A stretch of DNA of 64,000 nucleotides. It comes from Gemmatimonadaceae bacterium (GTDB lineage: Bacteria; Gemmatimonadota; Gemmatimonadetes; Gemmatimonadales; Gemmatimonadaceae). Of the stretch, positions 1 through 64,000 are shown piece by piece. The stretch spans positions 1 through 64,000 of the forward strand of contig DATNEW010000043.1 in assembly GCA_035606695.1 (NCBI GenBank). The letters are read 5' to 3'. Both the position numbers and the translations under genes were made by a program. The number at the start of each line of letters is the position of its first letter. Position 1 is the stretch's first letter. The notes under the pieces were generated by a model. That model was given only the letters and a program-made list of their open reading frames with translations. It had not been told where the DNA came from and searched no databases.

Positions 1-2
1 TT

Positions 3-320
3 CTGGCCGCGATCGCGATCCCGAAGTTCGCGAACACGAAGTCGAAGGCGTACATCACCGCCATGAAGTCGGATCTGCGTAACCTCGTGACGGCCGAAGA
101 GGCGTTCTTCTCGGATTCGTCGAAGTACACGGCGACGATCACCGATCTCAAGTACCAGAGCTCGACCGGCGTGAACTCGCCGACGATCACCACGGGCGCT
201 GGGTACTGGTCGGCCACGACGTCGCACACGCAGCTGGCCGGCACGACGTGCGGTATCGGCATCAACACGTCGAACCCGACGGTTCCGACCGCCGCGGAAG
301 GCGAGCCGGCTTGTAAGTAA
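3..320 (+). CDS. Type IV pilin, major-pilin-like, 5' end outside window
   Basis: The reading frame is open from base 3 and begins with LAAIAIPKFANTKSKAY, the end of the hydrophobic N-terminal helix of type IV pilins (usually preceded by a GFTLIELL-type prepilin site, here off the window). The rest is a small globular domain ending in EGEPACK. Two Cys (in GTTCGIG and EPACK) could form the C-terminal disulfide loop typical of pilins. It would be the structural subunit of a type IV pilus, inserted in the inner membrane, processed by prepilin peptidase and polymerised. A strong terminator follows at 378-411. Minor pilin and pilMNOPQ genes lie 6-13 kb downstream and support the role. Whether it is the major or a minor pilin cannot be settled from this fragment. 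Confidence 0.85.
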   Translation: MAAIAIPKFANTKSKAYITAMKSDLRNLVTAEEAFFSDSSKYTATITDLKYQSSTGVNSPTITTGAGYWSATTSHTQLAGTTCGIGINTSNPTVPTAAEGEPACK

Positions 321-377
321 CGAGTAACACGGCTTGGGCCGGGTCGCACGCGGCCCTGCTGGCGTGAAAAAGCATGG

Positions 378-411
378 GAGTCCGGTGACTTTACAGTCGC
401 CGGGCTCTTTT
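378..411 (+). terminator. Rho-independent terminator after the pilin gene
   Basis: GAGTCCGGTGACT (378-390) pairs over all 13 positions, two of them G-T, with AGTCGCCGGGCTC (395-407) around a TTAC loop. A TTTT run follows. Confidence 0.85.
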
Positions 412-712
412 GCTATCTCCTTACACGAGAATGAGCTTGACATCGCGGATACCGTATACGAGACTCCTCCACCCACCGGCGGTCCGCGGCCCGCGAAACG
501 TGACGCGAAGCGTCCATGCCGCAGTTAGTGTGCAGTTGGTGTGATGGCCGACACTCCTCGGTAACCAGGAAAGAATTCGGTCATTCCTCGGCATTTTGAT
601 CGTTCCAACCGTTCAACCGTCCCACACCGCACATCCCACTGGCCGCTGCGACTGTCGTCGCGGCGCCCGGGGCATTTCCCCCCAAGTCCCACAGTTCAGG
701 GAGGCACGTACG
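412..712. other. Intergenic region before the first SusC gene
   Basis: About 300 bases without a convincing gene. A TTGACA-like hexamer at 437-442 has no good -10 at normal spacing. The only clear signal is the ribosome-binding site GGGAGG at 699-704. Confidence 0.4.
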
Positions 713-3700
713 ATGAGATTGATGAGGCTGAGCAGCCTCGCCGTCGGCGCTGTTGCACTAGCGCTACTTACGACGACTGCTACGGTCGCCGCCGCGCAAG
801 GCGGGACCCTCGCCGGTACGGTGACGGCGCAAGGCACCAATGCGCCGCTCCAAGAAGCGCGCGTGATCGTAGTCGGCACCAGCCTGGTTGGTTTGACCGG
901 GCCGGATGGCAAGTACACGATTCGCCGCGTCCCGGCCGGCACGGCCGAGATTCGAATCATTCGCGTCGGGTATCAGGAGCAGAAGAAGTCGGTCCGCGTC
1001 AGCGACAACGAAACGGCGACGCTCGACTTCGTGATGGCTCAGACGATCGTGCAGCTGCAGGAAGTCGTGACGACGGCCACCGGCGAGCAGCGCCGCGTCG
1101 AAGTCGGCAACGCGGTCGAAAACGTCTCGGTCTCGAAGCTCACCGAAGAGGCGCCCATCCGGAATCTTGCCGACGTGCTCAACTCCCGCGTGCCGGGCGT
1201 GATGGTGCAGGGCGGCGGGCAGACGGGTTCGGGCCAGCGCATTCGCGTGCGCGGTGTGAGCTCGGTGTCGCTCTCGAATGACCCGATCTACGTGATCGAC
1301 GGCATTCGCATGAGCGCCAACAACAGCTCGGCGTCGTTCGGCAACGGCGGCTCGAACTTCAGCCGTCTCGGCGACATCGACCCCGAGCAGATCGAGAACA
1401 TCGAGATCGTGAAGGGTCCGTCGGCGGCCACGCTGTACGGCACCGACGCCGCCAACGGCGTCGTGGTCATCACGACGAAGAAGGGCCGCGCGGGCGCCGC
1501 GCGCTGGAATGGCTTCGTCGAGGGCGGCGTCCTCGATGACATGCACAACTACTTCACGAACTACACGCTCGCGGGCCACAGCCCTTCGGGCGCGCTGCTC
1601 ATTCAAGCGGGCCAGTGCACGCTGCCGGCGGTCGCCGCCGGGACCTGCATCAAGGACAGCCTTCGTACGTACAGCCCGATCTCCGATCCGAACGCCACGC
1701 CGCTCGGCAAAGGCAATCGCGACGCTGCCGGCATTCAGTTGTCGGCCGGCACGGATGCGGTGCGCTACTTCGTTTCCGCGGGCCGCGACAATGAAATCGG
1801 CGTGTTCGATCTGCCGGCGTTCGAGCGCCAGCGCTACGACTCGCTCGGCATCACCGCGCACGACTGGACCACGCGTCCGAACGCGCGTCTGATGAACAGC
1901 TTCCGCGGCAACATCAGCAGTCAGGTGAACGAGAAGTTCGACGCGCAGGTGAACTTCGGTTACACGACGATCACGCAACGCACGTCGAACGAATCGAACA
2001 ACACGGTGGGCATCGGCTCGCAGGCGTTCGGTGGTCCGGGGTACGTCAACAACGGCACCGTCGCGATCGTGAACACCCCGCTCCATGGCTATCGCGCGTG
2101 GACGCCGGCGTACACCTGGGAAGAGCTGCTCCAGCAGAACGTCAACCGCTCGATCATCAGTTCGAACCTCAATTGGCGCCCGACGTCGTGGTTGTCGACG
2201 CGCGCCAACGTCGGTGAAGACTTCGCGGATCGTGTGGACTTCAATCTCCACATGAACGGCGAAGCGGCGCCGATTACGGCAACGTATCGTGACGGCTTCG
2301 CCGGCAACGGCCGCACGAACATCGCGAATCTCACCGCCGATCTCGGCGCCACGGCGAACTACAATCCGTCGCGCTTCAATTGGCTGAACTTCAAGACGAC
2401 GCTGGGCACGCAGTACGTCAACACGCGGCTCGACCAGAACGAAGCAGACGGCACGACGTTGCCGCCGGGCGCACAGACGGCGAGCAGCGGCGCCACGTCC
2501 GGGGCTTCGGAAGGCACGACGATCACCAAGACCCTTGGCGTGTTCGTCGAAGAAGCGGCCGCCATTCGCGATCGCCTGTTCCTGACCGGCGCGGTGCGCA
2601 CGGACCAGAACAGCGCCTTCGGTACGAAGTTCCAGCGCGTGTACTACCCGAAGGGGAGCTTGTCGTGGGTGATGTCGGACGAGTCGTGGTTCCCGCACTC
2701 GAGCATCTTCGACCACGTCAGCAGCTTCCGCACGCGTCTCGCGTACGGCGCCTCGGGCGTGCAGCCCGGCTCGAACACCGCCAACCGCACGTTCTCGGCG
2801 AGCTCCTCGAGCATCAAGGGCACCGATCTCCCGATCGAGACGTTCGCGACCATCGGTAACGACAGCCTCAAACCCGAACGTTCCACGGAGTGGGAGACGG
2901 GCTTCGATTCGCGTCTGTTCAACAGCCGCCTCGAGTTCAACCTGACCTACTTCTCGCGTCTCACGCACGACGCTCTCATTGGTGCGATCGTCGCACCGTC
3001 GACGGGCGTGACGGCGACGTCGCAGCAGCAGAACATCGGCGCGGTCAAGAACGCGGGTTGGGAGATCACGCTCGGCGGCTCGGTGCTCGATCGCCGGAAC
3101 ATCGGTCTCGACTTCAACCTCACGTCGTCGCTCATCGCCAATAAGGTCGTGAGCCTTGGCAACACCCAGACGCAGGTCGGCACGACGAACTGGGTGAAGG
3201 CCGGATATCCGATCCGCGGTCTGTTCGCTCGTCCGATCCTCTGGTACAAGGACCGCAACGGGGATGGCATCCTGACCTGGAACAAGGATTCGGCGCTGAC
3301 GGAAGTCTACGTCTCGAACGATACGATCTTCCGTGGTTACGCCGAGCCCCGCTATCTGACGTCGCTGACGTCGGGCATCGATCTGTTCGGCCGCAAGCTC
3401 CGCATTCAGAACCTGCTCGACTGGCGTGGTGGCAACCTGTGGTACAACAATACCGAGCGCATTCGCTGCGCGAGCCGCCAGAATTGCAACGGATTGAACA
3501 ACCCGAATGCTTCGCTGCAGGAACAGGCGATGGTCGTGGCGGCGCAGAACGTGACGCCGCAGCCGACGCTCGACGGCTTCTTCCAGCCGGGCGGGTTCGT
3601 GAAGTGGCGCGAAATGTCGGCGACGCTCCAGTTGCCGCAGGCGCTGGTCTCGCGCACCCGCGCGCGGTCGGGCACCCTCGTCTTCTCGGCGCGTAACCTC

Positions 3701-3835
3701 CACACCTGGACGAAGTATCGCGGCACCGATCCCGAGAGCGATTTCGCGGTCGGCGAAGGCGGCGATTCGCCGTCGGAGTTCCAGACGTTCGCGCAGCCCA
3801 CGTACTTCATCTTCCGCCTGAACCTCGGCTTCTAA
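713..3835 (+). CDS. SusC/RagA-family TonB-linked outer-membrane transporter
   Basis: A 1040-residue outer-membrane receptor expected to import an oligomeric nutrient together with the SusD-like lipoprotein encoded 23 bases downstream. ATG at 713 is chosen because GGGAGG lies 8 bases upstream and a clean signal peptide (to about residue 28, ending AAAQ) follows; the frame is open further upstream, but those codons lack this. Order: signal peptide, carboxypeptidase-regulatory-like beta-sandwich (about 31-110, with GPDGKYTIRRVPAG), a TonB-box-like LQEVVTTATG, plug (about 135-240, with YVIDGIRM and EIVKGPSAATLYG), then a long beta-barrel ending in a terminal Phe (FRLNLGF). The substrate cannot be told. 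It is paralogous to the receptor at 30343-33504; both contain RTDQNSAFGT. Confidence 0.93.
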   Translation: MRLMRLSSLAVGAVALALLTTTATVAAAQGGTLAGTVTAQGTNAPLQEARVIVVGTSLVGLTGPDGKYTIRRVPAGTAEIRIIRVGYQEQKKSVRVSDNETATLDFVMAQTIVQLQEVVTTATGEQRRVEVGNAVENVSVSKLTEEAPIRNLADVLNSRVPGVMVQGGGQTGSGQRIRVRGVSSVSLSNDPIYVIDGIRMSANNSSASFGNGGSNFSRLGDIDPEQIENIEIVKGPSAATLYGTDAANGVVVITTKKGRAGAARWNGFVEGGVLDDMHNYFTNYTLAGHSPSGALLIQAGQCTLPAVAAGTCIKDSLRTYSPISDPNATPLGKGNRDAAGIQLSAGTDAVRYFVSAGRDNEIGVFDLPAFERQRYDSLGITAHDWTTRPNARLMNSFRGNISSQVNEKFDAQVNFGYTTITQRTSNESNNTVGIGSQAFGGPGYVNNGTVAIVNTPLHGYRAWTPAYTWEELLQQNVNRSIISSNLNWRPTSWLSTRANVGEDFADRVDFNLHMNGEAAPITATYRDGFAGNGRTNIANLTADLGATANYNPSRFNWLNFKTTLGTQYVNTRLDQNEADGTTLPPGAQTASSGATSGASEGTTITKTLGVFVEEAAAIRDRLFLTGAVRTDQNSAFGTKFQRVYYPKGSLSWVMSDESWFPHSSIFDHVSSFRTRLAYGASGVQPGSNTANRTFSASSSSIKGTDLPIETFATIGNDSLKPERSTEWETGFDSRLFNSRLEFNLTYFSRLTHDALIGAIVAPSTGVTATSQQQNIGAVKNAGWEITLGGSVLDRRNIGLDFNLTSSLIANKVVSLGNTQTQVGTTNWVKAGYPIRGLFARPILWYKDRNGDGILTWNKDSALTEVYVSNDTIFRGYAEPRYLTSLTSGIDLFGRKLRIQNLLDWRGGNLWYNNTERIRCASRQNCNGLNNPNASLQEQAMVVAAQNVTPQPTLDGFFQPGGFVKWREMSATLQLPQALVSRTRARSGTLVFSARNLHTWTKYRGTDPESDFAVGEGGDSPSEFQTFAQPTYFIFRLNLGF

Positions 3836-3858
3836 CTCCAGCGACCACGACTCAACTC

Positions 3859-5271
3859 ATGAGACATATTTGGCAAAGTGGCCGCGCGCTCTGCGCGGCC
3901 CTGGTGGTCGTGAGCGGGCTGGCCGCCTGCTCCGACTTCAAGGACAACTTGCTCGAGGCGCCCGATCCGGACATCATCGACCCCTCGTCGGTGCAGTCTG
4001 CGGCGGGCGCGACGTCCGTCCGAAACGGCGCGCTCGCGCGCCTGCGCCTGATGACCGTCGGTTCCGGCAACGCCGGAACCGAGGGCACCTGGCTGATGGG
4101 CGGATTGCTGGGCGACGAATGGACGACCACGTCGACGTTCGTACAGAACGACGAGGTGGACGAGCGTCAGACGTCGACGAGCAACTCGTCGGTGGACGGT
4201 TCGCTGCGCGCCATCTATCGCGTTCCGACCTCGGCCAACATCGCGATCGGCCTGCTCAACAAGTTCAAGCCGACGCCCGCGTCGGATATCGCCGAGATGT
4301 ACTTCATTCGCGGATTCGCCTACGCGCAGCTCGCGTCGGACTTCTGCAACGGCATTCCGCTCAGCGACGCGGCCGGCGCCGACATCAAGCTCGGCACACC
4401 GCTCCCGATCAGTGACGTCTTCCAGGCGGCGGTGGCCTCGTACGACTCGGCGATCACGATCGCGAGCGCCACCGACGCCGCGACGGTAATCATCAACCGC
4501 GCCGCAAAGATCGGCGAGGCGCGCGCGCTCCTCGGCATCAGCCTCGCCAATGCGTCGAAGGCCGCCGCGCTGGTGAACGGCATTCCGACCACCTTCAGCT
4601 ATGACGTTTCCTCGTCGCTGTCGGGTGGAACGAACGGCATCTGGAACCAGGGCCTGAGCCAGCGTCGGTATGGCGTCGGCGACAGCGTCCAAGGCAACGC
4701 ACGCAACATCCTCGTGAAGAACAGCATTCCGTTCTTCTCGGCCAAGGATCCGCGCGTGCCGTCGAACTACAGTGTCAGCTCGAAGGGCGATACGACCAAG
4801 GCGCAGGATGGGCTGAGCTACTCGATCACGACACCGATCTATCAGCAGGTGTCGTCGGTGTCGGTCGTGAATGGCATCGACGCCCGTCTCATCGAAGCCG
4901 AGGCCGCGCTGCAGGCGAACAACCCGGCGCAGATGATCACGATTCTCAACGCGCTGCGCGCCACCACGCTGACGTTGAGCAGCATCACGTATACCGCGAA
5001 TGCGTTACCGGCGCTCACCGATCCGGGCACGGCGGACGGCCGCATCAACCTGCTGTTCCGTGAGAAGGCGTTCTGGACGTTTGGCCGCGGCGAGCGTCTC
5101 AACGATATGCGCCGCCTCATTCGGCAGTACGGCCGCACTCAGGACCAAGTCTTCCCCGTGGGTACGCACTACCGCGGCACGACCTTCTCGACGGACGTGA
5201 ACCTGCCCATCACCACGGGCGAGTCGAACGGCAACCCGAACTTCACGGGCTGCACGGATCGCAAGGCGTAA
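3859..5271 (+). CDS. SusD/RagB-family surface lipoprotein
   Basis: A 470-residue lipoprotein, partner of the preceding SusC-like channel. The signal peptide ends in the lipobox LAAC, giving acylation at Cys 23. The body has the helical TPR-like layout of SusD proteins, and the C-terminal part contains [16 protein letters not shown] with NDMRRLIRQYGRT, a signature of RagB/SusD proteins of this phylum. It should sit on the outer leaflet and act as a lid that captures ligand. The perfect terminator at 5289-5322 closes the two-gene unit. No good ribosome-binding site precedes the ATG, so coupling to the upstream gene is likely. Confidence 0.92.
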   Translation: MRHIWQSGRALCAALVVVSGLAACSDFKDNLLEAPDPDIIDPSSVQSAAGATSVRNGALARLRLMTVGSGNAGTEGTWLMGGLLGDEWTTTSTFVQNDEVDERQTSTSNSSVDGSLRAIYRVPTSANIAIGLLNKFKPTPASDIAEMYFIRGFAYAQLASDFCNGIPLSDAAGADIKLGTPLPISDVFQAAVASYDSAITIASATDAATVIINRAAKIGEARALLGISLANASKAAALVNGIPTTFSYDVSSSLSGGTNGIWNQGLSQRRYGVGDSVQGNARNILVKNSIPFFSAKDPRVPSNYSVSSKGDTTKAQDGLSYSITTPIYQQVSSVSVVNGIDARLIEAEAALQANNPAQMITILNALRATTLTLSSITYTANALPALTDPGTADGRINLLFREKAFWTFGRGERLNDMRRLIRQYGRTQDQVFPVGTHYRGTTFSTDVNLPITTGESNGNPNFTGCTDRKA

Positions 5272-5288
5272 GCTCTCGTTTAGTCACC

Positions 5289-5322
5289 AAAAAAGGGGAG
5301 GCCGTCAGGCCTCCCCTTTTTT
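5289..5322 (+). terminator. Rho-independent terminator, perfect 15-bp stem
   Basis: AAAAAAGGGGAGGCC (5289-5303) and GGCCTCCCCTTTTTT (5308-5322) pair perfectly around GTCA. The A/T ends make it able to work in both directions. Confidence 0.95.
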
Positions 5323-5347
5323 ACTCACCCGGTGTTTCCTTACTGAT

Positions 5348-5725
5348 ATGCGTTTACTCATGCGTCGAATTCTGTGGGCGGCGGGTGCGGTCGCCCTTCT
5401 GAGTTGCACCGACAACACACTTGGCCCGGTGCAGACCGTCGATGGCCAGTGGTCGGGCGTTCAGAACGGATACTCGTTCTCGTTCAACGTCGTTCAGGCG
5501 GATACGCTCGTCAGCGGCGCGGGGGTCCTCGCCAGCGTCGGCGGTTCGTTCCAGGGCAACGTGTCCGGAACGTTCAAGTATCCGACGCTGCACCTGCTGG
5601 TGCAGGTCGCCGGGTTCGAGGATGCGAACTACGACGGCACGATGTCGTCGAGCGAGGCGAAGATTTTCGGCAAGTTGAGCGGCTCGGGTTTGAACAACGT
5701 CGAGGTCGACGTCAGGAAGAAGTAA
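5348..5725 (+). CDS. Small lipoprotein of unknown function
   Basis: A 125-residue protein with an N-terminal signal ending in LLSC, so a lipoprotein with the acylated Cys near residue 20. The mature part is short, rich in Gly, Ser and Val, and alternates hydrophobic residues (SFNVVQADTLVSGAGVL and NVSGTFKYPTLHLLVQV), suggesting a small beta-barrel or beta-sandwich. No family was recognised. An alternative ATG lies four codons in. Its 3' end overlaps the convergent STAS-like gene by 14 bases. Confidence 0.65.
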   Translation: MRLLMRRILWAAGAVALLSCTDNTLGPVQTVDGQWSGVQNGYSFSFNVVQADTLVSGAGVLASVGGSFQGNVSGTFKYPTLHLLVQVAGFEDANYDGTMSSSEAKIFGKLSGSGLNNVEVDVRKK

Positions 5726-6152
5726 TTCCGAGCCACTCGCGCGCCGCAGTCGCATCGCTGAACACGGCGAGCCGAAACTCCGGCGCGTCGGCGAACAGCT
5801 CGAAGACCGACGCCGCTTCGTGTCCACGCGCCGTCGTCGCCACGATCGCCACGCGCCCGACGCGCTGCTGGGCCCGATGGAGCAGCGCGCTCAGCGCCAG
5901 GGCGCGAATCTGCTCGTCCGCCGGGATCGACGTGAGGATGCGGCACTCGATGCACACATCCATCCCGCGCGTGAAGCCCGGATCCGCGAAGAGACGCTCG
6001 CACGCGGCATAGAGCGCGTCGCTGTCGACGTCGCCGGCCAACGTGATGTGCACGAGCCGATGCGCCCGGTCGATCCGATGTGAAATCGTCGATCGGTTGG
6101 CGGATAATCCGTCCGCGTCGCTGGGCGTCGGTTCCAAGGAAGCGAACTCCAT
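5712..6152 (-). CDS. STAS/SpoIIAA-like hypothetical protein
   Basis: About 146 residues starting at MEFASLEP. The segment ISHRIDRAHRLVHITLAGDV, followed by LYAACERLFADPGF and a late VAIVATTARGHEAASVFE, follows the strand-helix pattern of SpoIIAA-like (STAS-like) proteins that are abundant in this group. The domain usually mediates protein interaction; no partner can be inferred here. The frame is open further upstream to a start at 6221, but those residues look non-coding and neither start has a clear ribosome-binding site. Convergent with the small lipoprotein gene. Confidence 0.6.
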   Translation of the reverse strand: MEFASLEPTPSDADGLSANRSTISHRIDRAHRLVHITLAGDVDSDALYAACERLFADPGFTRGMDVCIECRILTSIPADEQIRALALSALLHRAQQRVGRVAIVATTARGHEAASVFELFADAPEFRLAVFSDATAAREWLGITSS

Positions 6153-6266
6153 GAGCAAATAGTAGTTGCGTCGGGAAGTGCTGCGGCCGTGCGTGTTGCA
6201 TCCCAATGCGCCGCCTTGCAAACATTAGGTACGTGTGAACGCGGCGAGCCGTGGTACGTTCGGCCA

Positions 6267-6605
6267 ATGTCGCTTCGACGCGGATTCACTTTGGTCGAGC
6301 TCCTCGTCGCCGTCGTGCTCGTCGACGTCGGCTTGCTCGCACTTGCCGGTGCGACGGCCGTCGCCGTGCGGCGCCAAACAGAAGCGCGCGCACGCAACAC
6401 GGCGACCAATGCCGCCGCTAACCGTTTGCAAAATCTGGGCGCCTCGCCCTGCGGCGCGCGTGCCGGCAGTACCGCGCCGCCGTTCGCCGAACAGTGGTCG
6501 GAGATCGATGCGCCAACCGGCATGCGCGATCTGCGCGACAGCGTGACTTTCGTTGCGTACGGAAGCGCGCACGCCGTCGTGCTCGCGACGAGGCTGCCGT
6601 GTTGA
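6267..6605 (+). CDS. Minor pseudopilin, PilV/PulI-like
   Basis: A 112-residue prepilin-like protein. MSLRRGFTLVELLVAVVLVD is a textbook prepilin leader and cleavage site (G/FTLVE) followed by the hydrophobic helix, which fixes the start at 6267. The body is short with two Cys. It would prime or cap a type IV pilus or pseudopilus after processing by prepilin peptidase. Its TGA overlaps the ATG of the next gene by one base (TGATG), so the three genes to 8409 form a coupled minor-pilin operon just upstream of pilM. Confidence 0.8.
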   Translation: MSLRRGFTLVELLVAVVLVDVGLLALAGATAVAVRRQTEARARNTATNAAANRLQNLGASPCGARAGSTAPPFAEQWSEIDAPTGMRDLRDSVTFVAYGSAHAVVLATRLPC

Positions 6606-7519
6606 TGCGCCACGGCGCACCGGTGTGCATCCGCGTCCGGACAGGCTTCACGCTGTCCGAGCTCGTCGTAGCCATGACGGTCGCGGGAGTCATGCTCGCG
6701 ATCGTCACCGGGATCGCGGTCAAGCAACAGCGTGTTCTCGCCGACCTCGCCGACGACGCCGCACTCGGTGCGCAGCTTCAGGACGCACGCGCGATCGTGC
6801 CGGCTGAACTTCGCGCGATCGCCACCGCGGCCGGCGACGTACGCGATGCTCGCGATACGGCGGTCGAATTCCGTTCGGTGATCGCGAATGCCGTCGTCTG
6901 TGATACGACGGCGTCGTCGCTCGTGCTTGCGCCCGTCGCGACGACGGTGACGACACTGGCGAGCATCGCGCAGCCGATCGAAGCGAACGACACGGCGTGG
7001 GTGCTGTCGCTGGACGACTCCGGCCCCACATGGATGCCCGCACGCGTCACCGGCGTCGGCACCGCGGCACCCGGCGCATGTCCGAGTCCCGCCCCCGCGC
7101 TCGACGCGACGCAACGATCGCTCGCGCGCGTGTCCCTCACGTTGTCCACACGCCCATCGAGTCCGCTCGGCATGCCGGTGCGCGTCACGCGTCCGGTGCG
7201 CTACAGCTTGTACAAGGCATCGGACAACGACTGGTACGTCGGCCAGCGCGACTGGAACAACAGCTCGCTGCGGCTGAACACCATCCAGCCGGTCGCCGGG
7301 CCATTCCTTTCAGCAGCGCAGTCAGGTTTGCGCTTCACGTATCTGGATACCACCGGCACAGTGCTCTCGACACCGGTGGCGGATTCGCGCGCGATCGCTC
7401 TCATCCGCGTCGATGTTCGCGGCGAAACACAGCACGTGCATCGCGCGCTCGGCGCAGCGGGCGTCGCGGCGCGCGCGCGCGATTCCGCGACGGCGTTCGT
7501 GTTCATGAGAAATCGCTAA
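6605..7519 (+). CDS. Minor pilin, PilW-like
   Basis: A 304-residue prepilin-like protein. A short basic leader and RTGFTLSELVVAMTVAGVML give a type IV prepilin cleavage site with the conserved Glu at +5. This fixes the start at 6605 rather than the longer upstream frame. The length and the long C-terminal domain fit PilW-type minor pilins, which with PilV and PilX nucleate pilus assembly. It overlaps the genes on both sides by one base (TGATG at its start, TAATG at its end), indicating translational coupling. Confidence 0.75.
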   Translation: MRHGAPVCIRVRTGFTLSELVVAMTVAGVMLAIVTGIAVKQQRVLADLADDAALGAQLQDARAIVPAELRAIATAAGDVRDARDTAVEFRSVIANAVVCDTTASSLVLAPVATTVTTLASIAQPIEANDTAWVLSLDDSGPTWMPARVTGVGTAAPGACPSPAPALDATQRSLARVSLTLSTRPSSPLGMPVRVTRPVRYSLYKASDNDWYVGQRDWNNSSLRLNTIQPVAGPFLSAAQSGLRFTYLDTTGTVLSTPVADSRAIALIRVDVRGETQHVHRALGAAGVAARARDSATAFVFMRNR

Positions 7520-8409
7520 TGGGTGCGATCGCAAACCGCCGAGGCGTTGCGCTCGTTGCCGCGCTGGCGCTGATCGTCCTGCTCGGCCTGCTCACCGCGG
7601 GCGCCTTCGCGACCACGGCGATGTCGCAGCGCTCCGCGCGGCTCGTTCAATCCGATGAGCTCCTTGGGGCCGCGGCCGACTACGCTGCCACGACGGTACT
7701 CACCTCGAGCACCGAATTCGGACTTGCCGATCTGCCGCTCGGCATTTCGACCTCGTTCGTGGTGCCGACAGCGCAGCCGGATCGCGTTCGCGGGACGGTT
7801 GGCGTGACGCGTCTGCCCGGTCAGCTGCTGTGGCTGACGTCCGATGCAGATCTCACCGGACCGGAACAGGGCCACCGCCGCATTGGCATCGTCGCACGAT
7901 TCGGCGCGATCGGCCCACTGCCGTCCGCCGGCATCGTGGCTCGCGGAACGATCGACCTGGGCGACAGCTCGCTGGTCGCGATCGATTCCACCGGCGACGC
8001 CGATTGTCGGCCGCACAATGCTCCGCTGACCGCTCAGCTTTCGGATTCCGCGGTCTACTACCTGACCGCGCATCCGTCGGCGGTGCTTGATTCGGCGTCC
8101 GCCGTCACCCACGTGCGCGGCGACACGATCATCGCCGGAGGAAGCTTCACCGGCATCCTGATCGTCGGCGGCGCGGTGACGGTCCTCGGCACGTGGAGCG
8201 CCAATGGATTGATCGTCGCGCGCGGTCCGATCACCGCCGCGCGCGGATTTTCGATGCGTGGCGCGGTATTGTCGTTCTCCGCGGACGTTCCCGCCGTGCG
8301 ATTGACCGGGTCCGCCATCACGTACGACCCGTGCGCCGTCGCACAGGCGCTGCGCCGCGCTCTGCCGCCGCGCCCCATTCGTCGGCGCAGCTGGGCGGAT
8401 TTGTTCTAA
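7519..8409 (+). CDS. PilX-like pilus assembly protein
   Basis: A 296-residue protein with a short basic N-terminus followed by RGVALVAALALIVLLGLL, the PilX/GspK-type hydrophobic N-terminal segment that lacks the usual FTLIE sequence. The remainder is a periplasmic domain with repeated short strands (AGGSFTGILIVGGAVTVLG), resembling proteins that combine a PilX N-terminus with a beta-helix. It is the third gene of the minor-pilin unit, and pilM follows after 134 bases. The family assignment rests on the N-terminus and context, not on a conserved catalytic motif. Confidence 0.7.
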   Translation: MGAIANRRGVALVAALALIVLLGLLTAGAFATTAMSQRSARLVQSDELLGAAADYAATTVLTSSTEFGLADLPLGISTSFVVPTAQPDRVRGTVGVTRLPGQLLWLTSDADLTGPEQGHRRIGIVARFGAIGPLPSAGIVARGTIDLGDSSLVAIDSTGDADCRPHNAPLTAQLSDSAVYYLTAHPSAVLDSASAVTHVRGDTIIAGGSFTGILIVGGAVTVLGTWSANGLIVARGPITAARGFSMRGAVLSFSADVPAVRLTGSAITYDPCAVAQALRRALPPRPIRRRSWADLF

Positions 8410-8543
8410 ACCGTGTGATGGCCATCACTTCCGTTGGCCCATGTTACCTAGTGGATCGTCGGTCGTGTTCGGTGGGATAGGGTAGGTGTGGCCGCCGCTT
8501 TGGTCCCCGCCCGTTTCCCCGCACACCGGTTTATCGGTAATCC

Positions 8544-9587
8544 ATGCCCCTGTTTGGTCGGAAGAAGTCCACCGTCGGTCTCGACATCGGTTCAGGCCTG
8601 ATCAAAGTCGCGGTGGTTGACCATTCCAAGCGCGAGCCCGAGCTCGTGCGCGTCACCGTGACTCCACTGCTCGCCGACGCCATCGTCGAAGGCGAAGTGA
8701 TGGACCCCGGTATCGTCGCCGAGGCGATTCAGGCTGCGCTCGCGAGCGCCGGCGTCAAGTCGACGGAAGTCGTCACCGCCGTCGGCGGCCGCGACGTCAT
8801 CATCAAGAAAATTCAGATCGAGCGCGTCAAGGAAGCGCAGGCGCGCGAGCTGATGCGATGGGAAGCCGAACAGCACGTGCCGTTCGACATGGAGTCGGTG
8901 GAGCTGGATTTCCAGATCCTCGATCCCGACGGCGATGGCCTCGAGATGAGCGTGCTGCTCGTCGCGGCCAAGCGCGAGCTGGTCGAGTCCAAGCTTCGTG
9001 TACTGACGGACGCGGGCCTCGAGCCGGCGATCGTCGACGTCGAAGCGTTCGCGCTGCACAACGCGTTCGAGGTGAACCATCCCGACGCGATGTCCGGATT
9101 GGTCGGTTTGGTCAATATCGGCCACGACGTGACCAACATCAACATTCTCGAAGACGGCGTGCCGCTGTTGACGCGTGATCTGACCGTCGGTACGCGGCGT
9201 TTTCGCGAGGACTTGCAACGCGAGCGCGGCCTGAGCGCGGACGAGGCGCAGCAGCTGATCCAGGGCTACGATCGCTCGCCGCATCTCGAGTCGGTGCTCG
9301 AGGGCCGCGGCGAGGAAATCGCGGTCGGCGTCGAACGCGCCGCGCAGTTCCTGGCGCAGAATCAGCGTGGTGGCGGCACGCTCCGCTCGATCTATACGTG
9401 TGGCGGCGGTTCCCGCATTCCCGGCCTCAACGACATGCTCGCCGCGCGGCTCAAGCTCACCGTGCATCAGGCGAACCCGCTCGCGAATCTCAAGATCCGC
9501 GAGGGCGCGCTGGACTCGCTCGTGACGGACGAGATCGCGCCGCTCCTCATGCTGCCAATCGGATTGGCGCTGCGGCAGGTCGCATGA
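8544..9587 (+). CDS. pilM: Type IV pilus assembly protein PilM
   Basis: A 347-residue cytoplasmic actin-like ATPase of the pilus alignment complex. Visible motifs are GLDIGSGLIKVAVVD (about 12-26, phosphate-binding loop), LVNIGHDVTNINILEDG in the middle and YTCGGGSRIPGL near 300, as in FtsA/PilM folds. It binds the N-terminus of PilN and links the inner-membrane PilNO complex to the cytoplasm. Its TGA overlaps the ATG of pilN (ATGA). First gene of pilMNOPQ. Confidence 0.96.
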   Translation: MPLFGRKKSTVGLDIGSGLIKVAVVDHSKREPELVRVTVTPLLADAIVEGEVMDPGIVAEAIQAALASAGVKSTEVVTAVGGRDVIIKKIQIERVKEAQARELMRWEAEQHVPFDMESVELDFQILDPDGDGLEMSVLLVAAKRELVESKLRVLTDAGLEPAIVDVEAFALHNAFEVNHPDAMSGLVGLVNIGHDVTNINILEDGVPLLTRDLTVGTRRFREDLQRERGLSADEAQQLIQGYDRSPHLESVLEGRGEEIAVGVERAAQFLAQNQRGGGTLRSIYTCGGGSRIPGLNDMLAARLKLTVHQANPLANLKIREGALDSLVTDEIAPLLMLPIGLALRQVA

Positions 9588-10354
9588 TTGAAATCAATCT
9601 GCTGCCTGGCGCGCGGCGCTCGAAGTCCGCGGCGCGGCAACCGATCAACTTCGGCGAGCTGGCCGCCGGCGTCTCCGGCCGCCTCAAGGACAAGGTGCTC
9701 ATCGGAACGATCGCGGCGGTCGTCGTCGCGCTCGCGGCGGTCGGTTATCTCTACTGGTCGCAGACCAGGCAAGAGGAAACGCTCACCGCGCGGCACGAGA
9801 AGGCGGTTCGCGACTCCACGCGGTATGCGAATTTCCTCAAGGACCGCTACAAGTCCGAGGCGGTTCGCGACACGCTCCTGCGCCAGGTGAACATCATCCG
9901 CGGCCTCGACGAGGATCGCTACGTGTGGCCGCACGTGATGGATGAAATCAGCCGTGCGCTGCCGCAGTACACGTGGCTGACGTTGATGTCCTTCGCGGGC
10001 ACGCCGCAGGGGCAGTCGAACGTCGTGATCACGCCGAAGACGCCGCAGGATACATCTGCCGCGGCGAAGAAGCTCAATCGGCCGCCCAAGCGCCTGGATA
10101 CGGAGATCCCGAAGGATCAGATCCAGGTGCGCCTCGTCGGCCGGACCGTCGACATCGAGGCGCTGACGCGCTTCATGAAAGATCTCGAATCGTCGCCGTT
10201 CCTGGCGAACGTGCTGCTGGACAAGTCCGGGCCGGCGCTCGACAACGGCAAGGAAGTCACGGAGTTTCAGTTGACGCTGAACTACACGCGCCCCGACACG
10301 ACCTTCATTCATCGGGTGCCGCTGGCGCTGACGGCCGCGGCGGGGAGCCGGTAA
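9584..10354 (+). CDS. pilN: Type IV pilus assembly protein PilN
   Basis: A 256-residue bitopic inner-membrane protein. It starts with MIEINLLPG, the conserved short motif that docks into PilM. One transmembrane helix (about 41-60, LIGTIAAVVVALAAVGYLYW) follows, then a periplasmic coiled coil and a ferredoxin-like domain. The start at 9584 is set by the INLLP motif and the ATGA overlap with pilM. It pairs with PilO to carry the connection to PilP and the secretin. Confidence 0.93.
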   Translation: MIEINLLPGARRSKSAARQPINFGELAAGVSGRLKDKVLIGTIAAVVVALAAVGYLYWSQTRQEETLTARHEKAVRDSTRYANFLKDRYKSEAVRDTLLRQVNIIRGLDEDRYVWPHVMDEISRALPQYTWLTLMSFAGTPQGQSNVVITPKTPQDTSAAAKKLNRPPKRLDTEIPKDQIQVRLVGRTVDIEALTRFMKDLESSPFLANVLLDKSGPALDNGKEVTEFQLTLNYTRPDTTFIHRVPLALTAAAGSR

Positions 10355-10356
10355 TC

Positions 10357-10974
10357 ATGGCGTTGCTTCCGCAGAACCCGCGCGATCAGCGCCTCGTCAT
10401 CGTCGCCATTCTCGCCGTCGGCCTGGCCGGCGTGTATCAGCAGTTGTACTGGACGCCCAAGCGCGACGATCTGCATCTGATCGAAGTGCGGCTCGACACA
10501 CTCGACTCGCTCAATAAAGTCGCGAAGCTCGAGGTGGCGAAGGGTACGGCCACCAAGATGAAGCAGGAAGCCGACGCGTATGCGCGCGAGCTGAACACGC
10601 TCCGCCATCTCGTGCCGACGTCCAACGAAGTGCCGCCGCTGCTCGAGTCGATCTCCAACGCCGCGCGCAGCGCCGGCCTCGAGCTCTCGGCCGTGGCGCC
10701 CGACGGTGTGATCCAGGGCGATCAATTCGATACGTATAAATACAAGATTGGCGTCGTCGGCCCGTACCATAAGGTCGGCGCGTTCCTCGCGAACATCGGT
10801 TCGCTGCCCCGCATTGTCGCGCCGATCAATCTCTCGCTCAATCCCACCTCGCGGACCGGCGAGCTCCGTCCGAAGCGGGACGAAGCGTTCCTCGACGCCA
10901 GTTTCGGTATCGAGACATACGTCGCGCACGGGCCCCCGCCGGGACCGACCGCCGCAAAGCCGGGGGCGCCATGA
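10357..10974 (+). CDS. pilO: Type IV pilus assembly protein PilO
   Basis: A 205-residue inner-membrane protein: short cytoplasmic tail, one transmembrane helix (about 14-32, LVIVAILAVGLAGVYQQLYW), a coiled coil (about 45-85) and a C-terminal ferredoxin-like domain with YKIGVVGPYHKVGAFLANIG, typical of PilO. It heterodimerises with PilN. It starts 2 bases after the pilN stop and overlaps pilP (ATGA). The C-terminus carries a Pro/Gly/Ala tail. Confidence 0.93.
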   Translation: MALLPQNPRDQRLVIVAILAVGLAGVYQQLYWTPKRDDLHLIEVRLDTLDSLNKVAKLEVAKGTATKMKQEADAYARELNTLRHLVPTSNEVPPLLESISNAARSAGLELSAVAPDGVIQGDQFDTYKYKIGVVGPYHKVGAFLANIGSLPRIVAPINLSLNPTSRTGELRPKRDEAFLDASFGIETYVAHGPPPGPTAAKPGAP

Positions 10975-11678
10975 TGCGTCCCACGATGCGTCCCACGATG
11001 CGCTGCATGAGACACGTCATGTCCGTTGCGATGCGTTCCGCCGTCGTCGCGCTCGCGCTCATCGCGTTGGCGCACCGCGCCGACGCGCAGGACCCCTTCA
11101 CCGCCGCGAAAAAGGCGGCGCAGAAGGCGGCGAATGCCGCGAGCGCGCACGTCGAAGCGGAGCAGCATCCCGAAGCGACGACGCCGCAAAAGGGCGCGGC
11201 CCAGAAGAATGCGCCGCAAGAGGCTGCACCGCAAAAGGCCGCACCGCAAAAGGCCGCACCGCCGGCCGCGCCTGGGCCGAAGGCGACGCCGTCGAGCACC
11301 AAGCCCGGGGCTCAGCTCAACGTCGCCAAGGCCGATACTATGACCATCCCGACGATCCTCTATCGCGAGGCGTACGAGTACAGTCGCGACGGTCGTCGAG
11401 ATCCGTTCGTGTCGCTGCTCACGACCAACGAGCTTCGGCCCGCGCTCAGCGATCTCAAGCTCAGCAACATCATTTACGACGCGTCTGGCCGCCACTCGGT
11501 GGCCATCATGCGGGATCTCACCAACAACACTCAGTATCGCGTGACGGCGGGGTCCGCGCTCGGCCGCATGCGCGTGACCGCCATTCACGTGCTGTCCGTC
11601 GTTTTCACGATCGAAGAATTCGGCACTTCGCGTCTAGACTCGCTGGTTCTGCGCGACACTACCAAGAGGGGAAGATGA
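10971..11678 (+). CDS. pilP: Type IV pilus assembly protein PilP-like
   Basis: A 235-residue periplasmic protein between pilO and pilQ. A signal peptide (VVALALIALAHRADAQ) is followed by an Ala/Lys/Gln/Pro-rich linker with a repeated APQKA unit (about 70-100) and a C-terminal domain with YSRDGRRDPFVSLL, the hallmark RDPF of PilP. It should bridge PilNO to the secretin. The first 12 codons are a duplicated MRPT unit from a 12-bp tandem repeat, so the true start may be a later ATG such as the one opening MRHVMSVAM. Unlike many PilP it has no lipobox. It overlaps pilQ by ATGA. Confidence 0.87.
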   Translation: MMRPTMRPTMRCMRHVMSVAMRSAVVALALIALAHRADAQDPFTAAKKAAQKAANAASAHVEAEQHPEATTPQKGAAQKNAPQEAAPQKAAPQKAAPPAAPGPKATPSSTKPGAQLNVAKADTMTIPTILYREAYEYSRDGRRDPFVSLLTTNELRPALSDLKLSNIIYDASGRHSVAIMRDLTNNTQYRVTAGSALGRMRVTAIHVLSVVFTIEEFGTSRLDSLVLRDTTKRGR

Positions 11679-13762
11679 ACTCACTCCGGACGCTGGCGCC
11701 CGCCGTGCGAACGGCTTTGCTGGTCGCGTTCGGCGCGCTCGCGGGTCGTCCCGCCGCGGCGGCTGCGCTCTCGACGCCGAATGATGCGACCGTCGTGTCG
11801 CTGAGCGTCGTCCCGGCCGCCGGCCGCGCGGACGTCGTCGTGCGCGTCGATGGTTCGGTCACGCTCAAGCACTTCACGCTGTCGAAGCCCGACAAGATCG
11901 TCGTCGATCTCACCGGGGCGACGCTTGGCCTTCCCGCGGGCGATTCATACGATGGTGTGGCGCGCGGCGGTATCACCCGGGTGCGCTACTCGCAATTCAC
12001 GAAGACGGTCGTTCGCATCGTTCTCACGCTCGATGCGCCGCACGCCTACGACGTCACCCAGGAAGACGGCGAAGTGCACGTGCGCGTCGACGGCGCGGCC
12101 GAAAAGTTTGCGCCATGGACTGTCGGTGCAGCCGCCGCCGGCGATGCGACCGATGCGCGCGATGTTCACGATGCTCACGATGCTCACGAGGCCGCGCGCG
12201 TGATGCCGCGCGAATCTGCGGCGTCGTTCGAGAACGTGGCTGCCCGGCACCCAGCGTCCAGCGCCCAACGCTCAACGTCCGACGCCGAGCACGACCTCGC
12301 CGCACGCCCGACGCAGACTGCGCAGCAGCGCAGCCAGGAACCGTGTATTACCGCGAACTTCGAGGCGAACACCATCGCCGACGTCCTCGCGGCGTTCTCG
12401 GCCTTCACGGGCCGTACGATCCTCCCCTCGAAGAACGTGTCGGGAACGATCACCGCGAATATCATCTGCCAGCCCTGGGACGTCGCGCTCAAGGCGATCA
12501 TGAACGCCAACGGCTATGACGTCACCGTCAATCCGCAGGGCATCATCATCGTCGATACGTTCGAGAACATCGCGTCGCGGCAGCAGACCACCCAGGCGCT
12601 CATTCCGCTGAACACGCGCAACGTGCGCCTCAACTACGCACGCGCGAACTCGGTCGCACAGGCCGTCACCGTGCGGCTCACGCGTACGTGTCCGACCGTC
12701 CAGACGGTATCGCAGCAAGCACCGCCGCTCACCGCGCAGAATTTGCCCAACGGGCCGATTCAGCCGACGGCGGGCCAGCCGACCGCCATGCAGGTGCAGC
12801 AGCAGCCGCAAGTCGGCGTCATGATGAACCTGCAATGCCCGACGCGCGGCGCCGTCACGGCCGACACGATCACGAACAGCATCAGCATCACCGACGTGCC
12901 GTCCGCGCTCGATGACCTCGAGGCGTACGCGCACAGCCTCGATGTGCGGCAGCCGCAGGTGAACATCAAGGCGAAGATCATTCTCGTCGATCGCAGCACG
13001 CTCGAAGGCCTGGGCCTTCGCTACGACTTGGGCTCACAGCAGCAGTTCTTCAACGACATCGTGCCGCGCCTCGACTCGGCGGGCAATCCCTTGACCACGG
13101 CCGGCCAGATCTTGCTGGGTGGCAACACCGTGTCGGCGATCGCGAACGCCACGGCGCGTGTGCCGGGCGCCGCGCTGCAGCTCGTGTACTCGACGGCGAT
13201 GGGCAACTTCGACTTCACGACGTTCCTCGAAGCGCTGCAGACGAACACGCTGCTCGACGTGCAGGCGGAGCCGAGCGCGACGGTCCTGAACAATCGGACG
13301 GCGAGCCTCGTTGCCGGTACGACGGTGCCGGTGCGCATCATCGACGCCGGTTCGGCGGCGGGCAACACGAGCAACGCGCCGCGCGCCACCGTGCAGATGC
13401 AGCAGGTCGGCATCATCCTCACGGTGACGCCGCAGATCACGAACAACCGCCAGATCCAGATGCGCGTCCACGTCGAGAACTCGGACGTGCAGTTCCAGAC
13501 CAGCGACGTCGGCGCGGTCTTCCCGACGCAGAAAGTCGACAACGAGATGTTGGTCGCCGACGGCGAGACGATGGTGGTCGGCGGTCTCACGCAGACCACC
13601 GTCAACGTCACGCGCACCGGTCTGCCGATTCTCGTGGATCTGCCGATCATCGGACATCTGTTCGGTGTGACCAACCGCACGGAGACCAAGCGCGATCTGC
13701 TCATCTTGATCACGCCGCACATCATCGACGAAGGCCAAGCGTTCGATACCGGGCACCCGTAA
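11675..13762 (+). CDS. pilQ: Type IV pilus secretin PilQ
   Basis: A 695-residue outer-membrane secretin through which the pilus exits. Order: signal peptide; an AMIN domain (about 35-145, DKIVVDLTGATLGLP) that binds peptidoglycan; a low-complexity linker (about 150-215); an STN-like domain (about 222-290, with TGRTILPSKNVSGTITANI); an N1/KH-like part; and the C-terminal secretin domain (VQAEPSATVLNNRTASLVAG and PILVDLPIIGHLFG). The start at 11675 follows from the ATGA overlap and a proper signal sequence. The linker contains two short tandem repeats (12161-12190 and 12250-12284) related to intergenic repeats elsewhere in the window. Confidence 0.95.
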   Translation: MNSLRTLAPAVRTALLVAFGALAGRPAAAAALSTPNDATVVSLSVVPAAGRADVVVRVDGSVTLKHFTLSKPDKIVVDLTGATLGLPAGDSYDGVARGGITRVRYSQFTKTVVRIVLTLDAPHAYDVTQEDGEVHVRVDGAAEKFAPWTVGAAAAGDATDARDVHDAHDAHEAARVMPRESAASFENVAARHPASSAQRSTSDAEHDLAARPTQTAQQRSQEPCITANFEANTIADVLAAFSAFTGRTILPSKNVSGTITANIICQPWDVALKAIMNANGYDVTVNPQGIIIVDTFENIASRQQTTQALIPLNTRNVRLNYARANSVAQAVTVRLTRTCPTVQTVSQQAPPLTAQNLPNGPIQPTAGQPTAMQVQQQPQVGVMMNLQCPTRGAVTADTITNSISITDVPSALDDLEAYAHSLDVRQPQVNIKAKIILVDRSTLEGLGLRYDLGSQQQFFNDIVPRLDSAGNPLTTAGQILLGGNTVSAIANATARVPGAALQLVYSTAMGNFDFTTFLEALQTNTLLDVQAEPSATVLNNRTASLVAGTTVPVRIIDAGSAAGNTSNAPRATVQMQQVGIILTVTPQITNNRQIQMRVHVENSDVQFQTSDVGAVFPTQKVDNEMLVADGETMVVGGLTQTTVNVTRTGLPILVDLPIIGHLFGVTNRTETKRDLLILITPHIIDEGQAFDTGHP
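12161..12190. repeat. 9-bp tandem repeat inside pilQ linker
   Basis: Three near-copies of GATGCTCAC in frame, encoding the DVHDAHDAHE stretch (about residues 163-172). Confidence 0.7.
12250..12284. repeat. 7-bp tandem repeat inside pilQ linker
   Basis: Five degenerate CCCANCG heptamers (CCCAGCG, TCCAGCG, CCCAACG, CTCAACG, TCCGACG) in coding sequence at about residues 192-203. The unit is the same as in the intergenic array at 34976-35032. Confidence 0.65.
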
Positions 13763-13795
13763 CGCCCGCACGCGAACCATCTGGAGTCTTGTGAC

Positions 13796-16351
13796 ATGAA
13801 GCATTCCCACGTCCTATTCGCCCGCCTCTTCCTTCTCGGCGCCGCCATCGCGGTCGTCGCGAGCTGCGACTCGAGCTTGCCGACGGCGGGCTCGATGACG
13901 TCGCCCGGCACCGGCACGCGCACGACGCCGAGCACGAATACGAAGAACTCGAAAGCGCCGACGATCACGATCGATTCGCCGACCGTCGGGACGCTCGTCA
14001 ATATCGGCGATTCCATTCTCGTCACGGTTCGGCTGCATGACGACCTCGCGCTGCGGAACGCGTCGATCATCGGTGTGACGCAGGCGGGCAGCATCGATCT
14101 CGGTACGTTCACGCAGACGCCGCGGTACCGGTTGATCCAGATTCCTCCGGCAGGATCCTTCCGTCCCGGACTGAAAGACACGACGATCCGGCGCTATCTC
14201 CAGCCGATCGATCAGAAGGACACGACACTCGACAGCCTCGTCATCATCGTCACGGCGACGGACAGCGTGGCGCTGGCCGATACCGCGCAGGTGCGTGTGA
14301 ATCTCGTGTCGGGCCCGAAGGTCGACATCGTCTCGCCGACGCCGGGCGACAGCATTCCGGCCGGTACGGGGCTGAGCGTTGCGGCGCGTGCGCAGCATCC
14401 GGATGGTATCAATCGCATCGACATTCGCGTGCGCGGCGAATCGACGTGGCCCACGAAGCTCGACACGACGTTGACGCAAGTCTTCACCGCCGCGCCGCGC
14501 GACATCACGTTCCAGGGCGTCGTTCGCATTCCAGCGGACGCGCCCATTCGAAGCCGCATCACCGTCAGCGCGACGGCGGTCGACGTGAATCGCCAGCAGG
14601 GCGGCTCGTCGCCGGTCGTCGCGTTCGTACGCAGCACCGGCGTTTCGGTGCCGCGCGTGACGCAGGTCGTGCCGATCAAGAGTGAATTCACCGATTCGGT
14701 GACCGTCACGGCGACCGGCGATGGCATCGCCGCGGTCGGCATCATCATTCGCGACAGCACCAACGCCGTCATTCAGGCGGATACGGTGAATCTGCCGCCG
14801 CCGTTCAACGCCAACGTGAAGCAGACGGTGGCACTCAACCTGCCGCCCACGCAGCAGGGCAAGAAGCTCGGCATCACGGCCTTCGCGATCGATCAAGCCG
14901 GCCGCGTCGGATTCGCGGTCCCCGTCACCAAGGGCTCGTCGGAAGGGAACATCGCGAACGCGCGCGTCGATTCCACGCTCGTCGTGTACGGCCGCACGTT
15001 CGCGCTGCCTCGCCAGGGCACGATCGGCGACGTCGCGGTCGATCAGGCGCGCGGCAACGTGTTCCTCTCGAACACCGACTTCAACTTGCTCGAAGTCTGG
15101 CAGAGTCCCAACAAGGCGTTCTCGCCGACGGGCATTCCGGTTGGATCGCTGCCGTGGGGACTGTTCGTGTCGAACAATCCCGACACGCTGCTCGTCGCCA
15201 ACTCGGGCGGCACCAACATCAGCCGCGTGTTCATCGGCGGCACGAACGTCTCGGCGCTGCACGAGGATCTCGCGAACCGCATTCTGACTCGTAACACCTA
15301 CGTGTTCACGGTCACGGTCATCAAGGACGAGAACACGGGCAAAATCCGTCTGACCGTCGACGGACCGTTCAGCTACTCCGACCGTCCGCAATACATCGCG
15401 CAGTCGCGCGGCGGCCGCATCTTCTACTCGACGCGGCCGACACCCACGGCGCCGGCCGGCACGATTCGCTGGCTCGATCCCTCGCTACCGGTGCCGGATC
15501 CGCGACAGATCTGGCAGTACGGAACGCTCATCAAGGGCACGCAGCAGATCTACGCGCTGTTCAACGTCGACTCTGTTGCGGTCGGCGCCGCGCTCGCGAC
15601 GTCGCCGAATTCCGATACGCTCTTCATGTGGGATCACCCGTACGGCCAGCGCAGCGGAACGATCTTCGTTCAGGACTCGATCCCGGTCAACGCGGTCGCC
15701 CAAGCCGTCGCGGGCGGCAGTGATGCCGAAGCCGTGTTGCGTCTCGACGTCACGAGCTTGAATCTCACCGACACGACCTTTGCCGCGGCGAGCGGAAACC
15801 GGAACTGGGTGGCGTTCGGTGAGGGCCACACCACGGGCGCGGGCCGCGTGATCATGGTCGCCGACTCCGTGGGGAAGGTGCCGCAGTTCTTCTCGCCCGT
15901 GGTGACGATCAGCGATCTCACGGACAACGCGTCGGAAAAGGTGTTCGGTGTCGCGTTGGACAAGAGCGGCGGTACGGTCGCGTCGCACGGCGCGCAATCG
16001 TACTTCGCGGCCGTCGAAGATCCGTTCCACTTGCGCTTGCAAGGCAAGTACGATTCGGCGGATGACGGTGCGGGTATCGCCTTCCATCCGGATGCCGACG
16101 GCACGCTGACGCCACAGAGCAAGCGCATTGCGTTTGCGGCGGCGGCGAGTGGCTCGATCGAAGTGATGGACATGGCGTATTACATCAATCGCGCGCGGCT
16201 GCCGCTGAAGAACGCGATCTACGGCCCGTTGCGCGCGTCGCTGCCCATGCCGGGCGATCCGCCGTCGGTGATCATGAAGTTGTTCGCGCTGAGCCAGGCC
16301 GGTTTGGTCGTGATCGATCTGACGGCGAACGATATCAAGCCGGGCCCGTAA
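13796..16351 (+). CDS. Large Ig-like/beta-propeller surface lipoprotein, unknown function
   Basis: An 851-residue lipoprotein: the signal ends in VASC (Cys about 24), then a Ser/Thr/Pro/Gly linker. The first half has Ig-like repeats (segments such as DSPTVGTLVNIGDSILVTV and VSPTPGDSIPAG). The second half has propeller-like strands (GTIGDVAVDQARGNVFLSNT, then LPWGLFVSNNPDTLLVAN). It starts 33 bases after pilQ with no terminator between and could be cotranscribed, suggesting an outer-surface role linked to the pilus. This is inference from position only. No catalytic motif was seen. Confidence 0.75.
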   Translation: MKHSHVLFARLFLLGAAIAVVASCDSSLPTAGSMTSPGTGTRTTPSTNTKNSKAPTITIDSPTVGTLVNIGDSILVTVRLHDDLALRNASIIGVTQAGSIDLGTFTQTPRYRLIQIPPAGSFRPGLKDTTIRRYLQPIDQKDTTLDSLVIIVTATDSVALADTAQVRVNLVSGPKVDIVSPTPGDSIPAGTGLSVAARAQHPDGINRIDIRVRGESTWPTKLDTTLTQVFTAAPRDITFQGVVRIPADAPIRSRITVSATAVDVNRQQGGSSPVVAFVRSTGVSVPRVTQVVPIKSEFTDSVTVTATGDGIAAVGIIIRDSTNAVIQADTVNLPPPFNANVKQTVALNLPPTQQGKKLGITAFAIDQAGRVGFAVPVTKGSSEGNIANARVDSTLVVYGRTFALPRQGTIGDVAVDQARGNVFLSNTDFNLLEVWQSPNKAFSPTGIPVGSLPWGLFVSNNPDTLLVANSGGTNISRVFIGGTNVSALHEDLANRILTRNTYVFTVTVIKDENTGKIRLTVDGPFSYSDRPQYIAQSRGGRIFYSTRPTPTAPAGTIRWLDPSLPVPDPRQIWQYGTLIKGTQQIYALFNVDSVAVGAALATSPNSDTLFMWDHPYGQRSGTIFVQDSIPVNAVAQAVAGGSDAEAVLRLDVTSLNLTDTTFAAASGNRNWVAFGEGHTTGAGRVIMVADSVGKVPQFFSPVVTISDLTDNASEKVFGVALDKSGGTVASHGAQSYFAAVEDPFHLRLQGKYDSADDGAGIAFHPDADGTLTPQSKRIAFAAAASGSIEVMDMAYYINRARLPLKNAIYGPLRASLPMPGDPPSVIMKLFALSQAGLVVIDLTANDIKPGP

Positions 16352-16388
16352 GAAGGCCAGGCGGCGCGGCTCTTCAGCCGCAGGGGAC

Positions 16389-16409
16389 GGCGCGGCCTTC
16401 GGCCGCGCC
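16389..16409. terminator. GC-rich hairpin between lipoprotein gene and aroC
   Basis: GGCGCGGCC and GGCCGCGCC pair perfectly around TTC. There is no T-run, so it may be a Rho-dependent or pausing signal rather than an intrinsic terminator. Confidence 0.5.
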
Positions 16410-16428
16410 GGCCAGCTATCTTCTGCGA

Positions 16429-17622
16429 ATGCCATTACGCTTTTCGACCGCAGGGGAATCGCACGGCCCCGCGTTGGTCTCTCTCCTCGAGGGCATGCCG
16501 GCCGGCCTGCACCTGCTGTCCTCGCACGTCGACACCGAGCTCGCACGGCGACAGCAGGGCTACGGCCGCGGACGTCGCATGCAGATCGAGAAAGACGCCA
16601 TCGAGTTTCTCTCTGGCGTCCGCGCCGGGCAGACGCTCGGATCACCGATCGCGATGCTCATTCACAATCGCGACTGGAAGAACTGGCAGGAGATCATGGA
16701 CCCCGCGCCGCGCGAAGGCGATCCCGATCCGCGCAAACGCGCCGTCACGCGCGTGCGGCCCGGCCACGCCGATCTCACCGGCTTGCTCAAGTACGATCGT
16801 GACGACGCGCGCGACATTCTCGAGCGTGCGTCGGCGCGCGAAACCACCGCGCGCGTCGCGGCCGCCGCGGTCTGTAAGAGATTTCTCAACGAGTTCGGCG
16901 TGCGCATCGGCAGCCATCTCGTGCACCTGGGCGGCATCGATGCGCAGCGGCCCGATCCCATGCCCGACGATCTCAACGCCGCGTCGGATGCGTCGCCGCT
17001 GCGTACGCTCGATCGCGACGCGGAGCAACGCATGATCGCGCACATCGACGAGATCAAGCGCGCCGGCAACACCCTCGGCGGCGTCTGCGAGGTCGTTGCC
17101 GATGGACTCCCCGTTGGCCTGGGGTCGCACGTGTCGTGGGATCGCAAGCTCGACGGCCGCATCGCCGCCGCGATCATGTCGATCCCCGCGGTGAAGGGCG
17201 TCGAGATCGGCATGGGCTTTCAGGCCGCGCGCGTCACCGGCGCGGACGTGCATGACGAAATCGAGATGGCGCACGGCAACACGCGCACCGGTCACGTACG
17301 CCGCAAGACGAATCGCGCCGGAGGGCTCGAAGGTGGGATGACGACCGGCGAGCCGCTCGTCGTGCGCGTCGCGATGAAACCGATCAGCACCCTCATGCGC
17401 CCGCTCGCGACAGTCGATGTCGCGACCGGGGAGGCCGCGTCAGCCGTGGCCGAGCGCAGCGATGTGACGGCGGTGCCGGCCATGGGAGTCATTGCCGAGG
17501 CGATGTTGGCGTTCGTGCTCGCCGATGCGTTCCTCGAGAAGTTCGGTGGCGACGCAGTCTCCGAAACCAAGCGCAATCATGACGCCTACCTTTCGCACCT
17601 CGAAGCCCGACTCGGCGGCTGA
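16429..17622 (+). CDS. aroC: Chorismate synthase
   Basis: A 397-residue enzyme converting 5-enolpyruvylshikimate 3-phosphate to chorismate with reduced FMN, the last step of the shikimate pathway. Conserved segments: FSTAGESHGPALVSLLEGMP at the N-terminus, GYGRGRRMQIEKD, RPGHADLTGLLKYD, ASARETTARVA, and near the C-terminus RAGGLEGGMTTGEP. The length fits the longer AroC form (about 390-400) of Gram-positives and relatives. No Shine-Dalgarno is visible before the ATG. It overlaps aroK by 44 bases. Confidence 0.97.
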   Translation: MPLRFSTAGESHGPALVSLLEGMPAGLHLLSSHVDTELARRQQGYGRGRRMQIEKDAIEFLSGVRAGQTLGSPIAMLIHNRDWKNWQEIMDPAPREGDPDPRKRAVTRVRPGHADLTGLLKYDRDDARDILERASARETTARVAAAAVCKRFLNEFGVRIGSHLVHLGGIDAQRPDPMPDDLNAASDASPLRTLDRDAEQRMIAHIDEIKRAGNTLGGVCEVVADGLPVGLGSHVSWDRKLDGRIAAAIMSIPAVKGVEIGMGFQAARVTGADVHDEIEMAHGNTRTGHVRRKTNRAGGLEGGMTTGEPLVVRVAMKPISTLMRPLATVDVATGEAASAVAERSDVTAVPAMGVIAEAMLAFVLADAFLEKFGGDAVSETKRNHDAYLSHLEARLGG

Positions 17623-18148
17623 TCCGTCGAGACCGCATCTCATTCTCGTCGGCCTTCCCGGATCGGGAAAAACGACGGTAGGGCAGGCGGTAGCCGCCGC
17701 AACCGGTCGCACCTTCCTGGACATCGACCAGGAGATCGAGCGCCGCGAAGGGCGGTCGATCGGGCAGATCTTCGGCGAGAAGGGCGAGCCCTACTTCCGC
17801 CGCAAAGAGCGCGAAATCACCGAGGAGCTGACCTACTTCGGCAACATGATCGTGTCGCCGGGTGGGGGCTGGATTGCCAACTCCGATGTCGTTTCGATCG
17901 TGAGGCCGCCGGCCCAGTTGGTCTATCTTCGGGTGACGCCGGAGAGCGCCCTCAAACGATTGGGTCCAATGCGTGCGATGCGCCCGCTGCTGTCTCGGCC
18001 CGATCCGCTTACCGAGCTCAAGCGTCTGTTTGAGGCTCGCCGAGCGGCGTATGAGTCGGCAGATCATGTAGTTAGCACGGAACTCTTTGACCTGCAAAGG
18101 GTTATACAAAAAGTCACCGAGCTTGCTACGGCGGGCTTGCATCCATAG
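17579..18148 (+). CDS. aroK: Shikimate kinase
   Basis: A 189-residue kinase phosphorylating shikimate at the 3-hydroxyl. The P-loop GLPGSGKTTVG follows a short N-terminal extension. DIDQEIERREGRSIGQIF (shikimate-binding Asp), FRRKEREI and SPGGGWI (GGG motif) are all present, then the RPLL lid. ATG at 17579 lies inside the end of aroC and is the first plausible start before the P-loop; an alternative upstream frame has non-coding character. Coupling to aroC places two shikimate-pathway enzymes in one unit, downstream of pilQ, a variation on the known pilMNOPQ-aroK order. Confidence 0.92.
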   Translation: MTPTFRTSKPDSAADPSRPHLILVGLPGSGKTTVGQAVAAATGRTFLDIDQEIERREGRSIGQIFGEKGEPYFRRKEREITEELTYFGNMIVSPGGGWIANSDVVSIVRPPAQLVYLRVTPESALKRLGPMRAMRPLLSRPDPLTELKRLFEARRAAYESADHVVSTELFDLQRVIQKVTELATAGLHP

Positions 18149-18310
18149 CTTAGCGTTCAAGACGGTCGTTCCGGCCTCGGACTTCGGTCCAAGGGCGCGA
18201 ATCGGCCGCCGACGCCAGACTGGCAATGGCAGGATTCGACAGGGAGAGGATCGATGCGATATGCATCGTTATTCCTCCCTTTCTTGCTTCTTACTGGGCT
18301 CGGGCGTCAA

Positions 18311-18337
18311 GTCACAGAAGTCACAGAAGTCACGAAG
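18311..18337. repeat. 9-bp tandem repeat upstream of smg-like gene
   Basis: GTCACAGAA twice followed by GTCACGAAG, ending 18 bases before the ATG of the Smg-like gene. Confidence 0.75.
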
Positions 18338-18354
18338 GTGCAGCGACGATACTC

Positions 18355-18591
18355 ATGACGTTTCGCGTATTAGGCCCGCACGAGCGCGGCCGTTTCGCCC
18401 CGGAAGCCTGGGGACATTTGCTGGCGTTGAGCGGTTCGGGCTCGCTGAATGCGGCGGAGCTCGAGCACATCATAGAACGAGCACTCATTCAGATCGACGG
18501 ACGCATTGCGTTGGACGACCTGCGCTCTCTTATGGAAGGGGCCGGGTATGGTGAGCAGGGCGACGCCGATCAACCACAGACGGTACACTGA
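18355..18591 (+). CDS. smg: Short Smg/DUF494-like protein
   Basis: A 78-residue protein starting MTFRVLGPHERGRF. The pattern RFAPEAWGHLLALSGSGSL, then AAELEHIIERAL and ALDDLRSLM, resembles the C-terminal half of Smg (DUF494), whose gene is often near dprA and topA. Here topA follows 29 bases downstream. The full-length family is about 150 residues, so this is a reduced form or an incomplete match. Function is not known. 9-bp tandem repeats flank the gene on both sides. Confidence 0.55.
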   Translation: MTFRVLGPHERGRFAPEAWGHLLALSGSGSLNAAELEHIIERALIQIDGRIALDDLRSLMEGAGYGEQGDADQPQTVH

Positions 18592-18619
18592 GTACACCGA
18601 GTACACCGAGTAAACCGAG
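18590..18619. repeat. 9-bp tandem repeat between smg-like gene and topA
   Basis: Three copies of GAGTACACC (the third is GAGTAAACC), ending at the topA start codon. They occupy the place of its ribosome-binding site. Confidence 0.8.
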
Positions 18620-18620
18620 C

Positions 18621-21089
18621 ATGGCAACACGGAAAAGCGCGGCGAAGAAGCCTGCGAAGGCAGGCGCCGCGGCGGCAAAAAAGAAGGCGGTGACCAAGGC
18701 GACGGCTCGCCGTGGTCGCGCCAAGGTCGCGGCCTACGTTCCGGAGGACGAGGAGGTCTCGACGCCGGGCGGCAGCGCGCTCGTCATCGTCGAGTCGCCC
18801 GCCAAGGCGAAGACCATCGGGAAGTACCTGGGCCGCGGCTATCGCGTTCGCGCGACGGTCGGGCACATCATGGACTTGCCCGAGAAGAAGCTCGGCATCG
18901 ACGTGGAGAACGGTTTCGCGCCCGATCTGGTGCCGATTCCGGGCAAAGAAAAAACAATCGCCGAATTGAAGAGCGTGGCGAAGGAAAGCAGCCAGGTCTT
19001 CATCGCCACCGACCCGGACCGTGAAGGTGAGGCGATCGCGCAGCACGTCGCGACGCAGATCTCGCCGAAACGCGGCGCGCTCAACGTGCCGATCAAGCGG
19101 GTGCTGTTTCACGAGATCACGAAGGACGCCGTGCAGCGCGCGATTCAGAATGCCGGGCAGATCGACAGCAAGAAGGTCGAAGCCCAGCAGGCCCGTCGTG
19201 TGCTGGACCGTCTCGTCGGGTACAAGGCCTCGCCGGTGTTGTGGAAGACGGTGAAGAAGGGCCTGTCGGCCGGCCGCGTGCAGACTGTTGCGCTGCGGCT
19301 CATCGTCGAACGCGAGCGTGAGATTCGCGCGTTCAAGCCGGTCGAGTACTGGACGATCGAGGCGCAGCTGGAGAAGGACAACCAGCAGTTCACCGCAAAG
19401 CTTCATCACATCGACGGCAAGAAGGCCGAGATCGCGAATCAGGCCGAAGCGCAGCGCATTCTCGACGACCTCAAGGGGCGTAAGAGTTTTGACGTTACAG
19501 AAGTAAAACGCCGCGAACGCCGCAAGAATCCGTCGGCGCCGTTCACGACCTCGACGCTGCAGCAGGAGGGCGCCAAGAAACTGTCGTTCGGCTCGAAGCG
19601 CACCATGCGCGTCGCCCAGGACCTGTACGAAGGCATCGAGCTCGGCGCCGAGGGCGCGGTGGGTCTCATCACCTACATGCGGACCGACTCGACGCGCGTG
19701 GCCGAAAGCGCTGCCAGTCAGGCGCGCGACTATCTGCGTACGCTGTTCGGCGAGGAATTCGTCTGCAAGACGCCGCAGCTGTACGGCGGCAGCGAAAAGT
19801 CGAAGAATACGCAGGACGCGCACGAGGCGATTCGTCCGACCGATCCCACGCGCCGCCCTGACGCCGTGAAGAAGTTCCTGAGCCCCGACCAGTTCAAGCT
19901 CTATCAGCTCGTGTGGCAGCGGTTCATGGCGAGCCAGATGGCGCCGGCGGTCTTCGATACGACCACCGTCGACTTCGACATCCCCGCCGCGTCGCAGCCG
20001 GATATCGGCCGTCGCAGCTATCTCTTCCGGGCGACCGGGTCGATCGTGAAGTTCCAGGGCTTCCTGGCGCTCTATAAGGAAGCGCGCGAAGAAGGCGACT
20101 CCAAGGCGCTCGAGGACGAGCAGGCGCTGCCCGTCGTCGACGTCGGTGAGAAGGTGCCGTGCAAGGGTATCACGCCGAGCCAGCACTTCACCGAGCCGCC
20201 GCCGCGCTTCTCCGAAGCGAGCCTCGTTAAAGAACTCGAACGGCTGGGCATCGGCCGGCCGTCGACGTACGCGTCGATCATCTCGGTGCTCGCCGACCGC
20301 CGCTACGTAGAGCTCAACCAGCGCCGCTTCTTCCCCACCGAGCTCGGCGAGTCCGTCGAGAAGGTGATGGTGAAGCAGTTCCCCGACATCTTCAACGTCG
20401 ACTTCACCTCCGAGATGGAGCAGGAGCTCGACAAGGTCGAAGACGGAGACCTCGGCTGGCAGAAAGTGCTCAAGAACTTCTGGTCGCCGTTCAACTTGCG
20501 GCTGGCCAAAGTAGATGCCCCCTCCCTCATCGCCGAGGCCTACGACCTCTCGACGGTGGCGGATGCGCGCTGTCCGGATTGCGGCGGCAAGCTCGAGCCG
20601 CGCGGCGGCTTCTTCGGACCGTTCCTCGCCTGCGAGAATCATCCGAAGACCTGCAAGTACACGCGGCCGATCAAGGGCGAGAAGGCCAAGCCGGTGATGA
20701 CGGAGCACAAATGTCATCTGTGCAGCGCACCGATGGTCATTCGTCAGGGGCGAAGCGGCCAGTTCCTGGGCTGTAGCACGTTCCCGAAGTGTCGCGGCAC
20801 GCGCTCCATGCCGACCGGCGTCTTCTGTCCGAAGGACGGCGGCGAGCTGGTGGAGCGTCGCTCGCGCAAGCGCGGCACCGCGTTCTACGCGTGCTCGAAT
20901 GAGGATTGCGATTTCGTGGCGTGGAACAAGCCCGTCGCCGAGAAGTGTCCTGAGTGCGGATACATCGGCGCCGAGATGAAGTCTACGAAAGCGCGCGGCG
21001 ATTTCCGGAAGTGTCTCAAGTGCGGTAACGAATGGGACGCGCCGAAGACCGACGAGCCGCTCGAGGATGCCGAGGCGCTCGCGGGGTAG
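18621..21089 (+). CDS. topA: DNA topoisomerase I
   Basis: An 822-residue type IA topoisomerase that relaxes negative supercoils. A Lys/Ala-rich N-terminal tail (residues 1-50) precedes the Toprim domain (ALVIVESPAKAKTIGKYLG and ATDPDREGEAIA). The catalytic Tyr is residue 352 in GLITYMRTDSTR. Four C-terminal four-cysteine zinc ribbons follow (starting CPDCGG, CHLCSA, CPKDGG, CPECGY). No Shine-Dalgarno is seen because a 9-bp tandem repeat runs up to the ATG. A palindromic repeat (21094-21120) separates it from the convergent operon. An AT-rich codon island lies at 19481-19510. Confidence 0.98.
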   Translation: MATRKSAAKKPAKAGAAAAKKKAVTKATARRGRAKVAAYVPEDEEVSTPGGSALVIVESPAKAKTIGKYLGRGYRVRATVGHIMDLPEKKLGIDVENGFAPDLVPIPGKEKTIAELKSVAKESSQVFIATDPDREGEAIAQHVATQISPKRGALNVPIKRVLFHEITKDAVQRAIQNAGQIDSKKVEAQQARRVLDRLVGYKASPVLWKTVKKGLSAGRVQTVALRLIVEREREIRAFKPVEYWTIEAQLEKDNQQFTAKLHHIDGKKAEIANQAEAQRILDDLKGRKSFDVTEVKRRERRKNPSAPFTTSTLQQEGAKKLSFGSKRTMRVAQDLYEGIELGAEGAVGLITYMRTDSTRVAESAASQARDYLRTLFGEEFVCKTPQLYGGSEKSKNTQDAHEAIRPTDPTRRPDAVKKFLSPDQFKLYQLVWQRFMASQMAPAVFDTTTVDFDIPAASQPDIGRRSYLFRATGSIVKFQGFLALYKEAREEGDSKALEDEQALPVVDVGEKVPCKGITPSQHFTEPPPRFSEASLVKELERLGIGRPSTYASIISVLADRRYVELNQRRFFPTELGESVEKVMVKQFPDIFNVDFTSEMEQELDKVEDGDLGWQKVLKNFWSPFNLRLAKVDAPSLIAEAYDLSTVADARCPDCGGKLEPRGGFFGPFLACENHPKTCKYTRPIKGEKAKPVMTEHKCHLCSAPMVIRQGRSGQFLGCSTFPKCRGTRSMPTGVFCPKDGGELVERRSRKRGTAFYACSNEDCDFVAWNKPVAEKCPECGYIGAEMKSTKARGDFRKCLKCGNEWDAPKTDEPLEDAEALAG

Positions 21090-21093
21090 CGCT

Positions 21094-21120
21094 GTCATCC
21101 CGCGCTCCGCTCGGGATGAC
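21094..21120. terminator. Palindromic repeat between convergent genes (GTCATCCCG type)
   Basis: GTCATCCCG and CGGGATGAC arms around CGCTCCGCT. The same arms recur at 39280-39387, also between convergent genes, so this is probably a dispersed repeat serving as a bidirectional terminator. Confidence 0.65.
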
Positions 21121-21125
21121 ACGCT

Positions 21126-21557
21126 TCACCGAAGCGGCTTCGCGCGATCGCCTCGCACGAACAGCATACTGCGCCGTTCTCCACCGTCGATGATCTGCAC
21201 TACGTTCACCTGGTCGTCGAACAGGTCGCAGAGCAGAGAATCGGCGAGTCGCAGCGCGCGCGGCGAACCGTCGAACGTTCCATCGAAGCAAACAAAGACC
21301 ACGTCTCCGGTGTGGCGCACGCCGCATGAGCGCAGCGCAAGCTGCCTGCCTGCGGCGTCGGTAATCGCGAGCCCCGCCGCGACATAATCCCCACGTGACA
21401 GGCGCCGCTTCGCCGCCGCCGTCACATCGTCGGCGAACGCGCGCACGACCGCGCGCACCGAATGCCGCGCCTCGTCCACGGTGAGCTCCGTCATCGTCGT
21501 GTGCAGGGGATGCATGCGCGCGACGAGCATCGCGGCGAACGCGAGGCCGATCACCAT
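21126..21557 (-). CDS. DUF6702-like exported protein
   Basis: 143 residues. A short hydrophobic N-terminus (MVIGLAFAAMLVA) leads to RMHPLHTTMTELTVDEARHS and VRAVVRAFADDV, the HP-H-S/T-x-T-E opening of DUF6702 proteins. It later has DSLLCDLFDDQVNVVQIIDG. Last gene of a five-gene minus-strand operon; it overlaps the HupE-like gene by 7 bases. Function is unknown; in other genomes this family accompanies membrane or metal-related proteins, so a periplasmic accessory role is only a guess. Confidence 0.6.
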   Translation of the reverse strand: MVIGLAFAAMLVARMHPLHTTMTELTVDEARHSVRAVVRAFADDVTAAAKRRLSRGDYVAAGLAITDAAGRQLALRSCGVRHTGDVVFVCFDGTFDGSPRALRLADSLLCDLFDDQVNVVQIIDGGERRSMLFVRGDRAKPLR

Positions 21558-22156
21558 GGCGCGCGCTCCACCGCCCACCGCGACGCGATGACGAATACGG
21601 CGAGCGAAACGCCGACGACGCGTAATCTCAGCGCAGGCCAGCTCGCTCGATGCGCCCGCAATCGCTCGATCACCGCGTCGCAAATCGCCAGAGCCACAGC
21701 CGCCGCGAGCAGCACCACGATCTGTCCGGCCTCGATGCCGACGTTGAAGCCGAACAACGGCAGGGCGACGTGATCCACGAACATCGCGCGGAGATAGGTG
21801 GCGAACCCGGCGCCATGCACCAGCCCGAACACGCCCGCGAACAGCGGGCGATATCGCCCGCTCCACGGCGCTCGCGCACGATCGCTCACCAGCATGTTCT
21901 CGACGCACGTCGCGACGATCGTGAGTGGAATCAGGAACTCGACGACGTTCGAAGGAAGCGTCAACGCGCCGGTCACCGCCAACGCGAGCGTCACCGAGTG
22001 GCCGATCGTGAATGCGGTCACGACCCACAGTGCATCGCGGACGTCGCGCCATCGATAGATGGCCGCGAGCGCGAGGAGAAACAGGATGTGGTCCATCGCC
22101 TCGACGTCGACGATGTGCCGGAAGCCGAGCTGCATGAATGTGGCGAGTGTGCTCAT
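21551..22156 (-). CDS. HupE/UreJ_2-family membrane protein
   Basis: 201 residues with about six membrane segments. FRHIVDVEAMDHILFLLAL and TAFTIGHSVTLALAVTG are the signature of HupE/UreJ_2 proteins, relatives of nickel/cobalt permeases, with conserved His and Asp in the first helices. A later GLVHGAGFATYL is also typical. The ion carried is not known. The start at 22156 overlaps the stop of the TPR gene (ATGA). In the operon it follows DUF4331 proteins and a TPR lipoprotein, a combination that looks like one envelope system. Confidence 0.82.
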   Translation of the reverse strand: MSTLATFMQLGFRHIVDVEAMDHILFLLALAAIYRWRDVRDALWVVTAFTIGHSVTLALAVTGALTLPSNVVEFLIPLTIVATCVENMLVSDRARAPWSGRYRPLFAGVFGLVHGAGFATYLRAMFVDHVALPLFGFNVGIEAGQIVVLLAAAVALAICDAVIERLRAHRASWPALRLRVVGVSLAVFVIASRWAVERAPW

Positions 22157-23400
22157 CGCGCCGCCTCGGTCGTGTTCGAGACGGCTGCCTCGATCGCCGC
22201 GGCGTGGCGCGCGAGCAACGGGTCCTTGGTGCCTTGCCCGAGCGCCATGTGAATCGCCGACAATGCTTCGATATCGCGCCCCTGTTTGTGCAGGGACCAC
22301 GCGAGCAGATCGTACGCGTAAATGTCGCGGCGGCTTTTCATCTCCTTGCGGATGTTGCGCGATACCAATGAGACGCGCCGGTCGTGATCGAGGAGGAACA
22401 AACTCCACGCGCGATGATACGCGCCCGGCTGGTGTGACACCGCCACGTCGAGCGCGCGCGCGAACTCGGCCGCCTTCGCCGTATCGCCCAGTGCGGCGTA
22501 TGCATCGCTGACGATGCCGAGTGTGGCGGGATCCAGGTTCGACGCGATCGAGGCTTCGCCGAAGTGCGCCGCAGCCCGCCAATTACCCCGCGCCGCCGCA
22601 AGACGAGCGAGGCCCGCGAGCACACGATAATCGTTCGGGTTTGCGCGCAAACCGGCCTGATATGCGCTGTCGGCGGCGGCGAACTTCTCGTCGCGCAGCT
22701 CGATGTCGCCCGCGCGCAGCCAGAACCACGCGACCTGCTCGCGCGGCATACCAGGGGTGCGCTGTGCGGTCGCGAGGGCATCGCGCATGTATCGCCGCGC
22801 GGCCTCGGTGTGGCCACGAATCTCCGCCCATCGCGCCAGGCGTGGCGCGACGGCGAGGCTGTGCTTCGCGCTGTCGAGCGAGGCGAAGCCCACCTTCGCT
22901 GAGTCATACGCGCCCAATTCCATCTCGATCTCGGCGACCATGGCGCGAAGTGCGGGCGATGATGGTTCGGAGTCGCGGACACGCTTGGCGACGACGAGCG
23001 CTTCGTCGAAACGATGCTGCGCGAGCAAAGCCGACGCCAGCACCTGCCGCGCGGCCGCGTTGTGCGTCGACCGATTCGCCAACGAGTGGCGTGCCGCCTG
23101 TTCTGCGAGCACGGCGTCGCGTTGATCGCCCGACTGGCGCGCGCGCTCGAGGTACAGCGCGGAGAGATGCGCGAGATCGGCGGCGCCGCTGGGATCGCGC
23201 GCGGCGCGCTCGCGGTAGAACAGGATGTCTGCTTCGAGCACGTCGCGTTCACTCGACGTGGCCGCCTGAATGGTTGGCGGACGAACCTGACGCCGTGACG
23301 AACATCCGCTCGCGCCCGCGACGCATGCGATTCCCGCCAGCGTCAGCATCGCGAGAAGCGCCCTCCCGTCACGCCGCGGAGACACGAGGGCGATGATCAT
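22153..23400 (-). CDS. TPR-repeat lipoprotein
   Basis: 415 residues. The signal peptide ends in GASGCSSRR (lipobox ASGC, Cys about 32). The mature protein consists of helical TPR-type repeats over most of its length (for example DYRVLAGLARLAAARGNW, then LGIVSDAYAALGDTAKAAE). Such proteins act as scaffolds in the periplasm or at the outer membrane. The start MIIALVSPRRDG at 23400 overlaps the preceding stop (ATGA). It is the third gene of the DUF4331-HupE operon. Partners are inferred only from the coupling. Confidence 0.8.
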   Translation of the reverse strand: MIIALVSPRRDGRALLAMLTLAGIACVAGASGCSSRRQVRPPTIQAATSSERDVLEADILFYRERAARDPSGAADLAHLSALYLERARQSGDQRDAVLAEQAARHSLANRSTHNAAARQVLASALLAQHRFDEALVVAKRVRDSEPSSPALRAMVAEIEMELGAYDSAKVGFASLDSAKHSLAVAPRLARWAEIRGHTEAARRYMRDALATAQRTPGMPREQVAWFWLRAGDIELRDEKFAAADSAYQAGLRANPNDYRVLAGLARLAAARGNWRAAAHFGEASIASNLDPATLGIVSDAYAALGDTAKAAEFARALDVAVSHQPGAYHRAWSLFLLDHDRRVSLVSRNIRKEMKSRRDIYAYDLLAWSLHKQGRDIEALSAIHMALGQGTKDPLLARHAAAIEAAVSNTTEAAR

Positions 23401-23972
23401 TTCGGCGAGGCCAGGTAAGGGAATGTCGTGGAGAACGTGCTGTGCGGGCCGACGTTGTCGGTGCAGAGCGGGAGCGCGCCGGGTTTGCACACGGCCTGGG
23501 TCGGATCGAGCAGATCGCTGAACGCGGCCGTCAACGCGGTACCCACGGCGTCGTCGGTGAGCTTGCGACCGCCCCATCCGTTCGCGAGCGCCCACGACAA
23601 CCAACCGGCGGTCGACGCGGCCTTGTCCGTCTGGATGACGAGCATGTCGGGCAGCAGCACCGCGGCGAGCGTGTTCTGCAATGTGGTCGCCTGCGGGCGG
23701 AACTGCGCGATGAAGCCTTTGACGCTTGGCGCGAACGTCGCGACATCGTCGGATGGCCCGATCGCGCCATGGAGCGGGTGATCTCGTTTCGTCAGCAGAA
23801 CTTCGCTGACCAGCGGATTGCCGAGACGCTGGACTTGATCGAACGTCCGCACGCCGGGCGTGCTGGCCGGCGCGGTCGTACCGTTGTCGTCGCCGCACGC
23901 GGCGCCGGCGAGCGCCAAGCCTGCGCAGATGAGGCCAAGGCGACGGCCGAATCGGGCGATATTTACAAACAT
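23397..23972 (-). CDS. DUF4331 C-terminal-half lipoprotein
   Basis: 191 residues with its own lipoprotein signal (lipobox AGAAC, then GDDNGT). VQRLGNPLVSEVLLTKRDH corresponds to the segment that follows the N-terminal domain in full-length DUF4331 proteins (R-x-GNPLVNE). The N-terminal part of DUF4331 is encoded by the preceding gene (24004-24747), so the family is split into two separately exported polypeptides. Two Cys near the C-terminus could pair. Function unknown. Confidence 0.7.
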   Translation of the reverse strand: MFVNIARFGRRLGLICAGLALAGAACGDDNGTTAPASTPGVRTFDQVQRLGNPLVSEVLLTKRDHPLHGAIGPSDDVATFAPSVKGFIAQFRPQATTLQNTLAAVLLPDMLVIQTDKAASTAGWLSWALANGWGGRKLTDDAVGTALTAAFSDLLDPTQAVCKPGALPLCTDNVGPHSTFSTTFPYLASPK

Positions 23973-24003
23973 GAATGAGTACCCTGGAATGAGTTCGGTG
24001 GCG

Positions 24004-24747
24004 TCAACGGCTGATCGTGCCCCACACGCCGAGCTTGGCGTTGCCGCCGGCGGTGAGCGTCGACGCCGGGAGCTCGATGACGATCGAGAGCACGTTGAAT
24101 CCCTTCACGAAGTCCACCGCGGCCGTGGCGGAACGGAACGTCGTGGCGCTCGGCGAGTCTGGAATGGACGAGAGCGGCCCGGTCGATGGCTTGCGATCCG
24201 GCAGCACGCGGAAAAACTGCTCGAGATCGATGAAGAACGGATCCTCGCGTGCGCCGGCGAACACCTGCATGCCGTTCGGCCCGGTCAGCACGGTGTTGAC
24301 CTTGCCGGTGACGACCGGGGTCGACGTCGAGATGGTGTTGCCCATCGAGCCAACGACGTCCGGCGCAACCGGACCGCGTACTTCGACGGTTTGATTCGCG
24401 CCGGTGCCGCTGAACGTCACCTGAATGACACGATCTTCCTTCGCGTCGCCGGTGTTGTCGATCTTGAACTGATACAGCAGGTTCGGATCGAAGCTTGTAT
24501 TCGGCGTTTGTGCCGGCGTCAGAAACGCCCAGCTGTTCATGACCAGGACGACGCTGTTCGTGCTCGCGCCGGGGAACGCATAGACGTCCGTCATGTCCAT
24601 CGACGGATTGAGCTCGACCAACGGATTGTCCTGGTGATCGGATGCGCGCGCGACACCGATGCCGGTGATGCCGGTGGCGACGAGCGCGCCCGCGACGATC
24701 AACGCAGCGATCGTCCGCCGGGGTGTAACGAGGGTGCGGAAACGCAT
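24004..24747 (-). CDS. DUF4331 N-terminal-domain exported protein
   Basis: 247 residues. The signal anchor (TIAALIVAGALVATGITGIG) ends before ASDHQDNPLVELNPSMDMTD and VYAFPG, the SDH-x-D...D-x-TD-x-YAF opening of DUF4331. LLYQFKIDN and DPFFIDLEQFF followed by GFNVLSIVIELP are further family segments. It ends where the family normally continues with the GNPLV-E part, which is in the next gene, 31 bases downstream. MRFRTLV at 24747 is chosen because it begins the basic region of the signal. First gene of the operon 24747 to 21126. Confidence 0.78.
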   Translation of the reverse strand: MRFRTLVTPRRTIAALIVAGALVATGITGIGVARASDHQDNPLVELNPSMDMTDVYAFPGASTNSVVLVMNSWAFLTPAQTPNTSFDPNLLYQFKIDNTGDAKEDRVIQVTFSGTGANQTVEVRGPVAPDVVGSMGNTISTSTPVVTGKVNTVLTGPNGMQVFAGAREDPFFIDLEQFFRVLPDRKPSTGPLSSIPDSPSATTFRSATAAVDFVKGFNVLSIVIELPASTLTAGGNAKLGVWGTISR

Positions 24748-24859
24748 AAGGGCTCTCGTGACTGAAAGGTCAGCACACGACGAGCCCTCGTTGGCCGCAT
24801 CCGCATGCACCCGGCACTCGGCCGAGTGCTGCTGTTACGCCCGCGCCGGGCGATCGGAT

Positions 24860-26083
24860 TTACGGCAGTTTCAGCGAACCATTGACGAGCACCGGCGTCG
24901 TGCTGTTCGTGAACGAGCCGTTGCCCAGCTGTCCGGAGAAGTTGTTGCCCCAGCAGAAGAGCTGAGACGCTGTGTTGATGGCGCATGTGTTTGCGTCGCC
25001 GACGTCGAGCATCTTCACGTTCGATATGCCCGGTACTTTGACCGGCGTGTACGCGCACGTCTCGCTCTGCGTCGTGCCGGAGGCGTTGATGCATCCGTCC
25101 GTCGAAGTGACCGCACCAAGCTCGCCGTGGCTGTTCAATCCCCAACAATAGACGTCGCCGGGGCCCGTGATGCCGCACGTGTGCGAGAAGATGTCGTTCG
25201 CGCGGGTGGCGCGGAGGAGCGTGAACTTCTGGTTCGTCACGACCGCCGTGGGCGACAGATGGAACGACGACGTACCGTCGCCGAGCTGCCCGGAGAAGTT
25301 GTTGCCCCAGCAATAGGCGGTGCCGTCGGTCGCCAATCCACACGTATGCACGGAACCCGACGCGAGCGATGCGAACGCAACGTTTCCCGAGATTCTCCGC
25401 GGCGTCGCGCTGAGCTGTGTGTTCGTTTCGCCGGTCGCCAACTCGGCGTACTGATTGTCGCCCCAGCAATACGTGTCGCCCGAGAGGAGGATTCCGCAGG
25501 CGTGCCAGAAGCCGGCGGAGATCTGGCGGAACTGCAAGTTTCCGGGAATGACCACCGGTGCGGTGCGTTTCAGTGTGTCGCCGGCGCCGAGCTGTCCTCG
25601 GCCGTTTTCGCCCCAGCAGTACGCCGTTCCGGCGCTCGAGAGTCCGCAGCCAAACTTTCTGCCGACCGTGATCGACACGAGCGGAACCGGTACCGCGACA
25701 CGCGACGGTGTCGTGACGATCGCGCCGGTGACGCCCGGCTGGTTGGGATCCTCGCCCCAGCACCACACGGCACCGTTCTGATTCAGGCCGCACGCGGTGA
25801 GGCTGCCCGCCGAGATCGCGACGAACGAATGGCCGCCCGCGAGCGGCGATGGGATGCTCTTGTTCGTGGTCGATGAGTCGCCGAGCTGTCCCTGCGCGTC
25901 GTTGCCCCAGCAGAACGGGACGGCGGTGGCCGTGACGACGCACACGAAGCTCGAGCCGACCGCGAGAGAAGTCGCCGTCGTCGGGGTGACGCCGCGAAAG
26001 CCTCCGGGCGCGGTCGAATCACTTCCGCAGGCGGATAGCAAGGCGGCGACGGCGAGCAGGGCGACGGGAAGGAGCTTGCGCAC
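24860..26083 (-). CDS. RCC1-repeat (seven-bladed propeller) lipoprotein
   Basis: 407 residues. The GTG start at 26083 has AAGGA about 11 bases upstream and opens a signal with lipobox LSAC. Seven repeats each contain a CWG core (FCWGNDAQGQLGD, WCWGEDPN, YCWGENGRGQLGAGD, YCWGDN, YCWGNNFSGQLGDG, YCWGLNSHGELGA, FCWGNNFSGQLGNG). The RCC1/BLIP-II fold with seven units gives a closed propeller. Cysteines recur regularly before WG and at the preceding CG/CV, and could pair. A surface binding or inhibitor role is possible but not shown. Confidence 0.85.
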   Translation of the reverse strand: MRKLLPVALLAVAALLSACGSDSTAPGGFRGVTPTTATSLAVGSSFVCVVTATAVPFCWGNDAQGQLGDSSTTNKSIPSPLAGGHSFVAISAGSLTACGLNQNGAVWCWGEDPNQPGVTGAIVTTPSRVAVPVPLVSITVGRKFGCGLSSAGTAYCWGENGRGQLGAGDTLKRTAPVVIPGNLQFRQISAGFWHACGILLSGDTYCWGDNQYAELATGETNTQLSATPRRISGNVAFASLASGSVHTCGLATDGTAYCWGNNFSGQLGDGTSSFHLSPTAVVTNQKFTLLRATRANDIFSHTCGITGPGDVYCWGLNSHGELGAVTSTDGCINASGTTQSETCAYTPVKVPGISNVKMLDVGDANTCAINTASQLFCWGNNFSGQLGNGSFTNSTTPVLVNGSLKLP

Positions 26084-26205
26084 GATGACGATCCTTGGAA
26101 TGGGTGCCGGAGCACGTACTTTTCTATGGCGTAGCGTTCCGTCGGTCAAGAGTGAATGCTGCTCCCAGCTGTTCCTCGTCTCGTTCCTATTCGTGAGCGA
26201 TCGCC

Positions 26206-27351
26206 ATGCGATTTCGACACGCTCTTGTCCTGCTGCTCTCCGCTCTCGCGCCCGTGTTCGCCGGGGCGGCGCATGCGCAAACCATTGCGCCGCGTCTTTC
26301 CGACAAGGAGCTCTGGCAGCTCAACACCGACTTCTCGGAGCCGAACGGGTATTTCCGCTCCGACAATTTCCTTTCAAATGAGACGGGATTTCAGTGGGTG
26401 ATTCCCGAGTTGAAGCGGCGCATTCCGCCCGGCGGCGTGTACCTCGGCGTCGGGCCCGAGCAGAATTTCACGTACATCGTGGCGTTGCAGCCGAAGATCG
26501 CGTTCATCTTCGACATCCGGCGCGGCAACATGATCGCCCACCTGATGTACAAGGCCCTGTTTGAAACCTCAGCGGATCGCGCGGAGTTCCTGTCGAAGTT
26601 GTTCTCGCGTCCGCGGCCGTCGGGGCTGGATACGGCTTCGACGCCCGCGCAGCTGTTTGCCGCGTACGCCGCGGCGACGCCCGACAGTGCGCTCTTTCGG
26701 CGTCAGCTCGCCGAGATAAAATCGTATCTCACGAAGACGCACGGCTTCGTGATGAACGACAGCGACAGCAAATTGATGGACTACACCTACGGCGCGTTTT
26801 TCGGCGGCGGCCCGGAGATCAGCTACAACTATCCGAATCGATTTGGCGGCGGCGGCTTCGGCCGGGGCGGCATGCCCACCTACGCCACCCTGCAGCAGGC
26901 GACCGATTCGGCTGGAAGGAATTGGGCGTATCTCGCCACCGAAGCCAATTTCCGGTGGTTAAAAGATTTTGAATCAAAGAATCTGCTCGTCCCGATCGTC
27001 GCCGATTTCGCCGGACCCAAGGCCATCCGCTCGGTGGGCCAGTATCTCAAGGACCACCATGCGATCGCATCGGCGTTCTATACCTCGAACGTCGAGCAGT
27101 ATCTGTGGCAGCAGCGCGACGACGCGCAGCGGTTCTATCGCAACGTCGCGACGCTGCCGCTCGACTCGACGAGCACCTTCATTCGCTCGATCGGCGGCGG
27201 CTTTCGCGGATACAACTATCCGGTCGCGTCGCCGCAGGCGCGCCTGGGCGGCCGGCTGCCCTCGGTGATCTGCTCGATCGACGACCTGCTCAAGGCCTTC
27301 ACTGAAGGCCACCTCACCAGCTACGGCGATGTGATCGCATTGTCGAAGTAG
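26206..27351 (+). CDS. Conserved exported protein, unknown function
   Basis: 381 residues with a signal peptide ending in GAAHAQ. Recognisable stretches are FSEPNGYFRSDNFLSNET, PPGGVYLGVGPEQNFTYI and PKIAFIFDIRRGNMIAHLMY. The G-x-G-P-x-Q-N and FDIRRGN segments recall the nucleotide-binding half of a methyltransferase fold, and similar proteins occur as unnamed exported proteins in Leptospira and soil bacteria. A Gly-rich FGGGGFGRGG loop lies mid-protein. It is followed after 4 bases by trmFO. Two AT-rich palindromic codon patches (26713-26730, 26957-26985) stand out from the GC-rich background. Confidence 0.65.
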   Translation: MRFRHALVLLLSALAPVFAGAAHAQTIAPRLSDKELWQLNTDFSEPNGYFRSDNFLSNETGFQWVIPELKRRIPPGGVYLGVGPEQNFTYIVALQPKIAFIFDIRRGNMIAHLMYKALFETSADRAEFLSKLFSRPRPSGLDTASTPAQLFAAYAAATPDSALFRRQLAEIKSYLTKTHGFVMNDSDSKLMDYTYGAFFGGGPEISYNYPNRFGGGGFGRGGMPTYATLQQATDSAGRNWAYLATEANFRWLKDFESKNLLVPIVADFAGPKAIRSVGQYLKDHHAIASAFYTSNVEQYLWQQRDDAQRFYRNVATLPLDSTSTFIRSIGGGFRGYNYPVASPQARLGGRLPSVICSIDDLLKAFTEGHLTSYGDVIALSK

Positions 27352-27355
27352 CCGG

Positions 27356-28681
27356 ATGACTTCCCCCATTCACATCGTCGGCGGCGGCCTCGCCGGCAGC
27401 GAAGCCGCCTGGCAGCTCGCCGAACGCGGCTACGACGTCGTGATCCACGAGATGCGCGGAGTGCGCGGCACGCCCGCGCACAAGACGGATCGCCTCGCGG
27501 AGCTCGTGTGCTCGAACACGTTCAAGAGCACCGAAACCTCGAACGCGCACGGACTCCTCAAGGCGGAAATGCGCCTGCTCGGCTCCGTGGTGCTGACGGC
27601 GGCCGACGAAGCACGCGTGCCCGGCGGTAGCGCCCTGACGGTCGATCGCGACGTATTCTCGGCCGGTGTACACGCACGATTGACGTCGCATCCGCGCGTA
27701 ACGGTCGCGCGCGAAGAAATGACGGAACTGCCAAATCCCGGCATCATCGCGACCGGCCCGCTCACCTCCGACGCGCTCGCCGCGGCCATTCGCGCTCGAC
27801 TTGGGCTCGAGTCGCTCGCGTTCTATGACGCCATCGCACCGATCGTGTCGCGCGAGTCGATCGACGACTCGATCGTGTTTCGAGCGTCGCGATATGGCAA
27901 GGAAACCATGGACGACGCCGGAGAAGAGGGCGCATACCTCAACTGCCCCTTCACGCGCGAGCAGTACGAAGCCTTTCTTGACGCACTGATCGCGGCCGAC
28001 CAGCATCACGGCCACGAGTTCGACGAAGTGCCATACTTCGAGGGCTGCATGCCCGCGGAAGAGATGGCGAAGCGCGGACGCGAGACGCTGCGTTTCGGGC
28101 CGATGAAACCCGTCGGCCTTCGCGATCCCCGCACCGGCCGCGACGCGCACGCGATCGTGCAGCTCCGCATGGAGGATCGCGCCGGGCAGATGTGGAACAT
28201 CGTCGGATTTCAAACCCGGCTTCGTATTCCCGAGCAGCAGCGCGTGTTCCGCCTGATTCCGGGTTTAGAGAACGCTGAATTCCTGCGCTTCGGCTCGATT
28301 CACCGGAACTCGTACATCAACTCACCGGCATCGCTGTCATCGCATCTCGCGCTCCGCGACGCGCCAACGACGCTGTTCGCCGGCCAGCTCACCGGCGTCG
28401 AGGGGTACACGGAAAGCACCGCGACGGGGCTCATCGCGGGCATCAACCTGGCGCGCATGCTGGAAGGGCAAGACCCCGTCGTCCCTCCGCCGACCACCAT
28501 GCTCGGCGCCCTCTACCGCTATTTGCGCGAGGCCGATCCCAAGCACTTTCAGCCGATGAACGCCAACTTCGGGCTGGTCGAAGAATTGGGCGAGCGGGTG
28601 AAGGACAAGCGGATAAAGCGCGAGAAAATCGCCGAGCGGGCGCTCGCCGAGATGCAGTCCTTCGCGGGTCAGGTTGCGTGA
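27356..28681 (+). CDS. trmFO: Methylenetetrahydrofolate-tRNA-(uracil-5-)-methyltransferase
   Basis: 441 residues. A folate/FAD-dependent enzyme making ribothymidine at position 54 of tRNA. FAD-binding GGGLAGSEAAWQLAERG lies at the N-terminus, then ELVCSNTFKS and YFEGCMPAEEMA, which carry the two functionally important cysteines, and TLRFGPMKPVGLRDP. The length fits bacterial TrmFO. It overlaps the next gene at GTGA, matching the classic trmFO-xerC order. Confidence 0.97.
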   Translation: MTSPIHIVGGGLAGSEAAWQLAERGYDVVIHEMRGVRGTPAHKTDRLAELVCSNTFKSTETSNAHGLLKAEMRLLGSVVLTAADEARVPGGSALTVDRDVFSAGVHARLTSHPRVTVAREEMTELPNPGIIATGPLTSDALAAAIRARLGLESLAFYDAIAPIVSRESIDDSIVFRASRYGKETMDDAGEEGAYLNCPFTREQYEAFLDALIAADQHHGHEFDEVPYFEGCMPAEEMAKRGRETLRFGPMKPVGLRDPRTGRDAHAIVQLRMEDRAGQMWNIVGFQTRLRIPEQQRVFRLIPGLENAEFLRFGSIHRNSYINSPASLSSHLALRDAPTTLFAGQLTGVEGYTESTATGLIAGINLARMLEGQDPVVPPPTTMLGALYRYLREADPKHFQPMNANFGLVEELGERVKDKRIKREKIAERALAEMQSFAGQVA

Positions 28682-29595
28682 ACGGCGACGTTCGCGACTA
28701 CCTCGACCACTTGGCGAAAGAGCGCGACGTCTCGCCGAACACCGTTCGCGCCTACACGCGCGACCTCGCGGACTTCGTCGAATTTCTGACGCGCTACTAT
28801 GGCGGCGCCGAGTGGAGCTGGCAGGGCGTCGATCGCCTGGCGATGCGCGGGTTCCTTGGCCACCTCTCTCGCCGCGGCCTCGGCAAGCGATCGATGGCGC
28901 GCACGCTCTCCGCCGTGCGCAGCTTCTATAGATATCTTCATCGTAACGAGATCGTGGACACCAATCCGGCGCGCGCCGTCGGTGCGCCCAAATTGGAGAA
29001 ATACCTCCCGGGCTATCTCGATCGCGCGCAGATCGATCTGCTCTTTCAGATGGCCGAAGCGCGCGCGTGGGAAGGAAAGTTCGTCGACGTGCGCAACCTT
29101 GCGATCCTCGAGCTCTTTTACTCTACGGGAATGCGTCTGTCGGAGCTGCAGTCGCTGAGCCGCGGCGATCTCGACATGGTGACGCAGCAGGTGAAGGTGC
29201 GAGGGAAGGGCAGAAAGGAACGGATCATCCCCGTCGGCGATCACGCCGTGCTCGCATTACGAAACTATGAAGCGAAGCGCGACGAGCTGCTGCGGTCGCT
29301 TGGGCCGAAGGCCGATCGATCGGCGATTTTTCTCGGCCGGACCGGACGGCGCATCGGCGTCCGCGCGGTGCAAAAGGTCGTCGGTGCGTTCCTCGAGCAG
29401 ATTGACGAGGACGCCGGGCTCAGCGTGCACTCGTTGCGCCACACCTTCGCCACGCATCTCCTCGACGCCGGGGCCGATTTGCGCGCCGTGCAGGAATTGC
29501 TGGGTCATGCATCGATCTCGACGACCCAGATCTACACACACACCAGCATCGAGCGGCTGAAGCAGGTTTACCAGAAGGCTCATCCACGAGCGTGA
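28678..29595 (+). CDS. xerC: Tyrosine recombinase, XerC-like
   Basis: 305 residues. Resolves chromosome dimers at dif together with a second Xer protein. The N-terminal SAM-like core-binding domain (1-90) is followed by the catalytic domain with Arg in STGMRLSELQSL, Lys in GKGRKERIIP, and HSLRHTFATHLLDAG and LGHASISTTQIYTHT carrying the H-R-H and Tyr residues. A GTG start overlapping trmFO is used. XerC rather than XerD is inferred from the trmFO-xerC-hslVU context. Confidence 0.93.
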   Translation: MNGDVRDYLDHLAKERDVSPNTVRAYTRDLADFVEFLTRYYGGAEWSWQGVDRLAMRGFLGHLSRRGLGKRSMARTLSAVRSFYRYLHRNEIVDTNPARAVGAPKLEKYLPGYLDRAQIDLLFQMAEARAWEGKFVDVRNLAILELFYSTGMRLSELQSLSRGDLDMVTQQVKVRGKGRKERIIPVGDHAVLALRNYEAKRDELLRSLGPKADRSAIFLGRTGRRIGVRAVQKVVGAFLEQIDEDAGLSVHSLRHTFATHLLDAGADLRAVQELLGHASISTTQIYTHTSIERLKQVYQKAHPRA

Positions 29596-29625
29596 TCGGG
29601 CGTGAATTCTGCCTAGCTCGGTAGC

Positions 29626-30009
29626 ATGGGTAGCGTGCTCCAGCTGGAGACCATTCCGCTCGTCCTCGGCGTCCTCGTCGGACTGCTCGGCCTTGGGCTG
29701 ATATTCGATGCATGGACTCCCGACGAGATCATCGTAAAGCGCGAGCGCCGCCGGCGTCCGCGTGCCGAGCGCAGCCGTGGTGGCGAGACGATGATTGGGC
29801 TTGGCGTACTGGCGATGGCGGCTGCATTTGCCGGGCGCGACACGTGGCGCTACTCCGTCGTCGCCGTGATCGCGGGGACCGTCATGCTTCTCTTGGGCGT
29901 GATCGCGAATCGCCGGTACCTGGCAGAGGCCATCTTGCACCGCGGGTCGCTCCGCCGGCGTCCGCCGACGGGTGCCCCACAGCAGCGTACGCCGCCAGAC
30001 ACAGTTTGA
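29626..30009 (+). CDS. Small membrane protein
   Basis: 127 residues with about three hydrophobic segments (IPLVLGVLVGLLGLGLIFDA, ETMIGLGVLAMAAAFAG and VVAVIAGTVMLLLGVIAN) and a basic, Arg/Pro-rich tail. It starts 30 bases after xerC in the same direction. No family was recognised. It probably sits in the inner membrane. Confidence 0.65.
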   Translation: MGSVLQLETIPLVLGVLVGLLGLGLIFDAWTPDEIIVKRERRRRPRAERSRGGETMIGLGVLAMAAAFAGRDTWRYSVVAVIAGTVMLLLGVIANRRYLAEAILHRGSLRRRPPTGAPQQRTPPDTV

Positions 30010-30342
30010 GATTTTGCGTGCAAGGTAAATCAAGCGCTTGAGTTCCAAGGTCTTCGTGCCGACGATGGAAACCAACAGTCCGCGACGCTGCGTCTGTGTG
30101 TTGAGTGACCGGGTGAACGACCGATCATCCGCCAGTTGAGCCAGGCAAGCGTCAAGGACGGCGTCGAGCAGTAGCACCCGCTCCGCCCGACGTCGCCTGC
30201 GAGTCCAGCCACCAGCGGTCCGCCGGAAAAGAGCAGTGGTTCCACCCATCCGAATGCGTTCGGGGGTTCGCGCACATCCGGCGGCTTCCTCGTAACGCGG
30301 CGTTTGTCGTTACCGCACAATTCCCATCACAGGATCTTCTTT
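30010..30342. other. Intergenic region before the second SusC gene
   Basis: About 330 bases in which I see no convincing gene, tRNA or terminator. The AGGA before ATG 30343 is the only clear signal. Confidence 0.4.
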
Positions 30343-33300
30343 ATGACAGCAACACCATCGTGGACCGCGCGCCGTTCGCTGCGCACCACGTTTGCCGTGC
30401 TCGCTGCGTTCGTTCTGCCGGCCGCGCTCCGCGCGCAGGCCGTCGTCAGCGGAAAGGTCGCGGCGCAAGGACAGCCGCTCGTTGACGCGCGCGTGCTGGT
30501 GCGCGGAACGAGCCGCGTCGCCATCACGAACGCCGCGGGCGAATACGTCATTCGCAACGCACCCGCCGGCACGCAGACGCTCGAAGTGTTGCGCGTCGGC
30601 TACCGTGCACAGACGGCCACGGTCGCGCTGACCGCGGGCCAGACCACCACCGCGAATTTCGCGATGGACGTCGCGATCGTGCAGCTGCAGGACGTCGTCA
30701 CGACGGCGACCGGTCAGCAGCGCCGAGTCGAGTTGGGCAATGCCATCACGACGATGGGCGACGTGGCAAAGACGGTGGAAACGCAACCGGTGCGCAATGT
30801 CGCTGATCTGCTCGTGGCGAAAGCCGCCGGTGTCTCGGTTCTGCCGGGCAATGAGACGGGCTCGAGTCCGGTCGTTCGCATTCGTGGAACGAACTCGCTC
30901 TCGCTCAACAACGCGCCGATCTATGTGATCGACGGCGTGCGCATGATTTCCACGTCGGTCGGCGTGCCGACGGGCGGCACGACGACGAGCTTCCTCAACG
31001 ATCTCAATCCCGAGGACATCGAGGACATCGAGATCGTGAAGGGCCCCTCGGCGGCCACGCTGTACGGCACCGATGCCGCGAACGGCGTGATCGTCATCAG
31101 CACGAAGAAGGGCCGCGCGGGTTCCACGCGTTGGACCTGGTACGGTGAAGGCGGCGCGGTGCGCGATCGCAATGACTACGCGTCGACGTACGCCGTTTTC
31201 GGTCGCGATGCCAAAGGCGCCGTGACGCGCTGCGTGCTCGAGACGATCGCCAACAAGACGTGCGTTGCCGACAGCACGACCTCAGTGAACATGCTCACCG
31301 ATCCGACGCTTTCGCCGATTCACGCGGGCCATCGCGATCAGTACGGTTTGAACTTGAGCGGCGGATCGGATGCCGTTCGCTTCTTCGTCAGCGGCGATCT
31401 CGAGAACGAGATCGGCCCGATCAAGATGCCGGCGTTCGCGCAGGCGTATCTCGACTCCGCCGGCGATCCGGCCCGCAACGAAGAGATCTATCCCGAGGCG
31501 TTCCAGCGGCAGACGGTGCGCGCGAACATCAACGCTGCCGTTTCGCCCAAGTTCGACTTGAGTGCCAACTCGGGCTGGACGAATCGCGCGCAGCGTTTGC
31601 CGCAGACAGACAACAATCCGATCTCGGTCTTCGCGACCGCGATGAAGAATCCGGGTTTCACGCCGAACTATGCGTTGTGCAGCAAGACACCGGTCTCGTG
31701 CCTCGGATACAGCGACATCGGCAGCCTCGGCGAAGAGATGCGCGGCTACTCGTCGTACATCCCGGCGCAGACGTTTCAGGACAAGATGCAGGAGAACGTG
31801 CAGCGCTTTACCGGCGACGTCGACGCGAACTGGCGTCCGTTCAGCTGGATGCAGAACGAAGGCTCGGTGGGCCTCGACATGGCGGATCGCGAGAACTGGG
31901 AGCTGTGCCGTCTCAATCAGTGTCCCAACTCGGGCACCACGCGACAGGGGTACGTGACCGACCAGCGCGGCAACAACCGCAACTTCTCCGCGAAGCTCGT
32001 CAGCAACAACACGTGGCAGGCAAAGCAGTGGATGAATCTCAAGAGCACCGTCGGCGCCGACTACAACAACGTCGAAAGCGATTTCGTCGCGTCGAGCGGC
32101 ACGAACCTGCCGCCGGGCGCGCAGAACGTTGCCCAAGCCGCGGTGAAGACCGGTTCCAACCAGCTCGAGACCGTCAATAGGACGCTCGGCCTATACGCGC
32201 AGGAGCAGGCCAGCGTACGTGATCGGTTGTTCGTGACGGCCGCGGTGCGCACGGACCAGAACAGCGCGTTCGGCACGCAGTTCCAGCGCGTGTTCTATCC
32301 GAAGCTCAGCGCGTCGTGGATCGTGTCGGACGAAGATTTCTTCCCGCGCGTTCGCTGGCTCGATCAGCTGCGCCTGCGGAGCGCGTACGGCGCATCGGGT
32401 GTTCAGCCTGGAGCGACGACCGCATTGCAGACGTTCGCCGCGATCACGCGCGCGATCGACACAAAGACGCCAGGCAGCGCGAGCTGCGGTACCTCTACGT
32501 GCGACACGCCATCGCTGCAACCCAATCTGATCGGCAACCCGAACCTCAAGCCGGAGACGTCTGCCGAGTTCGAGGGTGGATTCGAGTCGCGGATGTTCGA
32601 TAGCCGCGCGACGATCGACTTCACGTACTACCACAAGAAGACGCACGACGCGTTGATCTCGCAGCCGATCGCGGGTTCCGCGGCGCCGTCGGCGTTGAGC
32701 GTCACGCGCAATCTCGGCTCGATCATGAACCAGGGCGTCGAGGCGATGGTCAACCTCACGCTCGTCGATCGTCACGGCTTCGGCTGGGACGTGACGATGA
32801 ACGGCTCGCACAACTCGAACAAGATCCTCTCGCTTGGGCACGATGCGACGGGCAAGGCGAATCCCACGATTCTCGTGAACTCGCTCGTGAAGGATTCCGT
32901 CGGTCTGCCGGCCAACGCCTGGTTCTTCGTGCCATACACGTTCGCGGATAAGAACAATGACGGTCTGATCGACGACAGCGAAGTGAGCGTCGCGTCGAGC
33001 GCCGTGTACATGGGCTACTCGCAGCCGCGCGACATCTTCTCGATTCAGAACGGCTTTGACCTGTTCAACCACACGCTGCGCCTGTCGGCGCTCGTCGACT
33101 ACAAGGGCGGTTACAGCCTGTACAACAACACCATTCAGTTCTACTGCTCCAACCAGCCGACTTGCTACGAGGAGACGAACGCGAGCGCGCCGCTGTGGCG
33201 CCAGGCGCGCGTCATCGCGCAGCGGTACACGACGCCGGTCAAGACCACGGCGGGCTATCTCGAGAACGGCCAGTTCTGGCGTCTCCGCGAAGTGTCGGCG

Positions 33301-33504
33301 GTCGTGAACCTGCCGGCCGCGGCCGTGTCGCGCATTCGTGCGCGCGATGCCAGCCTCGCGTTCACCGGCCGCAATCTCCACCTGTGGACGAAGTACACCG
33401 GTGTGGATCCCGAATCGAACTACTCGACCTCCGACATTCAGACGGATTTCGAGACGGCCGCACCGCCGACGTACTTCATGGTTCGCCTGAACCTCCACTA
33501 CTGA
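30343..33504 (+). CDS. SusC/RagA-family TonB-linked outer-membrane transporter (second)
   Basis: 1053 residues. Signal peptide (AAFVLPAALRAQ), carboxypeptidase-regulatory-like domain (NAAGEYVIRNAPAG), TonB-box-like LQDVVTTATGQQRR, plug with YVIDGVRM and EIVKGPSAATLYG, and a long barrel ending in RLNLHY. ATG 30343 is chosen for its AGGA and clean signal. Similarity to the receptor at 713-3835 is clear along the whole length. The substrates may differ, because the segments between plug and barrel have diverged. The SusD partner follows after 16 bases. Confidence 0.93.
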   Translation: MTATPSWTARRSLRTTFAVLAAFVLPAALRAQAVVSGKVAAQGQPLVDARVLVRGTSRVAITNAAGEYVIRNAPAGTQTLEVLRVGYRAQTATVALTAGQTTTANFAMDVAIVQLQDVVTTATGQQRRVELGNAITTMGDVAKTVETQPVRNVADLLVAKAAGVSVLPGNETGSSPVVRIRGTNSLSLNNAPIYVIDGVRMISTSVGVPTGGTTTSFLNDLNPEDIEDIEIVKGPSAATLYGTDAANGVIVISTKKGRAGSTRWTWYGEGGAVRDRNDYASTYAVFGRDAKGAVTRCVLETIANKTCVADSTTSVNMLTDPTLSPIHAGHRDQYGLNLSGGSDAVRFFVSGDLENEIGPIKMPAFAQAYLDSAGDPARNEEIYPEAFQRQTVRANINAAVSPKFDLSANSGWTNRAQRLPQTDNNPISVFATAMKNPGFTPNYALCSKTPVSCLGYSDIGSLGEEMRGYSSYIPAQTFQDKMQENVQRFTGDVDANWRPFSWMQNEGSVGLDMADRENWELCRLNQCPNSGTTRQGYVTDQRGNNRNFSAKLVSNNTWQAKQWMNLKSTVGADYNNVESDFVASSGTNLPPGAQNVAQAAVKTGSNQLETVNRTLGLYAQEQASVRDRLFVTAAVRTDQNSAFGTQFQRVFYPKLSASWIVSDEDFFPRVRWLDQLRLRSAYGASGVQPGATTALQTFAAITRAIDTKTPGSASCGTSTCDTPSLQPNLIGNPNLKPETSAEFEGGFESRMFDSRATIDFTYYHKKTHDALISQPIAGSAAPSALSVTRNLGSIMNQGVEAMVNLTLVDRHGFGWDVTMNGSHNSNKILSLGHDATGKANPTILVNSLVKDSVGLPANAWFFVPYTFADKNNDGLIDDSEVSVASSAVYMGYSQPRDIFSIQNGFDLFNHTLRLSALVDYKGGYSLYNNTIQFYCSNQPTCYEETNASAPLWRQARVIAQRYTTPVKTTAGYLENGQFWRLREVSAVVNLPAAAVSRIRARDASLAFTGRNLHLWTKYTGVDPESNYSTSDIQTDFETAAPPTYFMVRLNLHY

Positions 33505-33520
33505 TATTGAGGATAGTGTA

Positions 33521-34897
33521 ATGTATAAATACTCAACACGGTGCTGGCGGGTCGCCGCCGGTCTGGGGTTGCTGGCCACGGTGGCCTGTAACCCGAAAGA
33601 CGAGCTGCTCTCGCCGCAGCAGCCGAACGTGATCAGCCCGGCGGACGTCGGCAGCGCCACGGGGGCCGAAGGCCTGTACAACGGCGCCGTCGGAAATTTC
33701 TACCGCGCGCTGCTCGGCGGAAACACGAACACCGAGACGATCTGGCAGTTCTCAGGGCTGTTCGCCGACGAATTCCGTTCGTCGGACACGTTCTCGCAGC
33801 GCAACGACGCCGATCAGCGTGTGACGCAGACGAACGACGCGGTGCTGGGACCAGTGTACAACACCTTGCAGCAGTCGCGCGGCTTTGCGCGCGCGGCGCT
33901 TCAGTACCTGCGCCAGTACGAGCCAGGAAGCTCGAGCGCGCATCAGGCGGAGATGTACTTCATCATCGCGTTCAGCGAGATGCAGCTCGGCGAGGATTTC
34001 TGTAACGGGATTCCGCTGGGTGAAACCGTCGACGGTCTTCCGCGGTACACCGCGCCGCTCTCGACGGCGGACGTGTTCGCCGCGGCGCTCGCGCGCACCG
34101 ACAGCGGCCTCACGCTGCTCGGTACCGCGTCGGATGCGGCGTCGAATCAGGTTCGCAACGCGCTGCTCGTCGCGAAGGGGCGTCTTCAGACCGACCTCGG
34201 CCAGTTTGCCGCGGCCGCGACGACGGTCGCCTCGGTGCCGGTCGGCTTCCAGTACGCCGCGCAGTATTCGCAGACGTCGATCGACAATGCGTGGTGGGTG
34301 ATGAACACGAGCGGCAAACGCTACTCGGTGGGCGATAGCGTCGACGCGACGGGCACGGTCAAGAATGCGCTGCCGTTCGTCTCGGCGAAGGATCCGCGCG
34401 TGCCGGCCACGAGGCCGACGCCAACGGCGAACGGACAGGACGGCATCACGCCGTTCTTCCAACAAGGTATTTGGAATCGTGACGATCCGGTCGCGATCGT
34501 CGACGGGCTCGACGCTCAATTGATAGGCGCGGAAGCCAAGCTCAACGCCGGCGATCGCGCGGGCATGGCGACGGTGCTGAATGCATTGCGCGCGGCACCC
34601 CCCACGCAGGGCATCTTCAAGCCCGCTGGCACGCTTGCCCCGCTCGCGACGCCCGCGTCGAACGACGCTGCAGTGACGCTGTTCTTCCGCGAGAAGGCGT
34701 TCTGGACGTTTGGCCGCGGTCAGCGGCTGGGCGATCTTCGTCGCCAGGTTCGCCAGTATGGGCGCGCCGTGGAGCAGGTCTATCCGACCGGCAATTACTT
34801 CAAGAATGGCAAGTACGGGGCAGAGATGTTCTTCCCCGTGCCGGACGTGGAGAAGAGCAATCCGCAGTTTACGGGGTGTCTGGATCAAAATCCGTAG
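33521..34897 (+). CDS. SusD/RagB-family surface lipoprotein (second)
   Basis: 458 residues, lipobox TVAC (Cys about 23), preceded by GAGGAT 6 bases before the ATG. The C-terminal [19 protein letters not shown] with QVRQYGR matches the first SusD-like protein. It pairs with the receptor at 30343-33504. The unit ends in an intrinsic terminator at 34936-34968 that lies inside an inverted array of heptamer repeats. Confidence 0.92.
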
Positions 34898-34898
34898 G

Positions 34899-35032
34899 CG
34901 GTGGGCGCTGGGCGGTGGGCGGTGGGCGAAACGGCAAAGGGCGACGGGATCTTCTCCGTCGCCCTTTTGCTTCTACGCCCATCGCCCATCGCCCACCGCC
35001 CATCGCCCAGCGCCCACCGCCCAGCGCCCAGC
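34899..35032. repeat. Inverted 7-bp tandem arrays around a terminator
   Basis: A left array of GGGCGNT/GGTGGGC units starts at the susD stop. A right array of eight CGCCCAN heptamers (about 34976-35032) ends just before hslV. The arms are complementary, so the whole stretch can fold back. The same unit occurs inside hslU and pilQ. Confidence 0.85.
34936..34968 (+). terminator. Rho-independent terminator after second SusD gene
   Basis: AAAGGGCGACGG (34936-34947) pairs with CCGTCGCCCTTT (34956-34967) around GATCTTCT, and the T-run extends to 34968. Confidence 0.85.
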
Positions 35033-35043
35033 TACCTTTCAGC

Positions 35044-35604
35044 ATGCTCAGCCCCACCCCCGATACGCCGCGGCGCATTCGCGCGACGACCATTCTCGCC
35101 GTGCGCCGGAACGGCCGCGTCGCCATCGGCGGCGACGGCCAGGTCACGGTCGGTGAAACCGTGATGAAGTCGCACGCGCAGAAGGTCCGGCTGATTCGCG
35201 GCGGCAGGATCGTCGCGGGCTTCGCCGGCGCGGCCGCCGACGCGATGACGCTGTTCGAGAAGTTCGAGGAGAAGCTCGAGCGGTATCCGGGCAACATGCC
35301 GCGCGCGGCGGTGGAGCTGGCCAAGGACTGGCGGAGCGACCGCGTCCTCCGGCGGCTCGAGGCGCTCTTGATCGTCGCCGACAAGGAGCACGGGTTCATC
35401 GTGTCCGGCACCGGCGAGCTGATCGAGCCCGACGACGGCATTCTCGCCATCGGCTCCGGCGGCTCGTACGCGCTCGCCGCGGCCCGCGCCCTCGTCGACA
35501 ACACGGAGCTCGAGGCCACGGACATCGTCAGCCGCGCGATGAAGATCGCCGGCGACATCTGCATTTATACTAATACTAATATATCAGTTCTGGAAACAGT
35601 CTGA
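35044..35604 (+). CDS. hslV: ATP-dependent protease subunit HslV
   Basis: 186 residues. Threonine peptidase of the HslVU protease. The catalytic sequence [10 protein letters not shown] has its nucleophile at Thr 15, after a 14-residue propeptide ([14 protein letters not shown]) that must be removed. Many HslV have only one to a few residues there. [14 protein letters not shown] and the [15 protein letters not shown] motif are standard. The start is the first ATG after the heptamer array; no Shine-Dalgarno is present. The 3' end contains an AT-rich stretch (35566-35585) that may hold a promoter for hslU. Confidence 0.95.
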
Positions 35605-35625
35605 TGCGGCGGTAATTGGACACGC

Positions 35626-37116
<1,491 letters not shown>

Positions 37117-37214
37117 CGGGCGTGTGGGCGTATGGGCGCGTGGGCGTATGACAAGCCTGGCGCGTTGACGCCCGTTCGCCTCGACGCCCATCCGCCCCGA
37201 CGCCCCGACGCCCA
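37117..37214. repeat. Inverted 8-bp arrays between hslU and argF
   Basis: GGGCGTNT octamers begin at the hslU stop. CGACGCCC-type units run up to two bases before the argF ATG. The left and right arms are complementary. Confidence 0.8.
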
Positions 37215-37216
37215 CC

Positions 37217-38125
37217 ATGCACCGCGACTTCCTCGCCATTCCCGATTTCAGCCGTGAAGAGCTCGAGAATCTCTTCGCGCTCGCCGAACGCATGCGCGCC
37301 GGCAAGTACGACAAGAAGCCGCTCGCCGGCAAATCGCTGGCGATGATCTTCATGAAGGCCAGCACCCGGACCCGCGTCTCATTCGAGGTCGGCACCTTCC
37401 AGCTCGGCGGACACGCGCTGTTCCTCTCGCCGCGCGACGTGCAGCTCGGACGCGGCGAACCGATCGCCGACACGGCACGGGTGCTGTCGCGCTACGTCGA
37501 CGGCATCATGATCCGCACATTTGCGCACCAGGACATCGAGGAGCTCGCGCAATACGCGGACGTACCGGTCATCAACGGTCTCACCGACCTTGTCCATCCG
37601 TGCCAGGTGCTCGCCGATCTTCTCACCGTGCGCCAGCATTTGGGTGGGATCAGCGACAAGAAGTACGCATGGATCGGTGACGGCAACAACATGGCGAACT
37701 CGTGGATCAACGCGGCGTATCGCTTCGGATTCGATCTCGACATCGCGTGCCCGCAAGGTTACGAGCCGGCGGATCACCTGCTCGAGCGCGCGCAGAAGGT
37801 CGCAAAGGTCCGCGTGGTGCGCGATCCAATGGAAGCGGCGCACGGCGCGCAGGTCATCAACACGGACGTCTGGGCGTCGATGGGCCAGGAGCAGGAGCAG
37901 AAGGAGCGCGAACGCGCGTTCGCGGGCTTCACCGTGAGTCCAAAGTTGATGAAGGAAGCCGACAAGAACGCCATCTTCCTGCACTGCCTCCCGGCGCACC
38001 GCGGCGAAGAAGTGTCCGCCGACGTGATCGACGGATCGCAAAGCCGCGTCTGGGATGAAGCCGAGAATCGGCTGCACGCACAGAAGGCGGTGATGGCGGC
38101 GTTGATGGGCGGCGAACAGCTCTGA
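37217..38125 (+). CDS. argF: Ornithine carbamoyltransferase
   Basis: 302 residues. Makes citrulline from ornithine and carbamoyl phosphate in arginine synthesis. Carbamoyl-phosphate site STRTRVSFEVG, HPCQVLADLLT, ornithine-side DGNNMANSW (OTC rather than aspartate or N-acetylornithine type), and the HCLPAHRGEEV cysteine loop are all present. Length is normal. The ATG directly follows the CGCCC array, so there is no Shine-Dalgarno. The gene for a peroxiredoxin starts 10 bases after its stop. Confidence 0.95.
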   Translation: MHRDFLAIPDFSREELENLFALAERMRAGKYDKKPLAGKSLAMIFMKASTRTRVSFEVGTFQLGGHALFLSPRDVQLGRGEPIADTARVLSRYVDGIMIRTFAHQDIEELAQYADVPVINGLTDLVHPCQVLADLLTVRQHLGGISDKKYAWIGDGNNMANSWINAAYRFGFDLDIACPQGYEPADHLLERAQKVAKVRVVRDPMEAAHGAQVINTDVWASMGQEQEQKERERAFAGFTVSPKLMKEADKNAIFLHCLPAHRGEEVSADVIDGSQSRVWDEAENRLHAQKAVMAALMGGEQL

Positions 38126-38135
38126 CGGAGGAATC

Positions 38136-38621
38136 GTGGCACGTGTGACAGGCGTGAAGGCCGGCGATCCGGCTCCTCATTTCGAGTTGCACGACGACCA
38201 GAACCAGCCGGTGTCGCTCTCGAGCTTTCGCGGCCGGCCCGTCGTATTGTTCTTCTACCCGAAGGACGACACGCCCGGCTGAACGCTCGAGGCGTGTTCC
38301 TTTCGGGACACCCTCCCTCGGTTCGAGGGACTCGACGCGGTGGTGCTGGGCATCAGCCCCGACACCTGGCGCAAACACCGAAACTTCAAGAAGAAGTACG
38401 ACCTCACGTACACGCTACTCGCCGACGATCAGCATGCGGTCGCCGAACGCTACGGTGTGTGGGTCGAGAAATTATTCTGGGGCAGAAAGTACTGGGGCGT
38501 CGCGCGTACGACGTTCGTCATCGACCGCGAGGGTCGCGTCGCGAAGGTATTCGAGAATGTCGAGCCCGAGAATCACGCCGTCGAAGTCGCCGAGGCGGTC
38601 GCGGCATTGAAACTGCGCTGA
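38136..38621 (+). CDS. Candidate selenocysteine peroxiredoxin (BCP/PrxQ type) with in-frame TGA
   Basis: The reading frame from GTG 38136 (GGAGGA just upstream) to 38621 gives 161 codons with one in-frame TGA at 38280-38282 (codon 49). Residues before it (VVLFFYPKDDTPG) and after it (TLEACSFRDTLPRFEGLD) match the peroxidatic loop of BCP/PrxQ thiol peroxidases, FYPKDDTPGCT. The TGA stands exactly at the peroxidatic Cys, and the resolving Cys 54 of the C-x4-C pair is kept. The downstream half (DTWRKHRNFKKKYDLTYTLL, then TTFVIDREGRV) is intact. Selenocysteine insertion is the simplest reading: recoding replaces Cys by Sec. Two hairpins lie just downstream. Alternatives are a sequencing error or a recent nonsense mutation (TGC to TGA). 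No Sec machinery lies in the window. Normal annotation would miss the first 48 codons. Confidence 0.8.
38289..38330 (+). promoter_or_regulatory. Candidate SECIS hairpins after the UGA codon
   Basis: Hairpin 1: GAGG-C-GTGTTCC (38289-38300), loop TTTC, GGGACAC-CCTC (38305-38315), 11 pairs with one bulged C; the loop begins 19 bases after the UGA. Hairpin 2: TCCCTCG and CGAGGGA (38314-38330) around GTT, 7 perfect pairs, loop starting 39 bases after the UGA with a G first. They overlap by two bases and exclude each other. Bacterial SECIS loops usually lie about 16-37 bases downstream and carry an early G, so neither fits every rule. Confidence 0.5.
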
Positions 38622-38623
38622 AG

Positions 38624-38719
38624 CGGGCGTATGGGGGCACGGGCGCCTGAGCGTATGACCCGCTGACGCCGATGCGCTCTTTCGTCCATACGCCTATTCG
38701 CCCACACGCCCATACGCCC
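38624..38719. repeat. Inverted 8-bp arrays after the peroxiredoxin gene
   Basis: GGGCGTAT-type units after the stop and ATACGCCC/ACACGCCC units up to the ATG of the next gene, which itself uses the CCCATG end of the last unit. Same octamer family as 37117-37214 and 44104-44162. Confidence 0.75.
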
Positions 38720-39277
38720 ATGAACCGCGACAACGACGTCCCGCTCGAGAAGAAGCTCGACGACCTCTACGAGCTCATCGACGGAATCGAGACCGCGATG
38801 ATCACCACGCGGCGCGACGACGGACAGCTCGTCTCGCGCGCGATGCAAACGCAGCGGCGCACCGCCGGCTCGGATCTGTGGTTCATGACGAACGCCGAGT
38901 CCGAGAAGTTCGAGGAGATCGCCAAGGACCCGCACGTCAACGTCGCGTACTATCGCGATCGAACGCGCGAATGGGTGAGCGTGAGCGGGCGCGCGATTCT
39001 CTCGAAGGACCGCGACTTGATCGACTCCCTCTACAAGCCGGACTGGAAAGCGTGGCTCGGCGACATGGGCGACGGCAAGCGCGACGGCGGCCCGCATGAT
39101 CCGCGTATCGCGCTCGTGCTCGTCGAAGCGGACAGCGTCACCTACTCGAAGAACAACCGTCCGATGCCGATCGTCCTGTTCCAGGTCATGAAGGCGATGG
39201 TGACGGGAGAACCGCCCAAAGTCGCCGACCTGCGCGAATTGCGGAAGGAAGAACTGAAGCGCGCGATGGAAGGCTGA
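38720..39277 (+). CDS. Pyridoxamine 5'-phosphate oxidase-like (general stress protein 26-like)
   Basis: 185 residues. AMITTRRDDGQLVSRAMQTQ, DLWFMTNAESEKFEEI and VNVAYYRDRTREWVSVSGRA follow the split-barrel flavin-binding fold of general stress protein 26-like proteins. They bind FMN or F420; the substrate is unknown. The start at 38720 lies at the end of the octamer repeat and lacks a ribosome-binding site. The longer upstream frame only translates the repeat. Confidence 0.85.
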   Translation: MNRDNDVPLEKKLDDLYELIDGIETAMITTRRDDGQLVSRAMQTQRRTAGSDLWFMTNAESEKFEEIAKDPHVNVAYYRDRTREWVSVSGRAILSKDRDLIDSLYKPDWKAWLGDMGDGKRDGGPHDPRIALVLVEADSVTYSKNNRPMPIVLFQVMKAMVTGEPPKVADLRELRKEELKRAMEG

Positions 39278-39279
39278 CC

Positions 39280-39387
39280 GTCATCCCGAGAGAGCGAAGC
39301 GATCGAGGGATCTAACGTCACGGTAGAACGGTATAGTGGACCGCCCTCGAGCCGTGATGCTAGATCCCTCGCTTCGCTCGGGATGAC
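39280..39387. terminator. Long imperfect hairpin (GTCATCCCGAG repeat) between convergent genes
   Basis: The left arm from GTCATCCCGAG (39280) through GAGGGATCTA (39314) pairs, with small loops, with TAGATCCCTCGCTTCGCTC and GGGATGAC (39361-39387). The central GTCACGG / CCGTGAT arms extend the stem. Related to the shorter palindrome at 21094-21120. Confidence 0.7.
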
Positions 39388-39400
39388 AACCTGTCAGGTG

Positions 39401-42007
39401 TTATTTCTTCGGATCGAGAATCTCTCCAATCCGATGGTCGACGCCGAGCAGATGCAGCCGCGTCTCGCGATCGGCCGCCTTGCCTTCGGCCGCGCGCACC
39501 TGCTCGCGCAGCGACACCAGCTCGCCGCGAATCTCCGACCGCGCATCTTCCGACAGCGTCACGACCGGAATGCCGAACGCCGCCGCCTGCGCGGCCAGCG
39601 CCGGGTTGAGCTGAGCGTTCAGCTTGTTGTTCATCTGCGTGAGATAGTTGTTTTGCAACAACCGGCGGTAGGCGTCGACCTTCGGCGCCCCCGTGTAGAT
39701 CTCCGACCAGATGCCATGCTGGAGCTCGTCGAGCATTTCCGCGAGCGTGTACACGTCACGCGGGTTTTTCGCCGTCGCGCTCTCCTCGATCAACTGATTG
39801 AGCCGCTGATCCTGGAGCACGGACTGGAGCACGCGATTCTGCGCGTTCCCGATACGTGTCAGCATGCCGTTCGCTTCGATGCGCGAGGCGATGTCCGGGC
39901 GAATCAAGTAGGTCGGCGTGGTGAACACACTGTCATTCAGGAAGTGCATCGCGGCGCGCTGCCGCTCCTTGGACAACGCCACGTATACCGGCCCGGGCTG
40001 CGATCCGGACTTGAACGTTTCCGTACCGCCGCCGATCATCGTCGCCACGTGGCCCGCTTCGGTCGCCCACTGGCCGACGGTGCGATCGTACAGCGCCTCG
40101 AGCAGCGAGTTGTCTTCATCGGTCCGCGTGCCCGCGGGCAGCACGTAATTCATGACGCGCGCGATGTTCCTGAAGCCAAGGCCCGTTGCCTTCACGGGAT
40201 CCGCATCGCCGACGGCCTCGTTCAGCGTGCCGTACTGGCCGAACGGATTGAAGCCCGCAAAGCGGAGCCACGGAATCGTATCCTGCTGGCGAATCCATGA
40301 CTCGAGCGTGGGACGCTCTTCATCCGGCGTGCGCGCCTGCGGAATGGGCTTGTAGCCCCACATGATCGAGTATTTATCCCACGGACCGACGCGCGGCAGG
40401 ATGTCGTTCAAGTCGACGTTGTCGCCGGGCTGCGCCACGTAGTTCATGCGCGAGTAGTCCATGATGCTCGGACTGTGCCCCATGCGATGCGTCCACGACG
40501 GACTGCGCAGCGAATCGATCGGATAGAGCGAGCTGCCGATCTGATCGTGCTGCAGGCCAAGCGTGTGGCCGATCTCGTGCGCGACGCCAAACTCCACGAG
40601 CTTTCCCATCAACGAATCAGGGAAGGGAATCGTGCGTGCGCGCACGTCGAGCGGCGAGGCCTGCGTGAAGTACCAATACTCCATGAGCTCGATCAGGTTG
40701 TGAAAGATCATCGACGAGCCGTTGAGCGTCTCACCCGTGCGCGGGTCCTGCACGCTCGGACCGACGGAGTTCTCGACGGTCGACGGCAGCCAGCGGACCA
40801 TCGTGTGGCGAATGTCCTCCGGTGACCAATCGGGATCGTTCTTCGGCGCTTCGCCGGGAATGATGCCGTCCTTGAAGCCGGCCGCCTCGAAGGCCGGCTG
40901 CCAGTCGAGGATCGCCTTTCGAATCCATGGCTTCCACTGCTCCGGCGTGTCCGGATCGACATAGTACACGATCGGCTGCTTCGGATAGCAGAGATTGCCG
41001 TCCTTGCGATCCGAGCACTCGAGACGCCAGCGTTCGATGTAGCGTTTGCGTTTCGCCACCTGCTCGTTCGTGCTGAAGTCGACGGTGCCGACGCTGAAGA
41101 AGCCGATGCGCTCGTCCGCGTAGCGGGGCCGCATCGGATGTTCGGGCAGCCGCACGATGCTCCAGTGCGCGACGACGCTCTGCGGCGACCGCTGCGCTCC
41201 AGGCGTGATCGGTAAGCCGGGAATCGCCGGGCCGCCGGCGGGCGTTCCGGTCTGCGTCGCTTCGACCTCGACGTTGTCCGGGAACGCGGCAAAGCGCTCG
41301 ACGTACGACCGCGTTGGATCGATGCCGTTCGGCGCCGGATTGCGAATGGCCGCAAACTCCGGAATGTTCGTCGTGAACAACCGCGTCACGTCGATGACCG
41401 CGGCGCTGTCCGGACCGTACGCATCGACGTTGAACACGGCGATGATAGGTCCATAATTAGAATTTTCTACCGAACGATAGACCGAGGTTCCGGTGTCCGC
41501 CGTGATCGCGAACGACGGCGACCGCAGGATGACGCGATTGCCGTTGCGCTCCCAGCGCAGCGTCCGCGACGCGAACTGGTCGCCGGCATACTCGCCGAAG
41601 CCCGGTGAGCCTGGCCCCGGCGTCTGATTCCCGGCGGCCGCACGCGCGAGGCGGCCTTCCACCAGCTCGTCCGTGTTCAACTCCTTCGACGGAATCTCGA
41701 AGTACAATCGGTCGCCGACGCGATGCACCACGAACAGGCCGCGCTTCGTCATCGACCCGGGTGTAATGACGCGGTTATAAGGGCGCGGCTGTGCCGGCGC
41801 CCCGGGAATGCCGCCGAGCGCGAGCCCGCCGCGCCCCGCGGTGTCCTGTCCTTGGCCGGTGCCGCCTGGTACTGGAGCTCCGGGAGCTGGTCCACGGCCG
41901 GCACTCGGCGACGGCGCGACGGGCTGCGGCGCCGTCGCGGCTTTCTGGGTGGTACAGCCCGCGACGACCATCGCCGTCGTCGCCAGGGCTGCAATGCGGT
42001 TTTTCAT
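39401..42007 (-). CDS. Zinc-dependent metalloprotease lipoprotein (DUF4953/DUF5117 family)
   Basis: 868 residues. Lipobox VAGC, then a long Pro/Gly/Ala/Gln-rich linker (20-75), beta-rich DUF5117/5118-type domains, and a catalytic domain with [12 protein letters not shown] (first His 477), the extended HExxHxxGxxH zinc site of metzincins. [15 protein letters not shown] supplies the downstream Met-turn candidate. An exported, membrane-anchored peptidase; the substrate is unknown. AT-rich codons cluster near 41446-41476. Confidence 0.9.
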
Positions 42008-42469
42008 GAGTGTGTAGGAAAGGGTAGGATCTGAACCTCGCTTTCCACACGAACCCGCGCAACTCGCTTTACAACTCGCTCAGCGGTTCACCCACCAACT
42101 CGCTGTCACGAGGACGATGTTGTCCGGCCGCGCCGCGAGCAGTGCCGATCGGTCGCGTCCAAGCTCGAGATCGCCGAACGCGGCGCTCGCCGGACCGCGA
42201 TACGCCCCCGACGCAAGGAACGGCCGCGCGTAGAGCTGGAGCCGTGTCGCTGATCGCGGTGACCACTGGGCGTGGTTATGAGAGATGTTGAACGACGGCA
42301 CGAACGCGCGCAGCGGCCCCTGGACGGGCGGCGAAGTCGCAACGTTCTGTGCCCGTGTACCTTCAAGCAGCACCTCTACCCGCACGCGACACCGCCGGAT
42401 GGGTCCGGGCGATGTCATTGACGCGTCACCGATCTACCCCTCGATCTGTCGCTTTGGCATATTCCTGAC
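42008..42469. other. Intergenic region with a possible gene remnant
   Basis: About 460 bases between the divergent metalloprotease and gcvT genes. Apart from the possible remnant at 42080-42300 I see no gene. No recognisable glycine riboswitch precedes gcvT, and the space next to its ATG is too short for one. Confidence 0.45.
42080..42300 (-). pseudogene. Possible remnant of a DUF5916-like outer-membrane protein C-terminus
   Basis: The minus-strand frame ending at 42080 contains FVPSFNISHNHAQWSPRSAT followed by RLQLYARPFLASGAYRG, which resembles the C-terminal barrel strands of DUF5916 proteins, and ends TASWWVNR. Upstream of about 42300 the frame looks random and has no start with a ribosome-binding site. 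It is probably a leftover 3' end; chance resemblance is possible. Confidence 0.3.
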
Positions 42470-43591
42470 ATGACAACCACCGTCCCTACCACAGGCGCCG
42501 CCGCTCTCAAGCGCACGCCGTTCTACGACAAGCACGTCGCCCTTGGCGCGAAGATCGTCCCGTTCGCCGGATGGGAGATGCCCGTTCAATACGCCGACGG
42601 ATTGATGGCCGAGCACAAGGCGGTGCGCGAGCGGTGTGGCGTGTTCGACGTCTCGCACATGGGCGAGTTCATCATTCGAGGCGATCGCGCCGTCGATTTC
42701 GTGAACTACGTGACGACGAACGACGTCGCCGCGCTGGTGATTGGCCAGGTGCACTACTCGGGCATTCTCAACGACCGCGGCACATTCGAGGACGACTGCC
42801 TCGTCTATCGCTTCGCCGACAAGCTCATGATGGTCGTGAACGCCTCGAATCTCGAGAAGGATCTCGCGCACATCTCGCGTCACGCGGCGCGCTTCGGCGT
42901 GACGATCGAAAACGTGAGCGACGACATGGGCTTGCTCGCGCTCCAGGGTCCGCGTGCGGCATCCATTCTACAGACGCTGACCAAAACGGACCTTTCAGCG
43001 ATCGGCTACTATCACTTCACGGAAGGCGAAGTGGCCGGCATGCCGATGATCATCTCTCGCACGGGCTACACCGGCGAAGACGGATTCGAGCTCTATCACG
43101 ACGTGCGGTATTCATCGAAGCTGTGGGACGCGCTGATGGCCGCCGGCGACGTCACTCCCGCCGGCCTCGGCGCGCGCGACACGTTGCGCTTGGAGATGGG
43201 GATGGCGCTGTATGGAAACGACATCGACGACACGGTGACGCCGCTCGAGGCGAATCTCGCGTGGCTCGTGAAGCTCAAGAAGGGCGAGTTCGTGGGCAGC
43301 TCCGTGCTCAACGAGCAGAAGGCCAACGGCATCAAGAAGAAGCTCGTCGGATTCACCCTCGGCGACCGCAGCATTGCGCGGCATGGATATCCCGTGTTTG
43401 CGAATGGTGCGGCGAGCGGCGTGGTGTGCAGCGGCACGATGAGTCCGACATTGGGCATTCCGATCGGCACGGCGTATTTGCCGGCGGAGCTCGCGAAGGA
43501 AGGGAACACCTTCGAGGTGGAGATTCGCGGCAAGCGGGTGCCGGCGACGGTGGTGAAACCGCCGTTCTATAAGGAGGCGTCGCATCTGTGA
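42470..43591 (+). CDS. gcvT: Glycine cleavage system T protein (aminomethyltransferase)
   Basis: 373 residues. Transfers the methylene group from lipoyl-bound aminomethyl to tetrahydrofolate. TPFYDKHVALGAKIVPFAGW, CGVFDVSHMGEF, DDCLVYRFADKLMMVVNASN and GLGARDTLRLEMGMALYGND are family hallmarks. The GcvH and GcvP genes are not in the window. mogA follows after a short octamer array. Confidence 0.96.
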   Translation: MTTTVPTTGAAALKRTPFYDKHVALGAKIVPFAGWEMPVQYADGLMAEHKAVRERCGVFDVSHMGEFIIRGDRAVDFVNYVTTNDVAALVIGQVHYSGILNDRGTFEDDCLVYRFADKLMMVVNASNLEKDLAHISRHAARFGVTIENVSDDMGLLALQGPRAASILQTLTKTDLSAIGYYHFTEGEVAGMPMIISRTGYTGEDGFELYHDVRYSSKLWDALMAAGDVTPAGLGARDTLRLEMGMALYGNDIDDTVTPLEANLAWLVKLKKGEFVGSSVLNEQKANGIKKKLVGFTLGDRSIARHGYPVFANGAASGVVCSGTMSPTLGIPIGTAYLPAELAKEGNTFEVEIRGKRVPATVVKPPFYKEASHL

Positions 43592-43593
43592 GG

Positions 43594-43622
43594 GGCGTCG
43601 GGGCGACGGGGCGATAGGGCGA
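43594..43622. repeat. 8-bp tandem array between gcvT and mogA
   Basis: Four GGGGCGNN units (GGGGCGTC, GGGGCGAC, GGGGCGAT, AGGGCGAA) between the gcvT stop and the mogA ATG. Inverted with respect to the array at 44104-44162, so the two flank mogA. Confidence 0.8.
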
Positions 43623-43623
43623 A

Positions 43624-44103
43624 ATGCGCATCGCGATACTGACCGTCTCTGACGCCGGTGCGCGCGGCGAGCGCGCGGACACCTCTGGCGACGCCGTCGC
43701 TGAATGGGCGGCTGCGCGCACGTATGCCGTGGCGGCGCGATCGCTCGTGCCTGATGACACCGTGCCGATCGTCTCTGCACTTACGCAGTGGTGCGATGCG
43801 GATGTCGCGGATCTCGTCATCACGACCGGCGGCACCGGACTCGGTCCGCGCGACACCACGCCCGAGGCGACGCGCGCCGTGCTCGAGCGCGAGGCCGAGG
43901 GCATCGCGGAGCGTATTAGAGTTTTGTCATTGACGACGTTTCCGCGCGCCGCGCTGTCGCGCGGCGTCGCTGGCACGCGTAAGAAAACTCTAATAATCAA
44001 TCTGCCGGGTTCGCCAGGGGGTGTGAAAGACGGCCTCGCGGCCTTGGAGCCGATCATCGATCACGCCGTGGCCGTGCTACGCGCGGAGCGTTTCGATCAT
44101 TAA
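43624..44103 (+). CDS. mogA: Molybdopterin adenylyltransferase, MogA/MoaB type
   Basis: 159 residues. Activates molybdopterin by adenylation before molybdenum insertion. MRIAILTVSDAGARGER, the TTGGTGLGPRDTTPEAT nucleotide/pterin loop and LPGSPGGVKDGL are characteristic. MogA versus MoaB cannot be separated by eye. The gene holds an 11-bp inverted repeat in AT-rich rare codons (43915-43925 and 43984-43994) enclosing a GC-rich hairpin. Confidence 0.92.
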   Translation: MRIAILTVSDAGARGERADTSGDAVAEWAAARTYAVAARSLVPDDTVPIVSALTQWCDADVADLVITTGGTGLGPRDTTPEATRAVLEREAEGIAERIRVLSLTTFPRAALSRGVAGTRKKTLIINLPGSPGGVKDGLAALEPIIDHAVAVLRAERFDH

Positions 44104-44162
44104 CGCCGCCCATACGCCCATGCGCCCATACGCCTGTACGCCCGCTGTTCAGACGCCCCGCC
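44104..44162. repeat. 8-bp tandem array between mogA and the sigma-54 activator gene
   Basis: CCCATACG, CCCATGCG, CCCATACG, CCTGTACG units, then CGCCC fragments, ending two bases before the next ATG. Confidence 0.8.
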
Positions 44163-44163
44163 A

Positions 44164-45765
44164 ATGAAAGTTTTGCTCACGTTGCAGGACGTCGAACCCG
44201 CCGTTCGCGTCAACGCGCTGCTCGAGCGCGAGGGCGTCGATACCGCGCTCGTGTCGCCGCTCGACGACATTCGCGCGGCGCTCAGGCGCGAGAAGCCGGA
44301 CATCATCGTCTTCAGCGGTGAGCTGAGCGATCCCGCGACGCTCGCGATCCTCCGCGAGCAATTGTGGAATGGCGCGGCGGCGGTTGGTTTGGCCGACGTC
44401 GCCGACCCCGTGCAGCTCGAGCGGCTCCGCGCACTCGGCTTCGTCGATCTGTTCGCGAAGCCGGTGAACCCTGAAGAAGTCGTTGGCGCGCTTCGGCGCA
44501 TTCTCGAGCGCCGGCGGCTGCAGCAGCTCACCGGCTTGATCGGCGAGAGCGACCGCATGCGCGAAGTCATGGTGCAGGTCGAGCAGATGGCGCCGGTCTC
44601 GAGCACCGTGTTGATCGAGGGCGAGAGCGGTACCGGCAAGGAGCTCGTCGCGCGCGCGATTCGCGTGCTGAGCAATCGCCGCAACAAGCCGTTCATCGCG
44701 GTGAATGTCGGCGCACTGCCCGAGACCTTGCTCGAGAGCGAGTTGTTCGGTCACGAGAAGGGTGCGTTCACCGGCGCCGCGGAGCGTCGATTGGGGCGCT
44801 TCGAGCTGGCGGACAGCGGAACGTTGTTTCTCGACGAGATCGGCGAGATTCCGAGCGCGACCCAGGTGAAGCTCCTTCGCGTGCTCGAGGAGCGCGAGTT
44901 CATGCGCGTCGGCGGCACGCAGCCGATTCGCGTGGATGTGCGGGTGATCGCGGCGACGAATCAGCCGCTTCGCGAGCTCGTGGAGGATGGCCGCTTCCGC
45001 GCGGATTTGTTTTATCGGTTGAACGTGCTTCGCATTTATCTGCCGCCGCTGCGCGAGCGCCCCGAGGACATTCCGATTCTCGTGCGACGGTTCATTCAGG
45101 ATTATTCGACGCAGCACGATCGAGCGTTCCGCGGAATTTCGGCGGAGGCGATGCAACTGCTCGCCGGCTATCCGTGGCCGGGCAATGTGCGGGAGCTGCG
45201 CAATCTCATCGAGAGCATGGTCGTGCTCGCTCCCGATCACGAGATTCAGCCCGGCGATCTTCCGCGACACATCCGGGAAGGCGGGACCGCTCGGCTGCTG
45301 CCGGTGCATGTGGGTCCGGTCGTGCGCGGGCAGGAAGGTGCGGCGGGTCGCGAGCTCGAGTTCATCTTGCGGAGCTTGCTCGAGCTCAAGCTCCAGGTGG
45401 AGGAGTTGCGGCGTCGCATGGATGACGATCGCGGCCCGTTGCGCGATGGATGGATCGGCGAGGCGCGAGTGACGTCGGCTCCGGAGGGGCACGCCGTCGG
45501 CGCCGGGAATGGTTCGAGCTCGGGCGGGAACGGTCCGACCATCGGCGCGATTCATCCGCTCGATCAGGCGCCGCCGCCGAACGTCGTCACGATTACGCCG
45601 GGTACGACGATGGCGGACATCGAGCGCGCGGCGATCGAGGCGGCGCTCAAGGAGACGCGCGGCAACCGCCGTCGCGCCGCGGAGATGCTTGGGATTGGTG
45701 AGCGAACGTTGTATCGCAAGATCAAGGAATACCGGATGCCCGAGGAGGAGTATCAGCTTGATTAG
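44164..45765 (+). CDS. Sigma-54-dependent activator with degenerate receiver domain
   Basis: 533 residues. N-terminal receiver-like domain (1-118) in which the phosphoacceptor Asp position is Ser 51 (PDIIVFSG) while the conserved Lys 99 remains (LFAKPVN). Then an AAA+ domain with P-loop GESGTGKE (153-160), the sigma-54 contact loop GAFTGA (200-205) and Walker [13 protein letters not shown] variable linker follows, then a Fis-type helix-turn-helix ([20 protein letters not shown]). It should activate sigma-54 RNA polymerase without phosphorylation at the normal site, perhaps by ligand or protein interaction. Targets are unknown and no sensor kinase is adjacent. Confidence 0.93.
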
Positions 45766-45903
45766 TTTGATTTAATCTTGCGCGCCGGCCATATTGCCCG
45801 AGCCCTCAAAAAGCTCCCAGCCGGTCGACGCCGACCGTGACGACAATCGTTTGCTGTCGTCAATCCCGCGGACACTCTCCTGCCTTCCCGCTGGAGCCCT
45901 TCG

Positions 45904-46833
45904 TTGTCATTGCCAGCCAATAATTCCGCGCCCGTCGATTCGAGTTTGATCGCGGGAAGCGTTCTTCCTATCCAGCGCGCCGAGGATTTACTCGCGACGC
46001 TGCCTGGGGTCATTTCCGCGCGGATTGTCGCCGGCGCGAATGGCTCGGTCGAAGAGATTCACATCCTGACGACGACGGATGTGACGCCGAAGCAGACCGT
46101 CCGCAATGTCGAGAGCGCTTTGATCGCGCATTTGGGCATGCGGGTGAGCCACAAGAAGATCAGTGTGGCGATGAGTGATGATGCGAACCGTCCGGGTCGC
46201 GCGAGTCAGCCGTCGTTACAGCTGCCGACCGCGAGTGCGTCGTCGAGTGCGTCGTCGAGTGCGTCCTCCGCGCCGTCCGCGTCGAACCCTGCGATGGGAG
46301 CGACAGCCGCCGGCTCGGCGACGGGTGGGACGAAATCAGGCTCATCAGGCTCGTCGGGCTCATCGAGTAGCCCGGTGAAGCTCGAAAGCAGCTCGACGCT
46401 GTCATCGATGTCGTCCGTGACGGCCCCATCTGCGCCGACGAACGCGCAGCGCCGCCGCATTTACTTCGAGGATGTGGAGGTTCGTCGTTCGCGGAGTAAA
46501 GGTGTGGCGTGTCGTGTTACGCTGAGGAAGGGAGATCAGTCGTTTATCGGCGAGGCCGAGGGGCTCGAAAACGAACGTTTACGCATCGAGCTGGCGGCGC
46601 GCGCGGCGCTGGCTGCGATCAAGCAGGCGGAGAGTGACGATCGGGTGTTGGGGTTGGAGGGCTGCCGGACGATCGATGCGTTCGACAAGGAGTTCGTGTT
46701 TGTCGGCGTGACGACGCGGGTGGGCCGGGACACGTCGCTGATGACGGGGAGCGCGGAGGTTCGCGAGAGTCCGGAGACGGCGAGTGTGTTGGCGGTGTTG
46801 GATGCGACGAATCGGTGGTTGGATCGGGTGTGA
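45904..46833 (+). CDS. Two-domain conserved protein with Ser-rich repeat linker, unknown function
   Basis: 309 residues with a TTG start that has GGAG 9 bases upstream. The N-terminal domain (about 15-85: LPGVISARIVAGANGSVEEI, then HILTTTDVTPKQTVRNVESAL and KKISVAM) is a conserved domain seen in unnamed proteins. A 90-residue Ser/Ala/Gly linker contains in-frame 12-bp (46229-46268) and 9-bp (46337-46366) repeats. The C-terminal domain (about 178-309) has VACRVTLRKGDQSFIGEAEG and LAARAALAAI. The role is unknown. It is probably cytosolic, as no signal or membrane segment is present. Confidence 0.65.
   Translation: MSLPANNSAPVDSSLIAGSVLPIQRAEDLLATLPGVISARIVAGANGSVEEIHILTTTDVTPKQTVRNVESALIAHLGMRVSHKKISVAMSDDANRPGRASQPSLQLPTASASSSASSSASSAPSASNPAMGATAAGSATGGTKSGSSGSSGSSSSPVKLESSSTLSSMSSVTAPSAPTNAQRRRIYFEDVEVRRSRSKGVACRVTLRKGDQSFIGEAEGLENERLRIELAARAALAAIKQAESDDRVLGLEGCRTIDAFDKEFVFVGVTTRVGRDTSLMTGSAEVRESPETASVLAVLDATNRWLDRV
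46229..46366. repeat. In-frame short tandem repeats in Ser-rich linker
   Basis: GTGCGTCGTCGA-type 12-mers (about 46229-46268) and TCAGGCTCA-type 9-mers (about 46337-46366), encoding Ser/Ala and Ser/Gly runs. Confidence 0.7.
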
Positions 46834-47309
46834 GGCGTCTCGTCGGGTAGGCTGTGTTTGATTGAATTGATGCGCAAAGGTGACGGGTCGGACCCTAGCG
46901 GGCCGGCCTGTTCGGTTGTTTAGTAGGGTTGTGGGTGCATCGAAATGATGCGGGCGAGCGATGACGCTTGCGGTGCGGTGGCCGGCTGAGTGTGCGCCGG
47001 TTCGACGCACGAACAGGTTGGTGATCGCTGGCTGGCGCGAGGACGTGCCGCGGCGCGATGACGGTGATGCAGGTGTAGTTCCCACCTATTCGAATTTATT
47101 ACTTAGAAAACTTAAAAAACGACCCCCTCCCTCGCTGAAGCGAAGACGAGCGGAGGACACTTCGGTCCGAGTAGTTGAGCGGAGCTCACTTTGGAGCACA
47201 CGGCGACGTGTGACTGATGTACCAAGGGGGTGACGCGAGATGACCACGACACGCTGGTGGACTGGTATTCTTATTTGGGGCTGAGCGAGTGAAGGGGGTC
47301 TATTTTCAG
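46834..47309. other. Intergenic region, composition change
   Basis: About 480 bases with no convincing gene. The first half is G/T-rich with a GCATC-GAAAT-GATGC hairpin near 46937-46951. From about 47085 the sequence becomes AT-richer (TATTCGAATTTATTACTTAG, then AAAACTTAAAAAACG), which may hold the promoter of the HD-GYP gene. Confidence 0.4.
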
Positions 47310-48671
47310 ATGAGAACACAGGTCAAGGTATACGTCGGATCCGTCGTGGCAATCGCGCTCTTGCTGAGCGGGGTTGTCGTTCGGACCGCCTCGACTGCCA
47401 CCACATCGCAGGCAGTCGATGCCGTGATTCTTTGTGTTCTCGCTATCGCGGGCGAGTTGCTCGCGTATTCCGCTCCGCGCCGAGCTATTGGGTCAATTGG
47501 GTATATCCCGTATTTCGCCGCCGCGATCTTGGTGCCGAATTGGCTGAGCATAGCGACCGTAACGCTCATTCGTGCTACGCTTGAGGCTGGCTCGCAACGC
47601 GAAGGGATCAAGCGAACGCTGAATATCGCGTCGCATGCGATGATGCAGTCAGTCGTGATTTTGGTGTATCTCGGCCTCGGCGGAAAACCTCTGGCCGCGA
47701 CGCCAGCCCATTCATCGCTTGCATTAATTGCGCGAGAATTCGGTACTCCGGCCCTTACCGCATTCGTCGCCGCGCTTTTCGTCAACAACTTGACGATCGT
47801 GACCGCGATCGCACTGTCGTCTGGTCGGAAGGTTCTATCAACGTGGATCGAGGTGGTGCGCGCGACAGTTGTCTTCGACCTAATCACGAGTCCGTTGATT
47901 TTCGTGTTCGCCTGGGTCTACGCTGCATTCGGTTCATTCGCCGCCGCGGCCATGTGGGTGCCGATTTTGGGTCTTCGCCAGGTGTATCGAGTTAATCTTG
48001 AGCTAGAACATACAAACGAAGAATTGCTCGAGCTGATGGTGAAGTCTCTCGAAGCGCGAGACCCATACACATCAGGTCATTCGCGACGCGTGCAGCATTA
48101 CTCGATGATAATTGGGCGGGCAATCGGACTTCGGGACCGCCAAGTTGAACAAATCGGTCGGGCTGCTTTGCTGCATGACGTTGGAAAGATCTACGAGAAA
48201 TATGCCCCGGTACTCGCGAAGGAAGACAAGCTGACGCAAGCGGAGTGGGCCATTATCCAAGACCATCCCGTCGATGGCGCGAATCTCGTCGCGACCATGT
48301 CGCGATTGCGAGACATGGTGCCGGCTGTTCGTCATCATCACGAAAACTGGGATGGAACAGGTTATCCCGATGGCGTGGCCGGCGAGCTAATTCCACTCGC
48401 GGCGAGGATCATTCGCTTCGCGGACACCATCGACGCGATGACCAGCCAACGACCCTATCGTGCGCCCATGACCGAGCACGACGTTCGTGCCGAATTAGTC
48501 AAGTGCCGAGGTTCGCAGTTCGATCCGATGATCACGGACCGGTTGCTATCAAGCCCACTGTGGTCGACGCTATTTGCGCCAAGCGCACCCGTGAGCGTTC
48601 CAAGGCGCGCGTCGCTAGCCGTAGTGTCATCCGGCCGACGAGCCAACCCGGCGGGTGTTCGCGGAGCGTAG
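47310..48671 (+). CDS. HD-GYP domain membrane protein (putative c-di-GMP phosphodiesterase)
   Basis: 453 residues. About five to six membrane segments (10-215) form the sensor part, then an HD-GYP domain: LLHDVGKIYEKYAPVL (H289, D290), VRHHHENWDGTGYPDGVAGE and IIRFADTIDAMTSQRPYR. All metal ligands and the GYP motif are present, so c-di-GMP hydrolysis is expected. ATG 47310 has AGGGGG 11 bases upstream; GTG 47289 with GGGG is an alternative. GC content is clearly lower than in neighbouring genes, which may indicate transfer together with the facing regulator gene. Confidence 0.9.
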   Translation: MRTQVKVYVGSVVAIALLLSGVVVRTASTATTSQAVDAVILCVLAIAGELLAYSAPRRAIGSIGYIPYFAAAILVPNWLSIATVTLIRATLEAGSQREGIKRTLNIASHAMMQSVVILVYLGLGGKPLAATPAHSSLALIAREFGTPALTAFVAALFVNNLTIVTAIALSSGRKVLSTWIEVVRATVVFDLITSPLIFVFAWVYAAFGSFAAAAMWVPILGLRQVYRVNLELEHTNEELLELMVKSLEARDPYTSGHSRRVQHYSMIIGRAIGLRDRQVEQIGRAALLHDVGKIYEKYAPVLAKEDKLTQAEWAIIQDHPVDGANLVATMSRLRDMVPAVRHHHENWDGTGYPDGVAGELIPLAARIIRFADTIDAMTSQRPYRAPMTEHDVRAELVKCRGSQFDPMITDRLLSSPLWSTLFAPSAPVSVPRRASLAVVSSGRRANPAGVRGA

Positions 48672-48694
48672 CCGTGAGCGTGACGGCTCCCGTG

Positions 48695-51600
48695 TTAATC
48701 GGAATAATGCTCCTGCTGCACTAGCGGATAGGCGAATCCGGCACGATTCATTTCGCGCCTCAAGAGCGCTGAAATGGGAGTCGATGGGCGGCGATATTTG
48801 GCCAGGTACCGGTGAATTATGCGCGCGGCCGCAGGGTTGCCTTCCTGTTTCCTCACGACCATCGCCGCCACACTTGTTGCGCTGTCTGCACAATCGCCGA
48901 ACTCAAAGTTCGGAATCTGATTTGCCGTGAGGTAGGCGACATCTTCTGCGGCAATGTTCTCGCCGCGATGTGTTCGGAGTGCGACGTTCATCGCCGACTC
49001 CCATACACGCGTACGAATATTGGGCGCGAAGCCCTGCGCCGAAACCGCCCGCAGTAGCGCCTCAAGGCGGGTGTACTCGTCCAGTAGCAGCGCGAGCTCG
49101 GCCCGATTAATGAGGTAATCGATTCCTACCGGGACCGACGCGTTTCCTCGCACTAGATCGTCCGCGCGCGTTAACCACGAGTGGCCATCGCTCACTCGTT
49201 CAAGATCGAAATTGAACCAAGACAGGCTTATTGCCAAACGAAACTGGGTTCGGATCAGACCAGCGCGCTCGGCGCTAGCGTATCCGGCTTCGAGCTCGGA
49301 GACAGCACGCCTTGCATGGCCAATGCGCCAGAATCCGCCCGCGGCTATGAATCTGAGTTGCGGAGCGTCAGGCGATTCCGTGTGTGAGGCTAGCGCGGAC
49401 AGACCATCGGCCGCCGACAGCGCCCTCACGTGGTCTCCGAACGTGCTATGAAAGAGCAAACAACAACACAGCGCGAGACGTTCAGAATCGCCGGAATCAA
49501 TCAACAGCAACGGATGCACAGCATCGAAAGCCTTTTGTGCAAGGCTGCTGTTCCGATAATAGTCCGCCAGGACGAGCAACCCAAACCCAGCTTCCAAACG
49601 ATGGGCAACAGTTGCGTTGTTAGCGGACAGGCAGCGCCAAAGTCGCGTCTTAACTCGATGGTCAGGATGGAGCCGGAAGCCTGCCGTCATCAGCTGCGCC
49701 ATCTCGACGTCATCATGCTGCGACCCGACGTTGTCGAGAGCGCCGTTGTCCATCAACGTCAGACCATTCACAACCACGTCTCGCTCAGACGCCTCGTGCG
49801 CGATCGTTACCCCTCGCGATGCGAGACTGCTACGCTGTGGCCCACTGCTGATCGACGCGGCTTTGAGAAGTAGTTCAGCGGCTTCGCGAGGTCGACCGAT
49901 GGCAATTGAATGCCGAGCGCAGGCTTCGAATGTGCGAGCGGCTCGAACGTCCTCGCCGGCGCTCTGCCAGTGGTCCGCGCAAGCCCACAAGGTTGTGGCG
50001 TCCGGCGTCGTGTGCAGTTCGTTCTCCAACATTTGCGCTATCCCAAAGTGTGCGGCTTTCCTTGCGACAGGGGTAGCTGTCCGTAACACCGTCTCCGCCA
50101 ACAGCCAGTGCGAAGGCCCGACAATGCCGGCATCCTCACGAAGAATGCGCCGTTCCTCGAGCTCGGTGAGGGCCTGTAAGACATCGGATAGCGGCAATTC
50201 AAGAAGCCGCAATAGCCGATCGAGCGTCGCGAAACGCCCGAGGAACACGCAACACTCGAGGAAGCGACGCGCCACGCCGCGTATCGGCTGTAGCCGTTGC
50301 TCAATTAGATCCTGAGTAGAACTCGGAACAACGAACCGTTCGCCGGTCGAACTGAAGTGGCTGACCAACGACTGTAGCACGAACGGGTTGCCGTCAGACG
50401 TCTTTTCCATCCACGATGCGAGACTGTCGTCGACCGTTCGCTCGGAGGAGCATCCGCGAATGAATGTGTAAACCTCCTTTGGGCTCAGCCGTTCAAGCGC
50501 AATATGTGTCGCGCTGGATGATAGCTGCCCAAAGCGGCCAAAGTCGGCAGCGTCGCGAGACGTGACAACAACGAGTAGACGACGTCTTGCATTCGCCAAG
50601 AGGTCGACCAGAACGCTGAATGATCGGCCATCGGTCCAATGCAGGTCCTCACCCACAATTATGATGGGATGCTCATCTGCTACGGCGTCGAGAATGTCTG
50701 CGACTGCGTTCGTGATCGCGGCTGATCGGCGCTCTGACTCCGCCTCTGCTACCAACTCACCGGAGCTGTCCACATCGAACTCGGTCAGTTTGCGGACGGC
50801 CTTCAACGCGCTCGGTGATGCGCCCAATGCGCCAGGGAGTGAGATCAGCTGAGGCACAAGTTCAGCGAAAAACGACATCGGCCGGATTCGATCGTGAGCG
50901 CGCGCCGACACTTTGGCTGTGCGCCATTCACCCAGCCGGGTAATCGCTTCAAACTCCTGGGCAAGTCGAGACTTCCCAATCCCCGGCTCACCGGTGATCA
51001 CGACGCATTGTATTGCGCCGTCGCGCGCGCGCTCCCCACACTGACTGAGCTTGAGAATCTCCTCCGTTCGCGCCACGAACGGAGTTAGCGGTGGGCGACA
51101 GTATTCATGTTGAGCGCGCTCGCGAATGCGCCGACTTAGTACAGTCGCGGGAAGAGAGAGTGCCGAAGCGCCGCCGCCGACCTCCTCTGCATAGGCATCG
51201 AGCAGTTCGACGGCCTGAGCCTTCGCCCCACCAATCGCCAACATCTCCGCCAACACCAACGTCGCCTCTTCATTCAACGGATCCAACACCAAACACGCCC
51301 TCGCCGCCGCCTCCGTCTTTTGCCACTCGCCCGCCCGCTTCGTGCGCTGCACCTCCCTCAACAACGCTTTACAGACTTCGAATACCACCTTCGCTCGATA
51401 CCCCTCATACCACTCCGCATACGCCTCCGAATGCCCCGGCGCATACCCGGGCAGAAACCCGCCGGCCACGGCCTCTACTTGCGCCGCGTCCGGCCGGTCC
51501 CGCTCGATCACTTCGCTGTAATCGCTCCGCACCGCTTCCGCCGCCAACTCGATCCCGCTCGCATCCGACCCGATCGGAATGCCCGCCTGCCGGCACCGAT

Positions 51601-51802
51601 ACACGATCTCCCGCAACGAATGCCGCGCATTGCGCTCCGTCTGATCGGGGAAAATCAAGTCGTGCAACGCCGCCTTCGATACGCGCCGGCCCCGCTCAGC
51701 CGACAAGTACAACAGCAGCGCGAACGTGCGCAGAGAGGTCGGCGTGAATTGTGTCGCCCTCGCTTCGATTCGCGCTGTTCCCAGTGTCCGCAAGTAGAGC
51801 AT
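48695..51802 (-). CDS. SARP/BTAD-type regulator with AAA ATPase and TPR-like C-terminus
   Basis: 1035 residues. An N-terminal winged-helix domain (1-95, LSAERGRRVSKAALHDLIFP, then HSLREIVYRCR), a bacterial transcriptional activator domain of TPR type (100-245), an AAA/NB-ARC-like ATPase with P-loop GEPGIGKS (271-278) and IIIVGEDLHWTDG (Walker B), then about 550 residues of helical repeats. Typical of large MalT/SARP-like regulators. No LuxR helix-turn-helix is seen at the C-terminus. The first 200 codons are GC-rich like the host, while the rest is distinctly lower in GC, suggesting a mosaic gene. ATG 51802 is chosen; an upstream TTG is less likely. Confidence 0.87.
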   Translation of the reverse strand: MLYLRTLGTARIEARATQFTPTSLRTFALLLYLSAERGRRVSKAALHDLIFPDQTERNARHSLREIVYRCRQAGIPIGSDASGIELAAEAVRSDYSEVIERDRPDAAQVEAVAGGFLPGYAPGHSEAYAEWYEGYRAKVVFEVCKALLREVQRTKRAGEWQKTEAAARACLVLDPLNEEATLVLAEMLAIGGAKAQAVELLDAYAEEVGGGASALSLPATVLSRRIRERAQHEYCRPPLTPFVARTEEILKLSQCGERARDGAIQCVVITGEPGIGKSRLAQEFEAITRLGEWRTAKVSARAHDRIRPMSFFAELVPQLISLPGALGASPSALKAVRKLTEFDVDSSGELVAEAESERRSAAITNAVADILDAVADEHPIIIVGEDLHWTDGRSFSVLVDLLANARRRLLVVVTSRDAADFGRFGQLSSSATHIALERLSPKEVYTFIRGCSSERTVDDSLASWMEKTSDGNPFVLQSLVSHFSSTGERFVVPSSTQDLIEQRLQPIRGVARRFLECCVFLGRFATLDRLLRLLELPLSDVLQALTELEERRILREDAGIVGPSHWLLAETVLRTATPVARKAAHFGIAQMLENELHTTPDATTLWACADHWQSAGEDVRAARTFEACARHSIAIGRPREAAELLLKAASISSGPQRSSLASRGVTIAHEASERDVVVNGLTLMDNGALDNVGSQHDDVEMAQLMTAGFRLHPDHRVKTRLWRCLSANNATVAHRLEAGFGLLVLADYYRNSSLAQKAFDAVHPLLLIDSGDSERLALCCCLLFHSTFGDHVRALSAADGLSALASHTESPDAPQLRFIAAGGFWRIGHARRAVSELEAGYASAERAGLIRTQFRLAISLSWFNFDLERVSDGHSWLTRADDLVRGNASVPVGIDYLINRAELALLLDEYTRLEALLRAVSAQGFAPNIRTRVWESAMNVALRTHRGENIAAEDVAYLTANQIPNFEFGDCADSATSVAAMVVRKQEGNPAAARIIHRYLAKYRRPSTPISALLRREMNRAGFAYPLVQQEHYSD

Positions 51803-52013
51803 TGTCGCGTGTACCCCCCCCAAAGGCCGGCCTCGGTCGTTCGCGCCCGACCAACCTTGGCCCGGGGCGTCATGTGCGCGTCATGCGTAGGGTCTGGTAT
51901 TCCGCGCGAGTCATTCGGCGAGCGTTGCACCGACCAGGCACTCGGCGCGCGGAGCGATGATGTCACCGCGACCGCGTCTGCGCCAGAGGCGGGGCCGGCG
52001 CCCATTAAAGCCC
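51803..52013. other. Intergenic region upstream of the SARP-type regulator gene
   Basis: With the terminator and the end of the small gene this gap is 335 bases long. It contains a run of eight to nine C (51812-51821) near the regulator start, and no gene that I can support. Confidence 0.4.
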
Positions 52014-52054
52014 TCTAACAAAATCGCTCACGTCGCGCTAACGACGTGAGCGAT
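52014..52054 (-). terminator. Rho-independent terminator of the moxR operon (minus strand)
   Basis: ATCGCTCACGTCG and CGACGTGAGCGAT pair over 13 positions around CGCTAA (52023-52054). On the minus strand TTTTGTTAG follows. Confidence 0.8.
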
Positions 52055-52136
52055 CAGGCCGCGCTTCAATGAATCGTGATGGCGCCGACTCTCCAGAATC
52101 CCTGTGGACCCCATGGGTGGCGCGGCTCGCGGCCTC

Positions 52137-52304
52137 CTACCTCACGGCTCCCTGTCCCATCTCAAAGATCCGCTTCAGCACCGGAATGATCACGAACACG
52201 ATCACCGCCACCACAACCACGATCGTCCCCATGGCGACCCACTTTTCCGTCGCCGATAAATCTCTCCACTGAGTACGAACCCGCCTGCCCGTCGGATCTG
52301 TCAT
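52137..52304 (-). CDS. 55-residue single-pass membrane protein
   Basis: Reads MTDPTGRRVRTQW, then a charged stretch RDLSATEKW, one hydrophobic helix (GTIVVVVAVIVFVIIPVL) and a basic end KRIFEMGQGAVR. GAGGGG stands 6 bases before the ATG. It starts 36 bases after the moxR-type gene in the same direction and before a shared terminator, so it is cotranscribed. No family was recognised. A regulator or small partner of the MoxR ATPase is possible, by context only. Confidence 0.65.
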   Translation of the reverse strand: MTDPTGRRVRTQWRDLSATEKWVAMGTIVVVVAVIVFVIIPVLKRIFEMGQGAVR

Positions 52305-52340
52305 GCGCGCCCCTCAATCATGGCTCCAATCGTGACCGGT

Positions 52341-53345
<1,005 letters not shown>

Positions 53346-53476
53346 TCTCGTCCTCCGCCGCGTTCCTGCGATGGTTCCGTGCACTTGGAAACCGGAACCT
53401 AACGCGGCGAGCGACATGGACGTAAGACCGCGGGGGCGTCTCACCTGTCTGCGCAGCGTAAAACACGCACGACGCA

Positions 53477-53508
53477 CAAAACAAAACGGCCGCTCATTGA
53501 GCGGCCGT
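53477..53508 (-). terminator. Rho-independent terminator of the BsuPI-lipoprotein gene (minus strand)
   Basis: ACGGCCGCTCA and TGAGCGGCCGT (53486-53508) pair around a single central base. On the minus strand TTTTGTTTTG follows. Confidence 0.85.
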
Positions 53509-53532
53509 CGAATCGATTATCGAGTTACCGAC

Positions 53533-54081
53533 TTACTGCATCACGAAGTCGACGCGCTGCTCGACGGGGAAGTTGCTGCTCCGCAACGTGGCGATCGCCG
53601 TGTACTTGCCGGGCTTCGCCGCACCCCACGTCTCCGAGTACTCCGTGCTCTCGCCCGCGCCAAGCTGCTTGTTGCGCACGCCCTGCGTGAACATGCGCCG
53701 CGCCGACCAGCGCCAGACTTCGCGACCGACGGAATCAACGACGACGAAGTCGTACGCTTGACCGTTCGGGAAATCGATTTCAGCGTGGCGGCCGCCCGTG
53801 TTGCGGACATCCAGCGCGAGCTTCACGACATTGTGCGAGACGGCGATGTTGAAGCGCGAATCGATTTTGGGAGGTGGAAGCTTCGACTTGTCCTTCTTGC
53901 CGTGTGGTCGCTCGGCAACGTCGGGAGCGGCGGCCGTCTGCGCGGCGGCGTGAGAAGCGGGCCCGACATGGAGCGGGAGGGCACTCGCGAGGCTCGTAGG
54001 GGCTTCGGAGTGCGAGCGCGGGCCGCACGCGAAAGCGAGCGCACCAGCACAGAGCAGCGAGATGATGAGTCGTGTGTTCAT
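53533..54081 (-). CDS. BsuPI-domain lipoprotein
   Basis: 182 residues. Signal with lipobox AFAC (start at 54081), a linker rich in Ala, then KLALDVRNTGGRHAEIDFPN, GQAYDFVVVDSVGREVWRWS and LGAGESTEYSETW with KPGKYTAIATL, the pattern of BsuPI (intracellular proteinase inhibitor) domains. A small immunoglobulin-like beta-sandwich exposed in the periplasm. Real inhibitor activity is not established for such lipoproteins. It is transcribed divergently from the atp operon. Confidence 0.8.
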   Translation of the reverse strand: MNTRLIISLLCAGALAFACGPRSHSEAPTSLASALPLHVGPASHAAAQTAAAPDVAERPHGKKDKSKLPPPKIDSRFNIAVSHNVVKLALDVRNTGGRHAEIDFPNGQAYDFVVVDSVGREVWRWSARRMFTQGVRNKQLGAGESTEYSETWGAAKPGKYTAIATLRSSNFPVEQRVDFVMQ

Positions 54082-54287
54082 TTCCCGATTTCGGCGGGTC
54101 GGGGCGGCACGATGGTGAGCGCGGCGCCGCTCACAAATCATGCAAACGCCAACTTATCAACCCCGAGACGAATAGTCAACGTGAAGGGTAACAGCCAAAG
54201 TATCGGCACGTCTGAGACTTAGATCACTAGCCGGTTTCTTCGGCGTGTCTTCGGTTCTGGGCCGTTCTTCCCACCCGCCAAACCTTT

Positions 54288-54327
54288 GAGAAATTTTTCA
54301 CAAGGACTTTGCGAAAAATTTCACAAG
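54288..54327. promoter_or_regulatory. Tandem 17-bp AT-rich repeats upstream of the atp operon
   Basis: GAGAAATTTTTCACAAG (54288-54304) and GCGAAAAATTTCACAAG (54311-54327) repeat with a 23-bp period, about two helical turns, 30 bases before the first atp gene. They may be paired operator sites. The factor is unknown. Confidence 0.5.
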
Positions 54328-54357
54328 CGCCTAAATTCTCCCCCAGCGGAGGATGAA

Positions 54358-54657
54358 ATGCCGGACGGAAAACGCCTCGGCGGAGCAGGACCTCGAGCGC
54401 CCGGACCAGCTCAAGGACTCGGCGGCGCCGAGTTCGCGGGGTTGGGGCTCCAGTTCGCGCTGGCCATCCTCCTCTTCGCCGCACTCGGCGCCTGGCTCGA
54501 CCGGCGGCTCGGCTCCTCACCGTGGCTTCTCCTCGTCGGTGTGTTGGTCGGCGCCGGCGGCGGCTTTCACTCGATGTATCGCAAAATCACCGCGGCACAA
54601 CGCCGCGACGCGGAGGCGCGCAACGCAGCACGCGCGGCCCGTCAAGAGAATCGATAG
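54358..54657 (+). CDS. AtpZ/AtpI-like ATP synthase accessory protein
   Basis: 99 residues. A Gly/Pro-rich N-terminus, then two membrane helices (FAGLGLQFALAILLFAALGA and PWLLLVGVLVGAGGGF) and a basic C-terminal tail, matching the AtpZ-type putative F0F1-ATPase subunit. ATG 54358 has GGAGG 6-7 bases upstream. The next gene starts directly after its stop. Confidence 0.8.
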   Translation: MPDGKRLGGAGPRAPGPAQGLGGAEFAGLGLQFALAILLFAALGAWLDRRLGSSPWLLLVGVLVGAGGGFHSMYRKITAAQRRDAEARNAARAARQENR

Positions 54658-55035
54658 GTGCAATCAGCGGAGCATGGCCACGTGACACAGCGGGTGTTGG
54701 CGAGACAAACGGCAATGACGATCGGAGTGGTGCTCGTGGTCGGAGCATTGCTGTCGCTCGCGTTCCGCAGTCCCGGCGACGCGGCCGCGATCTGGCTCAG
54801 CGGGCTGATCGCGGTTGCCGTGCAGTTCGCCGCCTTTGGCCTGAGCGGCATCGCCGGCCGAGGAAACCTGATGGCGCGCCTGGGCAGCGGCGCGCTGATT
54901 CGGCTGTTCGCTCTGGTGATCTATTCGCTGATCGTCGTGCTTGCGCTCAAGCTGCCGGCGGTCCCGGCGCTCGTCAGTCTCGCGACGTTCTTTTTCTTCT
55001 CGACGTTGATCGAACCTTTGTTGATCAAATCATGA
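54658..55035 (+). CDS. atpI: AtpI-like ATP synthase subunit
   Basis: 125 residues. Four hydrophobic segments (MTIGVVLVVGALLSLAF, AIWLSGLIAVAVQFAAFG, IRLFALVIYSLIVVLAL and ALVSLATFFFFSTLIEPLLI), as in AtpI assembly factors for the c-ring. GTG start directly after the previous stop. It overlaps atpB by 4 bases (ATGA). Confidence 0.78.
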   Translation: MQSAEHGHVTQRVLARQTAMTIGVVLVVGALLSLAFRSPGDAAAIWLSGLIAVAVQFAAFGLSGIAGRGNLMARLGSGALIRLFALVIYSLIVVLALKLPAVPALVSLATFFFFSTLIEPLLIKS

Positions 55036-55991
55036 TCTTCCGTTCCCGTATTGCTGCTTTGCTCGTCGCCGCGGGCCTGATGGCCGCGCCGGCGGCCGCT
55101 CACGCGCAGGATGCCGCCGCGCAGGTTCAGAAAACTGAAAGCGTGCCGGGCCCCGCGCAGATCATCATGCCGCACATCACGGACTCGAAGAAGATCGATT
55201 ATCCGTGCGTGCGCGGACTGCGCGAGTGGGCGTGCGAGGGCGAGTTTCCGCCCATTCGCTTCACCGTGGCCGGGCACCAGATCGATCTCAGCATCACGAA
55301 GCACGTCTTCTTCCTGTTCGTCGCCGGCGTGTTCAGCCTCGTGTTGCTGCTGAGTGTGGCGTCGTCGCATCGCCGGCATTCGTCGGAATCCGGACGGCCG
55401 AAGGGGTTCGCGGCCGGCATGGAAGCCGTGATCCTCTATTTGAGAAATGAGATTTACATGCCGGTCCTCGGGCACGGCGGCGCCAAGTTCGTGCCGTTCT
55501 GCCTGACGCTGTTTTTCTTCATCGCGTGGTGCAACCTGCTCGGCCTCATGCCGTGGGGATCGACGCCGACGGGCAACGCCAACGTCACGGTCACGCTGGC
55601 CATGATCACGTTCTTCGTCGTCGAGATCGCCGGTATGCGTGCGCTCGGCAAGGGCTACATCGGCACGCTGATCTACTGGCCGCACGACATGCCGTTCATC
55701 ATGAAGGCGCTGATGACGCCGATCATGACGCCGATCGAGATCGTCGGAAAGATCACGAAGCCGTTCGCGCTCACGGTGCGTCTCTTCGCGAACATGATTT
55801 CGGGCCACGTCATCATTCTCGCGCTGATCGGCCTCGTGTTCATGTTCGGCGTGAAGACGAGCTTCATTGCGCCGATCGGCATGGCGATCGGCATCATGCT
55901 GCTCGAGATCCTCGTCGCGTTCATTCAGGCGTTCATTTTCTCGCTGCTGGCCGCGGTGTTCATCGGGCAGATTCGGACGGCGCATCATTGA
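55032..55991 (+). CDS. atpB: ATP synthase F0 subunit a
   Basis: 319 residues. Forms the proton half-channels against the c-ring. The N-terminus is a signal-like segment (AALLVAAGLMAAPAAAHAQ) with a 60-residue extension, followed by five to six helices. The essential Arg is in FALTVRLFANMISGHV. The last helix ends FIGQIRTAHH. A perfect 16-bp hairpin spans the stop codon, beginning a structured region before atpE. Confidence 0.96.
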   Translation: MIFRSRIAALLVAAGLMAAPAAAHAQDAAAQVQKTESVPGPAQIIMPHITDSKKIDYPCVRGLREWACEGEFPPIRFTVAGHQIDLSITKHVFFLFVAGVFSLVLLLSVASSHRRHSSESGRPKGFAAGMEAVILYLRNEIYMPVLGHGGAKFVPFCLTLFFFIAWCNLLGLMPWGSTPTGNANVTVTLAMITFFVVEIAGMRALGKGYIGTLIYWPHDMPFIMKALMTPIMTPIEIVGKITKPFALTVRLFANMISGHVIILALIGLVFMFGVKTSFIAPIGMAIGIMLLEILVAFIQAFIFSLLAAVFIGQIRTAHH

Positions 55992-56173
55992 TTCGCTTTG
56001 CGAATCAATGATGCGTCTCATGTGAAGCGCGCGGGGCCCCGGCCCCACGCGGCACACTCCGAGAGGAGTGGATGGTTTGCAAGACCGGCTCGTCGTCGCT
56101 CCAGGCGAGCCGGACCCAGTAACCAGGCGAATGCCTGGTGATGTTCGCTGAGCCCCGGGGCTCGTTGGCGAAC
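55981..56173 (+). promoter_or_regulatory. Structured intercistronic region of six hairpins between atpB and atpE
   Basis: Hairpins in order: 55981-56015 (16-bp perfect stem, TTT loop, over the atpB stop); 56030-56051 (GGGGCC/GGCCCC core); 56055-56070 (CACTCC-GAGA-GGAGTG, a GNRA-type loop); 56085-56113 (CCGGCTCG/CGAGCCGG, 13-base loop); 56122-56139 (ACCAGGC-GAAT-GCCTGGT); 56143-56173 (GTTCGC/GCGAAC enclosing GAGCCCC/GGGGCTC). None has a T-run, so it is likely an RNA processing, stability or translation-control element, or an RNA gene, rather than a terminator. Confidence 0.6.
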
Positions 56174-56240
56174 GGCGTCCTTTGCAGGTCGATCGGCGCG
56201 GAGCACTGAAGTTCACGTTGCAATTCTTTGGAGAACCATC

Positions 56241-56516
56241 ATGACGATTCTTCCTCTCTTGCAGGCCGCTGCCGCCTACACCAAGGAGTACACGGGTGCG
56301 TGGGCGATGCAGGGTGCCGGCATTGGCGCCGGTCTCGCGTCGATCGGCGCCGGACTCGGCATCGGCCGCATCGGGGCGGGCGCGACTGAAGGCATGGCGC
56401 GTCAGCCCGAGATCGCGGGCACCATCCAGACGGGCGCGCTGATTCTGTCGGCGCTCATCGAAGGCGTCGCGCTGTTCGCCGTCGTCGTCTGTCTGCTGAT
56501 CTGGACCAAATTCTAG
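56241..56516 (+). CDS. atpE: ATP synthase F0 subunit c
   Basis: 91 residues. Two helices: GAGIGAGLASIGAGLGIGRI with the Gly-rich packing motif, a polar RQPE loop (EGMARQPEIAGTIQTG) and LILSALIEGVALFAVVV with the ion-binding Glu. Gly rather than Ser/Thr follows that Glu, which argues for protons, not sodium. TTTGGAGA about 8 bases before the ATG gives strong initiation, fitting the high c-subunit stoichiometry. Confidence 0.97.
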   Translation: MTILPLLQAAAAYTKEYTGAWAMQGAGIGAGLASIGAGLGIGRIGAGATEGMARQPEIAGTIQTGALILSALIEGVALFAVVVCLLIWTKF

Positions 56517-56525
56517 TTCGTGCAC

Positions 56526-56553
56526 GGTGAGGCGGTCCCGGGACCGTCTCACC
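56526..56553 (+). promoter_or_regulatory. Hairpin between atpE and atpF
   Basis: GGTGAGGCGGTCCC and GGGACCGTCTCACC pair over 14 positions with one G-T. There is no T-run. Confidence 0.5.
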
Positions 56554-56580
56554 GTCTCCCACATGATTTCGAGATTTCTC

Positions 56581-57165
56581 ATGCGCACGCTTTCACTGTC
56601 GACCGCCCTGCTGCTCGCTCCGGCTCTCGCCTTCGCCCAGGAAGGGCAGGCCGCGCCACAGCCCGGCCTGATCAACATCCAGTTCAACCTGATGTTCTGG
56701 ACGCTGGTGATCTTCGGGCTGCTCTACTTCATCCTCAAGAAGTTTGCGTTCGGCCCGATCACCGCGGCCGTCGACGCGCGCGAGAAAGCGCTCGAGGAGC
56801 TCATCGAAGGCGCGAAGCGGGATCGCGAAGCCGCGGCGCAACTCGTGCGCGAGCATCAAGCGGCGATCGAAGCCGCGCGTAACGACGCCCAGCGCCTCAT
56901 CGGCGAAGGCCGCGCCACCGCCGAGAAGATGCGGTCGGACCTCCTAGAGCAGACGCGCAAGGAGCAGCAGGACATGCTCGAGCGCGCCCGCCGCGAAATC
57001 GAAACCGAGAAGGATCGCGCGATCGCCCAGCTGCGTCGCGAAGCGGTCGAGCTGGCGCTCGCGGGCGCGAGCAAAGTCATCGAGCAGAACCTCCAGTCCG
57101 ACGCCAACCGCAAGCTCGTCGAAGGCTACCTCGCGTCCATCGGCTCGCTCAAGGTCACCCAGTAA
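56581..57165 (+). CDS. atpF: ATP synthase F0 subunit b
   Basis: 194 residues from ATG 56581 (200 if ATG 56563 is used). A clear signal peptide (LSLSTALLLAPALAFAQ) precedes the membrane helix (NLMFWTLVIFGLLYFILKKF) and the long coiled coil (LDAREKALEELIEGAKRDRE-type stator stalk) to the C-terminus. The extra signal sequence is unusual compared with E. coli AtpF. It overlaps atpH at TAATG. Confidence 0.94.
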   Translation: MRTLSLSTALLLAPALAFAQEGQAAPQPGLINIQFNLMFWTLVIFGLLYFILKKFAFGPITAAVDAREKALEELIEGAKRDREAAAQLVREHQAAIEAARNDAQRLIGEGRATAEKMRSDLLEQTRKEQQDMLERARREIETEKDRAIAQLRREAVELALAGASKVIEQNLQSDANRKLVEGYLASIGSLKVTQ

Positions 57166-57707
57166 TGCGCGAAACCACGATCGCCCGGAACTACGCCGAG
57201 GCGCTCCTCGAGCTCGCCCGGAGCGCGAACGACCTGCGCGGCTGGGGCGAGATGATCGACAGCGTGGCGAACGGCATCGAGTCCGATCGCCGCCTGCGCG
57301 TGTTCCTCGAGTCGCCGCGCGTGAGCGCGCAGCAGAAGAACGAGATCTTCCAGAAAGCGTACGGCAACTCGCTGCCGCGAAACTTCGTGCGCTTCCTGCA
57401 AGCGCTCGTGAACAACCGGCGTCAGATGCTGATCCCGGTGATTGCTCACGAGTATCACGATCTCGTCGACCAGGTCGAAGGCCGCCTGCACGCGTCCGTC
57501 ACGGTCGCGCGTGAAGCGGACGACAACGACCGCCACGTCATCACGCAGCAGCTCTCGCGCGCGCTGGGCAAGGATGTCGTGCCGCACTTCCACGTGAATC
57601 CGTCGATCCTCGGCGGCGTCGTGGTCCGCGTGGGTGATACGGTGCTCGACGGCTCCGTGCGTCGCCGGTTGTCGACCCTTCGTTCGAAAATGCTCGGGAC
57701 GCGCTAG
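57165..57707 (+). CDS. atpH: ATP synthase F1 subunit delta
   Basis: 180 residues. NYAEALLELARSANDL and the C-terminal HVNPSILGGVVVRVGDTVLD with GSVRRRLSTLR match OSCP/delta. It caps the F1 head and binds subunit b. It should be followed by atpA, but the next gene is vapC on the other strand, and the two stop codons share CTAG. The catalytic subunits must therefore be encoded elsewhere. Confidence 0.95.
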   Translation: MRETTIARNYAEALLELARSANDLRGWGEMIDSVANGIESDRRLRVFLESPRVSAQQKNEIFQKAYGNSLPRNFVRFLQALVNNRRQMLIPVIAHEYHDLVDQVEGRLHASVTVAREADDNDRHVITQQLSRALGKDVVPHFHVNPSILGGVVVRVGDTVLDGSVRRRLSTLRSKMLGTR

Positions 57708-58069
57708 CTCGCCCGGTAGGAGATCGAAAACCCTTCGGCCACGCGCGCCATTCGCTGATCGAGCGTCCACAGTCGCGCGCGGCCGAGCAGGCAGCCGGCG
57801 AGAATCTGCGCGTCGGTCCAGCCGATGCCGCGGCCCATGAGCTTTCTCCGATCGATGAGGTGCATCACCTCGTCGAATGACGCGACCGGAACACGCGGCA
57901 GCGCCGCCAACAGATTGAGGACGTGCGCGCGGTGTTTGAGCCCCCCGCACGCGAGCTCGCCGACGACGCAGTCGTGGACCGCGATCACGCCGTCGTCGAG
58001 GCGCCGACCGAACGGCTCGTAGCCGCGACGCAGATGATCGATCCAGACCGACGTGTCGGCGACGATCAC
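57704..58069 (-). CDS. vapC: PIN-domain toxin VapC
   Basis: 121 residues. Acidic active site: Asp in VADTSVWIDHL, Glu in VVGELACGG, and Asp in GIGWTDAQILAG and LWTLDQRM. A ribonuclease toxin expected to cleave tRNA or rRNA. It overlaps the antitoxin by 4 bases. Its stop codon shares CTAG with the atpH stop. Confidence 0.93.
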   Translation of the reverse strand: MIVADTSVWIDHLRRGYEPFGRRLDDGVIAVHDCVVGELACGGLKHRAHVLNLLAALPRVPVASFDEVMHLIDRRKLMGRGIGWTDAQILAGCLLGRARLWTLDQRMARVAEGFSISYRAS

Positions 58070-58278
58070 CTGCGCGGCTCGGCCACCGCGGCCACTCTGC
58101 GGCGCGGGATGTCCTCGAGATCCGGGTCGGACCCGCCCAGCGCCGCCAGGCGCCGCGCGCTTTCGCGCGCGATGAGGGCGCGCAGCCCGTCGTGTACGAG
58201 CGCCGTCTTCTCGGTAATCCCGGTCAGCGTGGACGCCTTCGCGACCAGCTCATCGTCTAGAATCATGGTGGTCCTCAT
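58066..58278 (-). CDS. vapB: Antitoxin VapB (type II)
   Basis: 70 residues starting MRTTMILDDELVAKASTLTG, then ITEKTALVHDGLRALI, a ribbon-helix-helix DNA-binding domain followed by a C-terminal toxin-binding tail (DLEDIPRRR). The start at 58278 is chosen over the upstream ATG codons, which lie in the operator repeats. Confidence 0.9.
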   Translation of the reverse strand: MRTTMILDDELVAKASTLTGITEKTALVHDGLRALIARESARRLAALGGSDPDLEDIPRRRVAAVAEPRR

Positions 58279-58309
58279 GCATATGAATATGCACGCAAGA
58301 TGCATATGA
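58277..58309. promoter_or_regulatory. Likely VapB operator repeats
   Basis: ATGCATATGA occurs twice (58277-58286 and 58300-58309). GCATAT-GA-ATATGC (58279-58292) is a palindrome. The sites overlap the vapB start, as expected for autoregulation. Confidence 0.6.
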
Positions 58310-58481
58310 CGCAAGGTGCTACGGTACAGTGCGGTCGTGGCGCCGACTGGCCATCACCGAATTCGTGCGAGGCTGACCGATCCCGCGCGCGCCAACGCCG
58401 GTTCCACCAATACCGTATACCTAGATTGAAGCAATCCCCACCAATCCGTACCTCGCAGCCCCCAAAAAAGTGGAGTCTCGC

Positions 58482-61172
58482 ATGACCCGCTTCTCCCCCA
58501 CGCTTCGGCGCGCGTTTTTCGGCGGAGCCGGCGCGCTCGCCATCGCCCTTCCCGTCACCCTCGCGGCGCAGAACGTCGTTCAGCAGGGTTGGAATCCAAA
58601 GGAAATCCTCGCCAACGACAAGTATGTGAAGCCGCCCGAAGTCGTCACGCGCATCGTGACGGCGTCGCGGAACGCGGTGTCGTTCACGAATCCCAGCCCG
58701 GATCATCGCTATTTCCTGAAGGCCGAAAGCGAGGGTCTGTCGACGATCGAGCTGTTCGGCAAGCCGCACTACCGGCTGTCGACGGGGTTCGAGGTGGACT
58801 TCAAGGCCAATCGCGCGCGGGCGTTGACGACCCGCGGCAGCGTCGGCCTCACGCTGCTCGATCCGAACACCGGTGCCTCGCGCGCGATCGAAACGCCCAA
58901 GGGCGCGATCGTGAACGGCGCGATCTGGTCGCCCGACGGCAAGTCGATCGCGTACATCGCGTCATTCGACGCTTCGACGCAGATCTACGTCGCGGACGTC
59001 GCGACGGGCAAGTCGGTGCAGGTCTCGACCAAGCCGCTGCTCGCGACGCGCGTGACGACGATCGACTGGACTGACAACGGCAAAGGCATCGCGACGGTGT
59101 TGATTCCAGAGAATCGCGGCCCCGAGCCGAAGGAGCCGCCGGTCGCGACCGGTCCGCTCATTCGCTTCAGTTCCGCGGACACGGCGAAGGTGAATCGCAA
59201 TTATCAGAGTTTGCTGCAGGATCAGACGGACTTCGACCTCGTCGACTACTACACCAACGGCCAGCTCGCCGTGATCGACGTGAAGACGAAGGCGATCAAG
59301 AAGATCGGCGCGCCCGCGTTGATCACGGACGTGAATGCGTCGCCGGACGGCCAGTACTTCCGCGTCACGCTGCAGTCCAAGCCGTACTCATTCCTGGTGC
59401 CGGTCTCGAACTTCGGCACGGTCGAACAGCTGTGGGACGCGAACGGCAAGGTGATCGCGACGCTCGCCAAGCGCGCGCTCAATGACGGTCAGCGCAACAT
59501 CACCGACTCGGCGCGCGCCGCGGGTGGCGGGCGTGGCGGCGTTGCCGCCGACACGGGCAAGCGTGACATCCAGTGGAATCCGATGGGCGCGGGCCTCGTG
59601 TATCTCGAGGGCGAGCGTGCGGCGGGCAACGGCGGCGGTGCCAACGGCGCACGTGGTGGCCGAGGGGGACGTGGGCAGGGCGGTCAGGGTGGCGCGGCGT
59701 TGGGCAAGGATCGCGTCTACCTCTGGACGCCGCCCTTCGGCGCGAGCGACGCGAAGCAGGTGTTCGAGGCGAACGGCCGCATCACGTCGGCGCTGTTCAG
59801 CCCCGACGGCAAGATGTTGTTCGTCAACGAAGGGAACAATCTGTACGCCGTGAAGCTCGATGATCCGTCGAAGCACTACGAGATCGCGCGCGGCGCGACG
59901 ATCGCGGCTGGCGGTCGTGGTCGCGGTGGATTCGCCGGCGGCGGCGGTCGCGGCGGCAATCAGAGCGATTCAGCATTCTTTAACAACCCGGGTGCGTTGC
60001 AGACCACGCGCAGCGCGAACGGTCAGACGGTCGTGCGCGTCTCGAGCGACGACAAGAGCGTCTTCCTCGAGGGCACGCAGTATTTCCGCGACTGGACCCG
60101 CCAGGCGCCGCACAACTTCGTCGATCGCGTCGATATCGAGACGGGCGCCAAGACGCGCATCTTCGAGGGCAAGGGCGACGTGCAGGAAGACGTCGTGTCG
60201 CCGGTGGACAACGATTACAACAAGGTCATCGTCAGCAAGCAGTCGCCGACGATGGTTCCGGACTCGTACCTGCGCGACCTCAAGACGGGGACCGAGACGA
60301 AGCTGACGAAGAACGTCGACTTCGCGCCGGAAGTGTCGCAGGCGATTCGCAAGCGCATCCTCGTCACGCGTCCGCGCGACGGGTACAAGTTCTTCATCGA
60401 CGTGACGCTGCCGAAGGATTATCGCGAAGGCACGCGCCTCCCGGGCATCATCTGGTTCTACCCGACGGAGTTCACGACGCAGCAGGAGTACGACCAGCGC
60501 CAGCGCACGAAGAACATCAACGCGTTCCCGAACGTGGCGGCGCGCAGTCCGGAGATCTGGGTCACGCAGGGCTACGTCGTGATTCAGCCGGTGGACATTC
60601 CGATCGTGGGCCCGCAGGGCCGCATGAACGACCACTACGTCGACGAGCTGCGCGAGGATCTCGATCTGACGATCGAGGCCGTCGACAAGGCCGGCTATCT
60701 CGATAAGGATCGCCTGGGAATCGGCGGTCACAGCTATGGCGCGTTCAGCACGATGAATGCGATGACGCATACCCCGTACTTCAAGGCGGGCATCGCGGGC
60801 GACGGCATGTACAACCGCACGTTGACGCCCAACGGGTTCCAGAACGAGCGGCGCACGATCTGGGAGGGACGCGACACGTACATCGACATGTCGCCGTTCC
60901 TGGCGGCCGATCGCTTGAGCGGCGCGGTGCTGATGTACCACTCGCTCGAGGATCAGAACAACGGCACCGACCTGACCAGCTCCGTGCGCATGATGCAGGC
61001 GCTGCAGGGCCTCGGAAAGAATGCCGCGTTGTACATGTATCCGTACGAGGATCACGGCCCGGCGACGCGCGAGACGGATCTCGATCAGTGGGCGCGGTGG
61101 ATCGCGTGGTTCGACGTGTACGTGAAGAACCCGGCGAAGAAGCCGCAGCAGGCCACCGATCTCGTGCCGTGA
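58482..61172 (+). CDS. S9-family peptidase (prolyl-oligopeptidase-like), exported
   Basis: 896 residues. Signal peptide (AGALAIALPVTLAAQ). A beta-propeller domain comes first, then an alpha/beta-hydrolase domain with Ser 751 in GGHSYGAFSTMNAMTH, Asp 824 in HSLEDQNNG and His 858 in YEDHGP. Three Gly-rich insertions (about 346-357, 383-405, 476-493, such as GGRGGRGQGGQGG) lie in the propeller and are unusual. Start ATG 58482 has GGAG 7 bases upstream. Transcribed divergently from vapBC. The substrate is unknown. Confidence 0.94.
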   Translation: MTRFSPTLRRAFFGGAGALAIALPVTLAAQNVVQQGWNPKEILANDKYVKPPEVVTRIVTASRNAVSFTNPSPDHRYFLKAESEGLSTIELFGKPHYRLSTGFEVDFKANRARALTTRGSVGLTLLDPNTGASRAIETPKGAIVNGAIWSPDGKSIAYIASFDASTQIYVADVATGKSVQVSTKPLLATRVTTIDWTDNGKGIATVLIPENRGPEPKEPPVATGPLIRFSSADTAKVNRNYQSLLQDQTDFDLVDYYTNGQLAVIDVKTKAIKKIGAPALITDVNASPDGQYFRVTLQSKPYSFLVPVSNFGTVEQLWDANGKVIATLAKRALNDGQRNITDSARAAGGGRGGVAADTGKRDIQWNPMGAGLVYLEGERAAGNGGGANGARGGRGGRGQGGQGGAALGKDRVYLWTPPFGASDAKQVFEANGRITSALFSPDGKMLFVNEGNNLYAVKLDDPSKHYEIARGATIAAGGRGRGGFAGGGGRGGNQSDSAFFNNPGALQTTRSANGQTVVRVSSDDKSVFLEGTQYFRDWTRQAPHNFVDRVDIETGAKTRIFEGKGDVQEDVVSPVDNDYNKVIVSKQSPTMVPDSYLRDLKTGTETKLTKNVDFAPEVSQAIRKRILVTRPRDGYKFFIDVTLPKDYREGTRLPGIIWFYPTEFTTQQEYDQRQRTKNINAFPNVAARSPEIWVTQGYVVIQPVDIPIVGPQGRMNDHYVDELREDLDLTIEAVDKAGYLDKDRLGIGGHSYGAFSTMNAMTHTPYFKAGIAGDGMYNRTLTPNGFQNERRTIWEGRDTYIDMSPFLAADRLSGAVLMYHSLEDQNNGTDLTSSVRMMQALQGLGKNAALYMYPYEDHGPATRETDLDQWARWIAWFDVYVKNPAKKPQQATDLVP

Positions 61173-61203
61173 GCTTTTAGAACGACACGAACTGTATGAG
61201 TTT

Positions 61204-61251
61204 GCAAACAACGCGGCCCGTGAGGTAGATCTCACGGGCCGCGTTGTTTGC
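61204..61251. terminator. Bidirectional terminator, perfect 21-bp stem
   Basis: The arms 61204-61224 and 61231-61251 pair perfectly over 21 positions around GTAGAT, between convergent genes. The outer AAACAA/TTGTTT ends serve both directions. Confidence 0.85.
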
Positions 61252-61259
61252 GTTCAGCA

Positions 61260-62306
61260 TTACTCGTACAGCCTGGGCGGCGTCAGATCGACATCGGAGA
61301 TCGCGGCGATCTGCTCGGCGTCGCGCCGCGCGTCCTCGAGCGCCGCGAGCTCGCCCTCCATGACGCGGCGCTCGCCCTCTTCATGGACGGCCATCTCGAG
61401 CGCCAGGCGCTCGGTGCTCGACAGCTTGAGCGCGCCGATGCGCCGGTACGAATTGAGCAGCGAGACGAAGCGCCCGCTCCGCCACGAGTTCTTGCGGCCT
61501 GCCGTCGCGAGGAATCCGGCAGCGTCTCCGGCATCCTCGATCTGTTGGACGGCATCCTGCACGCGGGCGTCCGATGCACCGAATCGATTCGCGCCGGAAA
61601 CGACGCGCGCGGTGGCGTGAATCGCCGCGCCGCCGCGGAACTCCACCCAGCCGCTGTCATGCGGTACCGTGACCACCGCATCATCCTCGTGGCGGCGGAG
61701 TCCGAGCTCGATGTCGTTGGCGTGTTTGGCGCGCACCTTGAGCACGCGACCTTCAAGCGACAGACGCGCGATAACGCGATCATGTTCGATGTAATCCCGC
61801 GCCGCCAGCATGCCGAGCATCGGCACGACACCCATGATCGTGGTGACGCCGGGAATGACGACGATCGAGATCGTGCCCAACGCCAGCGCGGGCGCAATCG
61901 CGGGCCCCATCGCGATACCGGAGATCGCCGCGGCGGCGAGACCGGCGCCGGCGACGTACCGGGCTTTGCGGCGCCGCGTCGCGAGCTGACGACCGTAACG
62001 CCACGCGGCGAACTCCGGACGCAGCGGTGCACCGATTCGAATGAGACCGATGCCTTCACCGATCCTCGCTAGCCCGACGTTGTCGGTGGAGACGCGAACG
62101 AATGTCGCGCGATACGCGCGCTCGCATTCCTCGATCGCCTCCCATCGCTCTTCGAGCGGCGACAGGTTCCACTGATCGCACCTCGTGCATACAACCCACA
62201 GCCGTCCCTTGGCGGCGTCGAACGCGAGCCGCCGGCCGACCGGGAAATGCTCGATGCTCTCGTTGGAGCCGAGCGATTGATTGCAGACGAGACAGGTGGA
62301 GTACAT
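61260..62306 (-). CDS. Zinc-ribbon membrane protein, unknown function
   Basis: 348 residues. An N-terminal zinc ribbon (CLVCNQSL and VCTRCDQWNLSP), then two hydrophobic segments (YVAGAGLAAAAISGIAMGPA and ISIVVIPGVTTIMGVVPMLG), a beta-rich region, and an acidic C-terminal helix (EGERRVMEGELAALEDARRD). No catalytic motif. Soil bacteria of this type carry similar unnamed proteins. The role may be in nucleic-acid or protein binding at the membrane, but this is not supported further. Confidence 0.7.
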   Translation of the reverse strand: MYSTCLVCNQSLGSNESIEHFPVGRRLAFDAAKGRLWVVCTRCDQWNLSPLEERWEAIEECERAYRATFVRVSTDNVGLARIGEGIGLIRIGAPLRPEFAAWRYGRQLATRRRKARYVAGAGLAAAAISGIAMGPAIAPALALGTISIVVIPGVTTIMGVVPMLGMLAARDYIEHDRVIARLSLEGRVLKVRAKHANDIELGLRRHEDDAVVTVPHDSGWVEFRGGAAIHATARVVSGANRFGASDARVQDAVQQIEDAGDAAGFLATAGRKNSWRSGRFVSLLNSYRRIGALKLSSTERLALEMAVHEEGERRVMEGELAALEDARRDAEQIAAISDVDLTPPRLYE

Positions 62307-62424
62307 GGGCGCCGGTGACCGTGCTCAAACACTGCGCGCAAGTCGAAGGCCGGTCCAGCACCCGAGGATTAGGATTCCGTTAGCATCGGCCCAAAAGGGC
62401 GCCAAAGCGTAATACGTTTCCACC

Positions 62425-64000
62425 ATGCTCCTGACCTTTTCTCTGTTCGCCTTGCTTCAGTTACCGCAGCAGGGCGTTCCGCAAACGAATTTCCAGGGCG
62501 CCACGACGCCGCCGTCCGGCGACACCGTCGGCTACTGGCAGCAGCGGGTGCACTACCAGATCGTCGCGACGCTGGACGAAGCGGCGACGAACCTGCACTC
62601 GACCGCGACGCTTACCTATGTGAACAACTCGCCGGACACGCTGCGCGAGATGTTCTTTCATCAATATCTCAACGCGTTTCGTCCGGGATCGAAGTGGAGC
62701 GCGGTGGACATTCGCGAGAATCGCGAGCGCTTCCAGCATCTCGGCGACCGTGACATCGGGTACGAACGGTTCACGCAGGCGCCGGTCGTCGGCGGAACGC
62801 CGGTCATCGTCGACTATCCCGGCGCGCCGGACAGTACGGTCGTGCATTTCAGACTGCCGCGGCCGCTGGCGCCGCACGACTCGCTCGTCATTCAGCTCGC
62901 GTGGGATGCGCGGCCATCTACGGTGACTCGTCGTCAGGGACGAAAGGGCCGCACGTACGATTTCGCGCAGTGGTATCCCAAGGTCGCCGTGTACGATCGA
63001 GGTGGGTGGGAACCGAATCCGCTCGTACCGGCGGGCGAGCTGTACGGCGAATATGGGACATACGAAGTGGCGATGATCGTGCGCGATGATCAAGTGATCG
63101 CGTCGACGGGCGTTCCCGTTGCCGGCGATCCAGGCTGGGCGCGTGTGTCCCGCAACGGTGCGCCGTATCTGGCCGCGAACGCCTACGGGAACGTCGGTTC
63201 GTTCGCCAGGGTGCAACCCCCGGATGGATATCGTGTCGTCACGTTTCGCGCGGAAAACGTGCACCATTTCGCGTGGAGTGCGTCGCCGGACTATCGCTAC
63301 GAGGGCGGCGTCTATGTGCGGCGCGTGCCGGCAACGCACTTCCCGACGTGGGACACCGTGGCCGTCCACGTGCTGTACAAGGCCGACGACGACACGACGT
63401 GGGGCGGTGGGCGTGCGCTCGAGCGTACGCTCTTCGCGGCGCGATGGCTCGAGTCCGTGTGGGGCCCGTACGCCTATCCGCAAATCACGAATGTGCATCG
63501 GCTCGATCCCGGCGGGACCGAGTTTCCGATGATGGTCATGAACGGCTCGGCGAGTCAGGGGCTGATTCTGCACGAGTTCGGGCACGTGTTCACCTACGGC
63601 ATTCTCGGCAACAACGAATGGCGCTCGGGGTGGATGGACGAAGGGCTCACCGATTATCAAACCGACTGGGCGCAGAAGCTCACGCCACAGGATCGCGATC
63701 GGGTGATCGAGCCGCCGCGGCTTGCCGAAGGGTACCGCGTCAACGCCGTCACGATTCCGAAAACCGACAGTTTGGGGTTGTCGGAGAATCGTCTCGAGCT
63801 GCTCGGGCGGACGCAGCCGATCGGCACACCGGCCTACGATTTCACCGAATTCGGAATCTATAATGAGATGATTTATAATCGCGCGAAGGTGATGTACGGC
63901 CAGCTGCGCGAATTGATGGGCGATAGCGTCTTCCTGCGCTTCACGCACGACTACTATGACCGGTGGGCGCTCAAGCACGTCGACGAGCGCGCCATGCGAG
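62425..64000 (+). CDS. M1-family metallopeptidase, 3' end outside window
   Basis: 525 codons are visible, the end is off the window. Signal-like N-terminus (MLLTFSLFALLQLPQQ), a beta-sandwich domain, then HEFGH (H383-H387) and, 18 residues later, Glu 406 in WMDEGLTDYQ, the HExxH-x18-E zinc site of M1 aminopeptidases. FPMMVMNG lies where the GAMEN substrate-binding motif is expected, so the exact substrate is open. It is probably periplasmic. AT-rich codons cluster at about 63849-63880. Confidence 0.92.
   Translation, partial: MLLTFSLFALLQLPQQGVPQTNFQGATTPPSGDTVGYWQQRVHYQIVATLDEAATNLHSTATLTYVNNSPDTLREMFFHQYLNAFRPGSKWSAVDIRENRERFQHLGDRDIGYERFTQAPVVGGTPVIVDYPGAPDSTVVHFRLPRPLAPHDSLVIQLAWDARPSTVTRRQGRKGRTYDFAQWYPKVAVYDRGGWEPNPLVPAGELYGEYGTYEVAMIVRDDQVIASTGVPVAGDPGWARVSRNGAPYLAANAYGNVGSFARVQPPDGYRVVTFRAENVHHFAWSASPDYRYEGGVYVRRVPATHFPTWDTVAVHVLYKADDDTTWGGGRALERTLFAARWLESVWGPYAYPQITNVHRLDPGGTEFPMMVMNGSASQGLILHEFGHVFTYGILGNNEWRSGWMDEGLTDYQTDWAQKLTPQDRDRVIEPPRLAEGYRVNAVTIPKTDSLGLSENRLELLGRTQPIGTPAYDFTEFGIYNEMIYNRAKVMYGQLRELMGDSVFLRFTHDYYDRWALKHVDERAMR

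Follow-up and report, generated by a model that had tools for sequence, protein, structure and literature searches.

Gene organization of the locus

The analyzed window, i.e., the whole stretch of 64,000 nt, carries five consecutive genes (g1 to g5) on its minus strand. The first, g1 (24004..24747; 247 aa), encodes the exported N-terminal half of a DUF4331 protein and is followed by g2 (23397..23972; 191 aa), the C-terminal half, a lipoprotein with its own signal (LAGAAC). Next comes g3 (22153..23400; 415 aa), a TPR protein and probable lipoprotein with TPR_19 (44.4 bits) and TPR_14 (39.2 bits) matches over cut-off. The set is completed by g4 (21551..22156; 201 aa), a HupE/UreJ-2 permease of the stand-alone form, and g5 (21126..21557; 143 aa), an exported DUF6702 protein of metal-binding type. 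Except for some TPR models of g3, the matches of g1-g5 pass the curated Pfam cut-offs.

The junctions g1/g2, g2/g3, g3/g4 and g4/g5 measure +31, -4, -4 and -7 bases, where the g2/g3 value assumes that g3 starts with the ATG at 23400. A simple gene caller chose the ATG at 23349 instead, for which the g2-g3 gap would be 47 bases. Coordinates, families and junction sizes are as given in an earlier sequence-only reading, which had described an overlapping set of five genes for exported or membrane proteins, and the latter is borne out for all five. Its assumption that the products are made together is likewise supported, since the junctions are short and conserved and a single conserved promoter precedes the set (see below). 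The window had no match when scanned for Rfam families and tRNAs.

A DUF4331 protein split into two genes

The full 421-position DUF4331 domain (PF14224, curated cut-off 27 bits) is not found in one protein here but in two genes, each with an export signal. The matched stretches of g1 (137.2 bits) fall within positions 1-236, while the g2 match (45.5 bits) comprises positions 251-421. Judged by these matches, g1 and g2 are one split DUF4331. A broken gene was considered and is ruled out, because g2 has its own start, a lipobox and an invariant cysteine (Cys26, 19/19 rows of alignment A3) and because relatives from the Gemmatimonadota and Bacteroidota show the same split. The domain is unsplit in locus L105 and in seven Pseudomonadota loci.

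The predicted mature N-terminus of g1 is S-D-H-Q, an ATCUN candidate, and this SDHQ is invariant in the g1 family (20/20 rows of alignment A1). Position -1 of the predicted mature X-X-His N-terminus of DUF4331 is A or G in 86/90 cases. Processed DUF4331 should begin with X-X-His, a candidate Cu/Ni-binding (ATCUN) motif.

The structure model of g1 is a beta-sandwich with mean pLDDT 81 (residues 11-41 under 50). No known fold was found for this N-terminal half: the best Foldseek match has E 0.09 and the best VIA match Z 6.1, the latter to antibody domains. This likeness may just reflect the common beta-sandwich. Nor is the lack of a clear match any proof of a new fold. Searches for PDB sequence relatives yielded a best E of 0.9 for A1 and nothing up to E 1 for A3, and DUF4331 had no match, by name or accessions, in the literature searched.

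The HupE permease and its putative DUF6702 partner

The g4 protein reaches 149.8 bits for PF13795 (curated cut-off 24.5), covering positions 1-152 of 156, and g5 reaches 62.6 bits for PF20420 (curated cut-off 24). For the AlphaFold2 model of g5 (mean pLDDT 90.2), the top PDB match in VIA is the Ang-1 domain 9GCE (Z 11.3, rmsd 2.9, 117 aligned), followed by zinc-binding ZrgA (Z 11.0) and PA4063 (Z 10.2); the remaining rows are at 6.8 or below. The predicted fold of g5 is thus an Ig-like beta-sandwich related to Ang-1. The periplasmic zinc-binding proteins ZrgA and PA4063 share this fold, but they show no sequence similarity to g5 in a PDB sequence search and, in the accessible part of their literature, serve other transporters (ABC-type for ZrgA).

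In g5, His16 and His19 are conserved, and the His column of DUF6702 is kept in 28/29 rows. The g5/9GCE alignment begins at model residue 16, i.e., the conserved His16, which pairs with residue 1 of the 9GCE chain. A simple -3/-1 rule agrees with His1 in 9/28 rows. For g5, however, it makes His16 the third residue after processing, so that the mature protein probably does not start with this His. The accessible text of PMC12537917 gives an N-terminal His after signal-peptide cleavage for 65% of the DUF6702 family and His28/His32 as modelled ligands of PaDUF6702.

According to the same excerpt of PMC12537917, one DUF6702 protein binds Ni (5.6 pM) and, in the nM range, Co and Cu; Cu is also bound by Ang domains in fusions with HupE/UreJ-2, and HupE/UreJ-2 domains are termed nickel permeases and tied to metal capture and assimilation. 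The view that no function is known for the set overlooks two points: DUF6702 is already characterized as a Ni/Co/Cu-binding family, and such domains occur fused to HupE/UreJ-2 permeases. Compared to Ang-1/Ang-2 as described there, g4 belongs to the same permease family (PF13795), and the fold predicted for its extracytoplasmic partner is the same, but this partner is encoded separately and falls into a different Pfam family (DUF6702), and two DUF4331 halves plus a TPR lipoprotein are added. The PaDUF6702 sequesterase shares the Pfam family of g5, over cut-off, but is tied in that part of the paper to M1 peptidase and HAD genes rather than to HupE/DUF4331.

Within the window, g4 and g5 are separate overlapping genes, and no single-chain fusion of metal-binding domain and permease is present. 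HupE is fused to an N-terminal domain in L105, L268, L269, L272, L275, L278, L282 and L283. Among 272 proteins, the DUF6702 profile matches one fused N-terminal domain, that of L278, at E 8.4e-5. Comparing it by hhalign to four Ang-like domains gave no significant match. Since the modelled DUF6702 fold best fits the anglerase domain that is elsewhere fused to the same HupE, the best reading of g4 and g5 is that of a split anglerase-permease.

The two families also co-occur almost perfectly. Among 148 Bacteroidota genomes searched, 41 have both and only one genome each has the one or the other (Fisher 2.8e-34, a test that ignores phylogeny); in Gemmatimonadota, HupE is present in 44/44 DUF6702 genomes. 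This holds also where the genes lie far apart. In four Actinomycetota loci, the place of HupE is occupied by a NicO-type nickel permease with a His-rich loop. The NicO family includes exporters such as RcnA, too, and the same metal-binding parts could serve detoxification, with the permease exporting metal or the periplasmic proteins just sequestering its excess. The name 'sequesterase' for DUF6702 in the available text of PMC12537917 is in line with this, whereas the link of HupE/UreJ-2 to capture and assimilation in the same source and a conserved gene set without RND or P-type exporter argue against it.

Conservation of gene order

The order g1-g5 is found in 24 distinct Gemmatimonadota loci whose outer neighbors differ, which argues against a chance arrangement. 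When looking for the same order in other phyla, as had been suggested, we found the core order DUF4331-TPR-permease in Pseudomonadota and Actinomycetota and partly in Bacteroidota. In Gemmatimonadota, Pseudomonadota and Actinomycetota, a TPR gene of the g3 type separates DUF4331 from the permease; an operon of HupE/UreJ with tetratricopeptide proteins had no match in the literature searched. Scattering of the genes in most genomes, named beforehand as evidence against a functional set, is not seen: within 150 Gemmatimonadota genomes, HupE lies just upstream on the same strand for 34/49 DUF6702 matches. For 14/49 there is no HupE within 8 kb, which counts against our best reading. In three Rhodobacteraceae loci, TPR and permease are both absent near DUF4331. 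Among plasmid records, DUF6702 was found in two only.

Promoter and sigma-factor links

A predicted ECF-type promoter, ATCC-N16-CGTA (24836..24859, minus strand), lies 112 nt before the ATG of g1, directly past the stop of the gene upstream of the operon. Such a motif (spacer 14-18) is present in 48/52 distinct Gemmatimonadota upstream regions of the DUF4331 N-terminal half, including that of the window, compared to a mean of 0.5 and a maximum of 3 for Markov shuffles. We infer its recognition by a SigK-type sigma factor. A sigma/RskA pair adjoins the operon in 11/23 other five-gene loci, which would also fit a stress response and hence detoxification, and none is found in the window. With SigK-RskA regulons, the relatives share ECF sigma and RskA genes paired beside the operon and, near one locus (L095), a fasciclin gene, while the window's operon differs by lacking a linked pair. 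The accessible literature on these regulons names no metal operon as target and gives the inducing signal as unknown; ECF19 with anti-sigma and fasciclin had no match in the literature searched.

Linked genes for fasciclin, sigma factor and receptor have the same motif in front of them, so the regulon is broader than transport. One could thus assume five exported proteins that have just an operon and an ECF-controlled stress regulon in common, but no substrate. We regard this as highly improbable given that fused counterparts exist for both split pairs, that DUF6702 and HupE go together even at a distance, and that the gene order persists at loci without detected promoter motif.

TonB receptor links

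A TonB-dependent receptor is linked in 30/36 Bacteroidota and 11/24 Gemmatimonadota loci. Being an import device, it speaks against detoxification, which we consider unlikely overall. The linked receptors of relatives show a HAHGQGY plug motif and conserved His motifs in the plug. No receptor lies within 5 kb of the window's operon, and a search of the window's genome at E<=1e-30 gave no HAHGQGY-type receptor. HupE/UreJ with TonB-dependent receptors had no match in the literature searched.

TonB receptors usually carry complexes, and the linked ones of L094 and L097 score 347.6 and 357 bits for the PQQ receptor PqqU, to which they are distantly related (the curated cut-off is 1200). Instead of a free ion, the system could thus take up a small molecule or a complexed metal, such as a cofactor or metallophore, with HupE moving something else. 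The His motifs of the plug, the replacement of HupE by a nickel permease with His-rich loop, and the clustering of the DUF6702 fold with metal-binding proteins make this improbable.

The putative metal

Nickel in particular was considered as substrate and is not specially favored, since urease and NiFe hydrogenase are both absent from the window's genome and DUF4331 does not track the latter (5/23 DUF4331 genomes vs. 44/150, no enrichment). Expression under metal limitation or peroxide stress had been proposed for study; our analysis of the operon yielded no pointer to peroxide stress.

A proposed envelope metal system

We read the operon as an envelope system for capture and transport of transition metals of the Cu/Ni/Co class, with a probability of about two in three. 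Of the metal or small-molecule handling suggested before, metal handling is thus supported as a reading, while binding and transport by the operon's own proteins are what we infer. Metal binding itself comes from the literature on other DUF6702 and anglerase proteins (PMC12537917, accessible part).

In this system, g4 would be the inner-membrane permease and g5 its periplasmic metal-binding partner, equivalent to the fused anglerase domain. Following a putative cleavage before SDH, g1 and the lipid-anchored g2 would make up a single protein for capturing or carrying metal upstream of DUF6702, using the X-X-His (ATCUN) of its flexible N-terminal tail. A scaffold may be provided by the TPR lipoprotein g3, and the ECF-sigma promoter would turn on all five genes together. 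In relatives, a TonB-dependent receptor would carry the ligand over the outer membrane. Transport would be directed inwards.

More tentatively, and at somewhat less than even odds, DUF4331 may be the ATCUN metal carrier of an unrecognized envelope-spanning import route that combines a TPR lipoprotein, DUF6702/anglerase, HupE or NicO and often a HAHGQGY TonB receptor. Members would exist in Gemmatimonadota, Bacteroidota, Pseudomonadota, Actinomycetota and perhaps Desulfobacterota, often under SigK/RskA-type control with metal status as signal.

That the DUF6702 family binds Ni/Co/Cu is already known (PMC12537917, accessible part). New are its almost perfect co-occurrence with HupE across genomes, the NicO replacement in Actinomycetota, the X-X-His start that processed DUF4331 should have, the ECF-type promoter before DUF4331 in Gemmatimonadota, and the links of relatives to HAHGQGY TonB receptors and ECF sigma/RskA pairs. 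If true, the metal-carrier role would be the first testable function for the widespread DUF4331, and the anglerase idea, so far one of a fused protein, would come to include a modular system of several parts. It would also explain which periplasmic partner stand-alone HupE/UreJ-2 permeases use and suggest concretely what the signal of RskA-type sigma systems may be.

Gene order and conservation

In the window, five open reading frames follow each other on the minus strand, i.e., the N-terminal half of DUF4331 (DUF4331N, 24747-24004), its C-terminal half (23972-23397, with a clear lipobox LAGAAC), a TPR protein and probable lipoprotein (23400-22153), a HupE_UreJ_2 permease (22156-21551) and a DUF6702 protein (21557-21126), all assigned by Pfam. 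The junctions amount in this order to +31, -4, -4 and -7 bases. The overlapping five-gene operon proposed by the sequence-only reading is correct in coordinates, junctions and families wherever ORF coordinates and Pfam allow a check. Directly upstream of DUF4331N lies a putative RCC1-repeat-like lipoprotein gene (24860-26083, minus strand), named from its repeats, whose stop codon abuts the operon promoter.

Among 150 Gemmatimonadota genomes, DUF4331 is found in 23, DUF6702 in 44 and HupE_UreJ_2 in 91, and 13 of the 23 DUF4331 genomes show the exact five-gene order. Once loci from a genome-contig scan are added, 24 distinct five-gene loci are available, window counted. Their outer neighbours vary, and gaps within the set are mostly <60 nt; some large values are artefacts, with certain start choices of the simple gene caller being unreliable. 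The set is modular, since partial combinations occur in other loci: one genome holds four of the five genes with HupE absent (L104), and elsewhere we find DUF4331N-C-TPR alone, DUF4331N-C alone, or TPR-HupE-DUF6702 (L123, L127).

The predicted DUF6702 fold resembles a copper-binding domain, and the gene co-occurs with HupE

The structure of the window's DUF6702 was predicted from 19 sequences with a mean pLDDT of 90.2. VIA ranks 9GCE first (Z 11.3, rmsd 2.9, 117 aligned), the Ang-1 domain carried by a HupE/UreJ-2 protein. The zinc-binding proteins ZrgA (Z 11.0) and PA4063 (Z 10.2) come next, and further rows reach at most 6.8; the Foldseek top three are the same proteins. The 9GCE alignment begins with the conserved His at model residue 16 opposite chain residue 1, which is the copper ligand His1 of Ang-1 according to PMC12537917 (2025). 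The paper also reports copper binding by the Ang-1/Ang-2 domains fused to HupE/UreJ-2 and Ni, Co and Cu binding by a DUF6702 protein; the sections consulted do not connect DUF6702 with HupE or DUF4331. A simple cleavage rule puts His16 of the window protein at residue 3 after processing (LVA|RMH), and His1 agrees with this rule in only 9/28 DUF6702 rows, so that an N-terminal His is no more than a candidate feature here.

DUF6702 and HupE also go together in genomes. All 44 Gemmatimonadota DUF6702 genomes contain HupE (p = 1e-12), and of 148 Bacteroidota genomes 42 have DUF6702, 42 HupE and 41 both (Fisher p = 2.8e-34); both p-values ignore shared ancestry. Ancestry alone as the cause is argued against by the several different gene arrangements. 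In Gemmatimonadota, HupE lies within 8 kb of 35/49 DUF6702 hits (14/49 have none), in 34 of these pairs on the same strand and upstream of DUF6702. In Bacteroidota, 16/45 hits are at most 5 kb from HupE, and in 11 of these the two genes lie on opposite strands. A second recurrent layout, HupE - M1 peptidase - DUF6702, is seen in Gemmatimonadota (L112-L121; M1 peptidase in 10/10 scanned), and a 2.3-kb spacing in G261 and G311 suggests it for Bacteroidota too. The reverse does not hold: 47 Gemmatimonadota genomes have HupE without DUF6702, some of these permeases being fused and some short AHG-type proteins.

DUF4331 and its fused or substituted counterparts

A literature search returned no publication naming DUF4331 and no published association of it with HupE, NicO, DUF6702, a specific TonB receptor or RskA-type sigma factors; nor did we find a solved structure related by sequence. 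Of 105 DUF4331N ORFs, 90 were kept (6 dropped as truncated or with motif not found, 9 duplicates). Cleavage is predicted before X-X-His, where the preceding residue is A or G in 86/90, and the mature protein would start with SDH (46), ADH (37), SSH (1) or others (6). An NH2-X-X-His terminus is the ATCUN motif, a binder of Cu(II) and Ni(II). The DUF4331N model is a beta-sandwich in which almost all of the first 41 residues have low confidence, as a free tail would.

In the plasmid collection, we examined 15 of 32 DUF4331 records. Eight of nine annotated proteins carry A|SSHREAP, the ninth's N-terminus lying outside the stretch inspected. Unsplit DUF4331 accompanies HupE in 7/15 (Marinobacter, two Pseudoalteromonas, Lichenicola, a Comamonadaceae bacterium, two Paraburkholderia); the TPR profile matches six of these loci; the remaining one contains a gene annotated as CDC27 family. 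The Gemmatimonadota locus L105 likewise shows, in this order, TPR, unsplit DUF4331 and a HupE fused to an N-terminal domain. In four Actinomycetota records (two Streptomyces, Embleya, Nonomuraea), DUF4331-TPR is followed by a nickel transporter of roughly 550 aa; one scores 30 bits against Pfam NicO (cut-off 27.7), and phmmer matches the remaining three to that protein. Miltoncostaea has DUF4331-TPR only, and in three Rhodobacteraceae (L271, L273, L281) unsplit DUF4331 adjoins type II secretion genes, with neither TPR nor permease. The exchange of one nickel-type permease for another at this position is the strongest contextual evidence for metal as substrate. A His follows an A-x-A-like site in the five fused HupE proteins whose annotated starts were examined and in the one NicO protein.

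Fused HupE N-domains (L278:3683-4903 and others) contain an EF-hand-like loop D-x-N-G-D-G-D-I-T, and DUF4331N an Asp-rich stretch DNTGDAxED; both are possible Ca sites.

Regulation and TonB receptors

ECF sigma and RskA anti-sigma pairs flank 11/23 five-gene loci (window left out) vs 0/20 background stretches of 20 kb, and 15/36 Bacteroidota loci vs 1/20. The promoter motif ATCC-N14-18-CGTA, at 24859-24836 (minus strand) in the window, precedes DUF4331N in 48/52 distinct upstream regions from Gemmatimonadota, compared with a mean of 0.5 and a maximum of 3 in shuffles. It occurs in 24/253 control upstreams; several of these 24 lie before sigma, receptor or fasciclin genes linked to the operon or come from second copies of these loci. 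It is present in 12/40 upstreams of a Bacteroidota-centred set (shuffle mean 0.25, maximum 3). Two loci of this set are from outside Bacteroidota, one from Desulfobacterota, which has the motif, and another that lacks it. Both Pseudoalteromonas DUF4331 genes examined have it, and no match was seen upstream of the remaining seven plasmid-collection genes tested. In one locus a fasciclin-domain gene (L095:7369-7935) immediately precedes the operon and has the same promoter motif; the mycobacterial SigK targets MPT70/MPT83 are fasciclin proteins.

A plug profile places a TonB-dependent receptor inside or no more than 0.75 kb from 30/36 Bacteroidota loci and within 1.3 kb of 11/24 Gemmatimonadota five-gene loci. 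The background, measured in one genome per phylum, is 2 receptors per 400 kb for each. The plug motif type N-M-x-S/T-H-A-H-G-Q-G-Y marks 30/30 linked Bacteroidota receptors and 5/11 from Gemmatimonadota, a sixth carrying a variant. This HAHGQGY subfamily is common to both phyla and tied to DUF4331 loci (e.g., L189:8669-10882, L093:1079-3202), with co-occurrence of 10/20 in Bacteroidota (p = 9e-6) and 12/16 in Gemmatimonadota at E<1e-80 (p = 1e-8). The window's genome (5.9 Mb), whose nearest named relatives are Gemmatimonadota, yielded no such receptor at E<=1e-30. Two operon-adjoining receptors (L094:7516-9513, L097:6987-9116) show distant similarity to the PQQ receptor PqqU (about 350 bits, cut-off 1200). 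In Roseivirga, the genes for TPR and TonB receptor enclose one for a His-rich protein of 168 aa with a single probable transmembrane stretch (L182:8593-9099), and L176 has a 119-aa protein at a similar place.

Proposed function

Beyond the gene set, its conservation, the fold match and the promoter motif, which are observed, we infer that metal would arrive in the periplasm, in relatives via a TonB receptor, and be bound by the DUF4331 pair at its X-X-His tail, then handed on to DUF6702. DUF6702 would then dock on HupE such that metal enters the cytoplasm, with the TPR lipoprotein keeping the parts together. The same components may possibly serve export of metal rather than import. With regard to anglerases, the operon is not a strict member, because its anglerase-like domain is unfused. 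It is a new variant of the anglerase-permease, split and enlarged, and probably works like one.

Follow-up and report, generated by a model that had tools for sequence, protein, structure and literature searches.

A conserved pseudoknotted RNA between atpB and atpE in Gemmatimonadota: a candidate cis-acting leader of the ATP synthase subunit c gene

Main finding

Between the genes for subunits a and c of ATP synthase (atpB and atpE), a Gemmatimonadaceae genome of 5.9 Mb in 50 contigs carries a genuine RNA structure, encoded on the atp strand and usually present as a single copy, tied to the atpB–atpE spacer and spaced to the atpE start. Three hairpins (56085-56173 of the window, the 64,000-nucleotide stretch of DNA analysed here), an extra helix and a pseudoknot strand reaching to 56204 form this one conserved RNA. 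Judged by its sequence and that of its relatives, it is a new RNA family, absent from Rfam 15. The reading that we prefer, and to which we give a probability of roughly 0.55, is that 56085-56204 acts in cis as a leader of atpE inside the polycistronic atp mRNA.

The locus and its six hairpins

The locus comprises genes for an ATPase_gene1 (AtpZ-like) protein and an unassigned small membrane protein, together with atpB, atpE, atpF and atpH. The atpB stop codon lies at 55989-55991 and the atpE ATG at 56241, leaving a spacer of 249 nt (55992-56240); across 30 relatives from the same family, this spacer measures 125-268 nt. The features outside the conserved RNA are as follows.

55032-55991, + strand: atpB, ATP synthase subunit a (Pfam PF00119, E 1.3e-49)
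55981-56015, + strand: H1, a perfect 16-bp hairpin containing the atpB stop codon; lineage-specific and outside the conserved RNA
56028-56070, + strand: H2 (about 56028-56051) and H3 (56055-56070, GAGA loop); lineage-specific
56230-56233, + strand: Shine–Dalgarno sequence of atpE, GGAG, read from the sequence
56241-56516, + strand: atpE, ATP synthase subunit c (Pfam PF00137, E 4.3e-15)
56524-56555, + strand: strong hairpin just 3' of the atpE stop (8 nt after it), with no T-run; same position in most family members

A Shine–Dalgarno-like core is found upstream of atpE in 84 of 99 relatives. The F0, b and delta genes end with atpH, after which come VapBC-like genes on the opposite strand (57704-58314, a call made by eye); an F1 alpha/beta-type subunit is found on a separate contig (G000:C9:159306-159680), so the ATP synthase genes of this genome are split.

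A preliminary description of the window had drawn six consecutive hairpins in the spacer at 55981-56173 (H1 to H6 here), and all six are present. Its count of five essentially perfect stems was too generous: H1, H3 and H5 are perfect in Watson–Crick terms, whereas H2 is interrupted by mismatches, H4 contains a G-U pair and has a loop of 9 nt, and H6 combines a U-G pair with a 3-nt bulge. It was right that none of the hairpins is followed by a T-run, there being neither a T-run nor a terminator-like site in the region.

Taken as a whole, the region is unusually stable (MFE z = -4.7 for 55960-56200), and three strictly perfect hairpins in 193 nt are reached by only 7 of 1000 dinucleotide shuffles – albeit also by 55 of 3191 windows of the GC-rich 64 kb, windows over this very spot included. 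The excess stability lies mostly in H1–H3 (z = -6.5); H4–H6 together with the extra helix (P3, below) score only -2.0, so it is conservation that makes the case for that part. Comparison with relatives divides the spacer in two: its 3' half is the same RNA in every one of the 30 family relatives, while its 5' half differs in nearly every one of them. The six hairpins are thus two different things and not one array. The test of stem conservation in close relatives that the preliminary description had proposed turns out strongly positive for H4, H5 and H6 and negative for H1, H2 and H3, which are replaced by other sequence or missing even within the genus.

Architecture of the conserved RNA

The conserved unit extends past 56173, where the array of hairpins had been thought to end, to 56204, and is built from the following elements.

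56085-56113, + strand: P0 hairpin (= H4), arms 56085-56094 and 56104-56113, 9-nt loop GUCGCUCCA
56098-56102, + strand: 5' strand of pseudoknot PK1, GCUCC, lying in the loop of P0; 88% paired cells among 74 sequences, and own-versus-swapped test
56119-56121, + strand: GUA linker, invariant in 93 of 93 aligned sequences
56122-56139, + strand: P1 hairpin (= H5), 7 bp with loop GAAU; 99.4% of cells paired, double changes in six of seven pairs
56143-56173, + strand: P2 hairpin (= H6), 7 bp, a 3-nt bulge on the 3' side and 5 bp; 98% of cells paired, double changes in 10 of 12 pairs
56175-56199, + strand: P3 helix, 56175-56179 with 56195-56199, unseen in the preliminary description; 90% of cells paired, double changes in four of five pairs
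56200-56204, + strand: 3' strand of PK1, GGAGC, pairing with GCUCC at 56098-56102; from pairing tests

P0 stems exceed shuffled sequences in strength across 124 relatives. P1 is followed by an unpaired A that, like the GUA linker, is invariant (93 of 93 aligned sequences), and GAU separates P1 from P2. The invariant unpaired GUA and A suggest a defined three-dimensional fold or a bound partner. Beside the bulge of P2, a conserved U-G pair lies next to an almost invariant G-C pair. A kink-turn was looked for in P2, but the tandem G-A pairs are absent after the 3-nt bulge, their place being taken by U-G and U-A pairs.

Covariation and strand

Two alignments of the window's family (f1) were examined: one of 17 hand-trimmed sequences, and one of 74 sequences aligned by covariance model. 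In both, all five covariation measures lie above every one of 500 shuffles. Among the 74 sequences – an alignment that, being fitted to the model, favours helices P1–P3 – 95.4% of cells are paired, and 330 cells are double-changed compared with 102 expected; sliding the structure by 1-3 columns lowers pairing from 95% to 29-47%. At individual pairs, as many as six of the standard pair types occur. The structure also emerges from a plain MAFFT alignment of the sister family (f2), folded without any imposed structure, which independently recovers P1 and P2; 13 of the 18 pairs show double changes there. The covariation check proposed for the spacer has therefore come out in favour of H4, H5 and H6, which are P0, P1 and P2 of one heavily covarying RNA.

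The U-G pair beside the P2 bulge is kept in 68 of 74 family sequences and in 17 of 19 from the sister family. Since a wobble pair is meaningless in DNA, and would read A-C on the other strand, the working molecule is the RNA of the atp sense strand. A palindrome acting at the DNA level, as a protein site, is disfavoured by this conserved U-G pair and by the many G-U exchanges.

Pseudoknots

PK1 was left out of the covariance model. In the aligned f1 columns, 88% of its cells pair, a percentage that clearly beats shuffles (1 of 500 reaches it), while the other covariation measures beat them weakly, indicating modest covariation. An alignment-free comparison in fixed windows, in which the P0-loop region of each copy was paired with its own tail or with swapped tails, gave 15.54 for own tails against 14.54 +/- 0.27 for swapped ones in f1, above all 300 swaps, and 17.26 against 15.43 +/- 0.53 in f2 (3.5 SD); in a looser first search across the whole tail, the signal had been diluted. 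The two strands change together, from GCUCC/GGAGC to GCUUC/GAAGC (L006), CUCCC/GGGAG (L017), UGCAUCC/GGAUGCA (L045), GCGUCC/GGACGC (L089) and UUGCGCUC/GAGCGCAA (L051).

The sister family probably has a second pseudoknot (PK2), to judge from complementarity. Its P3 bears an additional hairpin with the loop GGGAGA, which could pair with a UCUCCC lying about 30 nt upstream of the atpE start codon; this potential is present in most f2 copies and has covaried in a handful of them (GGAAGA/UCUUCC, GGGAGAAU/AUUCUCCC). The swap comparison gives 16.2 against 16.0 +/- 0.45 for PK2 in f2, where nearly all copies share the same letters.

Distribution and genomic context

A covariance model that finds the f1 copies (R1) matches 97 of 105 good-quality genomes of the family, nearly always once per genome, and 115 of 286 good-quality genomes of the phylum. 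A second model, trained on f2 only (R2), finds the copy in the window with an E value of 3.5e-7, and adds many f2 genomes together with a few at class level (f4). Every confident match lies between atpB and atpE, or, at contig edges, beside atpE only. Among the R1 loci examined, both genes flank the element at 109; another three, of which two come from a single genome, are truncated by the end of a contig and retain atpE only; of the R2 loci examined, 45 of 45 are at atpE, and atpB is seen as well at 44. Weak R1 matches in f3 (another family of the same order), f5 and f6 (L105, L106 and L108) have no atpB or atpE nearby and were dismissed as chance. A degenerate DNA pattern, which recovers about a third of the known copies, was also run over 84,980 species: it gave 57 matches, all 57 adjoining atpB or atpE. 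Their labels are Gemmatimonadota or a near synonym, except in three bins: two bacterial ones without a label and one, L196, assigned to 'Kuenenia'.

On its contig, the last of these, recorded as Candidatus Kuenenia stuttgartiensis, has the element and atpE together with an atpB that matches Gemmatimonadota, and it is probably a mislabelled bin. In one genome (G072), two contigs (L061 and L109) both have the element and atp genes, in versions that differ slightly in sequence, at atpB–atpE-like loci; either the bin is a strain mixture or there is a real second atp cluster. An origin as a repeat or mobile element was rejected, as the window's own genome matches only the element itself and the models find about one copy per genome.

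Within the spacer, the element keeps its distance from one gene only. From P2 to the atpE ATG, the median is 62 nt (SD 7 nt) in f1 and 94 nt (SD 9) in f2, whereas the interval to the atpB stop varies widely (SD 44 nt in f1 and 41 in f2). This combination of tight spacing to the atpE start and loose spacing to the atpB stop means that the element belongs to atpE and not to the end of atpB.

The position also bears on a separate trans-acting small RNA encoded in the spacer, which the preliminary description had offered as one option. The spacer is long and the fold stable, as such an RNA would have it; however, the element always lies directly 5' of atpE, on the same strand and at a fixed distance, and no sigma-70-like promoter was found, nor any terminator (GC-rich stem plus T-run) in 55900-56300. 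This option is not favoured, and we regard it as very improbable. As to the control at the mRNA level that had been suggested alongside it, what the strand, the location and the constant distance from the atpE start bear out is an RNA-level role on atpE.

A proposed leader of atpE

A single operon has to supply every F-type ATP synthase with many more copies of c than of a, the c-ring requiring about 8-17 c per single a. To our knowledge, how bacteria set this c:a ratio is understood in detail in a few models only. We propose that the leader RNA would raise or set the yield of subunit c compared with that of subunit a, and that control would be post-transcriptional, probably through message stability, ribosome access or both. 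A compact fold just upstream of the ribosome-binding site could shield the atpE message from nucleases and keep the ribosome-binding region out of upstream pairing; in f1, the opposite end of the message would be guarded by the strong hairpin that directly follows atpE. Reviews describe precedents: an atpE leader stabilises messages in bacilli (PMC3997798), and hairpins in the puf operon set the stability of its segments (PMC7509114, PMC3997798). It is these precedents, together with the fixed spacing to atpE, that lead us to commit to a cis-acting leader that would set subunit-c output.

The hairpin after atpE is present in 76 of 94 family members, against 2% of shuffles and 15 of 94 coding controls; in relatives, it often has a CCCGGG centre. 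In the sister family, only 2 of 24 members have it, which excludes protection from both sides as the general function. Nor would an RNA that simply stabilises the message need invariant unpaired bases or pseudoknots. Also to be counted against the leader reading is f3, a family of the same order that manages without the element: in L041-L044, L046, L047 and L050, it is absent, and the atpB–atpE spacers are 30-40 nt long.

The main rival is a regulated switch, in which the same RNA would bind a small ligand or a protein and thereby alter the translation or stability of atpE, as a riboswitch or autoregulatory leader does. The complex fold, the invariant unpaired GUA and A (93 of 93), the conserved bulge and at least one pseudoknot – with the probable second one in the sister family (GGGAGA loop and UCUCCC some 30 nt before the ATG) – amount to the kind of conservation that is typical of recognition sites. 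Yet the element is found at one gene only, in mid-operon and in one phylum, whereas most ligand-binding classes occur at several genes, and the simplest form of switch, pairing of the P0 loop or UCUCCC with the Shine–Dalgarno sequence, shows no co-evolution. On this sequence evidence, we hold a switch to be possible, but tentatively so. Sequestration of the Shine–Dalgarno sequence by the P0 loop (CUCC) or by the f2 UCUCCC was rejected, own pairings equalling swapped ones (11.5 versus 11.6; 10.7 versus 11.0). A shade more doubtful is the specific idea of an RNA sensor, whether riboswitch or protein-bound leader, that would tune ATP synthase assembly via subunit c alone; its cue would relate to the energy state of the cell or to the assembly of the c-ring, and the sensor, if real, would be conserved across a bacterial class.

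A location between cistrons, a compact pseudoknotted fold and invariant unpaired bases would also suit a self-cleaving ribozyme, or a fixed endonuclease processing site, separating the atpB from the atpE mRNA, as would the hairpins that some genomes have at the end of atpB and most of the family at the end of atpE. No Rfam ribozyme family, however, appears in the relatives at E up to 1, and none that is credible appears in the window; we think this reading improbable.

Relation to known RNAs

The window contains no Rfam 15 match above its gathering score, the weaker matches falling far below theirs, as do the rejected Ysr276 and microRNA matches; nothing lies over the core in sets of 14 and 15 relatives at E up to 1. 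In the literature covered, no previous account of the element turned up, although one may exist in the motif papers of 2007 and 2017, beyond the reach of an Rfam scan.

By position, the nearest known thing is the ATPC RNA motif (RF01067), a conserved RNA structure between the subunit a and c genes of marine cyanobacteria and likewise a structured RNA inside an ATP synthase operon; we know of no function for it. The element differs from it in phylum and in its mismatch to the covariance model, the best score, 18.7 bits against a cut-off of 45, falling elsewhere in the element's own genome. The initiation region of Escherichia coli atpE (uncE) shares with the element the principle of a sequence 5' of atpE that gives the c subunit high expression. 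That region is short, unstructured and U-rich, while the element folds over about 120 nt and includes a pseudoknot. Pseudoknotted riboswitches and ribosomal-protein leaders resemble it as complex, conserved cis leaders directly before the regulated gene, but alternative pairing with the Shine–Dalgarno sequence is unsupported here. The puf operon of Rhodobacter capsulatus also has intercistronic hairpins in an energy-metabolism operon whose segments differ in stability (PMC7509114, PMC3997798); these are simple stems, whereas the element has conserved unpaired bases and a pseudoknot, and it is the hairpin at 56524-56555 that is the more puf-like of the two.

With a class-wide conserved RNA sitting precisely in the gap from the subunit a gene to the subunit c gene, the ratio question becomes directly testable in Gemmatimonadota, a common soil phylum whose RNA biology is little known. 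A covariance model is ready for this family, which is missing from Rfam release 15.

The variable 5' half of the spacer

H1–H3 (55981-56070) are not conserved. Hairpins like H1 over the atpB stop occur in a few relatives (L004, L012, L069 and L141), and the 5' half holds, depending on the genome, a perfect palindrome spanning the atpB stop (L004, L012), a long hairpin made of short repeats (L008, L026) or nothing. H1–H3 very probably belong to the 3' end of atpB, as gene-end hairpins or as palindromes born of repeats, unconnected to the conserved element: they are not maintained in the genus, relatives have other perfect palindromes or low-complexity inverted repeats in their place, and comparable hairpins follow other genes of the window. 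Somewhat at odds with this, a hairpin over the atpB stop is kept at the same spot in a minority of relatives, 13 of 81 tested scoring at least 25 where shuffle averages never do, and it may have a weak selected role in protecting the 3' end.

Positions 55992-56080 of the window and the same half in L006, L007, L008, L026 and L121 are hypervariable, often with inverted short repeats; in such halves, repeat units such as AGGACGGT and GTGAGTC fold into long hairpins. Elsewhere in the window, a perfect 21-bp inverted repeat with a 6-nt loop (61204-61251) lies shortly 3' of an S9-peptidase-like ORF (end 61172) and overlaps the start of the end region of a convergent gene. A perfect 15-bp hairpin followed by a T-run at 5289-5322 is a typical intrinsic terminator, in contrast to the hairpins of the atp genes, which have no T-run.
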